Assembly: GCA_029256725.1 (NCBI GenBank) | Contig: JAQSXJ010000017.1 | Coordinates: forward strand, 55,556 to 119,555 | DNA: 64,000 bases | Reading direction: 5' to 3' | From: Anaerocolumna sp. | GTDB lineage: Bacteria; Bacillota; Clostridia; Lachnospirales; Lachnospiraceae | In this document: positions 1 to 64,000 of the stretch, piece by piece | Layout: the number at the start of each line of letters is the position of its first letter | Numbering within the stretch: the stretch's first letter is position 1 | The notes under the pieces: generated by a model | The model's database searches: none | Told to the model about the DNA's origin: nothing | What the model saw: only the letters and a program-made list of their open reading frames with translations | Position numbers and translations under genes: made by a program

Positions 1-2
1 AG

Positions 3-1250
3 GTTCCCGGCGATAAATCCATCTCTCACCGCAGCGTAATGTTTGGTGCTCTTGCAAACGGTACAACAGAGGTGACTAATTTTTTAGAAGGTGCGGATTG
101 TCTGTCTACTATAAGCTGTTTTCGCAGAATGGGTATACATATTGAACATATAAAGGGAAATACTTCTGTACTTGTACGAGGCAAAGGATTAAGAGGCTTA
201 AAAGCACCTGAGGGTATGCTGGATGTAGGTAACAGCGGAACAACGATGCGTCTTATGTCAGGAATCCTATCCGGTCAGACTTTTGAAACAACAATAACAG
301 GAGATTCCTCTATACAAAAACGTCCTATGGGCAGAGTTATAGAACCCTTATCTCAGATGGGTGCAAATATCAGAAGTATATCCGGAAACGGTCTAGCTCC
401 ACTACTAATAACACCTGTCAGTAACGGTATTTACGGTATTAACTATATTTCAAAGGTTGCATCTGCACAGGTGAAATCTTCTATTCTCCTGGCAGGACTT
501 TATGCAGAAGGTCCAACTTCCGTAACTGAACCCTATGTATCAAGAAATCATACTGAGATTATGTTAAAGAGTATGGGGGCAGATATTATTTCTAAGGATA
601 CTACTGTTACTTTAAATCCGGGTACAGAACTTACAGGAAACCGTATTGAGGTCCCTGGAGATATCTCTTCTGCTGCTTATTTTATTGCTGCCGGCCTTTT
701 AGTACCGGGCTCTGAAATTCTGATTAAGAATGTAGGTATTAATCCTACCAGAGATGGAATTATACGAGTGATAAAAGCTATGGGAGCTGATTTTGAAATT
801 CTTGACATCCGCAATACCGATTCTGAAGCTGCTGCTGATATACTTGTTCGCCATAGTAACTTAAAAGCAACAGAAATTGGTGGAGATATTATTCCAACTC
901 TAATCGATGAGATTCCCATTATAGCTGTTATGGCTTGTTTTGCAGAAGGCACGACAATAATCCGGGATGCTGCTGAGCTGAAAGTAAAGGAATCCAACCG
1001 TATTGATGTTATGGTTAAGAACCTGTCTCTTTTAGGTGCTAAGGTTCAGGCAACAGAGGATGGTATGATAATAACCGGAGGAACCGCCTTAAAAGGAAAT
1101 ACCATAGATAGTATGGACGATCATCGAATTGCCATGTCCTTTGCCATTGCAGGCTTATTGGCTGATGGAGAAACCAAGATTTTGAATGCTGACTGTGTGA
1201 ATATCTCATATCCCGGCTTTTATGATGATCTGCAGAAATTAGGAAAATAA
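3..1250 (+). CDS. aroA: 3-phosphoshikimate 1-carboxyvinyltransferase (EPSP synthase), 5' end cut by window edge
   Basis: Frame open from nt 3 (VPGDKSISHRSVMFGALANGTTEV); motifs GNSGTTMRL, KVKESNRID, DDHRIAMSFA are typical of AroA. Confidence 0.96.
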   Translation, partial: VPGDKSISHRSVMFGALANGTTEVTNFLEGADCLSTISCFRRMGIHIEHIKGNTSVLVRGKGLRGLKAPEGMLDVGNSGTTMRLMSGILSGQTFETTITGDSSIQKRPMGRVIEPLSQMGANIRSISGNGLAPLLITPVSNGIYGINYISKVASAQVKSSILLAGLYAEGPTSVTEPYVSRNHTEIMLKSMGADIISKDTTVTLNPGTELTGNRIEVPGDISSAAYFIAAGLLVPGSEILIKNVGINPTRDGIIRVIKAMGADFEILDIRNTDSEAAADILVRHSNLKATEIGGDIIPTLIDEIPIIAVMACFAEGTTIIRDAAELKVKESNRIDVMVKNLSLLGAKVQATEDGMIITGGTALKGNTIDSMDDHRIAMSFAIAGLLADGETKILNADCVNISYPGFYDDLQKLGK

Positions 1251-1269
1251 TAGAACAAGAATGATATAA

Positions 1270-1317
1270 CTGCCGGATATTACAATTAATATTATTGAAT
1301 GTCCGGCAGCTTTTTTA
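1270..1317 (+). terminator. Rho-independent terminator after aroA
   Basis: ctgccgga...tccggcag stem followed by ctttttt. Confidence 0.85.
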
Positions 1318-1336
1318 TATTCATATAATAAAACGC

Positions 1337-2389
1337 CTAAGATATAAACATGGCATCGCCAAAGCTAAAGAATCGATAGCGTTCCTTTACTGCTGCTTCA
1401 TAAGCTGCCATAATATTGTCTCTTCCGGCTAATGCAGAAACTAACATCATTAAAGTAGACTCAGGAAGATGGAAGTTAGTAATCAAACCATCCAGAACCT
1501 TAAAACGGTAACCAGGATAAATAAAGATTGTTGTGTCTCCGCTTCCGGGATGAATAATACCGCTCTCATCCGATGCGGATTCTACGGTACGGCAGCTGGT
1601 GGTACCTACACAAATAATCCTGCCACCTTTCTTTTTGGTTTCATTTATAGTTGCAGCTGCTTCTTCTGTAACCTGATAGAACTCTGAATGCATATGATGC
1701 TCCAAAACATTATTAACTTTAACCGGCCGAAATGTACCAAGCCCTACATGAAGAGTGACATTGGCTACTGAAATGCTCATCTGCTCAATCTGCTCTAGGA
1801 GTTCTTTTGTAAAATGCAGCCCTGCCGTTGGTGCAGCAGCAGATCCTTCTACTTTGGCATAGACTGTCTGATAACGGTTTTTATCCTCTAATTGATGTGT
1901 AATATAAGGAGGAAGGGGCATCTCGCCTAACTTATCCAGTATCTCTTCAAATATTCCCTCATATTTAAACTGAACCAATCGGTTCCCGTCCTCTAGCTGA
2001 TCAATAATCTCACCAATCAATATCCCGTTACCAAAGCTTATTTTTGAACCTGTCCTTGCTTTTTTACCCGGTTTTACAAGAGTCTCCCAGATATCATTTT
2101 CTCTGCGTTTTAACAGGAGGAGTTCTATTCTGGCACCAGGTGTTTTAGCCTCGCTGCTTTCACCTTCATGGATTTTCTCCCCTAGAAGTCTTGCAGGTAT
2201 AACCTTGGTATTATTAATAACCAGACAGTCTCCTTCTTTCAGGTAATCTGTTATTTGCTTAAAAATTTTATGTTCAATGTTACCTGTATTCTTATTTAAC
2301 ACCATCAGTCTTGAACCCGAACGATCTTCAAGGGGATCCTGTGCAATAAGCTCTTCCGGTAAATCATAATTAAAATCCTGTGTCTTCAT
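1337..2389 (-). CDS. queA: S-adenosylmethionine:tRNA ribosyltransferase-isomerase
   Basis: [32 protein letters not shown]-terminus, GLHFT and [15 protein letters not shown] motifs; start placed at internal Met. Confidence 0.95.
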
Positions 2390-2472
2390 GTTTACGCCTG
2401 TCTCATACCGCAACAATTTCTATGGATTGTGACTTTTACGGCATCCTTTCTGTTATCTGCTTAATCTGTTAG

Positions 2473-3321
2473 TTAATCCTCTTCTACGATTTCTGTTCTG
2501 TCATAATCATCTAAAAAGCTGTGAGGAACCTGATGCTTCTGATAACCAATCATAGTATCCAGATTGACATTGTGGACACTCCTAAAGATATTCATATCAA
2601 TAACATTGCTTGTCTGTCTGAATTTCTTTACAAGTTCTTTCATTTCCTGGCGTTTGGAACCCATACCGTTGTCTCCAAGCATACAGTTTTCTGTCAGTCT
2701 GCAGGCACACTGAATGAAGTTAAGATTATTGTATTTCTTCCAGGCGAGGATATCCGCTTCTTTCACCATATAGAGCGGACGTATCAACTCCATTCCTTCA
2801 TAATTCGTGCTATGAAGTTTAGGCATCATGCCTTTCATCTGTCCGCTGTAGAGCATGCTCATTAGTACGGTTTCGATTACATCATCAAAATGATGTCCTA
2901 ACGCTATCTTATTACATCCTAACTCCTTCGCATGCTTATAGAGATAACCCCTTCTCATCTTAGCACAAAGATAACAGGGTGAATCCGGCACAGAAGCAAC
3001 AACCTCAAAGATATTACTATTAAATACCGTAATCGGTATATTAAGATATTCGGCATTATCCAGTATAATCTGCCTATTATATGGATTGTACCCCGGGTCC
3101 ATTACCATAAATACAAGGTCAAAGTGAACTCTTCCATGTTTCTTAAGCTCCTGCATACATTTTGCAAGAAGCATAGAATCCTTACCACCGGATATACATA
3201 CTGCAATCTTGTCCCCTTCACTGATTAACTGATAATCATTCACCGCAGTAATAAATTTTCTCCAGATTTCCTTACGGAATCTTTTTATAATACTTCTCTC
3301 AATATCTATATAATTATCCAT
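2473..3321 (-). CDS. TtcA/TtuA-family tRNA 2-thiolation protein (PP-loop ATPase)
   Basis: SGGKDSMLL PP-loop, CYLCAKMRRGYLY, GHHFDDVIET motifs. Confidence 0.85.
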   Translation of the reverse strand: MDNYIDIERSIIKRFRKEIWRKFITAVNDYQLISEGDKIAVCISGGKDSMLLAKCMQELKKHGRVHFDLVFMVMDPGYNPYNRQIILDNAEYLNIPITVFNSNIFEVVASVPDSPCYLCAKMRRGYLYKHAKELGCNKIALGHHFDDVIETVLMSMLYSGQMKGMMPKLHSTNYEGMELIRPLYMVKEADILAWKKYNNLNFIQCACRLTENCMLGDNGMGSKRQEMKELVKKFRQTSNVIDMNIFRSVHNVNLDTMIGYQKHQVPHSFLDDYDRTEIVEED

Positions 3322-3436
3322 TATTCCTCTTTTCTAACGTACAATTTACTCTGTTTCATTCGTTCTAATTCTTTGGCTTCAATTCTTTGACTTCAATTCT
3401 TTAGCTCTAATTTTTGACTCCATTACTTGAAATCAC

Positions 3437-4549
3437 CTAATTTTTTAGAGCTGCTTCAAATACCTCAAGAAATGTATCAATCTCCTCCTCTGTTGTCAAA
3501 TGACTTAAACTAACACGCAGAGTGGCCAGGGAAAGCTTCTTGTCCTTTGTCATGGCATAAACGGGTTTTGATACGGTATTTACAGCGCAGCAAGCTGATT
3601 TGGTCGCAACATAAATATCCTTTTCATTAAGAGCAGCTAAAAGCAGATTGGTATTTATATTTTTTATACTGATATTTAATATATACGGTGAACCATTCTC
3701 AGGAGTGTTAATTACTATGTTCTTATTTCTTTCGAAGGCCTTACGAAGTTTTCTATTCATGCTGGCAACACGATCTCTGTGTTGGTCAATATTTACTGTA
3801 GTTAACTCAATTGCCTTTTCTAAAGAAACTGCCAGAGCAAGGGCCGGTGTTCCACTTCGAAAGCTCGTAGTACTTAAACCACCGTGAATCAATGGTTCTA
3901 GTATAACATTCTCTTTTTTAAGTAACAACCCAACCCCTGTCAAACCATAAATTTTATGACCGGAGCATGTAAACAAATCCATGTGCTCAAAAGCTACCGG
4001 AATCTTACCTACTGCCTGGGTTGCATCCACATGAAGAAAACAGTGTTTTTTTTCCTTGACTATTTCATATATCTTATCAATAGGTTGAATAACACCTATC
4101 TCACTGTCTACAATAGCCAGCGATACTAAGATGGTATCCTCTCTTAAAAGTTCTTTTAAGTGTTCAAGATCGATCTCACCGGTTTTGGTGACATTAACAA
4201 AATCTATTTCAAAGCCTTCATTTTGCAGTGCAGCAGCCGGTCCTGTTACAGAGGCATGCTCTAAAAAGGAAGTTATGATATGTTTACCGTATCTCTGATA
4301 ACTCTTCGCAACGCCTTTAATTGCCTGATTATTGGATTCACTGGCACCAGAGGTATATATTATTTCTTCCGGTTTGGCAGACAGCATACTGGCAATATGA
4401 GCTGTAGCTTCTTCCATTCTCTTCAATGCCTCAAGACCTAGTGCATGGGGTGAATTAGGATTTCCCGGATACTGGAGTGCTGCATCCCCAAATGCCTTCA
4501 AAACGTCTGCATCAACAGGGGTATGGGCTGCATAATCTAAATATATCAT
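3437..4549 (-). CDS. Cysteine desulfurase, NifS/IscS-like class V aminotransferase
   Basis: MIYLDYAAHTPVD start, TSGASESNNQAIKG, SGHKIYGLTGVG Lys motif, SACCA Cys loop. Confidence 0.9.
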   Translation of the reverse strand: MIYLDYAAHTPVDADVLKAFGDAALQYPGNPNSPHALGLEALKRMEEATAHIASMLSAKPEEIIYTSGASESNNQAIKGVAKSYQRYGKHIITSFLEHASVTGPAAALQNEGFEIDFVNVTKTGEIDLEHLKELLREDTILVSLAIVDSEIGVIQPIDKIYEIVKEKKHCFLHVDATQAVGKIPVAFEHMDLFTCSGHKIYGLTGVGLLLKKENVILEPLIHGGLSTTSFRSGTPALALAVSLEKAIELTTVNIDQHRDRVASMNRKLRKAFERNKNIVINTPENGSPYILNISIKNINTNLLLAALNEKDIYVATKSACCAVNTVSKPVYAMTKDKKLSLATLRVSLSHLTTEEEIDTFLEVFEAALKN

Positions 4550-4938
4550 TGTAACCTCTTTCCTTCTATCAAAATATATTCTTACGCATTCGAATAATAG
4601 TCTAAGTATAAATATTCCTATTTTGTCATCTTTGTTATGACTAACTGAAACATACGAGATTTATCATACTTTTCCTAAAGAGTTTTGTCAATCCCAATGG
4701 AGATAAATCTCCTATTGATATAAATCATTTTCATGAACTTCTAACACTTGCAAACAAATGTTCTTCAAATACTTACAACCTTTCAATAAAAACTAAGTTC
4801 AACTAATGACATTATATTCATAAGAATATTATATTTCATGGTTTGTTTATCAAATTTTACAAAATTTTTAGAATTCTATTGCATTATCTTCAAAAGCATA
4901 GTATATTATGAAGGAAAAAAGAAGAAAGGGTGAATAAA

Positions 4939-5253
4939 ATGAATTTTACTCATACTAGTGACGCTACCGAGCATCACAAAAACGAATTCGAGCATATTAA
5001 GGAAACTATTTTTAAGTTATGTATCGGTGATATTCCCTTCACTTCCGTTAATAAGCCCGTTACTCTTGATTATAAAAACAGAGAAGTTCTTTTATTAATA
5101 GAGGGTGAACTATTAGGTAGTGTTCCATTTGAAATCATTTATTTTGATATAAAGAGAAGACAATTGGATGTTAAGGATTATGCTTATGCTATTGCAGAGC
5201 TCATAAGAGAAGAAATCAGCAAGTTAACAGTTGTTAAAACAGCTCTTGCATAA
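4939..5253 (+). CDS. Small conserved-looking hypothetical protein (~104 aa)
   Basis: Intact ORF with upstream gaaagggtg RBS-like sequence and strong downstream terminator. Confidence 0.6.
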   Translation: MNFTHTSDATEHHKNEFEHIKETIFKLCIGDIPFTSVNKPVTLDYKNREVLLLIEGELLGSVPFEIIYFDIKRRQLDVKDYAYAIAELIREEISKLTVVKTALA

Positions 5254-5260
5254 CAAGCAA

Positions 5261-5288
5261 AATGCGCCCTATAAACTGGCGCATTTTT
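5261..5288 (+). terminator. Rho-independent terminator
   Basis: aatgcgcc-loop-ggcgcattttt. Confidence 0.85.
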
Positions 5289-5355
5289 CATATATTATTC
5301 TATCTTATTGAATCTCATATTTACTAATTGAAAGCCTTTATAAGGCTTTTTTCAT

Positions 5356-5886
5356 TTATCCTTTACTAAGTGACAGGCTATAAATATTGTGAAGATACTT
5401 CTCATTTCGAAATAATACATACTCAGTACCTGCTACCTTAAAGCCCAAGCTTTCCGCCAGTCGTATGGATTTGTCATTATCAACAGAAATTATAGCTCGT
5501 ACTTCATGAACTTTCATTACCTCTTCTGCATATATGATTATTTCTTTTAAGGCTTCCTGCATATAGCCCTTTCCCCAGTACTCTTCTCTTAAATCATAAC
5601 CAATATCAATTATTCCTTCATTCTTATTCCAGCAATGAAATCCGCAGGTTCCCATTTTCACATTATCAGCTGTTCGAATTACAATCCAACGATGCTGCAA
5701 TCGCGGTTCAGGGTAGATGTAGAAATCTATAATTTCATCTGCCTGCTCAAGTTTCGTCAAAGGCTCTGCATCAAACAAATATCTGTTGACTATATCATTT
5801 GAAAATTGATGGAATATGAAATCCCTATCTTCCATTTCTATGTTCCTTAAAATCAATCGATCCGTTTCCAAGTTCTTAAACATCAT
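5356..5886 (-). CDS. GNAT family N-acetyltransferase (RimJ/RimL-like)
   Basis: LETDRLILRNIEMEDRDFIF ... YWGKGYMQEALKEIIIYAEEVMKVHEVRAIISVDNDKSIRLAESLGFK. Confidence 0.88.
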   Translation of the reverse strand: MMFKNLETDRLILRNIEMEDRDFIFHQFSNDIVNRYLFDAEPLTKLEQADEIIDFYIYPEPRLQHRWIVIRTADNVKMGTCGFHCWNKNEGIIDIGYDLREEYWGKGYMQEALKEIIIYAEEVMKVHEVRAIISVDNDKSIRLAESLGFKVAGTEYVLFRNEKYLHNIYSLSLSKG

Positions 5887-6028
5887 ACCTCCCCAACTCC
5901 CGTAGATTAACTATTAGCTTAAAGATATTTCTCATCCCTAAATTATATATTGATACTTCCAGATATTCAGGCGAGTTTTCAGGCAGTATTACAGGTCTGC
6001 CTGCCATACTGCCTAAGTAATAAGTAAC

Positions 6029-6826
6029 TTATACACTAACTTTCTTATCTAACATCCATGCTGTAGTAATATAGGCAATGATTGTTACAACAACATGAAA
6101 CAGTATTCCTACTATTAAAGAAGTATCATTAATTGCATTTATACCTAATGCAAACAATAAAAAGTCTTCTAACTTCCCTATAGAGATTATCATAATAAAA
6201 AAGATTACAAAACTAATAAAGCTTTTTCCTCTCTTATCTGCCAGGAAAGTAGCACTTAAGGTAATTGAAAGATAGGAAAGTGTAATTATAGTTATCCATG
6301 TAACCAGAATCACTAATATCACCAGAACCAAATATTTATAATCCAGATTTATATTAAACTGCAAATTTACAAACTCTTTAAGGGCTCTATTGATTTCATT
6401 TAAAGATGAATATTTCGCCAATAGGACAGCTCCATCCATTATAAACAATAAAGCAAAAGCAAGACCGGATAACATTATTTGCAGTGCTGAGCTTATAACC
6501 TTAGCCCCAATAATCGAATATGTGGTATTCGGTGTTAGAAAGAGCATATAACTGTGTTTTTGTTTAAGGTCACTCTGAAAAGTCATAATAGACTCAAAAG
6601 CTATAAAAAATAATGCTCCGACAGTAAACAAACTAAGTAACCCAAGTGCAAGCCCTATCGTTTCACTTTTATCCATAATAAATCCTGTAAAGAACATGAT
6701 TTCACCAAGTAAAGCTATCGCTAAAATTATTAACTTGGAAAATGCCTGCTTTCTCAATTCATACTTCATTAATTTTAACATAATTTCCTCCATCTTTGCG
6801 CACCTATACGCTTTATACGCCAACAA
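6029..6826 (-). CDS. ABC-2 type membrane permease
   Basis: Multiple hydrophobic segments; directly downstream of ABC ATPase and GntR regulator. Confidence 0.75.
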   Translation of the reverse strand: MLAYKAYRCAKMEEIMLKLMKYELRKQAFSKLIILAIALLGEIMFFTGFIMDKSETIGLALGLLSLFTVGALFFIAFESIMTFQSDLKQKHSYMLFLTPNTTYSIIGAKVISSALQIMLSGLAFALLFIMDGAVLLAKYSSLNEINRALKEFVNLQFNINLDYKYLVLVILVILVTWITIITLSYLSITLSATFLADKRGKSFISFVIFFIMIISIGKLEDFLLFALGINAINDTSLIVGILFHVVVTIIAYITTAWMLDKKVSV

Positions 6827-6888
6827 TTAGGCTTTCTATATTTAAATACTACGTCTTTGACCCCTTTAAACTATCATTTAATGCTTAC

Positions 6889-7578
6889 TTAAGCATAAAT
6901 CTCTTTATATAATTCTACTATGGACTTCTTATGTGTCTCCCTTAATTCCTCAGCAGCACCTTCCAGGGCAACTGTACCATTCTTTATAAAGATTGCATTA
7001 TCTACAACAGCTTCTAACTCATCAACCAGATGTGTTGAAATTAGAATGGTATTATTATCACCAACAGCTTCCAGTATTGTTGTCATAATCTTTTCCCTTG
7101 AAATAATATCAATTCCGTTAAGCGGTTCATCCAGCATATAAAGATCTGCTTTACGGGCAAGAGTTGCGGCAAGCTTTAACTTAGCTGCAAGACCGGAAGA
7201 TAGTGCCTTTGCTTGGTCTTTCTTGTTTAAATCCATTCTAACAAGTAATTCTTCATATCTCTTCATATCAAAATCTTCAAAGAAATCCTGATAATAAACA
7301 CCTACATCATCTATGGTCATGTAATTATAGAAGAAAGGTTCTGTTGACATATATGCTACTTTCTTTTTAGATTCTACCCCGATTGGATTTCCCATAAAGG
7401 TGATACTTCCGCTGGTGGGTTTTACAAGACCGGCCGCCATTTTCATAAATGTGGTTTTTCCGCTGCCATTTGGTCCAAGAAGTGCATATATCTTTCCTCT
7501 CTCTATATCAAGATTCAAATTATCTACCGCTACCTTTGTCATGTATTTCTTTTTTAAGTTACTGCATTGCAAAAACAT
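6889..7578 (-). CDS. ABC transporter ATP-binding protein
   Basis: GPNGSGKTT Walker A, LYMLDEPLNGID Walker B, ALSSGLAAKLKLAATLA signature-like. Confidence 0.93.
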   Translation of the reverse strand: MFLQCSNLKKKYMTKVAVDNLNLDIERGKIYALLGPNGSGKTTFMKMAAGLVKPTSGSITFMGNPIGVESKKKVAYMSTEPFFYNYMTIDDVGVYYQDFFEDFDMKRYEELLVRMDLNKKDQAKALSSGLAAKLKLAATLARKADLYMLDEPLNGIDIISREKIMTTILEAVGDNNTILISTHLVDELEAVVDNAIFIKNGTVALEGAAEELRETHKKSIVELYKEIYA

Positions 7579-7662
7579 ATGAATTCCTCCTATTATTTCA
7601 TTAAGTTTAATAACTCTTATTCTTTGTATTTAACCCTGTGATATGGTAACTAAAGTTTTCTT

Positions 7663-8019
7663 CTAATTGGCATACCTTTCATCAAGAAGAATCATTATTT
7701 CCTGTTTCTGTATTCCCAATGACTTCATTCCATTTATAAACTGTTCCAATATTTCGTTAGCCATATCTTTCCTGATACTTATAATCTTCTCATTCTCCTC
7801 TGTTACAAAAGTTCCAAGGCCTCTTTTTGTAAAACAAATCTCCTGCAACTCCAGTTCACGGTATATACGACTGGCTGTATTAGGATTAATCTTATACTTT
7901 AATGCCATATCTCTGCCTGATGGCAACTTATCACCGGGTTTTAGTACCCCAGTAATGATATCTTTCTTAATATCCTGAATAACTTGAATATAAATTGGGA
8001 TATTATTATCAAATTCCAT
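7663..8019 (-). CDS. GntR-family transcriptional regulator (YtrA-like)
   Basis: IYIQVIQDIKKDIITGVLKPGDKLPSGRDMALKYKINPNTASRIYRELE. Confidence 0.92.
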   Translation of the reverse strand: MEFDNNIPIYIQVIQDIKKDIITGVLKPGDKLPSGRDMALKYKINPNTASRIYRELELQEICFTKRGLGTFVTEENEKIISIRKDMANEILEQFINGMKSLGIQKQEIMILLDERYAN

Positions 8020-8103
8020 ATTTACCTCTTTTCTCCAACCACATTAATGTTGCTTTACAATTTGGATTTTTATTAAAACACCCACCCTCTTAATATTTTG
8101 TGT

Positions 8104-8135
8104 TACTAGTGAACTATTTATATAGTACACTAGTA
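8104..8135. promoter_or_regulatory. Putative GntR operator (inverted repeat)
   Basis: tactagtgaactatttatatagtacactagta, inverted repeat just upstream of the GntR start. Confidence 0.6.
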
Positions 8136-8490
8136 TTTTGTTTCTGTCAATAATATTTATATTATTTTTTTGAAAATAATCATATACTCCCTCACATCTA
8201 ATTAATACTGCTACTTTAAAAACATATGTATTACTGAACTTTTCTATTGCAGTAGAAAATGCCGACTGACATTTCATCCACACTCTGCGTAAAAACATAT
8301 ATTTTGCCTCTGGCATTATTCATACAATCTATGATTGCTAATGCATACAAAGCGTTAATATGTTTTGCAAAAAGTGTAAAAGAAAAGCCAATCGGCATTT
8401 TATAAAAACAGTAAGTTTACATCACTCGTTTCTTCTTGGTATCTAAATAACTCCGTAACTTCCACTACAAGAAATAAAAAGACCAGAATT

Positions 8491-9027
8491 CTAAGAAATA
8501 TTTCGCTTATTACAATGATACTTACAAGCTGTATTAGGACAACTGCAGCTATTGTATACTTCATCTTCACAGTATTCACTGTCATCGCTCTGGCTTTTGA
8601 TCAATACCGTTATATTTTCAACATCCTCGACGCCTTGAGCAGCTAACATTTTCTGTAGTTCTGTAAACCACAACCCTTTCTGTACTTTAAGGGTTTTATC
8701 GTTATTTTCATCTATATAAAGAGTCTGTTCTTCTTTTAAGTTCAGATTTTTATAGTCAATTTGATATAAGTTTTTTCTGTTTATAACACCCAGATCTTCC
8801 AAGGTCTTAACCATACGGTAAACCGTTGCGATACCTACTGTAGTATCCTTTTTTACTGCTTTATAATATATCTCTTTACAACTGGAGCATTCGTCTTCTA
8901 AAATTACATCAATTAATAATCTTCTTTGTTCTGTAATACGAAATTTCTTCTTTCTCAATTCATTAATGATAATTTCTCTTTTATGAATTTTAGCTAAAAT
9001 AGTATCTGATTCAATTGCGGCATTCAT
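8491..9027 (-). CDS. Fur-like winged-helix regulator with divergent Cys-rich C-terminus
   Basis: RKKKFRITEQRRLLIDVILEDE...TVGIATVYRMVKTLEDLGVI (Fur HTH); no His-rich Fur motif; tail YCEDEVYNSCSCPNTACKYHC. Confidence 0.78.
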   Translation of the reverse strand: MNAAIESDTILAKIHKREIIINELRKKKFRITEQRRLLIDVILEDECSSCKEIYYKAVKKDTTVGIATVYRMVKTLEDLGVINRKNLYQIDYKNLNLKEEQTLYIDENNDKTLKVQKGLWFTELQKMLAAQGVEDVENITVLIKSQSDDSEYCEDEVYNSCSCPNTACKYHCNKRNIS

Positions 9028-9060
9028 GACTGATATCCCCCTTTACAAGTGGTTTAGAAC

Positions 9061-9097
9061 AAAGGGCCTTTTATCTACACTTACTTGATAAAAGGCC
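9061..9097 (-). terminator. Hairpin terminator between the Cys-rich FeoB-associated ORF and the Fur-like gene
   Basis: ggccttttatc...gataaaaggcc followed on the minus strand by a short T-rich stretch. Confidence 0.55.
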
Positions 9098-9138
9098 AAT
9101 TGCCTATATTCCTACGTCTATTGTTTCAGTTGATACCT

Positions 9139-9294
9139 TTATTTATTGCAAGAATCTGTTGCTTTACTGCAACCGGAACAACCGCATCCACAGCCTGCAC
9201 CTTCTTTTTTTGCTTTCAGTGTTTTAAAACCGGCAAATCCGATGCCTCCAAATACAATAGCTCCAACTACGATGTTTGCAATTATAGTTCCCAT
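9139..9294 (-). CDS. FeoB-associated Cys-rich membrane protein (51 aa), not in supplied ORF track
   Basis: Manual translation MGTIIANIVVGAIVFGGIGFAGFKTLKAKKEGAGCGCGCSGCSKATDSCNK*; single TM plus Cys-rich tail, directly after feoB. Confidence 0.85.
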   Translation of the reverse strand: MGTIIANIVVGAIVFGGIGFAGFKTLKAKKEGAGCGCGCSGCSKATDSCNK

Positions 9295-9369
9295 ATGAAC
9301 CTCTTTTCCGGATAAACAGTCTTTCGTTTATCCTATATAAACAAAATTAACAGTGTAGGAAAATATTTT

Positions 9370-11514
9370 TTATGCATTTACTGTTTTCTTTGCCTTCTTG
9401 TCTTTACTAACAGAGGGTTTGCGAACCAGTAAATAAATTAGAATAATAGCTAAAAGTAATCCAACAGCAGTTCCAACATTAAAACCATTTCCGGTAACAA
9501 AATTTCCAAGCTGGAACACAATAGTTGATACAATATATGCAAGAACTGTCTGATAGCCTACCGCGAATAATGTCCATCTGTTTGATCCCATTTCGCTTCG
9601 GTTAGCTCCAATTGCTGCAAAACAAGGTGCACATAAGAGATTGAATATTAAAAAGCTGTATGCAGATAACTGTGTGAATTCACTCTGCATATTTTTCCAG
9701 AACTCTCCACCATCTTCAGCAACTTCTGCAAAACCATATAAGATACCAAAGGTACCAACTACGTTTTCTTTAGCAATAAGACCTGTTACAGTAGCAACCG
9801 CTGCTTTCCATTCTCCCCATCCAAGAGGGATAAATATAGGAGCGATTACTCTACCGATTGCAGCCAGTATGGAATCTTCAATATCAACCATCTGGAATTT
9901 CCAGTTGAAAGTACTTAAGAGCCAAACTAAAACAGTTGCCAGCAGAATTATTGTAGTAGCTTTTTTAACGAAGTGTTTGGTTCTATCCCAAACATGGATT
10001 AATATACCCTTGATACCAGGAAGATGGTATGCCGGAAGTTCCATGATAAAGGGTGCCGGATCGCCAGAGAAAATTCTGGTCTTCTTTAAGACAATACCGG
10101 AGAAAACGATAGCAGCCATTCCTACGAAATATGCAGAAGGTGCAACCAGAGAAGATCCAGGGAATAAAGCACCTGCAATAAGTGCTATAATCGGAAGCTT
10201 GGCACTGCAGGGAATAAATGTTGTTGTTATAATTGTCATTCTACGGTCATGTTCATTCTCTATAGTACGTGTAGCCATAATTCCGGGAACACCACAACCT
10301 GTACCAATAAGCATGGGGATGAAGGATTTACCGGATAATCCGAATTTACGGAATATACGATCCATAATGAAGGCGATTCTTGACATATATCCACAGTCTT
10401 CTAAGAATGCCAGACACAGGAATAATACCATCATCTGAGGCAGGAATCCAAGAACAGCACCAACACCGGCAACAATACCGTCTAAAATCAGGGAGTTCAG
10501 CCAATCAGCAGTTCCAAGCGTCTCCAGAAGGTTATTGATGGCTGTAGGTACCCAATCACCGAACAAGGTATCGTTTACCCAGTCTGTCGCCATTCCGCCA
10601 ATTGTATTAATAGAGATAAAATAAACCAAAAACATAACAACTGCAAAAATAGGAAGTGCAAGCCATCTATTGGTCACAATTGCATCTATTTTATCAGTTG
10701 CACTCTTTTTTGAGGTATTCTTTTTATGAACTGCTTGTTTTACAACTTTACCTATGTAGGAATAGCGCTCATTGGTTATGATGCTTTCTCCGTCATCCTT
10801 AAGCTTGTTTTCACAATCCTGAACAACTTCCAAAACAGTTTTTAGGGTACGATCATCTAATGACAAGGATTCTAATACTTTTTCATCCTGCTCAAAAAGT
10901 TTGATAGCAAGCCAGCGTTCATTTGTGCTGTCTACTTTCCCTTTGATAATCTCTTCTATCTTAGCAAGGGCATCTTCAACCTCTTTTGAAAAACTGTGTT
11001 TTGGTGTAGCTGCTGCCTTTGCTTTTGCAAGTTCCACTGCTTTCTGGGCAACTTCTTTGGAACCGATTCCTTTGAGAGCAGAGGTTTCAACAACTGTACA
11101 GCCCAGCATTTCTTCCAGTTTCTTAAGGTCAAGGGTATCACCGTTTTTACGGACAACATCGATCATATTAAGAGCCATGACAACTGGAATGCCAATTTCA
11201 AGCAGCTGTGTACTAAGGTAAAGGTTACGTTCTATGTTTGATGCATCAATAATATTAATTATAGCATCCGGCTTATCATTAATAAGATAGTTTCTGGAAA
11301 CTACTTCTTCAAGAGTGTAAGGAGACAAGGAATAAATACCAGGTAAGTCCTGAATAATAACTTCTTTCTGTCCTCTTAGAGTACCTTCCTTTTTTTCTAC
11401 CGTTACGCCTGGCCAGTTTCCGACATACTGTGAACTACCTGTCAAATCATTGAACATTGTAGTTTTACCACAGTTGGGATTACCTGCTAAAGCAATTTTG
11501 ACTGTCATTTTCAA
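9370..11514 (-). CDS. feoB: Ferrous iron transport protein B
   Basis: ALAGNPNCGKTTMFNDLTG, QDLPGIYSLSPYTLEE, FIPMLIGTGCGVPGIMATRTIENEHDRRMTI. Confidence 0.97.
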   Translation of the reverse strand: MKMTVKIALAGNPNCGKTTMFNDLTGSSQYVGNWPGVTVEKKEGTLRGQKEVIIQDLPGIYSLSPYTLEEVVSRNYLINDKPDAIINIIDASNIERNLYLSTQLLEIGIPVVMALNMIDVVRKNGDTLDLKKLEEMLGCTVVETSALKGIGSKEVAQKAVELAKAKAAATPKHSFSKEVEDALAKIEEIIKGKVDSTNERWLAIKLFEQDEKVLESLSLDDRTLKTVLEVVQDCENKLKDDGESIITNERYSYIGKVVKQAVHKKNTSKKSATDKIDAIVTNRWLALPIFAVVMFLVYFISINTIGGMATDWVNDTLFGDWVPTAINNLLETLGTADWLNSLILDGIVAGVGAVLGFLPQMMVLFLCLAFLEDCGYMSRIAFIMDRIFRKFGLSGKSFIPMLIGTGCGVPGIMATRTIENEHDRRMTIITTTFIPCSAKLPIIALIAGALFPGSSLVAPSAYFVGMAAIVFSGIVLKKTRIFSGDPAPFIMELPAYHLPGIKGILIHVWDRTKHFVKKATTIILLATVLVWLLSTFNWKFQMVDIEDSILAAIGRVIAPIFIPLGWGEWKAAVATVTGLIAKENVVGTFGILYGFAEVAEDGGEFWKNMQSEFTQLSAYSFLIFNLLCAPCFAAIGANRSEMGSNRWTLFAVGYQTVLAYIVSTIVFQLGNFVTGNGFNVGTAVGLLLAIILIYLLVRKPSVSKDKKAKKTVNA

Positions 11515-11543
11515 TTTCCTCCCGTAATAAAGCTCTTATCCTA

Positions 11544-11765
11544 TTACTTGCTGACTTCTATTTGTGCAGCTTCATCTTTTCTGAGACTCAACTCATAACC
11601 TCTGATATTAATCTCTATAGGATCCCCTAAAGGTGCTATCTTAACAACCTTAACAGCTACACCACGGGTAATTCCCATATCCATGATTCGACGCTTTAGC
11701 GGTCCTTTCTCTCCGATGCTTAATACTGTTCCCGTCTCGCCGGGTTTTAAATCCCTCAAAGTCAT
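11544..11765 (-). CDS. feoA: Ferrous iron transport protein A (FeoA domain)
   Basis: LRDLKPGETGTVLSIGEKGPLKRRIMDMGITRGVAVKVVKIAPLGDPIEINIRGYELSLRKDEA. Confidence 0.93.
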   Translation of the reverse strand: MTLRDLKPGETGTVLSIGEKGPLKRRIMDMGITRGVAVKVVKIAPLGDPIEINIRGYELSLRKDEAAQIEVSK

Positions 11766-11776
11766 TTCTTTTCCTC

Positions 11777-11989
11777 CTAAGCTACCATGATCTTGGTTGC
11801 CAGATTTTTATTAATTGCTATCCTGACACCTTTTACCATAATGATAAAACCACTGTCATTTTCTGATAACAATTTAACACTTTCTCCTTTTACAAAACCC
11901 AAATCCTGCAAATGGCGCTTGATATCGTCCTTGCCCGTAAAGTCTACAATAACTTTTGTCTCTCCAATTCCAGCAAATGCTAGTGACAT
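11777..11989 (-). CDS. Second FeoA-domain protein
   Basis: KRHLQDLGFVKGESVKLLSENDSGFIIMVKGVRIAINKNLATKI. Confidence 0.88.
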   Translation of the reverse strand: MSLAFAGIGETKVIVDFTGKDDIKRHLQDLGFVKGESVKLLSENDSGFIIMVKGVRIAINKNLATKIMVA

Positions 11990-12085
11990 AATACCACACT
12001 CCTTTATTCATTATGAAAGCCATTATCATTTGTATAATATTATATGCCCATTGATTTTGCTTGTCAACGACATATTGTATTCAAT

Positions 12086-12100
12086 TGAAAATAAATATCA
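12086..12100. promoter_or_regulatory. Putative Fur box upstream of the feo operon
   Basis: TGAAAATAAATATCA matches TGATAATNATTATCA at 12 of 14 defined positions. Confidence 0.55.
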
Positions 12101-12343
12101 TTTTTAGTAATATTTTCGACTGATAATTATTTAACGGTTGCAATTATTACTTTTCGACCACACTATACTAAAGAAGAAACTCTATTATTCTGAAACTGTA
12201 AATTTACATAAAACCTGTCGTTTCTTCTTTATTCGCGGATCATGCGATATTGTTTTCATTTACTTTGATAAAAGCTCTGACTTTATTATTTAAACATTAA
12301 AACTCTAACATAAAAATCTCTATCTGATCAAAAATTTACTGCA

Positions 12344-13666
12344 TCAGTTCAATTTACCTAACAGGTAATTAATAAATTGCTGGGCGGTTCTTCCGGAACG
12401 ACCTCCATGGCTCATTTCCCATCTGTTAGCTTCCAATGTAAGCTCCTCGTCACTTAGTTGTATCTGCGGATGCTTCTCAGCCAATCCTTTTACGATGTCA
12501 AAGAATTCTCTCTGGTCAGGTTTGGAATAATTAATTGTAATTCCAAAACGCGCAACCAAGGACAACTTCTCCTGCATGGTATCACTTCTGTGAAGTTCAT
12601 CCTTTGACATGTCAGACCTGTCACTCCAAGTCTCACGTATAAGATGTCTTCTGTTCGAGGTTGCATAAATCAACACATTATCGGGTTTTATCTCAAGTCC
12701 GCCTTCAATGACTGCCTTAAGATATTTGTATTCGATTTCGAATTCTTCGAAGGACAGATCATCCATATATATGATGAACTTATAATTTCTGTTTTTGATT
12801 TCTGCAATAACTGAGGATAGATATTGAAACTGATGTTTATATATCTCTATAATTCGAAGTCCCTGATTGTAGTATTCATTCAGGATAGCCTTAATACTGG
12901 AGGATTTGCCGGTTCCGCTGTCTCCGTAAAGCAAGCAGTTATTTGCCTTTCTCCCCTGTACAAAAGCTTCTGTATTCTCTATGAGTTTTTTCTTTTGCAG
13001 TTCATAACCAATCAAGTCCTTAAGCTGAGATTCATCTGTATTAAAGATTGGAATGATATCCGGTTCATTCTGCTTTTCCTGTATACGAAATGCCTTATTC
13101 AGTCCGAATTTTCCAACTCCATAATCTTTGTAGAAACTAGTAACAACCTGCAAGAGCTCTTGTTCACCGGTAGCTTTTGCAATTGCTTCTGATAGCATTT
13201 TTATCTTGTCACTTACACTTTTGTTATAACGCCTCTCGTTTTTCTCAATTGCCTGGTAGTTAGTAATTGTTGTAAAGCAGTTAATCCCAAGCCGTTCTTC
13301 CACTCGGGTAAAATCATACTCCGATAGCTTTTTATATATCAGAAGGTCTGATCCAGCAAATACATTAACGGAACCTTCAAGTGTACCCTTCTTCTCACAA
13401 CTGATGCTAAAGGGATTCTCACTGACCGCCAGCAGATAAGCCAGGTAATTCTGCCACAGATTCTTATCAAAACCATAGTCAGTAGCCAGAACCAGCAACC
13501 GGTTAATCTGTTCGTAAATCTCACTGATATATTTCTCATTTGCTTCTGCTGAAACCGTTACCGGATATTCCTCATCCAGTCTTTTTATAATATCAGCCAA
13601 TGAAAAGAGAATCGAATTCTCTTTTGTATGTCTGTAGATAATGAGTTTAGCCGTGTATTGATACAT
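12344..13666 (-). CDS. DUF815-like AAA+ ATPase
   Basis: [60 protein letters not shown]. Confidence 0.88.
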
Positions 13667-13781
13667 CTTCTTACCTCCTGTACAAGTATTTATCCCGCTT
13701 GCTTAACGTGTATTAAACAGAATACTTATGCTCCGATACACCTGTGCTTACTTCATCAAGTAATAAGCTAATTATACCACT

Positions 13782-15920
13782 TTAAATACGAAACATGTTA
13801 ATCGCTTCATTTAAGTCTTTCGAATTCTCTGCCAATACTAAGGATGCTTCCTCTAAAGCTTTTACCGATGCATTCTGCACATGCACTGTATCTTCAACCA
13901 TCTCAGAAGCTGCCAGGGTCTGCTGTGAGATTGCCGAGATACTTTCAACAGCATTCAGTGTTCCCCCTCTTGCTGAATCCATATTAGTTACATTCTGCCC
14001 AATAACCTCCAAACTGCTTGCCAGCTTCTGGATTCCATCTCCAATATTTCTAAAGGTTGCAATGGTATTCTCAACAATGCCGTTCTGTTTGCTGACAATC
14101 TGCTCCGCATCTTTTGCAATACTAACAGTATCCGTAGTCTGTTTAATTATATCATCGATGACACTATTTATTTCACCAGCTGCTTTTATAGATTGCTCAG
14201 CAAGCTTTCTGATTTCATCTGCCACTACTGCAAATCCCTTTCCTGCTTCTCCTGCTCTTGCAGCCTCAATGGAGGCATTAAGTGCCAGTAGATTGGTTTG
14301 ATCAGCTATCTCATTGATAACTTGTATGATTCTTTCAATGGAATGGGATTTTTGCTCTAAGGCGGTGATATTATTCATAACGAATCTGGTAATATCATTG
14401 GTAGCTTCTGACTGTTTTGAAAGTTCTTCCATGGTACCGATTCCTTGGGTTATCATATTGTTAGAATTTTCAGCAATTATTTCGATTTCTTCTATATTAG
14501 TATTAACCGTCTTGATTTTCTCGGACAGCTCATCCATTTGCGCAAGGCAGTTTTGGGAATCCTGTGCCTGTCCCGATATACCATGGCCAATTTCATTAAT
14601 TGATACAGAGATTTCACTGCTGGCAACGGCTATGTTCTCTGAGGCTTTTAAGACACTGTCTGCCGATTCAGAAACCAACCTACTGACATTAGTAACTTTT
14701 AAGATCAGCTTTCTCATATTACTAATCATATCTTTTGTATTTCCAGCAAGAACAATGAATTCATCCCTGTGTTTGTGTTCCATGGATATGGTAAAATCGC
14801 CTTCAGCCAACTGCTTAAGACTTCGATTAATATGTTTAAGGCTTAAAGCGATACCTTGTGAGAGAAATGCTGCAATAAGAACAGCAATAACAGCTGCTAC
14901 CACCACAATAATAGTCGTAAAGGACTTAATACTGTCCGCTTGCTCCATAAAGCTGGCTTTTGGAATTAAAGCACATAGAACAACTCCGGTTCCTGCTATT
15001 TTATTGTATAAGAAAAGGTATTCCTTCCCATCATATGTAACATAATTCTGCCCTTTAGCGGCAGCTCCTGAAACTGAAGTCTGATAATATTTCTCTGTAG
15101 TAAAATGAAACTCTTCCTTGTTGTCTCCTAAATATATCGTTGACATTTCATTTTTCTTATCCGTACCAGCCTTAATAAGCATTTCATTTCCATCGGCTGT
15201 TACAACACCCACAATACTATCATCCCCAAAATCCAGATCCTTAAGGAAACTGTTGATTTCCCTTTTCTTTATGTCTATAATAATAACAGCTTCATCAATC
15301 TGAAATTTCTGCACCAGAGCAAAAGCATAATCTTCAGTTTTAGTACCTAATCTTTCATCCACTATAGGATGGCTTCCTATCCAGAAATGATCTATTTTGG
15401 TATCAGATATCTTTGTAAATATTGGATCACTTTTAAGCTCATTATAAAATCCTTCTGCCGAACGGTTAGAGCTAGTAGCAACCTGACTGTGAGATTTCGG
15501 AATAATATGTATATCTTCAATCATTGATTCAGAGTCTGTTTTCTTGACCAGATCTGTACTAAGACTCTGTATATATGCTTTCTTATTAAAGTCATCGGTA
15601 AAATTCTGATTCTGTATGTAATAATAAATTCCTGTATCTTTCGTATACAACGAAGCGATGGATTCTACCCCTTTAAAACTATAATCCAGATATTTAGCAG
15701 CCATCTTCATTGTATTTTCCGTAGATTTCTCATAATTGCTAACCAATCCGTCAGAGGCCTTCCAATATGATAATAATCCAAGCCCTATTATACAAAAGAT
15801 CGGTATTGCAAATCCAATAATTAATTTAAAGCGTATCCCCATTAATTTCTTCTTTTCCTTAACATTTATCCTCTTTTTGCTCTCTTTTTTCTTATCCTCG
15901 ATACGTCGACTTTTTTTCAT
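13782..15920 (-). CDS. Methyl-accepting chemotaxis protein with extracellular sensor domain
   Basis: TM-sensor-TM-HAMP plus [40 protein letters not shown]; start placed at [11 protein letters not shown]. Confidence 0.95.
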
Positions 15921-16125
15921 ACGAACTCCCATCTGTGTGTCTATGCACACGTATAAATCAGGATGTTTAATTACATAATAACTCCCATTGCATGCCACAT
16001 CTACTCGCAGATGTACTATTGCCATAAATCAGGGGGGTGAATTGTGCTTTTCAATACTTCACGAATTAATTGAATATTTGATGCTGCAATTATCCTTCTT
16101 CAAATTAACGCTTTATAGCTTTATT

Positions 16126-16173
16126 ACAAAAAAGTGTCGATGAACTACTCAATAAGAGTGGCCTCATCGACAC
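16126..16173 (-). terminator. Terminator after argS
   Basis: gtgtcgatga...tcatcgacac with T tract on the minus strand. Confidence 0.75.
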
Positions 16174-16248
16174 ACCAAATTTTACATCATTTTTTTATGA
16201 AATGCAAGTTAAAATCGCTAAAAATGACAGACAAATTTCTGCTTATTT

Positions 16249-18009
16249 CTACATTCTGTCTGGAGATTCAAATCCTAATAAATCAATACCGGTTTCAAGT
16301 ATACCTTTTATCAGAGTTATTAAAGCAATCCAGGATTTCTGCTTCTCTTTATCTTCTTCTGCAAGAATCTTATTCTCATGATAGAAGCTGTTAAATGCAT
16401 TTGCTACACCATAGAGATACTGACAGATTTTATGAGGAGCATACTCACTACCGGCTGTTTCTACTACATCATTAAATCTTGATGCTTCTAACATCAGATT
16501 AATTTCAGAAAGTGTTTTGCCTGGAATAAGTGCCTCTGTTGTAATACTGTCATTACCGTATTTCTGGATAATGGATTTGATACGCACTATTGTATAGAGT
16601 AAGTAAGGGCCTGTATTTCCTTCAAAGGAAATGAAACGTTCCAGATCAAAGATATAATCCTTGGATGCCTGATTAGAAAGGTCTCCATATTTTAAAGCTG
16701 CCAGACCAACGATTTTTGAAATAGCTTCTGCTTCCTGCCTGTCCATTTCTCTGTTTTCAAGTATTTTTTCAAGAACTTCATTACTGATATTACTGATAAG
16801 ATTCTCAAGGCGCATAACACCGCCGTCACGAGTCTTAAAGGGTTTACCATCTTTTCCGTTCATTGTACCAAATCCCAGGAAAGTCAGTTTGGTATCCTCT
16901 TCTACCAGCTTGGTTTTCTTAGCACAACGGAAAACAGTCTCAAAGTACAGTTCCTGTCTCTTATCTACTACATAAAGAATCTCATTCGGTGCAAACAATT
17001 CCATTCTTTCTACCATTGTGGCAAGGTCGGTTGTATTGTAGAGGGTACCACCGTCAGATTTCAATATCATACAAGGAGGCATCTCTTTGGTATCTGTCTC
17101 TTCCTTAACATCAACAACCAATGCACCCTCACTGATTCTTGCATAATCATGCTCTTTCAAATATTCTACCATACCGGGAATATAACTCTGTGCATCACTT
17201 TCCTTCTTCCAGAGATCAAAATCCACCAGTAGATTGTCATAATTTTTTTTCAAATCTTCAATGGATACATTCAGGATATGCTGCCATAGAGCAAGATAAC
17301 CGGGATCTCCGTTTTGCAGTTCTACCGTAGCTGCTTTCGCTGCTTCTCTGAACTCATCATTTTCCTTTGAATAAGCACTTGCTGCTGGATATATCTGCTC
17401 CAGTTCACTGATTGTAAAAGGTGCTTCTTTTGGATATTCACCTTCGTAATCCTTTTTAAAATACACTAAATCCGGCTGGTCCATCTTGATTTTCATCATA
17501 ATAAGACCAATCTGCAGCCCCCAATCGCCTAAATGCACATCACCAATAACATTATGTCCTAAAAAGCGATCAATACGTTTGATACTTTCACCGATAATTG
17601 CCGGACGTAAGTGACCTACATGAAGAGGTTTGGCAACATTGGCACCGCCGTAATCTATAACGATAGTTTTCGGTTTATCGGTTTTCTCGCAGCCATACTG
17701 ATTCTCTTTAGAAAGCTGCTTTACATAACCGGTTATAAATTCACTGGTTAAAACAATATTAATAAAGCCGGGTGCTACTGCTTCTATCTTCTCATAGGAA
17801 TTGCTTTTTGACAGTACTTCTACTACTTCTCCTGCAATTGCAAGAGGTGCTTTCTTGTAGACTTTAGCTGCTGCCAGCGCACCGTTGCATTGATATTGAC
17901 ATAAATCAGGTCTGTTAGAAAGTGTAACAAAGCCGTATTTAGTCTCATAACCACAGCTTTCAAATGCCTCCCTAACTTCCTTCCCTATGATATCAATTAA
18001 TTTCTGCAT
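16249..18009 (-). CDS. argS: Arginyl-tRNA synthetase
   Basis: ANVAKPLHVGHLRPAIIGES (HIGH-like), GFGTMNGKDGKPFKTRDGGVM. Confidence 0.95.
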   Translation of the reverse strand: MQKLIDIIGKEVREAFESCGYETKYGFVTLSNRPDLCQYQCNGALAAAKVYKKAPLAIAGEVVEVLSKSNSYEKIEAVAPGFINIVLTSEFITGYVKQLSKENQYGCEKTDKPKTIVIDYGGANVAKPLHVGHLRPAIIGESIKRIDRFLGHNVIGDVHLGDWGLQIGLIMMKIKMDQPDLVYFKKDYEGEYPKEAPFTISELEQIYPAASAYSKENDEFREAAKAATVELQNGDPGYLALWQHILNVSIEDLKKNYDNLLVDFDLWKKESDAQSYIPGMVEYLKEHDYARISEGALVVDVKEETDTKEMPPCMILKSDGGTLYNTTDLATMVERMELFAPNEILYVVDKRQELYFETVFRCAKKTKLVEEDTKLTFLGFGTMNGKDGKPFKTRDGGVMRLENLISNISNEVLEKILENREMDRQEAEAISKIVGLAALKYGDLSNQASKDYIFDLERFISFEGNTGPYLLYTIVRIKSIIQKYGNDSITTEALIPGKTLSEINLMLEASRFNDVVETAGSEYAPHKICQYLYGVANAFNSFYHENKILAEEDKEKQKSWIALITLIKGILETGIDLLGFESPDRM

Positions 18010-18123
18010 TTTTTGTCCTCCGTTAAAGCATCACATAGATTCCAGAATAGATATATCTATTCGTGGTCATTAAAAAATACTTTATCATAATTACTTGTTC
18101 CTGTAAATAACTATTCATAAAAT

Positions 18124-18161
18124 AACAAAAACAAGCCGAATCTGCTTGACGCTGCCGGCTT
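18124..18161 (-). terminator. Terminator after PspC-domain gene
   Basis: aagccg...cggctt with T-rich tail on the minus strand. Confidence 0.7.
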
Positions 18162-18200
18162 ATTTTTGTAGATACATATGGCTTACTTCCATATCAGCTT

Positions 18201-18401
18201 TTACGGTTCATTGGGTACTATAATTGCAGCAATCAGATATATCCAGATACCCGCTGAGGCACCGAAAAATGCAAGCAGTACAAACACCAATCTTACAATC
18301 GTGGGATCGACTTTCAAATAATCAGCTGCGCCACCGCATACCCCCGCAATCATTCTGTTACTTCTTGAACGGTATAATCTCTTATCCTCCATAATCTGCA
18401 C
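18201..18401 (-). CDS. PspC-domain protein
   Basis: KRLYRSRSNRMIAGVCGGAADYLKVDPTIVRLVFVLLAF. Confidence 0.93.
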   Translation of the reverse strand: MQIMEDKRLYRSRSNRMIAGVCGGAADYLKVDPTIVRLVFVLLAFFGASAGIWIYLIAAIIVPNEP

Positions 18402-18613
18402 CCTGCCGCATATTTAATTACCAGCCTTATGGTTTTTTATATTCCAACTGCTGGGGTAACCTGCGGCATTTCCTTTCCTATTTAATATAATTTTAACTAC
18501 TACAACTATATGGTATCTATAAGCAATCGAATTGTTAATCTTATAGCTATATTATACCATATATTTCTTTAGATAATGCACCCTGCGTTAAATTGCCTGA
18601 ACAGTTCTGGTTA

Positions 18614-19648
18614 TCAATCGATATCCATATCAATGCCACCGAAATCACAAGATAATAGCATAGTGTTTGCTGCTTTATTCTTTTGGGTTATTTGGGTATT
18701 GATACCGCTGTATCTTTCACCGTTTAATGAAAGGGAGCCAAGCTTACAGTTAACAGAATAATCGTAGTCTTCTTTATTACCTTCAAGATCCAGGTCAATA
18801 TAACCTAAGGAAGAACTAATTCTACTCTCACCTGTTATAACTCCGTCTATATCCACACTGCCAACAGCACAGTCAATTTTAGCATTATGAATAACTGCTT
18901 CACTTATTTTCAGCATACCTGCTGCTACTTCATAAGTGGATTTCTCATTGACATACAACTCATCTATGATAATAGATCCGGCTCCTACTGTTATCTTGCC
19001 GGTATTAGCAGCAAGTGTATCAGCATTAATAAGACCTGCTTCAACGGATAAGTCTATTTCTTTTGCAATAAAATCCTCCGGCAAAGTAATATTGATCTCA
19101 ACAGCGTTATTTCTTCCTTCCATATCTTCAAGATCAATGTCAACTCCGAACACACTTAAGGTTCCTGCACCACCGGAGGAACTATTCTTTTCCCTGATGA
19201 TCCATTTACCGTCCTTTACTTCACTTACTATTTTATTCTCACCGTTATCACTTACATCAATGGAAAAAGTATCGCCTTCCCTTATCTGTAGTTTTCCAGC
19301 CAATATATAAATTTTAAGTTCACTTACATCTTTATAAGTAATGGGATATACCGATTCCGTATCCTTATCATCAATGGATGCAACTTCTTTGGAATCATTG
19401 CCAGACTCTGTATCAGCTATGTGGTCCGATCCACTATTACTGTCCTCGTACTTATTATAATCGTCTTCACTATTATTATAGTAATCTTCATCAATCCAAT
19501 GAAACCAACCATTTACCAGATTAAAATTAACCTTATTCCACTTGGCATATACTTGATTATCCATACTAAAGGCAACCACTCCAAGAATCAAGCCGATAGC
19601 TATAGCACCTCCGGCAATCCGTAGTAAATTTTTCAAAAATACCCTCAT
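18614..19648 (-). CDS. DUF4097-like beta-strand-repeat protein
   Basis: N-terminal TM, repeated adhesin-like beta segments; overlaps DUF1700-like gene. Confidence 0.8.
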   Translation of the reverse strand: MRVFLKNLLRIAGGAIAIGLILGVVAFSMDNQVYAKWNKVNFNLVNGWFHWIDEDYYNNSEDDYNKYEDSNSGSDHIADTESGNDSKEVASIDDKDTESVYPITYKDVSELKIYILAGKLQIREGDTFSIDVSDNGENKIVSEVKDGKWIIREKNSSSGGAGTLSVFGVDIDLEDMEGRNNAVEINITLPEDFIAKEIDLSVEAGLINADTLAANTGKITVGAGSIIIDELYVNEKSTYEVAAGMLKISEAVIHNAKIDCAVGSVDIDGVITGESRISSSLGYIDLDLEGNKEDYDYSVNCKLGSLSLNGERYSGINTQITQKNKAANTMLLSCDFGGIDMDID

Positions 19649-20427
19649 GCGTATACCCTCCTTTTGTGGAAAATCTTGCCCCAGATCATCTTAATCCAGT
19701 TGAATACAGCGGGTATTGCTTTTCCTGCAATCCATATGGTAGCAATACCAAAAAGTATTCCAATACCTAAAACAATAAATCCACCACCTGCCAAACTTAA
19801 GCCCAGAGCAGGCGCTATGGATAATTGCAATACTCCTGATATAGCAAGAACGATACCCACAATCAGTAAAGCGACAGATACAGCAAAGAATGCTATCCAG
19901 ATACTAAACATCGTTGCAACTACTGCAACAAATAATCCAAATATTGTAGCTGCTACCGGAATTGCCATAGGAATAGCAAAAAATAAGAGAATAATTAGCA
20001 GTATAGTATTTCCAGTACTACGCTTGTTCTTATAGTCTTTTGTGTAACCTTCTTTGTTTTTGCTATAATTATTTTTATAACCACCACGGTTACCTGCTTC
20101 TGTGCTTTTATCACTTCCGTTAGTGTCTTTATCTTTATCGTTTCTTGTATATCTGCTGAAAACAGGTAAATTGGGTTTTTCCTGATAAGCATTATGATAA
20201 CCGTTCTCCGAAAAGTATCCTTCTTCTGTACTTCCAGACTCAAGGGATTTTTTGATACTGTCTGCTACTTCCTTTGGTGATCCTAATTCCTTTATAACAG
20301 TTTCTTCCTCTTCCAGTCCTGCTTCATCAAAATAATTCCGATAGAACTCAAGAGCTTCATTTTTTTCTTCTTCTGAAATATCTACTAGCAGATATCCCAG
20401 CTCTTGTATAAACTCATTCTTTGTCAT
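19645..20427 (-). CDS. DUF1700-like membrane protein
   Basis: MTKNEFIQELGYLLVDISEEEKNEALEFYRNYFDEAGLEEEETVIKELGSPKEVADSI. Confidence 0.88.
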   Translation of the reverse strand: MTKNEFIQELGYLLVDISEEEKNEALEFYRNYFDEAGLEEEETVIKELGSPKEVADSIKKSLESGSTEEGYFSENGYHNAYQEKPNLPVFSRYTRNDKDKDTNGSDKSTEAGNRGGYKNNYSKNKEGYTKDYKNKRSTGNTILLIILLFFAIPMAIPVAATIFGLFVAVVATMFSIWIAFFAVSVALLIVGIVLAISGVLQLSIAPALGLSLAGGGFIVLGIGILFGIATIWIAGKAIPAVFNWIKMIWGKIFHKRRVYA

Positions 20428-20744
20428 GAGACTTCCACCCCCACAAAAATGTTATTAATCTTAGCCGCGTAATTCTTCCATTCATATATATAAAGTTTTA
20501 ACTGGGCTTTTCCTTTATCCGTAATCTTGTAATATCTTCTGTTCCGGCCGTCAAATGCCTGATCATAGACCTCCAGACAATCCTCTTTCTGAAGTCGTCT
20601 GAGTACCGGGTACAGAGTGGACTCCGATATTTCAATAACCTGACGGATATCCTGGGTTATTTTATAGCCATAAGTACCTTCCTGATCTTTGGATACGATA
20701 CCAAGAACAATGGCATCCAGTAAAGCTGCTCCTGTATTAAATAC
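20424..20744 (-). CDS. PadR-family transcriptional regulator
   Basis: YGYKITQDIRQVIEISESTLYPVLRRLQKEDCLEVYDQAFDGRNRRYYKITDKGK; start probably at internal MVFNTGAALLDAIVLG. Confidence 0.93.
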   Translation of the reverse strand, partial: VFNTGAALLDAIVLGIVSKDQEGTYGYKITQDIRQVIEISESTLYPVLRRLQKEDCLEVYDQAFDGRNRRYYKITDKGKAQLKLYIYEWKNYAAKINNIFVGVEVS

Positions 20745-21289
20745 CATGATAACTTCTTCCTTTCTGACAGTTTTCAAAATAACCACTCAATAATCATACT
20801 AAATTTACCATTTTTATAGTACTGGGTATATTATATTATCCCGATCGCTATATTATATGACGTATAATATTGTTTGATAAATAAAATATAAACAATCACA
20901 GGATTATTGTCAAGATAAATTTGTGTTCTAATGTTATTTTAATAAATGGTTTTGTTAAAAAGGGATTATCATCTTAATCAATTATTTATTAATATCATTA
21001 AGATATTATTTGTTAGTTAGGATGTATTAGCAAATCATTTAACTGTTCTTAAATCCTCACTCCGCGGTTTTCTGCTTACAATTTTGAAAACGTGCACCTA
21101 CCAAAATCCCGCCATACAACCCACTAAAATGAAACGTCCAAACCTGCCACAATCATTTTATTAACTCAGCCCATATCAACTGGTTTGGTACAAAAAAAGA
21201 AAGCATAACAGTTATAATCTGCCACACTTCCTTTTCAAAAAACACATTACTATAATTTCAGCATCAAAAGCCTTGTTTCCATACGATTT

Positions 21290-30563: not shown

Positions 30564-32060
30564 CTATTGATTAATATAACTTACAAACCCGTCAAAAGCT
30601 TTCTGTCCTTCATCATTTCGTTTATAGACTCCGGCATGCTCCAATACCTTCATAAATACAATCCCAATTTCCTGCTGAAGGATTTCTTCTATATTTTCAG
30701 GCGTAACAGAAGTATATTTTGGCAGGAATTCTTCCATCCACATTTTATGTTTGTATATAGCCTCCTCCTCTAAGATATCTCTTCCCGACAGGATTGCCTC
30801 ACGAAGCTCTTCCATCTCATCCTTCAAGCGGGCAGGCAATACCGCAAGACCCATTACCTCTATAAGTCCGATATTCTCTTTCTTAATGTGATGCAGCTCT
30901 CCATGCGGGTGATAGACCCCAAAAGGATGTTCATTTGTTGTTACATTGTTTCGAAGCACCAGGTCAAACTCATAGAAACCATTTTTCTTTCTGGCTATTG
31001 GTGTAATTGTGTTATGAGGTTCTAATTCCTTACCTGCCTTAACCAGTTCTTCTGCCTCTGCTGTATTTAGCAGTTTTCCTTCTAAATCAGAAAATGCATA
31101 CACGAAAGCGCTTTCATCAGTGTAACTTCTCCAGGCTTTTAAAATATAATCACCTAATTCCACCAGTTCCTCAGGGTCCTCGCTGCGAAGCCTGATAACA
31201 GACATCGGCCACTTAACAATCCCTGCCTGAACCTTCTCATATCCTTTTATCTTGAACTCTTTCTCAATCGGTGCCTTAGCCATTGCAAATTCATAATTAC
31301 CGCCCTGGAAATGGTCATGGGTAAGAATGGAACCGCCTACAATTGGGAGATCTGCATTAGATCCAACCATAGGGGTATGTTCACTATTTAACACGATACA
31401 GTGTTCGTTGTAATACACATAGGGTGAATACTGAAAACCAAAACCCTGATTATTAATAGTAATAGGTATTATTCTGTGATTCTGTCTGGCAGGATGATCT
31501 ACCCTTCCGGCATAACCTTCGTTTTCCACACAGAGGAGGCACTTAGGGTAACCGCTCTGTTTCTTTAACTTGGCTTCTGCTATGGCCTTAGGATCTTTTT
31601 CAGGTTTTGACAGATTAATGGTTATATCCATATTGCCGTATTCAGTTTCAGTTACCCATTTGATATCCTTAACAATTCGGTATCTTCTGATATAATCGGA
31701 GTCCTGGCTGAGTTCGTAGTAATAGTCCGTAGCTTTTTTAGGGTCTTCTTTGTAAAGGCAGTTAAAAGTTTTGATTATTTCGGAAGGTGCAGGAACCAGA
31801 AGTCCCATTATCTTTGTATCGAACAAATCTCTGTATACGATACTGTCGCTTTTTAATAAACCTTTTTCAGCAGCAAATTTAAGGATTCCATCTAATATTT
31901 CTTCTAAATCCATGGCAGAGGTATCTTTATCAGGCTCTTCATACTCCTCCAGCTCAAGGACTTCCAAAAGCTTATTTATGGTATAATACTTATCCTGTTT
32001 CTCTATTAAACCTGCAGTCAATGCATACTCAGTCAATGCTTTTATATATTCATTAATCAT
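30564..32060 (-). CDS. galT: UDP-glucose--hexose-1-phosphate uridylyltransferase (class II GalT)
   Basis: MGLLVPAPSEI, GGSILTHDHFQGG, GVYHPHGELHHIKKENIGLIEVMGLAVLPARL. Confidence 0.95.
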   Translation of the reverse strand: MINEYIKALTEYALTAGLIEKQDKYYTINKLLEVLELEEYEEPDKDTSAMDLEEILDGILKFAAEKGLLKSDSIVYRDLFDTKIMGLLVPAPSEIIKTFNCLYKEDPKKATDYYYELSQDSDYIRRYRIVKDIKWVTETEYGNMDITINLSKPEKDPKAIAEAKLKKQSGYPKCLLCVENEGYAGRVDHPARQNHRIIPITINNQGFGFQYSPYVYYNEHCIVLNSEHTPMVGSNADLPIVGGSILTHDHFQGGNYEFAMAKAPIEKEFKIKGYEKVQAGIVKWPMSVIRLRSEDPEELVELGDYILKAWRSYTDESAFVYAFSDLEGKLLNTAEAEELVKAGKELEPHNTITPIARKKNGFYEFDLVLRNNVTTNEHPFGVYHPHGELHHIKKENIGLIEVMGLAVLPARLKDEMEELREAILSGRDILEEEAIYKHKMWMEEFLPKYTSVTPENIEEILQQEIGIVFMKVLEHAGVYKRNDEGQKAFDGFVSYINQ

Positions 32061-32267
32061 ATTTCACACCCTTGCATATCACAGATTTGCCTGCGATACT
32101 GCCATAAATAAAACGAACAAAAGAATTTTCCGGCAACCTTTCATTTTCTATTTTTCTTTCGTTCTTACTTAGAGCGCGCCTGAAAACTCATTGCACCATT
32201 TGTATCACCCATCAAAGCACAAGCAATTTTCAGAACATACCCTAATATAAATTAAAAACATTACAGA

Positions 32268-33260
32268 TTATTTTGACTTATAACCTTCCGGATGGCTCTG
32301 ATGCCACTTCCAGGCAGTTGCAATAATTCCCTTAACATCTTCAAATTCAGGTTTCCAGCCAAGGATTTTTTTCGCTTTTTCACTGGAGGCAATGAGTTTG
32401 GCAGGATCTCCCGCTCTTCTAGGTGTAATAACAGCCGGTATCTTAGAGTCAGTAACCTCTTGTGCTGCCTCAACGATTTCCTTAACAGTGAAACCAACGC
32501 CGTTACCCAGGTTAAAGATATCGCTTTCGCCACCTTTTACCAGATAATCTACAGCAAGGATATGTGCCTGTGCCAGGTCTGTTACATGAATATAATCTCT
32601 TACACAGGTACCATCTTTTGTATCATAATCATCGCCATAGATGTTAACGGCTTCTCTTTTCTTATTGGGAACCTGAAGAACAAGAGGAATTAAATGAGTT
32701 TCCGGATTATGTGCTTCACCGATTTCGCCGCTCTTATGTGCACCACAAGCATTAAAGTAACGAAGTGATACATATTTTAACCCATGGGCCTTATCCGTCC
32801 ACTTAAACATCTTCTCCATGGAAAGCTTTGTCTCGCCATAGCAATTGGTAGGCTCTGTCTTATCCGTTTCCAGAATGGGTACTTTTTCAGGCTCTCCATA
32901 AGTAGCAGCTGTGGAAGAAAATACAATTTTCTTCACATCATGCGCTATCATGGATTCCAAGAGTACCTTTGTTCCATTAAGGTTATTATCATAGTATTTA
33001 AGGGGGTTGGTCATACTCTCGCCAACCAGGGAATTGGCAGCAAAATGAATTACCGCATCGATCTTTTCATTCTCAAATACACTGTCAACAAAATCTCTGT
33101 TACGGATATCCCCCTGGTAGAATCTTGCTTTCGGATGAACAGCTTCTTTATAGCCGGTTTCCAGATTATCTACGATTACCACATCTTCGCCTTTATCAAT
33201 CAATTCATATACTGTATGGGAACCAATATAGCCAGCTCCTCCTAATACTAAAACTGTCAT
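32268..33260 (-). CDS. galE: UDP-glucose 4-epimerase
   Basis: VLVLGGAGYIGSHTVYEL, SSTAATYGEP, YGETKLSMEKM. Confidence 0.96.
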   Translation of the reverse strand: MTVLVLGGAGYIGSHTVYELIDKGEDVVIVDNLETGYKEAVHPKARFYQGDIRNRDFVDSVFENEKIDAVIHFAANSLVGESMTNPLKYYDNNLNGTKVLLESMIAHDVKKIVFSSTAATYGEPEKVPILETDKTEPTNCYGETKLSMEKMFKWTDKAHGLKYVSLRYFNACGAHKSGEIGEAHNPETHLIPLVLQVPNKKREAVNIYGDDYDTKDGTCVRDYIHVTDLAQAHILAVDYLVKGGESDIFNLGNGVGFTVKEIVEAAQEVTDSKIPAVITPRRAGDPAKLIASSEKAKKILGWKPEFEDVKGIIATAWKWHQSHPEGYKSK

Positions 33261-33282
33261 ACTTTACCTCTCATTCCTCCGC

Positions 33283-33410
33283 CTTTATGCGGCATACGCT
33301 TTTATGCGATATCTTCCTTCATGCAGCATTTTTTCATACTGCATGTTATTTTATGCAGCATGCTATTTTATGCGGCATGTTATTTTATGCGGCATGTTAT
33401 TTTATGCCTT
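33283..33410. repeat. 17-bp tandem repeat array between galK and galE
   Basis: gcatgttattttatgc(a/g) repeated about 4 times from 33341, with degenerate gcat/atgc units back to about 33283. Confidence 0.85.
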
Positions 33411-33440
33411 ATCTCCACGCTATTGTTTAATATTAATTTC

Positions 33441-34601
33441 TTATAATCTTACAGGGCCATCTCCCACTTCAACTACATAGAAATCAGCCTTATAACCGAT
33501 TTTATCTTCATAAATCTTACCAACATTTTCGATATAGGTATCAACGTTAGCGTTTTCAACAATACTTACAGTACATCCCCCAAAACCAGCTCCTGTCATA
33601 CGAGCTCCAATTACACCTTCTTGTGCCCAGGAAGCTTCTACAAGAGTATCAAGCTCTATTCCTGTTACCTCATAGTCATCTCTTAAAGATACATGAGAAG
33701 CATTCATCAGTTCACCAAATAAGGTTATATTTCCAACTTCTAAGGCTTTTACAGCTTTAACAGTTCTTTGATTTTCGTAAACTGCATGTTTTGCACGTTG
33801 TGTACGAACAGGGTCACCGATTATATCTTTGTGTTTTTCAAATTCTTCTTCTGTAAGTTCACCAAGAGATCTAATGTCTAACTTAGTCTGCAGAGATGCG
33901 AGTGCATCTTCACATTCCTGTCTTCTCTCATTGTATTTGGAATCGCCAAGGCCTCTTTTCTTGTTGCTGCAAGCGATAACAATCTTTGCATTCTCAAGCT
34001 TGATCGGTGCATATTCATAAGCCAGATTGCTGGTATCTAAGAATATAGCATTATCTTTTTTGCCCATAGCAATGGCAAACTGGTCCATAATACCGCAATT
34101 AACTCCAATGAAGTTGTTTTCTGCATACTGGCTTACCAAAGCAATATCAATAAGGCTGATATCCAGTCCGAAAAGTTCTTTTGCAATAAAACCTGTAAGT
34201 ACTTCTACAGAGGCAGAAGAGGATAATCCGGAGGCATTGGGTATGTTACCGAAATATAATAGATCCATACCTTCATCTATTACAAAGCCTCTTTCCTGTA
34301 AAGTCTTAATAACTCCCTTAGGGTAATTAGCCCAGTCATCTTTCTTATCATAGGTAAGACCTTCAAGTGATACGCTGATTACTCCAAGTTCTTTAAAGTT
34401 CAGGGAATAGAATCTTAATACCTTCTCACCATTTTTTCTTGCTGCTCCGTACGTACCAATGGTCAGTGCACAGGGAAACACATGTCCACCGTTATAATCT
34501 GTATGCTCTCCAATTAAATTAACTCTGCCCGGAGCAAAAAATAGCTCAGGTTCATTACCTCCAAATACTTCCTGAAAACTTGCTACTAATTCCTTCTTCA
34601 T
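33441..34601 (-). CDS. galK: Galactokinase
   Basis: FFAPGRVNLIGEHTDYNGGHVFPCAL, GLSSSASVEV, MTGAGFGGCTVSIV. Confidence 0.96.
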   Translation of the reverse strand: MKKELVASFQEVFGGNEPELFFAPGRVNLIGEHTDYNGGHVFPCALTIGTYGAARKNGEKVLRFYSLNFKELGVISVSLEGLTYDKKDDWANYPKGVIKTLQERGFVIDEGMDLLYFGNIPNASGLSSSASVEVLTGFIAKELFGLDISLIDIALVSQYAENNFIGVNCGIMDQFAIAMGKKDNAIFLDTSNLAYEYAPIKLENAKIVIACSNKKRGLGDSKYNERRQECEDALASLQTKLDIRSLGELTEEEFEKHKDIIGDPVRTQRAKHAVYENQRTVKAVKALEVGNITLFGELMNASHVSLRDDYEVTGIELDTLVEASWAQEGVIGARMTGAGFGGCTVSIVENANVDTYIENVGKIYEDKIGYKADFYVVEVGDGPVRL

Positions 34602-34690
34602 TGTAAACTCCTATCTGTATGCTCTAGCACACTTATAATCAGGCTATGATCTCCTGTTATTCTTACTAATATCAAATGTTACTTTTAATG

Positions 34691-34876
34691 ATACTCTTAT
34701 ACTTATTATGCTCTTAAGCTTTTGTTATGCTCTTATGCTTTGTTATGCTCTTATGCTTTTGTTATACTCTTTTACTTTTGCTATACTCTTTTACTTTTGC
34801 TATACTCTTAAGCTGTTGTTATACTCTTTTACTTTTGTTATACTCTTATACTTTTGTTATACTCATGCTACTTGTA
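34691..34876. repeat. ~19-bp tandem repeat array (about 10 units) upstream of galK
   Basis: Units of form at(g/a)ctctt(..)(g/a)cttttg(t/c)t repeated head to tail. Confidence 0.88.
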
Positions 34877-34892
34877 ATCCTTGAACGAAATA

Positions 34893-35813
34893 TCAAAAAA
34901 CTAGTTTCATACGAATATCTTGCTGATAATCTCCAAAGCCGTTTCCAAATAAGTTAACCCCGCCTACATGGACAGCATCCTCTTTAATCCCAAGTCTTAC
35001 GGATATATAAGCGTTGGCAGCCAGTTCATAAGTATCAATTGTTCTGTTATTAACCGGCATATCATCAATAAAAGTTCCCTCCTCTGATAATTTCCAGGTC
35101 TTTAAAACTCCAAACTGGGAATTTTTATCAGGCCACCAGGTAGGATTGAACTTACCTCTTCTTCCTCCAAAATCCCCCGGACAAGTCCAGGTTCCGGCTT
35201 CAATGCCGTTAATCCAAAGTGTTATATCAGAAGGATAGTTCAGGTTATACTCATGATCTTCGGAACACAGCTCCATTGATATTTCCATTCTCTTAATCTG
35301 TCTGCTGGTCAGCAGATAGTTAGGGAAACGGTATTCCACATATCCTTTACCAAACCACAAAAGTTTGGCACCGGTTCTACCTGGGTTATAGAAACATCTG
35401 GGTTCATCTTCTTCATCAATATGATTCTTCTCATTAACAATTCCGCAGGTTGGCTCCACATAATAGTCAACAAAATTGCCTATTGGCATATTTATTATTT
35501 CTGAATCCTCTTCCCTGTTCGTTTCCATGTTAAGTTCCAGTGATCTTAATTCCCTTTTGCATATTTTCATAGAACCTCTTACTGCCGGAACCAGTTCGGT
35601 TGCTATGAGCCCCGCCTCTTCTAACAGCTTAACATGAGTTGCAGCAGAAGACTGGGGGAGATTTAACTGCTCTGCGATTTCATTGATGTTATAATTACCT
35701 CTGCACAAAAGCTTTAATATTTCCAGCCTTATTTCTGCTGATAATGCCTTGGCAGTAAGTGCCATTTTCTCTGTATCATCTAAATCTAATCTGATGATTT
35801 TACTCAATATCAC
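34893..35813 (-). CDS. ArsR-like HTH regulator fused to a large C-terminal domain
   Basis: ALSAEIRLEILKLLCRGNYNINEIAEQLNLPQSSAATHVKLLEEAGLI then ~200 aa with W/G-rich beta-type sequence. Confidence 0.82.
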   Translation of the reverse strand: MILSKIIRLDLDDTEKMALTAKALSAEIRLEILKLLCRGNYNINEIAEQLNLPQSSAATHVKLLEEAGLIATELVPAVRGSMKICKRELRSLELNMETNREEDSEIINMPIGNFVDYYVEPTCGIVNEKNHIDEEDEPRCFYNPGRTGAKLLWFGKGYVEYRFPNYLLTSRQIKRMEISMELCSEDHEYNLNYPSDITLWINGIEAGTWTCPGDFGGRRGKFNPTWWPDKNSQFGVLKTWKLSEEGTFIDDMPVNNRTIDTYELAANAYISVRLGIKEDAVHVGGVNLFGNGFGDYQQDIRMKLVF

Positions 35814-36092
35814 CGCTCCTTTTATATCAGGATTTTTGATATAAACTTATTTTCTTGTTATGAATATAATATCATAATTCTATGAAAAAGAAAAGTATAT
35901 AGTAACAGTTTGCAACATTTTAACAAAAAAAATAAGCCCATGTATTTTTTGGATTTCTACAATAGGCTATAACACTGTCTTTCCCGTTGAACTTAAAAAA
36001 GCCGGTAGTATTATCATACTCACGGCTAACAAAAATTTTAATACTTCCCACCAAACAGACAGGATTACCCTTTAAAAAATCTGACATTTTTA

Positions 36093-37775
36093 TTATTGTA
36101 TATACCCATAACCCCAATCTCTGTTTGGGTATTTCATATCCCGTCTTCTGACGCCATTGATCATTAAACTATTCTTAATGGCAGCTGTAGTCAACAATCG
36201 GCTGTCATTGTGGCTTAACCCTTCTTCCATTAGTCCTGCACAGATACCCGCAGCATAAGCAACCGCCAGACAAGTTCCAGATATAGGTACTATGGTATTA
36301 TGAATAGTTGGTGCAAGAAGATTAATGCCCGGCGCTGTAATCGTGGGTTTCGGCAAATTCATGGAAGTAAACCCTCTTCCGGTAAATGGTGCAAGAGTGA
36401 TGCTTACAGGTTCATAGGCACTAATTGTTATAGGAAAATCTGCATTCCCGGGACCAGATATCGTTGTATAAGGATCAGCATTATAGAAAAACGTTTCCTC
36501 AGAGATAAAGTTTCTTATAGGCAGCCACATATGAAATTCCGTCTCCAAATTATCCGTACCTGATACGATAAACTGCCAGACACCATCCGTTATATTTCGA
36601 AATCGAAACATTATAAGCTGCTGTTCTGAATATGCTTCACTATTATAACTGTCTATAAAAACTACCATATCATGATACATTATGCTTATATTACGTTGGG
36701 AAGCAAAATCAGACTTAAGATCATATATAATTTCACCGCCCGGTGCTATAAGTCTTACGTTTAGCAGACTGGGAAGTACTCCCCACATTTCAGCCGTGAA
36801 ATTTTTATCTTCTTTCCCAACGTTTAGATACACTGTATCAGAATTAAAAGGCGGAGTGAGCAGCCGGAAATAATGATGGCTCTGATCCCCTTCATTCCCT
36901 GAGGCCAGCAGAATGCATATGCCTGGTTTGTTGGTATTCTCATTAATATAGTTGCTTATGATATCTTCCCCTTTATGAGAACCTTGGGAAGAACTTACCC
37001 CCAAACAGATAACAACAGGTTTTTTCAGTCTTTCTGCTGCTCTTATCAGATATTCGATACCCATCATAATATCATTTTGCTGAAAACAAACCTCATCTTT
37101 TGGAATACCATAGAAATCCATAAGATAACTTTTGGCTGGTTTTAACTTCACAACAGCTAGGTTTGCTCCTGGTACTACTCCTAATACATCAATAATATCA
37201 TCTGATAATCCGGTAGCGACCCCTGCCATAGCCGTTCCTTCACCAATCAGATCAATTGACGGCACGATATCCAACGGATTATTAGAAGCTAAAGCACTGT
37301 TGATGTCTGCTGCCGAATATTCCGTGCCATAATAAAAATCTTTGGGATAATTATTACTTATAATTGTCTGATCCCATATCATTTCAATCTTCGTTGTATT
37401 ATCCTCTCTGATAAATATCCGATTCCTGTAATCAATTCCCGTATCAATAATCCCAATCACGATTCCAACACCAGAATTTTCACTGGTATTTACGCTATGT
37501 GCACTAACGCCTTCTACCCTACCCGTAAGAAAAGCAGTAAGTCCGAAACACTTTGGCAGGATATGATAACCGAATTCCTGAACTGCATTTTCATTAAAAT
37601 CTTTAACAGGTATATGCACCACCGCATACTTATCATTAATCAAATTATAAGTATAATCATGATAACGTTCAAAAAACTGCAGATTATTACTGTATTCCAC
37701 AACTAAATCAGCAAATGCCTCACTTATTATCGTATGTCTTTCCCACTCATTCATATCATACCGGCTCCTTGGCAT
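36093..37775 (-). CDS. Subtilase (S8) family protein, predicted catalytically inactive
   Basis: S8 scaffold GIVIGIIDTGIDY and LASGNEGDQSHHYF; active-site motifs changed to GEGTAMAG (His->Glu) and SGTCLAVAYAAG (Ser->Cys). Confidence 0.85.
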   Translation of the reverse strand: MPRSRYDMNEWERHTIISEAFADLVVEYSNNLQFFERYHDYTYNLINDKYAVVHIPVKDFNENAVQEFGYHILPKCFGLTAFLTGRVEGVSAHSVNTSENSGVGIVIGIIDTGIDYRNRIFIREDNTTKIEMIWDQTIISNNYPKDFYYGTEYSAADINSALASNNPLDIVPSIDLIGEGTAMAGVATGLSDDIIDVLGVVPGANLAVVKLKPAKSYLMDFYGIPKDEVCFQQNDIMMGIEYLIRAAERLKKPVVICLGVSSSQGSHKGEDIISNYINENTNKPGICILLASGNEGDQSHHYFRLLTPPFNSDTVYLNVGKEDKNFTAEMWGVLPSLLNVRLIAPGGEIIYDLKSDFASQRNISIMYHDMVVFIDSYNSEAYSEQQLIMFRFRNITDGVWQFIVSGTDNLETEFHMWLPIRNFISEETFFYNADPYTTISGPGNADFPITISAYEPVSITLAPFTGRGFTSMNLPKPTITAPGINLLAPTIHNTIVPISGTCLAVAYAAGICAGLMEEGLSHNDSRLLTTAAIKNSLMINGVRRRDMKYPNRDWGYGYIQ

Positions 37776-37955
37776 GGCTTAATACTTAACAGTTTAGCAT
37801 TATGCAATAATTACTAATAACTTATGATGTTTTTTTGCATATGTTTCCTTTCGTACTAAATTTCTTAAAGTAATTTGCCGGTTTGTAAAACCTTTCGCTA
37901 TCAGAGAATTTCAGGAATTATGCAGGCAGAACCGGCAAAGCTTTTAAGGCGATTA

Positions 37956-39014
37956 TTAACGCCTGCCATCTCTAACTATTAAAGTGCTATACCCCATCTG
38001 TCTTAAGGCATCCTCTTCTTTGGCCGCTTCATCAAGATTGCTAAAACTACCCGTAGTTACAGCGTAAACCTCACCCTGTCTTATGATATCTGCCGGTATA
38101 CCGTTCTCCATCAAATTCCTGATCAAGTTGTTGGCATTATTAATATCATTGAACAAACCAAGCTGAATGTGATAAACCGGCTGTTCACCATTCTCACCAT
38201 CCCTAAAATCCGTATCCGTTTCAGATTCTTCGCTCATACCATTATTCTCTTGATTGCTTCGATTTTGGCTACTTCCATTCTGCCTTTCTCCATTTTGATT
38301 ATCATTCTGTGATCTGTCATTCCTCATATCCTCATTCTGATAATCTCCGTTGCGAGGTCTGCCATTCCGAGAATTTTCATTTTGATATCCATTGGGAGAA
38401 CTGCCATTTTGAGCATTCTCATTATACATATCCTCTTCATTGTAATACTCATCCTCAGAATATTCCTCACCACTGTCTGCATTCTCACCAAGAGTATCCA
38501 GTATAGCTGCTGCTATTGCATAAGCGATTTCATCAAATCTTTCATCGAATAAAGTATTATCTGAGTCTGTGTTAATAAATCCCACTTCAACTAATACTGC
38601 CGGCATATTTGTTCTTCGCAGAACAGCCAGATCTGTCCTCACGGTTATACCAAGATCAGAAAACCCCACTTCTTCAAGCTCTTGATTAATATTTGCCGCA
38701 AGCACTGCCGAAGGATCATCCATATCATATACAAGTGATTGAACACCGCTGTAGGTATTCGGTGTAGGACTTGAATTTCTATGAATAGAAACGAAATAAT
38801 CTGCGCCTTCCAGATTAGCCATATATGCTCTTTCTAAGGGCGATACATAGATATCATCTACTCTGGTATACAGTACGTCCACTCCGTTGTTATTAAGTAT
38901 TTCACCTATTTCCAGTGTCAGGTCAAGGTTATCGTATTTTTCCATTCGTCCAAAATACACTGCACCGTTGTCATAACCGCCATGTCCGGCATCTAGAATT
39001 ATTCGATTAGCCAT
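37956..39014 (-). CDS. N-acetylmuramoyl-L-alanine amidase with low-complexity linker and SPOR-like C-terminal domain
   Basis: RIILDAGHGGYDNGAVYFG...VSIHRNSSP...PAVLVEVGFINTDSD; C-terminal YHIQLGLFNDINNANNLIRNL...YAVTTGSFSNLDEA. Confidence 0.92.
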   Translation of the reverse strand: MANRIILDAGHGGYDNGAVYFGRMEKYDNLDLTLEIGEILNNNGVDVLYTRVDDIYVSPLERAYMANLEGADYFVSIHRNSSPTPNTYSGVQSLVYDMDDPSAVLAANINQELEEVGFSDLGITVRTDLAVLRRTNMPAVLVEVGFINTDSDNTLFDERFDEIAYAIAAAILDTLGENADSGEEYSEDEYYNEEDMYNENAQNGSSPNGYQNENSRNGRPRNGDYQNEDMRNDRSQNDNQNGERQNGSSQNRSNQENNGMSEESETDTDFRDGENGEQPVYHIQLGLFNDINNANNLIRNLMENGIPADIIRQGEVYAVTTGSFSNLDEAAKEEDALRQMGYSTLIVRDGRR

Positions 39015-39173
39015 AGATAGCCTCAAAGTAATCTTTTAGCCTATCATATGCCACAGCCAAGTCCCTTGTTACTCTTACAAATGTACATATATTCTGACTC
39101 CATTGATAGCAATATTAACTTTCTGTATATTTACGTAATCAACAGAGTTTAAGCCAATTCATGATTTTCTCTA

Positions 39174-39229
39174 AAGAACAAGGGGCTGTTACATCAACAT
39201 TGTTTAAAATGCAACAGCCCCTTGTTCTT
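39174..39229. terminator. Strong hairpin downstream of the GNAT gene
   Basis: Perfect 17-bp stem aagaacaaggggctgtt / aacagccccttgttctt. Confidence 0.6.
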
Positions 39230-40103
39230 ATATTTTCTTATAATGATAATCATATTGTTCTAAAATAGTAAATCCGAAATCTTTATATAGTTGAAAGGCT
39301 TCCATGCTCTCACTTTCAACCTGCAAAATAACTTTTTCTCTTCCCATATCTTTAAGCGCTGACAAGGTCCATACAAGAAAAGCTCTGCCAAAGCCCTTCC
39401 TCCTGTTCTTCTTATTGATACCAAAACCGTAGATGGAGGCATCCATACTGCCAAGATGAAGACTTAAGGTACCAATCGCTGTCCCTTCTGTACGCAAAAG
39501 AAAGGTCTGTGTTCCGGAATCCTTAAGAGAAAGTTCCATCATTTCCTGAACTGTTTCGTGTTCCCATTCAAAAATTTCTTGGAATACTTCAGTCCCTTCC
39601 ACAAGATTATTCTTCGTAAGCTGCTCTACAGTATAATTCTCTTTAAAGACCTCTTGATACTCTTTATAGCTCATATCAAGCTTTATCTCATAAGACATCA
39701 AATAATCCGATCTGCCTGATTTTGCTTTTAATGCTTCTGCACAGGCCTTGCCGGAAATACTATTATTTTCAACGACTAATACTGCAATGGAAATATGATA
39801 TTTCTTAAGTTCCTTAATCGCCTCCGCATAAAGAGATTTAAAATAACCCTGCCTTCTGTACGAAGGCAGGGTATAGGCTGAAATCTCGGCTTCATCCGGA
39901 TAAGGTTGATATAGTATCAGGACACTTGCAAGAACATTCTTCTGGTAGAAGCAATAGTAACTCTTAAGTTCGGGAGAATAATTGTCCTCCTCTTCTAAAA
40001 CCGGCAGCCGCTTAAGTTTGTCATATTCATTACAGGCAGTAATCAATTGATTTATTTCTTCTCTTTGTTTTTCATTCAAAGTGTGAAGTGTAATAATCGA
40101 CAT
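39228..40103 (-). CDS. Tandem GNAT-type N-acetyltransferase
   Basis: YTLPSYRRQGYFKSLYAEAIKELKKY and NKKNRRKGFGRAFLVWTLSALKDMG. Confidence 0.88.
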   Translation of the reverse strand: MSIITLHTLNEKQREEINQLITACNEYDKLKRLPVLEEEDNYSPELKSYYCFYQKNVLASVLILYQPYPDEAEISAYTLPSYRRQGYFKSLYAEAIKELKKYHISIAVLVVENNSISGKACAEALKAKSGRSDYLMSYEIKLDMSYKEYQEVFKENYTVEQLTKNNLVEGTEVFQEIFEWEHETVQEMMELSLKDSGTQTFLLRTEGTAIGTLSLHLGSMDASIYGFGINKKNRRKGFGRAFLVWTLSALKDMGREKVILQVESESMEAFQLYKDFGFTILEQYDYHYKKI

Positions 40104-40118
40104 ATACTCCCGCCTTTA

Positions 40119-41546
40119 TTAATAATGGTTTCCTGCAATATGAACTTTAATGATATTTGTTGTACCGGAAGTTCTAAGAGGAACACCTGCAGTAATAACT
40201 GTTAACTCACCATGTTTTAAATAACCCTTTTCTTCCACCGTAGCTACAGCATGTTCAAATAATACAAAAGTATCCTGCTCTTCTTTGATTAAGAGAGGTT
40301 TAACACCCCAAGATAAATTAAGCTGTCTGCAAACATGGCTCTCCGTTGTGCATCCGATTATAGTGCAGGCAGGACGATATTTGGAAATCATTCTGGCAGT
40401 CTGTCCGGATTGGGTAACTGTTATAATCATTGCTGCATTCAAATCATGAGCTGTTGTACAGGTTGCATGGGAAATTGCATCTGTAATACTTGGATTCTCT
40501 TCTGTCTCCAGTAAACGGAAACGTTTCTTATAATCGATATCCTGCTCGGTACGAATAGCAATACGTACCATTGTTTTAAGTGCATCCACAGGATACAATC
40601 CTGCTGCGGTCTCACCCGATAACATAATCGCACTGGTACCATCATATATAGCATTAGCAACGTCAGTTGATTCTGCTCTGGTAGGTCTTGGATTCTTCAT
40701 CATGGAATCAAGCATTTGTGTTGCTGTAATTACCTGTTTACCGGCATTATATACCTTCTTGATGATCATCTTCTGAATAACAGGAACATCCTCTAAAGGT
40801 ATCTCAACACCCATATCACCTCTTGCAATCATAATACCGTCGGCTGCTTCAATAATCTCATCGATATTTTCAACGCCTTCCAGATTTTCGATTTTGGCAA
40901 TAATGTTGGTTCTTGTATGATCGTAATCAGCAAAAATCCTGCGAATCTCCATAATATCTGCTGCACTTCTTGTAAAAGAAGCTGCAATGAAATCATATCC
41001 TTTTTCTACTGCAAATATGATATCCTCTCTATCCTTAGGGCTGATAAACGGCATTGTAAGCTTTGTGCCGGGTACATTTACTCCCTTGTTGTCAGAAATC
41101 GCACCATCATTTTGAACTGTACAAATGATATCTGTTTCAGTAAGACTTTCAACTGTCATACCTATCAGACCGTCATCAATCAGAATGGTAGCTCCTACAC
41201 TTATGTCTTTTACCAGATGCTCATAATTTATATAAACAATATCCTGTGTTCCTTCTACTTGTCTGGTTGTCAAAGTGAATGTTTGTCCCTTTACCAGGCT
41301 AACTTTTTTATCTGCAAATTTTCCGATACGAATCTCCGGTCCTTTTGTATCCAGTAAAGCCGCTATGGGAATATCCAATTCCTCTCTGATTTGTCTTAAA
41401 CGAACTAAACGTCCATAATGCTCCTCATGGTCAGCATGTGAGAAGTTAAATCTTGCACAGTCCATACCTGCAAGAGCCAATTCTCTCATTACATCACCCT
41501 TATCCGTTGATGGGCCTAATGTACAGATTATTTTGGTCTTTCTCAT
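40119..41546 (-). CDS. pyk: Pyruvate kinase
   Basis: MRKTKIICTLGPSTDKGDVM, MIARGDMGVEIP, SGETAAGLYPVDAL. Confidence 0.96.
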   Translation of the reverse strand: MRKTKIICTLGPSTDKGDVMRELALAGMDCARFNFSHADHEEHYGRLVRLRQIREELDIPIAALLDTKGPEIRIGKFADKKVSLVKGQTFTLTTRQVEGTQDIVYINYEHLVKDISVGATILIDDGLIGMTVESLTETDIICTVQNDGAISDNKGVNVPGTKLTMPFISPKDREDIIFAVEKGYDFIAASFTRSAADIMEIRRIFADYDHTRTNIIAKIENLEGVENIDEIIEAADGIMIARGDMGVEIPLEDVPVIQKMIIKKVYNAGKQVITATQMLDSMMKNPRPTRAESTDVANAIYDGTSAIMLSGETAAGLYPVDALKTMVRIAIRTEQDIDYKKRFRLLETEENPSITDAISHATCTTAHDLNAAMIITVTQSGQTARMISKYRPACTIIGCTTESHVCRQLNLSWGVKPLLIKEEQDTFVLFEHAVATVEEKGYLKHGELTVITAGVPLRTSGTTNIIKVHIAGNHY

Positions 41547-42203
41547 ACCTTAATCCTCCTTGTGAATTTTTTAATTATTTCAAATCACCCTGGATACAGA
41601 TTACATTTCCACGAAATCACCTAATTTTTTCTGTTGAAAATATTCTGCATAAGCTGAATCTTAATTTATCATCTTCCTGCACCAAATTATATTCCTATGG
41701 CATTTTTAACGTTGAAAATGAAGCAATCATATAATTCTTCTTATAAAATCCCTGCGTTCCTTAACCCACGGGAATAATGATACACCATTTTCCATAATAA
41801 ATCTACAGAAAATTTATAGATTATCTTAATTAATAGAGTATTTTACATAAGTCTTTTTGTCTATACAAGAAATCTACAAAGAATTTACTGACTTCTTACT
41901 CTTTCCTAACATTTCATACAATGGTATATTTTTCCCATAATTAGTATGATTGTTATATATTTAACTATCCATGCAGAATATTCTAAAAGCTCACCTGTAA
42001 TTTGTTTAATACCTCCAGATAAATGCCACCTCCAGATAAACTAAACTTTGCTTTTTACCTCTTTCACATAAAAAAGCCTGCTATTCTAGCCTTTTTTATA
42101 CCCAAAAGCTTTTTTGGGCAGTAATCCTTTTATACTTAGATGCTTTTATACAAGGATGCATTTTTATACAAGGAGAATAGAAAAACACAAATTCAACTTA
42201 TAG

Positions 42204-43454
42204 TTAAAATTCTCTCGTGAATATATCGCTATGCTCCAGCAGACTCTCTACCGTATCAAAGCCTAAACGATGCAGCAGTTCGATTACATAGGGATTATCA
42301 ATGGGTGTGGGGTAAGCGGCGCTGTCACCATACTCATTAACATTCTTTCTTCCCTCTTCCCTGTCAATCATAACCTTAGGACCACCTACACAGCCTCCTA
42401 CACAACCCATACCTTCAAAGAAATTAGCATCTCCATTGCCTTCTTGCAGTTCATTGATCATCTGCTTACAGGATGGTACACCGTCTGCCTGTCTGGTTTT
42501 CACATGGATTTGTCTATCCGGATTCAGACGTTCTACCGTACTCTTAACTGCTTCACTAACTCCACCAGTTCTGGCATAGATCCTACCTGCTCTTGAGGAA
42601 TGGTCCTTTTCGCTCTCTTCCATTTTGCTGGGGTCAATACCTGCATATTCAAAAATGTCCTGAACCTCCTGAAAGGTAAGTACAAAATCAACAGCATCAC
42701 TGATATCCTTTTCTCTTGCTTCTGCCTTCTTAGCCATACAGGGTCCGATAAATATGGTAATTGCCTCAGGATGCAGTACTTTAATAGTTCGTCCGCAGGC
42801 TACCATAGGAGAAACCGCTCCCGGCACATGGGGCATAAGGTCCTTATAGATTCTTCTGATCATACCTATCCACATAGGGCAGCAGCAGCTGGTCAGCTGA
42901 TAATCCTTTTCAGAGAGAATATTTTTATCAAATTCCAATGCTTCTTTTAAGGTTAGTATATCAGCAAATAAAGCCACTTCTATCATTCCCTCAAAACCTA
43001 AATACTTAAAGGCATTTCTAAGTTTACCAGGTGTTATATCTTCATTAAATTGCCCTAAAAATGCAGGAGCTATCAAGGCATACACAGGTCCTTTTGCCTC
43101 ATGAATAGCCGTCAGAGCCGGAAGTACGTCCTTGCTGGCAGTCAGCTTATCCGCCTTACAGGCATCAACACAGGCGCAGCAGCCGGTACACAACTCTTTA
43201 TCAATTATCAATTTACCATTCTCATCTTTTTTAATTGCTTCAAATATACAACTATCCACACAGGCAGAAGGTTTATCCGGAGGACAGGAACATTCACCAA
43301 AATGCAAAATCGGAGGGTATTTCTTCGGGTTTAAGAGACAGTCCAATTGATGTGGATCATACTCATCAAAATTAATATTCTTTTCCTTTCCTTCAACATA
43401 TTCCTTTGTTAACTTGCGATACATATCATCAAATCTAGTCATAGAGCACCTCAC
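42204..43454 (-). CDS. [FeFe]-hydrogenase-like protein with N-terminal Fe-S domain
   Basis: CTGCCACVDAC; H-cluster-like LTSCCCPMW, IFIGPCMAKKAEA, FFEGMGCVGGCVGGP. Confidence 0.86.
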   Translation of the reverse strand: MRCSMTRFDDMYRKLTKEYVEGKEKNINFDEYDPHQLDCLLNPKKYPPILHFGECSCPPDKPSACVDSCIFEAIKKDENGKLIIDKELCTGCCACVDACKADKLTASKDVLPALTAIHEAKGPVYALIAPAFLGQFNEDITPGKLRNAFKYLGFEGMIEVALFADILTLKEALEFDKNILSEKDYQLTSCCCPMWIGMIRRIYKDLMPHVPGAVSPMVACGRTIKVLHPEAITIFIGPCMAKKAEAREKDISDAVDFVLTFQEVQDIFEYAGIDPSKMEESEKDHSSRAGRIYARTGGVSEAVKSTVERLNPDRQIHVKTRQADGVPSCKQMINELQEGNGDANFFEGMGCVGGCVGGPKVMIDREEGRKNVNEYGDSAAYPTPIDNPYVIELLHRLGFDTVESLLEHSDIFTREF

Positions 43455-43598
43455 TTTTCCTAGTCATTATTTTTGCCAAAAGTATGGGAAATAACCAAAA
43501 TGCCATAAAAAGATGCGAAGTGCATTCTTCTATGGCATTATCATACTTATTAGATTATTATCCAGTTATGTTATAGCGACTATTCAGTCAGTTAAAGC

Positions 43599-44039
43599 TT
43601 ATTCATTATCTTTATTTATCGCCTCTGACAGAGTGTGCCAGCCCAATACGGCACATTTGACTCTGGCAGGCATGTGGGATATGTCCTTAAGCGCAACAGC
43701 GTCCTCTAGTATCTCAAGCTCATCTTCATTTTTGATTTCATTTTTTATCATTCCAGTAAAGGTCTGAGCAAGTACTTCCGCTTCTTTAAGACTTTTACCT
43801 TTTATCAGATCTATCATAATTGATGCAGAGGCCTGGGATATGGCACATCCACTGCCTACAAAGGAGGCATCGTAAATGATTCCGTCTTTGATGCTTAATT
43901 CCAGCTCGATCTCATCCCCACAGCTTGGATTAATGCCACGTTTGGTCCTGTCAGGATGTTCAAGATGATGCTTGTTATGATTGGAATTCGCATGTTCCCT
44001 TAAGATTTCAGAATATACATTTTCAATTCCCAAGACCAA
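43599..44039 (-). CDS. sufU: Fe-S cluster scaffold SufU/IscU-like
   Basis: LEHPDRTKRGINPSCGDEIELELSIKDGIIYDASFVGSGCAISQASASIM. Confidence 0.92.
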   Translation of the reverse strand: MVLGIENVYSEILREHANSNHNKHHLEHPDRTKRGINPSCGDEIELELSIKDGIIYDASFVGSGCAISQASASIMIDLIKGKSLKEAEVLAQTFTGMIKNEIKNEDELEILEDAVALKDISHMPARVKCAVLGWHTLSEAINKDNE

Positions 44040-45261
44040 GCCACCCCCTAACTTTTTTTAAGCTCGTTATAAACATATCAATATCTTCTTTGGTATTATA
44101 AAAATAGAAAGATACTCTGCAGGTAGCTGCCGCACCTAAATACCTCATGAAAGGCTGAGCACAATGATGGCCTGCCCGAATACAGACACCATCTGCATTT
44201 AATAAGGAGGAGACATCGTGGGGATGTACCTCCTGAACGTTAAAAGATATTACACCGCTTCTGTCAACTGATGTATATTTTTCGCCATATATAGTAACAT
44301 AAGGTAATTCTCTTAATCTGTCAAGAGCATAGGCTGTAAGTTCTTCTTCAATTTCACGAATTTTGTCATATCCCGTCTCTTTAATATACCTGATTGCTTC
44401 TCTAAGCCCTATTGCACCTCCTACATTTGGTGTTCCCGCTTCAAATTTCTGAGGTAAAGGCGCAAAGGTTGCTTCCTGTTCTGATACAAAATCAATCATC
44501 TCGCCTCCGGTAAGAAAAGGAGGCATTTCCTCCAGAAGAGCTTTCTTTCCATAGAGAACTCCTATTCCCATGGGCCCAAGCATCTTATGTCCGGAAAAAA
44601 CTGCAAAATCTGCATCCAGTTCAATTACATCAAGAGGATAATGAGGAATACTCTGTGCACAGTCAATAACAGTTACCGCACCTACACTGTGGGCTTTCTC
44701 AGTTATTTTCTTAACAGGATAAACCGCACCGGTTACATTTGACACATAGGCAAAAGCTACGATTTTGGTTTTAGCTGTTATCTTTTCTTCTATCTCCTCA
44801 TCCTTTAGACGTCCTTGCTCATCTGTATAGAGATACTTTAGTACAGCATTTTTTTCTTTCGCAAGCTGCTGCCAGGGAATTAAATTGCTGTGATGTTCAG
44901 AGATTGGGATAAGAATTTCATCCCCTTCTTTAAGATTGCTTTTACCATAGCTATAGGCTATAAGGTTAAGGCTTTCCGTTGCATTTCGGGTAAATATGAT
45001 TTCTGCAGCATCTTTTGCCTTTATAAATTCAGCAACTGCTTTTCTTGCCTCTTCATATTCAAAAGTTGCTTTTTCACTGATATCATACAGTCCCCGGTAA
45101 GGATTCGCATTATATTCTTTATAATACTCTTCCATTGCTTCCAGCACAGACTCCGGCTTCTGGGTAGTAGCCGCATTATCAAGATAAACTATAGGTTTTT
45201 CACCATTGCCTTTTAATAAAGGGAAGTCATTGATATACGAATTACTGCAGGCTGCTGACAT
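44023..45261 (-). CDS. sufS: Cysteine desulfurase SufS
   Basis: YLDNAATTQKPESVLEAMEEYY, SGHKMLGPMGIGVLYG, IRAGHHCAQPFM. Confidence 0.95.
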   Translation of the reverse strand: MSAACSNSYINDFPLLKGNGEKPIVYLDNAATTQKPESVLEAMEEYYKEYNANPYRGLYDISEKATFEYEEARKAVAEFIKAKDAAEIIFTRNATESLNLIAYSYGKSNLKEGDEILIPISEHHSNLIPWQQLAKEKNAVLKYLYTDEQGRLKDEEIEEKITAKTKIVAFAYVSNVTGAVYPVKKITEKAHSVGAVTVIDCAQSIPHYPLDVIELDADFAVFSGHKMLGPMGIGVLYGKKALLEEMPPFLTGGEMIDFVSEQEATFAPLPQKFEAGTPNVGGAIGLREAIRYIKETGYDKIREIEEELTAYALDRLRELPYVTIYGEKYTSVDRSGVISFNVQEVHPHDVSSLLNADGVCIRAGHHCAQPFMRYLGAAATCRVSFYFYNTKEDIDMFITSLKKVRGWLGLGN

Positions 45262-46381
45262 GGCTCATCCTCTCCTTCACATAATTTTTAACTTTTTCCT
45301 TTAATTCCTCTGTGGGGATGTTTTTAAGAGCCGGATGAAACCAGGCTTCCAGCATTAATTTTTTCGCTTCGGTCTCACTTAATCCTCTGGACATCATATA
45401 GAAAAGTTTATCCTCATCTATCTTTCCGCTGTTTGCTGCATGCTTACCGGATACATTTTCTTCTCCGCATAAGATTAAAGGGACGGATACATTCTTTATG
45501 GTTTTATCAAAGAGCAGGGTATATTCACCTTCCGCACCTTCTGCACCAGAAGCTCCTCTTTTAAAATCAATGGTACCTCTGAATATTTTCTTGCTGCTGT
45601 CCAGCAATGCTCCGTTAATATTCATCTCGCTTTTTGTATTCTTACCATAATGATTAACCACATAATTAAAATCTAAGGATCGGTTCTTATCACCAAAATA
45701 AATGGTATCCACCAAAAACTCACTGTCTTCCCCTTTTAGATCTGCCTGAATGCCGCTTGCCAGATAACCAGCACCTAATTCACACTGGGTAATCCTTATT
45801 TTTCCGCCATCTTTGCATTCTGCTCCTATATTACTCAGATGTACACCGGAATCCGGCAGCAGCTGTATCTGTATAAGGTTTATCAAGGCATTCTTTCCTG
45901 ACATCAGATATAATAACCCGCCATGAAATAACGGCTCTTCTTCTCTTCCCTCATACGTAAGAACCAGGGTCAATTCACTTTCTTCTTCTGCTACTATGAA
46001 TATCTCTTCTGCCAGCGCCGCATTCTCATCATCCAGCAGATTATTTATAAATAGAGGTTCTGATAACTTCTTACCCTTAGGGCAGGTTAAAGTCAGACTT
46101 CTATTTCTGTTATTTTTTATAAATTCTTCCGCATTTTCTCCCATTCCGGTCTGGGGGATTTTCTGAATAGAAAAAGTATTATCTTTTGTTACTACAAGTT
46201 GATCAATGCTCTCTCCTATAAGCTCAGAGACCTTTACAGGTTTAATATCCGGAATTTCCTGTTTGATGTTTAGCTCATTTACACCCAGCCAACGAAAAGT
46301 CTTCATAGGCAGCTTATTGGTATCTTTTAATTCCAGTATCATCGTTTTCCCCATTTCCGCGCTGCTTTTTCTTCCTATCAT
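45242..46381 (-). CDS. sufD: Fe-S assembly protein SufD
   Basis: SufBD fold, SGKHAANSGKIDEDKLFYMMSRGLSETEAKKLMLEAWF; position in suf operon. Confidence 0.9.
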   Translation of the reverse strand: MIGRKSSAEMGKTMILELKDTNKLPMKTFRWLGVNELNIKQEIPDIKPVKVSELIGESIDQLVVTKDNTFSIQKIPQTGMGENAEEFIKNNRNRSLTLTCPKGKKLSEPLFINNLLDDENAALAEEIFIVAEEESELTLVLTYEGREEEPLFHGGLLYLMSGKNALINLIQIQLLPDSGVHLSNIGAECKDGGKIRITQCELGAGYLASGIQADLKGEDSEFLVDTIYFGDKNRSLDFNYVVNHYGKNTKSEMNINGALLDSSKKIFRGTIDFKRGASGAEGAEGEYTLLFDKTIKNVSVPLILCGEENVSGKHAANSGKIDEDKLFYMMSRGLSETEAKKLMLEAWFHPALKNIPTEELKEKVKNYVKERMSHVSSLQ

Positions 46382-46409
46382 GTGCCCAGCGCAGACACAA
46401 CTTTTATTT

Positions 46410-47822
46410 CTATCCTATACTGCCTTCCATTTCAAGGCGTATCAGCTGATTCATCTCAAGTGCATATTCCAAAGGAAGTTCTTTTGCAATAGGTTCAGCA
46501 AATCCACTAACAATCATGGCTCTGGCATCTGCTTCACTTAAACCTCTGCTCATAAGATAAAAAATCGTGTCATCACTAATCCTGCCTATCTTAGCTTCAT
46601 GTCCAATGTCAACATTATCGTTTCGAATATCCATAACTGGAATGGTATCAGAACGTGATTTAGAATCTAACATTAAGGATTCGCAGGATACTGCACACTT
46701 GGCACCATCCGCTTCTGTTCCCATAACAACCGCACTTCTAAAAGTGCTTGTTCCGCCATCCTTGGATATTGACTTTGAACTCATGTGTGAAGATGTGTTA
46801 GGAGCAGCATGAACCACCTTAACCCCTGTATCCAAACTCTGACCGTTACCGGCAAAGGTTATACCGGTATATTCCATTTTGGCATTTTCACCCTTTAAGA
46901 TACTCATAGGATACAGATAGGATACTCGGGAGCCAAAAGAACCGGATACCCATTCCATGGTTGCGTCTTTCGCTACCGAAGCACGCTTTGTATTCAGATT
47001 GAACATATTCTTAGACCAGTTTTCAATGGTTGAATAACGAAGCCTTGCGCCTTCTCTGACAAACAGTTCCACACAACCCGCGTGAAGATTGGCTACATTA
47101 TATTTAGGTGCAGAACATCCTTCAATAAAATGCAGATTCGCTCCTTTATCAACTATTATCAGCGTATGCTCGAACTGTCCTGCTCCGGGAGCATTTAAAC
47201 GGAAATAGGATTGCAGAGGAATCTCAACGGATACACCAGGCGGTACATAAACAAAGGAACCACCGCTCCATACCGCTCCGTGTAGAGCCGCAAACTTATG
47301 GTCTCTTGGGGTTACCAGTTTCATAAAATGCTCTTTTACCAAATCCTCATGCTCTCTTAAGGCGCTTTCCATATCCGTATAGATAACACCGAGACTTTTG
47401 ACCTCTTCTCGTACATTATGATACACTACCTCTGAGTCATACTGGGCGCCGACTCCTGCAAGGGAGGTACGCTCAGCCTGGGGTATTCCTAAACGCTCAA
47501 AGGTGTTTTTGATATCCTCAGGTACTTCCTCCCACTTCAGCTGCATCTGTGTGTTCGGTTTGACATAGGTAACAATATCCTCCATATGAAGCCCCTCAAT
47601 ACTTGGTCCCCATACCGGAATATCCAGTTCATTGTATATTTTTAAAGATTTCTGCCTGAACTCTCTCATCCATGCCGGATCATTCTTCTCAAGTGATATG
47701 GAATTAACGATTCCGGATGTCAATCCTCTGGATGCTTTGTAGGAGGCATTAACCTTATCTTTGATGTCATAAATACTTCTGTTAACATCTTCAACATAAG
47801 TCTTATTCTTCATTGTTTCCAT
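46410..47822 (-). CDS. sufB: Fe-S assembly protein SufB
   Basis: GAVWSGGSFVYVPPGVSVEIPLQSYFR, HFIEGCSAPKY, GHEAKIGRISDDTIFYLMSRGL. Confidence 0.96.
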   Translation of the reverse strand: METMKNKTYVEDVNRSIYDIKDKVNASYKASRGLTSGIVNSISLEKNDPAWMREFRQKSLKIYNELDIPVWGPSIEGLHMEDIVTYVKPNTQMQLKWEEVPEDIKNTFERLGIPQAERTSLAGVGAQYDSEVVYHNVREEVKSLGVIYTDMESALREHEDLVKEHFMKLVTPRDHKFAALHGAVWSGGSFVYVPPGVSVEIPLQSYFRLNAPGAGQFEHTLIIVDKGANLHFIEGCSAPKYNVANLHAGCVELFVREGARLRYSTIENWSKNMFNLNTKRASVAKDATMEWVSGSFGSRVSYLYPMSILKGENAKMEYTGITFAGNGQSLDTGVKVVHAAPNTSSHMSSKSISKDGGTSTFRSAVVMGTEADGAKCAVSCESLMLDSKSRSDTIPVMDIRNDNVDIGHEAKIGRISDDTIFYLMSRGLSEADARAMIVSGFAEPIAKELPLEYALEMNQLIRLEMEGSIG

Positions 47823-47883
47823 AATTACCTCTCAATCCTGCCGCTTACACGGCTTACAATCTAACTGATCAAATAGCCTCAAG

Positions 47884-48624
47884 TTATTTATGAAGTGCCT
47901 TAAAGCCTTTGCGATTCACTGCCTCAATAAGCTCTGCCCCGCCGGTCATGGTCAGTTTTCCTTCTGAAAGAATATGAACATAATCAACATCCAGATATTC
48001 CAGAATCTTAGTATTATGTGTTATAATAAGAAGCGCATTCTGCTTATTTTTAAAGGCTTTAACTCCTTTTGAGACAATTTTGACAGCATCTACATCAAGA
48101 CCGGAATCCGTCTCATCCAGTATGGCAAGCTTGGGATTTAACATAAGCATCTGGAGGATTTCTGACTTCTTCTTCTCTCCTCCGGAAAATCCAACATTTA
48201 GATATCTGTCTGCATATTCTCTGTCCATGCCAAGATTTTCCATCGTCTTACTCAGCTCTTTCCGATAAGCCATTATTTTAGGCAGTTTGCCGTCAATAGC
48301 TGTTTTGGAGGATCTTAAGAAGCTTTCAAGGCTTACTCCCGTTAATTCTTCCGGATTCTGAAAGGATAAAAATAATCCTTTCTTTGCCCTAATATCAGTT
48401 TTTTCATTCGTGATATCCTCACCTTCAAAGAGGATCTCTCCTTCTTCTACTATATATTTTGAATGCCCCATGATAGAATAGCCAAGGGTAGACTTACCTG
48501 CTCCGTTTGGCCCCATTATTACATGGACTTCTCCTTTGTTTACCGTAAGATTCAATCCATTTAATATTTCCTTATTCTCTACACTCACTCTGAGCCCTTT
48601 AATTTCAAGTAATTTCTCTGACAT
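47884..48624 (-). CDS. sufC: Fe-S assembly ATPase SufC
   Basis: MSEKLLEIKGLRVSVENKEIL, MGPNGAGKSTLGYSIMGH, FSGGEKKKSEILQML, LDETDSGLD; start moved to internal Met. Confidence 0.95.
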   Translation of the reverse strand: MSEKLLEIKGLRVSVENKEILNGLNLTVNKGEVHVIMGPNGAGKSTLGYSIMGHSKYIVEEGEILFEGEDITNEKTDIRAKKGLFLSFQNPEELTGVSLESFLRSSKTAIDGKLPKIMAYRKELSKTMENLGMDREYADRYLNVGFSGGEKKKSEILQMLMLNPKLAILDETDSGLDVDAVKIVSKGVKAFKNKQNALLIITHNTKILEYLDVDYVHILSEGKLTMTGGAELIEAVNRKGFKALHK

Positions 48625-48796
48625 GTATACATCACTGACCTTTCTACATAATTTTAGCAGCTTATTAATTCCTACCGTTTTAATTCCCACTAATTTAATC
48701 CCTATTATAATACTCGGATATAATCTTTGCAAGCCCTAAATCATCCTTAATTGCATTTCTCTGCCAATAACACGTTTTTTTTACTGGCCTTACAGA

Positions 48797-48886
48797 ACAG
48801 AAAAAGTCCTGTGATATTCTTATCTTTACACTTTGAAAGCCATTTATCTCTCAAGTGAAAAGACGAAATACCATAGGACTTTTTCT
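48797..48886. other. Long imperfect hairpin upstream of sufC
   Basis: cagaaaaagtcct-gtg-atattc-ttatctttacactt pairs with aagtgaaaagacgaaataccataggactttttctc. Confidence 0.7.
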
Positions 48887-48904
48887 CTTTCACAGATTCT
48901 TAGT

Positions 48905-49075
48905 CTACCATTTTCCGTCAAATTTTATGGGATTAGCCTTTTCATGCCCACTTTTCGCCTTACCCTGAATCTCCGGTACAGGCTTCTCATCATTTTTCTT
49001 ACCCTTATATCCTATATGCTCCATTGTTCCATGGGGTTCTTTTGGGTCCGGGCGTCTCATTCCTGCTTTCGCCAT
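48905..49075 (-). CDS. Small hydrophilic protein (56 aa), not in supplied ORF track
   Basis: Manual translation MAKAGMRRPDPKEPHGTMEHIGYKGKKNDEKPVPEIQGKAKSGHEKANPIKFDGKW*; strong RBS aaaggaggg. Confidence 0.7.
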   Translation of the reverse strand: MAKAGMRRPDPKEPHGTMEHIGYKGKKNDEKPVPEIQGKAKSGHEKANPIKFDGKW

Positions 49076-49111
49076 ATCAATCCCTCCTTTGTCTCTTATA
49101 ACAGCATATGC

Positions 49112-49246
49112 TTACACATCATTATGCTCCGTTGATTGTTTCTTCGCATTTCTGTTTTGATTCTGGTTTTCTCTGGTTATAGGTGTCTGGTAATTTGCTT
49201 TTTCCATTCTTGCCTTTTTATTATCAGGCTGACTATCTTTTGGCAT
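49112..49246 (-). CDS. Small basic/hydrophilic protein (44 aa), not in supplied ORF track
   Basis: Manual translation MPKDSQPDNKKARMEKANYQTPITRENQNQNRNAKKQSTEHNDV*; strong RBS aaaggagtaaat. Confidence 0.62.
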   Translation of the reverse strand: MPKDSQPDNKKARMEKANYQTPITRENQNQNRNAKKQSTEHNDV

Positions 49247-49441
49247 ATTTACTCCTTTCCTGAATAACAAATCCTAGATTTGATATTCCTGAATCCATAG
49301 ATGCAAAGTCTTTAGTTTTTCAACCCAATTACCTCTGTGTGCTTTACCACACGTATTATCAGGAGGTTTCAACATAATCCTCTTTTTTAAATACTTGCAG
49401 GATAAGTATGCTTCTAGAGAAAAAACTTATGCATTTAATTT

Positions 49442-51148
49442 TTATAATGTAGACTCTCCTCTTAAACTGTCAAAAGTCCTGAAAATATCTATCATGCCGA
49501 ATCCCCATACTTTATTGGGATAGGTTTCATTCGTACTTCTTTTTACGCCGCGAATAAGAAATTGCTTTACAGCTGTTGAATCCATATAGATTAATTTACC
49601 GCGCACGAGCCCCCATTCTAAAAGCAGAGCACAAATCCCCGCTGTTACAGCTGCAGACAGACTGGTACCTGTTTTTGATACAAATCCCTCTGAGCTTGGA
49701 CATAGTAGTTCTACCCCAGGTGCCGCTAATTCAGGCTTTATATTATTTAATCGTGTAAATCCTCTCCCTGCATTTAAATAAATGCTCTGATTTCTGTAAT
49801 CATAAGCAGTTACGGTTATTGGAATACCTGCATTTCCTGGTGTTGTTATCGTAGTTTCCGGATTAGGTTTTACAAATCTGGTTGCTTCTCTTACAAAGCC
49901 AGTCATAGGGAGCCAGATATGAAAACCAGTGGTGATATCCTTGATTCCATATACCCTAAAGCGCCATATTCCCGGTGCAGGCTTAACAAACCGCAGAAAT
50001 ATGAGTTGATCTCCGGTTTGAGCTTCTGCTATCAGATAACTTATATATAAGATGGTACTTTCAAACAAAAAACGAATGGTTCTGCTTTCCCCTAGTCTGG
50101 CCGGTATTCTGGGTATGTATTCCCCCGAAGGCGAAGTGATATCAATGGAATATACTCCCGGAGCCTGCCCCCATAATTCCATGGTAAAACCACTCTCCTG
50201 TTCGGCAACATTAACCTCTACTAAATTACTATTGACTGTATCTTCAACGGTACCAAAATAATGATGTCCGGCAGCGCCTTCATTACCCGCTGGTATAACG
50301 ATAACTACTCCATTTCTTTCACCCAGCCTCGAAAGCATGAGACTTATCGGTTCTCTCCCATCATGCCCTCCCATATTCGATCCCAGACCTATACAGATAA
50401 CAATTGGTTTATTCCTTTGTTTTGCTAGATTAACAAGATACAATACACCTGCCATAATATCATTTTCCTGATATGCAACGGTTTCTTTGGGTATAAACAG
50501 ATAATCCCTGATATTATCTTTTGCCCGTTTTAATTTAACTACTGCAATCTCTGATAAGGTTGCAATTCCTGTAAAGTTTTCTACCTGCACTTCACCTCCG
50601 CCCGCCAAACCTGCCAAAGCTGTTCCATGTCCCAGTTCGTCCACACTAGGTACAACCGATAAAGGTGATTCACTTCTTAGCGCCTCATTAATATTATCTT
50701 CTGTGTATACTTTGCCATAGTTGTAAGTCTCAGGTGTTGCTTCCGGATTAACTATGGTCTGATCCCAGATAGATATAATTCTGGTTGTATTGTCACTTTT
50801 TCTGAATACTGAATGGGTATAATCTATTCCCGTATCAACAAACCCAAGAATAACTCCTTCTCCTTGCAGATTAAGTCCGGGTAGTCTGGATAATCTGTTA
50901 AGTCCAACAGCTTCAAGAGTTGGTGATTCCACCAGTCCAAATAATTTAGGTATGGCGGTATAGCCTATATCACCTACTAACCTTTCCTGGACTTTACTGG
51001 CAGGTATATATGCTACTGCATAGGTTTCATCTAATATCTGTATGGTTTCACCATAAACATCTTTTATACGCGAGAGATCTACATCATACTCGATCAATAT
51101 ATCTATATAGTCATTACTGATTATTTTATTCTGCTCTTCCTGCGTCAT
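49442..51148 (-). CDS. Subtilase (S8) protease, Csp-like, catalytic triad present
   Basis: GVILGFVDTGIDYTHS (Asp), DELGHGTALAGLAGG (His), IPAGNEGAAGHHYFG (Asn), KTGTSLSAAVTAGI (Ser). Confidence 0.92.
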   Translation of the reverse strand: MTQEEQNKIISNDYIDILIEYDVDLSRIKDVYGETIQILDETYAVAYIPASKVQERLVGDIGYTAIPKLFGLVESPTLEAVGLNRLSRLPGLNLQGEGVILGFVDTGIDYTHSVFRKSDNTTRIISIWDQTIVNPEATPETYNYGKVYTEDNINEALRSESPLSVVPSVDELGHGTALAGLAGGGEVQVENFTGIATLSEIAVVKLKRAKDNIRDYLFIPKETVAYQENDIMAGVLYLVNLAKQRNKPIVICIGLGSNMGGHDGREPISLMLSRLGERNGVVIVIPAGNEGAAGHHYFGTVEDTVNSNLVEVNVAEQESGFTMELWGQAPGVYSIDITSPSGEYIPRIPARLGESRTIRFLFESTILYISYLIAEAQTGDQLIFLRFVKPAPGIWRFRVYGIKDITTGFHIWLPMTGFVREATRFVKPNPETTITTPGNAGIPITVTAYDYRNQSIYLNAGRGFTRLNNIKPELAAPGVELLCPSSEGFVSKTGTSLSAAVTAGICALLLEWGLVRGKLIYMDSTAVKQFLIRGVKRSTNETYPNKVWGFGMIDIFRTFDSLRGESTL

Positions 51149-51230
51149 ATACCCTGCTTGAATACCGTTTTGGTTATATATATGATGTTTTAGTCAAATT
51201 AATATCAAAGGTATCAATAGAAAACAACAA

Positions 51231-51273
51231 AAAGAGTATGAGATGGCTTTTTACAATTCATCTCATACTCTTT
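51231..51273 (-). terminator. Terminator after the DUF4914-like gene
   Basis: aaagagtatgagatg / catctcatactcttt with flanking T tract. Confidence 0.75.
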
Positions 51274-51320
51274 TCTATCATCACTTACTATGCTGATAGC
51301 AGCAAGTTATTATTGATTGA

Positions 51321-53166
51321 TTAATATCTCATAGGAAGGATATTTCCATAATCCTCTAAAGATCCGTTGTTAAAGAAGCAGTCAATAATCTCTCTTCCTA
51401 AAGGATCAAGCTCGTCAGTCTTAAACTTAACCAGCTCATCTTTAAAGAAATCTACTAATAATTTAGCTCCCTTATCATAACCTTCAATTCCTACTTCAGC
51501 CTGAAGTTCCGGACGAAGGAAATCCTGTCTGATAATAACCAAGAATATTGCAACGTGCTTCCACTAACTGCTCAGGCTTGAACTTAGCTCCGCCTCTTCT
51601 TGCAATATACTCCCTGGCTACCCACTGAGGCATGAAACCAACCTCATATACACCGATATGCTGATTCGGTATCAGTACGTATCTGGTATGAGTGGAATGC
51701 TTTACCTGATTAAGCAGCAGGTTAGCCTGTGTTACCATCTTTCCGGTAGCAAAAGGCCAATAGGAACCAACACCTTCACTAGTCATCTTATTGGTAGAAT
51801 TAATACTGGGGTTATTGTAACCTCTGGGAGCTACAAGTCTCCACAGCCATGCAAGTGCAGGAGGAAGTACGTGGAACAAACCAATTACACCATAACTGGG
51901 ATTCTCTTTGGTACAGGGCGGTGTTCTTACACCAAAGCTTCTGATATCAACCTCAGCAAGTTCACTGACTACGTTCTGCACATACTCTCTGGGCAGAATA
52001 ACTCTGGGGTTGGGGCAGGGCTTGCCATCGGAATCAATAATATGCTCCCAAGGAAGGCAGGTTGCCTTCTCTATAGCCTGCATATTAATATATACTAAGG
52101 GTCTTGGCGGCTGAATAAGTATACTCTCCAGCTGAGGAGAATCCCCGTATTTCTTTATGTTATCAAGACGTAAGAACCAGCCATCCTCTGCATCTTTAAC
52201 AACCAGCTTATGGCTTTCATTCTGCATATCTGTATGACAAAGAGCCATATCATCGGTAATTGGACGAAGCTCACAGGCATCCACCAGTTCGATATATGTC
52301 TTTTCTTTGGTAAGGGTGTTCACACCAAGAACAACTTTACCATCTAACTCTCTGTGAATGTTTTCTGTCATTTCACTCTTACCGCCGCCGGATGCACCTT
52401 CATGCATAATAACAATTTCATTATCATAGGGAGTGATAACTTTAACAGTTGAAGCGTGACATGTAGTCCAGCCTTCATTTTCACCTATATTTAAAAGCAC
52501 ACTGTAAATACCTTTTTTGGCACTGGGACCCGGATAAAGATTGTAAGAGAATACTTCATGTACATCATCCAAACGATTATGAACTACAACCTGTTTTCCA
52601 TCAAAATGAGTATGACGGAAAGGAGGTGCAAGATAAACCACCGCTTTGGGTTCAAAGCCGCCTTCGATGTCATTAACGCTTACAAATTCCTGTAAATCTG
52701 CTAAAGCAGCACCAAAGAATCCTGCGTTAACAGGAGCTAAGAGAATAGCTGGATATCCATACTCTCTTCCGCCGGCCATAACAGGTACAATAAAAAGATC
52801 CTGCTTCTTAAGCCATTCAAAAGTCGCTTCTCTTAATTCACTAAAATCTTTTTTGTATAGGTCCTGATATCTGGGTTTATCTGACTCTTTATCATCAGAT
52901 ACCAGATTACAGTCCGGATCTCTTCTTCTCATATAATCTTCCGGATAGTTACCGATAACACCATTTCTACATCTGGTTACGGTAGCTTCCAGAACAGAGC
53001 CTTTGCCTTCCACGTCATATCTTACTTCGAAATCGTTTCCGCCTTCAGGGCCAAAGGAAAGAGCCAGCAATTCCTCTTTTGTAGCAGGGATTACTACGCT
53101 CTTACAACTGTCCAGTATTGCTTGTAATTCTTTAGAAAAATTAAATTTCTGTAACAATTCTTTCAC
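51321..53166 (-). pseudogene. DUF4914-like P-loop protein split by an apparent frameshift
   Basis: Main ORF 51496-53166 (HEGASGGGKSE P-loop) ends VEARCNILGYYQTGFPSSGTSG*; overlapping ORF 51321-51542 continues VIIRQDFLRPELQAEVGIEGYDKGAKLLVDFFKDEL. Confidence 0.68.
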
Positions 53167-53478
53167 CTAATCATCCTTTCTAGCTATATGCCATCTCTGG
53201 CTATCTGCTATTACAGCTTGTTCTTCATCAGATATGTCAATTGACATATGATTTGTTGTTCAGAGCCATTTAGCATAGTACCGTTCCAACATTTATAAAA
53301 ATCGATCTCCTATGTACCTTAGGGACATCGGTTTCATACAACTTATCGTAAGCTGCTTCTTGCTGTCTGCTGTACTTGTCAACATGTTATTAACCTGTTT
53401 GCCGTCTTAATTCACCAGTTTTCAATTCAATAAGAAGTATGCATTTTTTCAAGAAAAACAGCTTAAATCAGCCCTTTT

Positions 53479-53492
53479 TGTAAACGCTTACT
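53479..53492. promoter_or_regulatory. Putative cre (CcpA) site
   Basis: TGTAAACGCTTACT fits TGWAARCGYTWWCW. Confidence 0.55.
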
Positions 53493-53820
53493 TTCCTTCC
53501 GATTATAACCCATTTTGTGGGCACTGTCAACCTGCCTTTTTAAGACAAAATGTTATCAGAGCATGAGGAAAGTCTTGAAAATACAGGTTTTTCAAGACTT
53601 TGCATAATTGTATACAATAAAACAATTCATAAATTTAAGAGTGTTTATCAATAATTTAGAATTAGGACATCATAAAAAATTTCGTATTTCTAGCAGCGTA
53701 AATACATGTATTTTTATAAAGATAATTGTATAATTAATTAATACATCTCTCGCTTTCGCTTATCAATTATAAACCGTATTATCCCTTATTTCCTATATCT
53801 TATCCGCTTACCGTAATCAG

Positions 53821-54150
53821 TTAGGCATAATACTTTGCCTGAGCTTTCCAGAGTTTTGCATAAATACCATCTTTCTCTAACAAAATAACATGACCACCTC
53901 TTTCTGCCACCTCACCCTTTTTCAGTACCAGGATATCATCACAAAAACGGCAGCTGCTCATTCCGGCCTGCTCCAGACACCGAAGTACTGAACTTTCATC
54001 ATACTCTTTTACAGCTGCAATATTTTCACCCACAGGAAAAGCAAAAAGCATGAAATCCTGAAATACGTTTCTCCAATAGCTTAAGTTCTGCTTTTCCCAG
54101 TCGTTTCCCTTGTATTTACTATGTTTTGATGCACTTTTTAGAAGCCAGTA
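53821..54150 (-). pseudogene. ABC exporter (ABCB-type) remnant with internal deletion
   Basis: RNVFQDFMLFAFPVGENIAAVKEYDESSVLRCLEQAGM joined to SSCRFCDDILVLKKGEVAERGGHVILLEKDGIYAKLWKAQAKYYA*; Walker A, signature and Walker B absent. Confidence 0.78.
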
Positions 54151-54219
54151 CTAAAACCTTGCTATAATATCAATTCTATGCTATAATAGACACAAAATTT
54201 TTTAGGAGGAATAATCATA

Positions 54220-55487
54220 ATGGATCCTGACCCTGACGGGGATAGTTTTCCTGTGCCGAGATGGCCATGGTATCATCAAACAAAAACAAAATTAAGAGGC
54301 TCGCTGATGGCGGTAACAAAAAAGCCGAACTGGTGCAAAAGATTATGGAAGAACCCACAAAGTTCTTATCAACCATCCAGGTTGCCATAACCTTAGCTGG
54401 TTTCTTCTCAGCAGGTTCTGCAGCCACCGGACTTTCCGGACCTATGGGAGAATTTCTTTTAAAGATTCATATTCCCTATGGAGATGAAATTTCCTTTTTC
54501 CTTGTAACAATTATACTGGCTTTCTTTACTTTGGTTTTCGGTGAATTAGTTCCCAAAAGAATTGCTCTTTCGAAAACAGAAGAAATCAGTATGTTTGTAA
54601 TTGGCCCTGTTAATCTTTTATCCAAGGTCGCATCACCTTTTATCAGATTACTTTCTTTCTCGACCAATTTGGTTATGAAATTATTCGGTTCAAAGGTAAA
54701 TGTCCAAGAGGATATTCTGTCAAGAGAAGAAATTAAGTCTTTAATTGATGAGGGACAAGTACATGGTGTACTAAATGAAAATGAAAGGGAAATGATCAAT
54801 TCCATTATAGAATTCGATGATACTCTTGCCAAAGAAATCATGACCCCCAAGGTTAATGTTTTTGCTATCAATATTCTGGAACCCACAGAAAACTATGTAG
54901 ATAAGTTGATGGACACAAAATATTCCCGAATCCCGGTATATGAGGATGATATTGATAACGTCATCGGTATTTTATATTTTAAGGATTATATGAAGGAAGC
55001 TATCAAGGTAGGCTACAGCAATGTCAATATGCGTTCTATTCTAATTAAGCCTTATTTAGTTCCTGACAGCAAGAATATCTATGAGCTATTCAAAGAGCTT
55101 CAGGTCTCGAAAAACCATATTGCGGTATTAATAGATGAATATGGCGGTTTTTCCGGTATTGTTACCATGGAGGATCTTGTGGAAGAAGTTATGGGTGATA
55201 TCGAAGATGAGTACGATATTTATGTCCCCAAAATCAAGATGCTTGATAATTCTACTTACTTACTGGATGGCCTGCTCACTATAGACGAGCTCAATGATGA
55301 ATTAGATTTAGGTATTTCTTCTGAAAATTATGATACCATTTCCGGTTTCCTCATCGATACTATGGGTGCTATTCCTAGCGATGACGAAGACCGTACCATA
55401 GAAATTGATAACTTAGTATTTAAGATTATCTCCGTTAAGCAAAAGAGAATCGATAAGATTAAACTTTATATCGGAACTGCATCTTAA
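54220..55487 (+). pseudogene. HlyC/CorC (CNNM + CBS) family protein with N-terminal TM1 deletion and frameshift
   Basis: RBS aggagg + ATG gives MDPDPDGDSFPVP...; shifted frame from 54246 reads FSCAEMAMVSSNKNKIKRLADGGNKKAEL... through CBS domains; the usual first TM between these parts is missing. Confidence 0.7.
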
Positions 55488-55527
55488 TTAACGTAAATAC
55501 TTATAGCATAGATTATAAAATGCGTAC

Positions 55528-55602
55528 AAAGAAGGGCTTTGCTCTGTTTATGGTAGTTATCTACCATATTACAGGAGCATAAGCCCTTCTTTCATTTATT
55601 TT
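55528..55602 (+). terminator. Extended hairpin terminator after the CNNM/CBS gene
   Basis: aaagaagggctt...aagcccttcttt. Confidence 0.8.
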
Positions 55603-55670
55603 TATTCTGTCTTCATTCATCAGTTCAATCTAATCTTAACACAATACTTCACAGCTGATTTACTCATAAC

Positions 55671-57767
55671 TCAGCCAAACAATGAGATTGTCAGGAAGAC
55701 TGTTGCGGTAAGGGAAGCAATCAGCGATACCACTGTTATCTGCGTATTGAGAGACGGACCGGCTGTATCCTTAAAAGGATCTCCGACTGTATCTCCAACT
55801 ACAGCTGATTTATGAGCAGCTGAATTCTTGCCGCCATGGTGCCCTGATTCAACATACTTCTTTGTATTATCCCATAACCCACCTGCATTGGACATAAATA
55901 AGGCAAAAATCAGGCCGCTTACAATATTACCGGTTATAAATCCGCCTACTGCTGTTACACCGCCTATAAAACCAACCAAGAGTGTTGCAATAATAGTCAT
56001 TAACCCTGCAGGCACTAATTCTTTCAGTGCACCATTGGTGGCTATTTCAATGCATTTATCATATTCAGGTACAACACCGTCCTTGCCTTCTTTTAGACCT
56101 TTGATATCCCTGAACTGCCTGTGTATCTCATCTACCATCCTCTGCGCATTCCTATCCACTCCTAACATCAGCATAGCAGAAAACAAAGGAGGTATTGCCG
56201 CTCCAAATAGCAGCCCGAAAAATACTGTTGGATTTAGAATATCAAAGCCAGTTATAAGAGGTTTGCCAAGCTCGATTGCTGCTGTATTTACTTCACTGAT
56301 AAAAGCACCCAGCAATGCAATAACTGTAAGTCCTGCTGCTCCTATGGAGAAACCTTTGGTAACGGCTTTTACAGTATTCCCTGCACTGTCAAGCGTATCA
56401 GTAACTTCAAGGGCCTTCTCTCCCAGCCCTCCCATTTCCACTAGTCCTCTTGCATTATCAACAATAGGTCCATAGGCATCATTGGATATAATCATTCCTA
56501 CAATAGATAACATTCCAACAGCTGCCATAGCGATTCCAAACATGGGATAACCTGCACCTAAAGGTTCGCATATTTTATAAGCTGCCAATGCGGATATACC
56601 AATTCCTATCATGGAAGGCAGAATGCTCATTAACCCATAAGATATACCTGATAATATGGTAAAGGCCGGTCCTGCTTCGGAGGCTTTGGCCACCATATGG
56701 ACAGGCTTTCTGGAATCATTGGTAAAGTAATCACTGGCCAGACCTATAACAACTCCGACTGCCAGACCTATGGCACTGGCAAACCAGATACGCCATTCAA
56801 ACTTAAATATATATGTAGCAAGAGCTGTCAGTATACCGTATAAAACAGTCGTTACATAAGTATTACTGTTTAATGCCCTACCGGGGTTACCGCCTTCTTT
56901 CATCCTTGCTGTAAGTACACCTGTGATAGAGGCAAGAAGTCCCAATGCACTATAACAGAAAACCATACTGGCGTTGCTGCTTCCGCCGCCGCTTTTGTCC
57001 AGGGCGCTTGCCATAACCAGCGCTGCTGCCATAGATGCTACATTGGAATCAAATAAATCTGCTCCCATACCAGCCACATCACCTACATTATCTCCTACAT
57101 TATCAGCAATTACTGCCGGATTTCTCGGATCATCTTCCGGAATTCCAAGCTCCACTTTCCCTACCAGATCGGCACTGATGTCGGCAGTTTTTGTGAAGAT
57201 CCCACCGCCGGCTTTGGCAAATAGCGCCATGGAGCTGGCACCGAAACTGAAGCCAAGAAGAGCTGTCGTATTATTGGTAAGCAATAGTACCAAGGTAACT
57301 CCAAGAAGGCTGGAACCTACCACCGCCATACCCATAACTGCTCCTCCGCGAAAGCCCGCCATAAAGGACGGTCTGATACCTTTGACAGATGCTTCCGCTG
57401 ATTTAATGTTTGCAATAGTGGCTATGCTGATACCGACCTTTCCCGCTGCACCGGAAAAACAAGTACCAAAGATATAGGACAATGCCATCAATACATTGTC
57501 TAAAAGACCGCCTTCCCATATCGGGTCAGGCAAAAACAGAAAGATAACAACTGCGATCACACCGCAGAAACGGGATAAAACTTTGAATTCTTTCACTAAA
57601 AATGTGTTTGCACCATTACGTATCAGCTTTCCTACATGAGCAATCCGCTCATTGGAAGAAGGCCTTTTGTTTACCCAGCGATACAGCCAAAAGGCTGCAA
57701 TAAAGGCAAGGATTGAAACAATAATGGATGCAGCTTGAAAAACCTCTACATTGATATCCATATTTTC
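55671..57767 (-). CDS. hppA: Membrane-bound proton/sodium-translocating pyrophosphatase
   Basis: PEDDPRNPAVIADNVGDNVGDVAGMGADLFDS, GNTVKAVTKGF, SAVVGDTVGDPFKDTAGPSLN. Confidence 0.96.
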   Translation of the reverse strand, partial: ENMDINVEVFQAASIIVSILAFIAAFWLYRWVNKRPSSNERIAHVGKLIRNGANTFLVKEFKVLSRFCGVIAVVIFLFLPDPIWEGGLLDNVLMALSYIFGTCFSGAAGKVGISIATIANIKSAEASVKGIRPSFMAGFRGGAVMGMAVVGSSLLGVTLVLLLTNNTTALLGFSFGASSMALFAKAGGGIFTKTADISADLVGKVELGIPEDDPRNPAVIADNVGDNVGDVAGMGADLFDSNVASMAAALVMASALDKSGGGSSNASMVFCYSALGLLASITGVLTARMKEGGNPGRALNSNTYVTTVLYGILTALATYIFKFEWRIWFASAIGLAVGVVIGLASDYFTNDSRKPVHMVAKASEAGPAFTILSGISYGLMSILPSMIGIGISALAAYKICEPLGAGYPMFGIAMAAVGMLSIVGMIISNDAYGPIVDNARGLVEMGGLGEKALEVTDTLDSAGNTVKAVTKGFSIGAAGLTVIALLGAFISEVNTAAIELGKPLITGFDILNPTVFFGLLFGAAIPPLFSAMLMLGVDRNAQRMVDEIHRQFRDIKGLKEGKDGVVPEYDKCIEIATNGALKELVPAGLMTIIATLLVGFIGGVTAVGGFITGNIVSGLIFALFMSNAGGLWDNTKKYVESGHHGGKNSAAHKSAVVGDTVGDPFKDTAGPSLNTQITVVSLIASLTATVFLTISLFG

Positions 57768-57993
57768 CATCTCCAATCTATTATAATGCAATTTTATCAT
57801 AACATTACTAGAGGATATGTTCAATATGAAGTTGTTAGTCCATGCATTTTTGTATATTTAATACAAGATACATGTAATATTTTTCCTGTTTATTAGTGCA
57901 ATATTTAATTCATTATCTCTTTATAATACATTATACTAGAGCCTCAAAATTTCTTGTTGATTTAACGTGCTAAAGCTAATTTTTATGCACTTT

Positions 57994-58212
57994 CAGGAAA
58001 AATACCCAAAACTGAAAGAGCGAATGCGCCTATGGAAAGGGATTAGAAGTCCTTTTCTCTGAAAATTTTGTGCTATATTCTAAAACAGATTGTCTGAGCG
58101 TTAGCGAGTTATCTGTTTTAGAATATGCCCAGCACAAAATGTCCAGGGAATTAGGACTTCTTATCCCTTGGAATGAAGCATGAGTCTTTCAGTTTTGGGT
58201 ATTTTTCCGTCC
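57994..58212. repeat. Long hairpin element, copy C (full form)
   Basis: Outer arms 57996-58018 and 58186-58208 are perfectly complementary (23 bp); inner gggattagaagtcc/ggacttcttatccc and attctaaaacaga/tctgttttagaat; shares blocks with copy A. Confidence 0.85.
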
Positions 58213-58249
58213 GTATTACAACAACACAGAGCTTTTGACTCTCCAGACA

Positions 58250-59101
58250 TTATAAAAGTTTACCGGAAATAGACTCTGTTGTCCTTGCCTTATTCTCAGC
58301 ACACTGGTTGTAATGCTTTACAAAAAATTGAAGATATAAGATTTCTAAAATATAGAGCTGTACGATGGAAGTGGTTGATGCACCGCCATCAAGAGGTCCT
58401 TCATTCGAACCGCATAAAAGAATGGCATCTGATTGGGCGGTGAGAGCAGTTTTTGCAAAATGGGTAACGATAACAGAAGGACAACCGTTTCCCTTTAATA
58501 GCTTATGAACTTCAATCATATCTTTTGTAGAACCGGAATAGGAGAAAATGATTGCCAAATCCCTGGAATCCATAAGTGATGCAGCTATATGCTGCATATG
58601 TGCATCTCCTGTAAATTCAACATTGGGTATGATTCTCATGAACTTCTGTTTCGCCTCTAACGCTATAGTTCCCGAGGACCCTACTCCAAAGAAATGAATT
58701 CGTCGGGCGGCTGACATAAGATCTGCTGCTTTTGCAACCTGTTCATAATCCAGCAACTGGTAAGTCTCTCTGAGTCCATCCATATGAGCAGAAAGAGTCT
58801 TCTCACATATTGTCTTTGTATCATCTCCACTTTCAATGATACCTGCTACCTGCTCCTTCATTTCTCCCATTTTAGTTATATCCTGAGCCAGAAGCATTTT
58901 AAAGTCCTGATATCCGTTTAATTTCAACTCTTTGCAAAATCGAAATACTGTGGTATCTCCCACTTTACAATTCTGAGCCAAGTCTGTAATTGAGGTATAC
59001 AGCACTTTTCTAGGATTCTCAAATATATAATCTGCTACCTTTTTTTCGGCTTTCGTAAATCCAGCGTAGTTCTCTTTTATTCGGTCCAGTATTCCTGCCA
59101 T
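58250..59101 (-). CDS. RpiR-family transcriptional regulator (HTH + SIS)
   Basis: FTKAEKKVADYIFENPRKVLYTSITDLAQNCKVGDTTVFRFCKELKLNGYQDFK; SIS domain FFGVGSSGTIALEAKQKFMR. Confidence 0.94.
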   Translation of the reverse strand: MAGILDRIKENYAGFTKAEKKVADYIFENPRKVLYTSITDLAQNCKVGDTTVFRFCKELKLNGYQDFKMLLAQDITKMGEMKEQVAGIIESGDDTKTICEKTLSAHMDGLRETYQLLDYEQVAKAADLMSAARRIHFFGVGSSGTIALEAKQKFMRIIPNVEFTGDAHMQHIAASLMDSRDLAIIFSYSGSTKDMIEVHKLLKGNGCPSVIVTHFAKTALTAQSDAILLCGSNEGPLDGGASTTSIVQLYILEILYLQFFVKHYNQCAENKARTTESISGKLL

Positions 59102-59127
59102 GTTAGCCTCTCATTCTTTTCTCTATG

Positions 59128-59820
59128 TTAATTATTTTTTATAGCATTTGTAAATCTTTTTGTGATTTCAACCGGTCTTGTTATGGCTGTTCCGACTACC
59201 GCTGCATAAACTCCAGTGGCAAGTGCTGCTTTTAATTCCTCCGGCGAACTGATGCCTCCTTCAGCAATTACTGGAATTGGGAGGTTTTCTGCCAGCTCCT
59301 TCATTAGTGAAAGTGCAGGAAGCTTCTCCTTACTAGTGTCATTTGTATACCCGCAGAGAGTAGTCCCTACAATATCAAAGCCTAATCTATATGCCTTCAT
59401 AGCCTCCTCAAAGGTAGCACAATCCGCCATAAATATCATAGCTGGAAATTCTTCCTTGACCTTAAGAAAAAACTCTTCTAATCCAATCCCCCCAGGCCTT
59501 AAACGATTTGTAGCATCCAAGGCAATAATATCAGGATGCGCCGCCATAAGTTCCGTTACTTCTTTTAAGGTTGGCGTTATATACACCTCACTGTCCTTAT
59601 AAATACTTTTGGTAAGACCAATAACAGGCAAGTCTACTGTTTCTTTAATGCATCTAATATCCTCAGGTGTATTTGCTCTGATGCCGCAAGCCCCGCCTTT
59701 GCTCGCCGCCAGAGCCATCCGCGCCATAATGTAAGAACTATGTAGTGGTTCTTCAGCCAAAGCCTGGCAGGACACAATCAAGCCTCCCTTTATCTTTATA
59801 AGTACTTCTTCTTTATTCAT
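59128..59820 (-). CDS. nanE: N-acetylmannosamine-6-phosphate 2-epimerase
   Basis: LIVSCQALAEEPLHSSYIMARMALAASKGGACGIRAN, PVIGLTKSIYKDSEVYITPT, VIAEGGISSPEE. Confidence 0.94.
   Translation of the reverse strand: MNKEEVLIKIKGGLIVSCQALAEEPLHSSYIMARMALAASKGGACGIRANTPEDIRCIKETVDLPVIGLTKSIYKDSEVYITPTLKEVTELMAAHPDIIALDATNRLRPGGIGLEEFFLKVKEEFPAMIFMADCATFEEAMKAYRLGFDIVGTTLCGYTNDTSKEKLPALSLMKELAENLPIPVIAEGGISSPEELKAALATGVYAAVVGTAITRPVEITKRFTNAIKNN

Positions 59821-64000: not shown

Follow-up and report, generated by a model that had tools for sequence, protein, structure and literature searches.

A palindromic MITE family with a paired and conserved foldback core in an Anaerocolumna genome

The 219-nt hairpin at positions 57994–58212 of the analysed window (64,000 nucleotides of contig JAQSXJ010000017.1, Anaerocolumna sp., assembly GCA_029256725.1) belongs to a non-autonomous DNA transposon (MITE) that inserted here recently. 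This insertion, copy C, is complete, occupies 57936–58246 (about 311 bp), carries its terminal inverted repeats (TIRs) outside the hairpin and contains no gene. It belongs to a new palindromic MITE family, ordinary in movement and unusual in the maintenance of its core. We consider it rather probable that the insertion was mobilised in trans by IS4-like relatives and that its core is kept by template switching together with purifying selection.

Ends, target site and partner insertion sequence

Copy C is flanked on both sides by the exact 8-bp target-site duplication ACATTATA (57928–57935 and 58247–58254). Inside it are located the 19-bp TIRs of subfamily 1 (consensus CTAGAGAGTCAAAAGTTCT / AGAACTTTTGACTCTCTAG), the left one being CTAGAGCCTCAAAATTTCT (57936–57954, plus strand) and the right one CTGGAGAGTCAAAAGCTCT, read on the minus strand (58228–58246). 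The left TIR is separated from the hairpin by a plus-strand spacer (57955–57993) containing a decayed older TIR-like stretch and a conserved TAYRCGATTT-type box beside CAGG, and the hairpin is followed by the right spacer of subfamily 1, GTATTACAACAACAC (58213–58227, plus strand). The insertion lies between two minus-strand genes, one at 55671–57824, judged by eye to be presumably a membrane pyrophosphatase, and one at 58250–59101, which we take, likewise by eye, to be an RpiR-type SIS-domain regulator. It abuts the stop codon of the latter, with which the right target-site duplication overlaps.

Window positions 56600–59100 were aligned on both sides to Clostridium sp. KNHs205 (G005) and to a third copy-rich congener (G013), where 342–344 nt were missing, corresponding to empty orthologous sites. 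A second empty site was found for the copy at locus L004 (duplication TTAATATA), which is absent in G013. Near this copy, at about 2388–2500 of locus L004, an 85–110-bp repeat recurs at several further sites in G005 and G013 and is possibly another small repeat family. Among 14 two-ended copies, exact 8-bp duplications were present at 5 and duplications of 7–8 bp at 7, with 0.4–0.5 expected by shuffling; those of subfamily 2 have decayed past definition. In the preliminary description CAGG and CCGTCC had been taken as the ends of the element; the empty alleles and the target duplication place them at 57936 and 58246 instead. Its view of a mobile hairpin with perfectly paired but diverged arms is retained, the inferred boundaries are not, as the TIRs lie outside the hairpin, and the checks proposed with it, for target duplications and for empty alleles, were both positive.

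As the ISPepr1 subgroup of IS4 is described with 5′-CT ends and AT-rich duplications of 7–8 bp (PMC2266710), DDE_Tnp_1 was searched for in the three copy-rich genomes, resulting in 14 loci. One of these, L363 in the window's own genome, has the ends CTTGACAGTAAAAAGTTCT / CTAGACAGTCAAAAGTTTT, 1606 bp apart, with a 7-bp duplication (TAATTTA). L363 is the only partner IS found, and two points weigh against its role: its ends differ from the MITE TIRs at 2–3 of 19 positions (16/19 and 17/19 match), and the transposase gene is broken, its frame of 478 codons containing one internal TGA; the product matches DDE_5, with the IS4 and IS701 models below their cut-offs, and has a complete YREK motif (Y-2-R-3-E-6-K). 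The nearest NCBIfam model is IS701, under cut-off. Compared with ISPepr1, the CT start and the duplication length agree, and the inner part of the end consensus YT-AA-YTT---A is only partly matched. Other copies of this type of insertion sequence (IS) in the genus are decayed. The family is recognised as one of palindromic MITEs by its TIRs, its 7–8-bp target duplications, its empty sites and the presence of an IS whose ends are nearly those of the MITE. Judged by its ends, the MITE would have been mobilised in trans by relatives of the L363 IS4-like IS, which would supply a DDE transposase. The 219-nt foldback core is the cargo of the TIR-bearing unit.

Two further candidates were rejected. 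Seven nearly identical 1.6-kb IS of G005 (L364–L370), encoding a 479-aa DDE_Tnp_1 transposase, have different, unrelated ends and were discarded as partner; a solitary TIR at G005:C3:1755637 was discarded as an autonomous element, since it sits among ordinary genes.

Fold, subfamilies and distribution of the core

The foldback core (CAGG...CCGTCC, 57994–58212, plus strand), which had been described as the element itself, is supported by its fold, arm pairing and covariation. The hairpin is real, with a minimum free energy of −112 kcal/mol (z −15.8; 0 of 200 shuffles as good). Its perfect outer arms were confirmed and measure 24 nt, 57996–58019 being fully complementary to 58185–58208 (both plus strand). 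The common CAGG start at 21290, 30421 and 57994 was likewise recovered, as was the lack in copy C of the apical insertion seen in copy A, a feature of about 10 of the 59 full copies in the 5.5-Mb draft genome containing the window (G000). Against Rfam 15, nothing in the window matched at gathering score; only generic miRNA-precursor matches far under threshold were obtained. At copy C neither an intrinsic terminator (stem, then T run) nor a sigma-70 promoter motif was detected, and an intrinsic terminator was rejected on this ground; terminators around the copies gave a mixed picture.

By alignment of the flanks two subfamilies were distinguished, each with conserved sequence beyond the limits drawn before. 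The missing cccttgtgaa tail of copy C had been thought to define a minimal element, which is incorrect, since its subfamily (1) has its own shared tail GTATGACAACAAAACAGAACTTTTGACTCTCTAG, along with a conserved left part CTAGAGAGTCAAAAGTTCTAGTTGATTTAACGTGCTAAAGTTAATTTTTATACGATTT. Copies A and B belong to subfamily 2. The core of copy A (21290–21526, plus strand, 237 nt) bears the apical insertion, and its locus is common to G013 (G013_L110 with G000_L041); that of copy B (30421–30524, plus strand, 104 nt) is internally deleted. In copy B and about 25 other short G000 copies the inner hairpin is deleted and the outer arms are still paired. Deletions within a palindrome are expected to leave outer arms paired.

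Using BLAST and the core motif, at least 40 full copies were found in G000, with 97 motif matches versus 11 for the reversed control. With a profile, 115 copies or fragments were recovered in G000 (a count that may include one fragment repeated across overlapping loci), 62 of them near full length; the corresponding numbers were 81 and 72 for G005 and 60 and 58 for G013. The core pattern was present in 5 of 15 genomes of the genus (73, 83, 61, 3 and 1 matches, the 83 being those of G005) and, outside the genus, in only one of 299 genomes sampled across the family, with 2 copies. The proposed conservation of the boundaries holds in part: CAGG and CCGTCC are widespread in three species of the genus and absent from the copies of one out-of-genus genome and one congener. 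At L416 and L417 (G183, another genus) and L108 (G009), the core is recognisable with CAGG and CCGTCC replaced, and at L108 TIR-like GGTCAAAAGCC / GGGCTTTTGACC flank the hairpin core. To the right of the hairpin, a tandem 3′ arm plus tail was observed at L225, L239 and L252 (G005) and at L416 and L417, which could stem from replication slippage or template switching. A phage or plasmid source was rejected, as no match to the element was found in phages, plasmids or IMG/VR. A literature search returned no description of this family.

Maintenance of the core

Over 189 copies, the 22-bp outer stem was 94.8% Watson–Crick and 2.8% G-U paired, compared to 73.3% and 7.4% when the 3′ letters were re-dealt and to 24–39% Watson–Crick in slid registers; 155 distinct arm sequences were counted among these copies. 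Internal-loop mismatches are conserved, not erased, so arm copying must be restricted in some part of the stem.

Loci were matched on both flanks for 42 G013–G005, 27 G013–G000 and 29 G005–G000 pairs (98 comparisons). Between G013 and G005, identity reached 0.96 for the arms and 0.965 for the inner core, versus 0.77–0.87, with many gaps, in the flanks. Conservation extends for about 13 nt beyond either end of the hairpin, and the TIR positions are conserved no more than background. Once a copy has inserted, its TIRs and outer flanks decay, and the core with about 13 nt per side stays conserved at the same locus in three species.

Changes on both sides of a pair were observed 101 times versus 13.5 expected if independent (about 7-fold, no double counting), and 85 of the 101 led from one Watson–Crick pair to another. 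The latter have a transition:transversion ratio (ts:tv) of 39:46, similar to the 998:1471 of the flanks (p 0.31) and unlike the 73:23 of one-sided changes (p 3e-5 against the doubles). Stepwise compensation via G-U should favour transitions, a bias not expected if one arm is copied onto the other; the neutral-like ts:tv of the doubles therefore speaks for arm-to-arm copying by template switching, combined with selection, rather than for stepwise G-U compensation. G-U intermediates occur. At five loci the length was changed by one base in both arms, and isolated double transversions were seen in cores that had otherwise hardly changed. Template switching might predict clustered adjacent doubles; adjacent double changes showed no significant clustering. 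In the explanation that we favour, the matched changes would come mainly from template switches inside the hairpin, by which one arm is copied onto the other at replication. The remaining changes would be removed by purifying selection on the core, which probably acts on it as a hairpin of plus-strand RNA or of single-stranded DNA.

Selection alone, acting with two-step compensation on an RNA hairpin domesticated near the 3′ ends of genes (for mRNA end protection or processing, or as antisense RNA), is unlikely, yet it accounts for several observations. The core is conserved in situ; one-sided mispairs read on the plus strand are G-U over A-C at 52:21 (p 4e-4), which holds in most gene contexts; and at 62 of 89 non-redundant loci (62:27, p 3e-4) the gene on the right is oriented toward the element, its stop codon being about 60 nt away. 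It is at odds with doubles that are as transversion-rich as neutral flanks next to strongly transition-biased one-sided changes. Moreover, transcripts reading through from the right-hand gene would be of the minus strand, whereas the G-U bias is towards the plus strand, and copy C lacks promoter and terminator motifs. From the sequence comparisons, the G-U excess, the orientation bias to gene 3′ ends and the roughly 13 conserved nt per side suggest a strand-specific function; possible roles of the core are those of a hairpin RNA made from the plus strand and of DNA that is single-stranded during replication. It is tentatively proposed, at less than even confidence, that transposon cargo has turned into genome-wide functional hairpins, with the unit TTCCATAYGATTT-[hairpin]-CCTTGTGAAAAAC selected at dozens of loci near gene 3′ ends and its stem repaired arm-to-arm by template switching, each locus thereby holding a perfectly paired stem of its own.

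Gene conversion between dispersed copies, by which whole cores would be swapped and orthologs would seem changed in both arms at once, appears improbable. A few loci carry 4–8 double changes, and those with up to 8 could be conversions between copies; however, at most double-bearing loci there are one or two, accompanied by few further differences, and such loci give a ts:tv of 17:18. Orthologs are also far more alike than paralogs, G013 paralogs being only 0.87 (inner) and 0.76 (arms) identical, so the copies are not homogenised. A REP-like element that a Y1 (RAYT) transposase would move, and whose true ends would be CAGG/CCGTCC, was rejected as highly improbable: the minus-strand GGAC plus hairpin looks REP-like by eye, but Y1_Tnp is absent from the window's genome and, in the genus, does not correlate with copy number. 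In addition, the copies have TIRs beyond the hairpin and target duplications of 8 bp, and the ends of the empty sites lie outside the hairpin.

Relation to known systems

This family gives a natural test of the way in which long stems are kept perfectly paired, by stepwise G-U changes or by arm copying: 98 ortholog comparisons are available with the flanks as internal control, and the ts:tv test already separates both-arm from one-arm changes. The survival of a MITE core beyond the decay of the transposon ends around it suggests that hairpins commonly written off as repeats have a host-level role.

Template switching, in which one arm is copied from the other in replication, has been proposed to maintain the hairpins of RNA genes (PMC8794818), and matched changes in both arms are there, too, explained by arm copying; the present case differs in that the element is bacterial and dispersed, and dozens of its loci can be compared across three species. 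The presumed mobiliser, the ISPepr1 subgroup of IS4 (PMC2266710), shares with L363 the 5′-CT ends, 7–8-bp AT-rich duplications, a length of 1.5–1.6 kb and a complete YREK motif; L363 deviates in the partly matched end consensus, in its nearest NCBIfam model (IS701, below cut-off) and in being a broken copy. REP/RAYT systems likewise form many intergenic hairpins per genome, whereas this family has target duplications and no Y1 transposase. The palindromic bacterial MITEs ERIC, RUP, SPRITE, Correia and QMITE2 of Coxiella, reviewed in PMC10969869, are alike in being short, gene-less, AT-rich and intergenic, with TIRs, a predicted foldback transcript and, in QMITE2, 7–9-bp duplications; no sequence relation of these five to this family was found. 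In contrast to them, the foldback of this family is an internal cargo separate from the TIRs, which stays paired and conserved after the TIRs have decayed.
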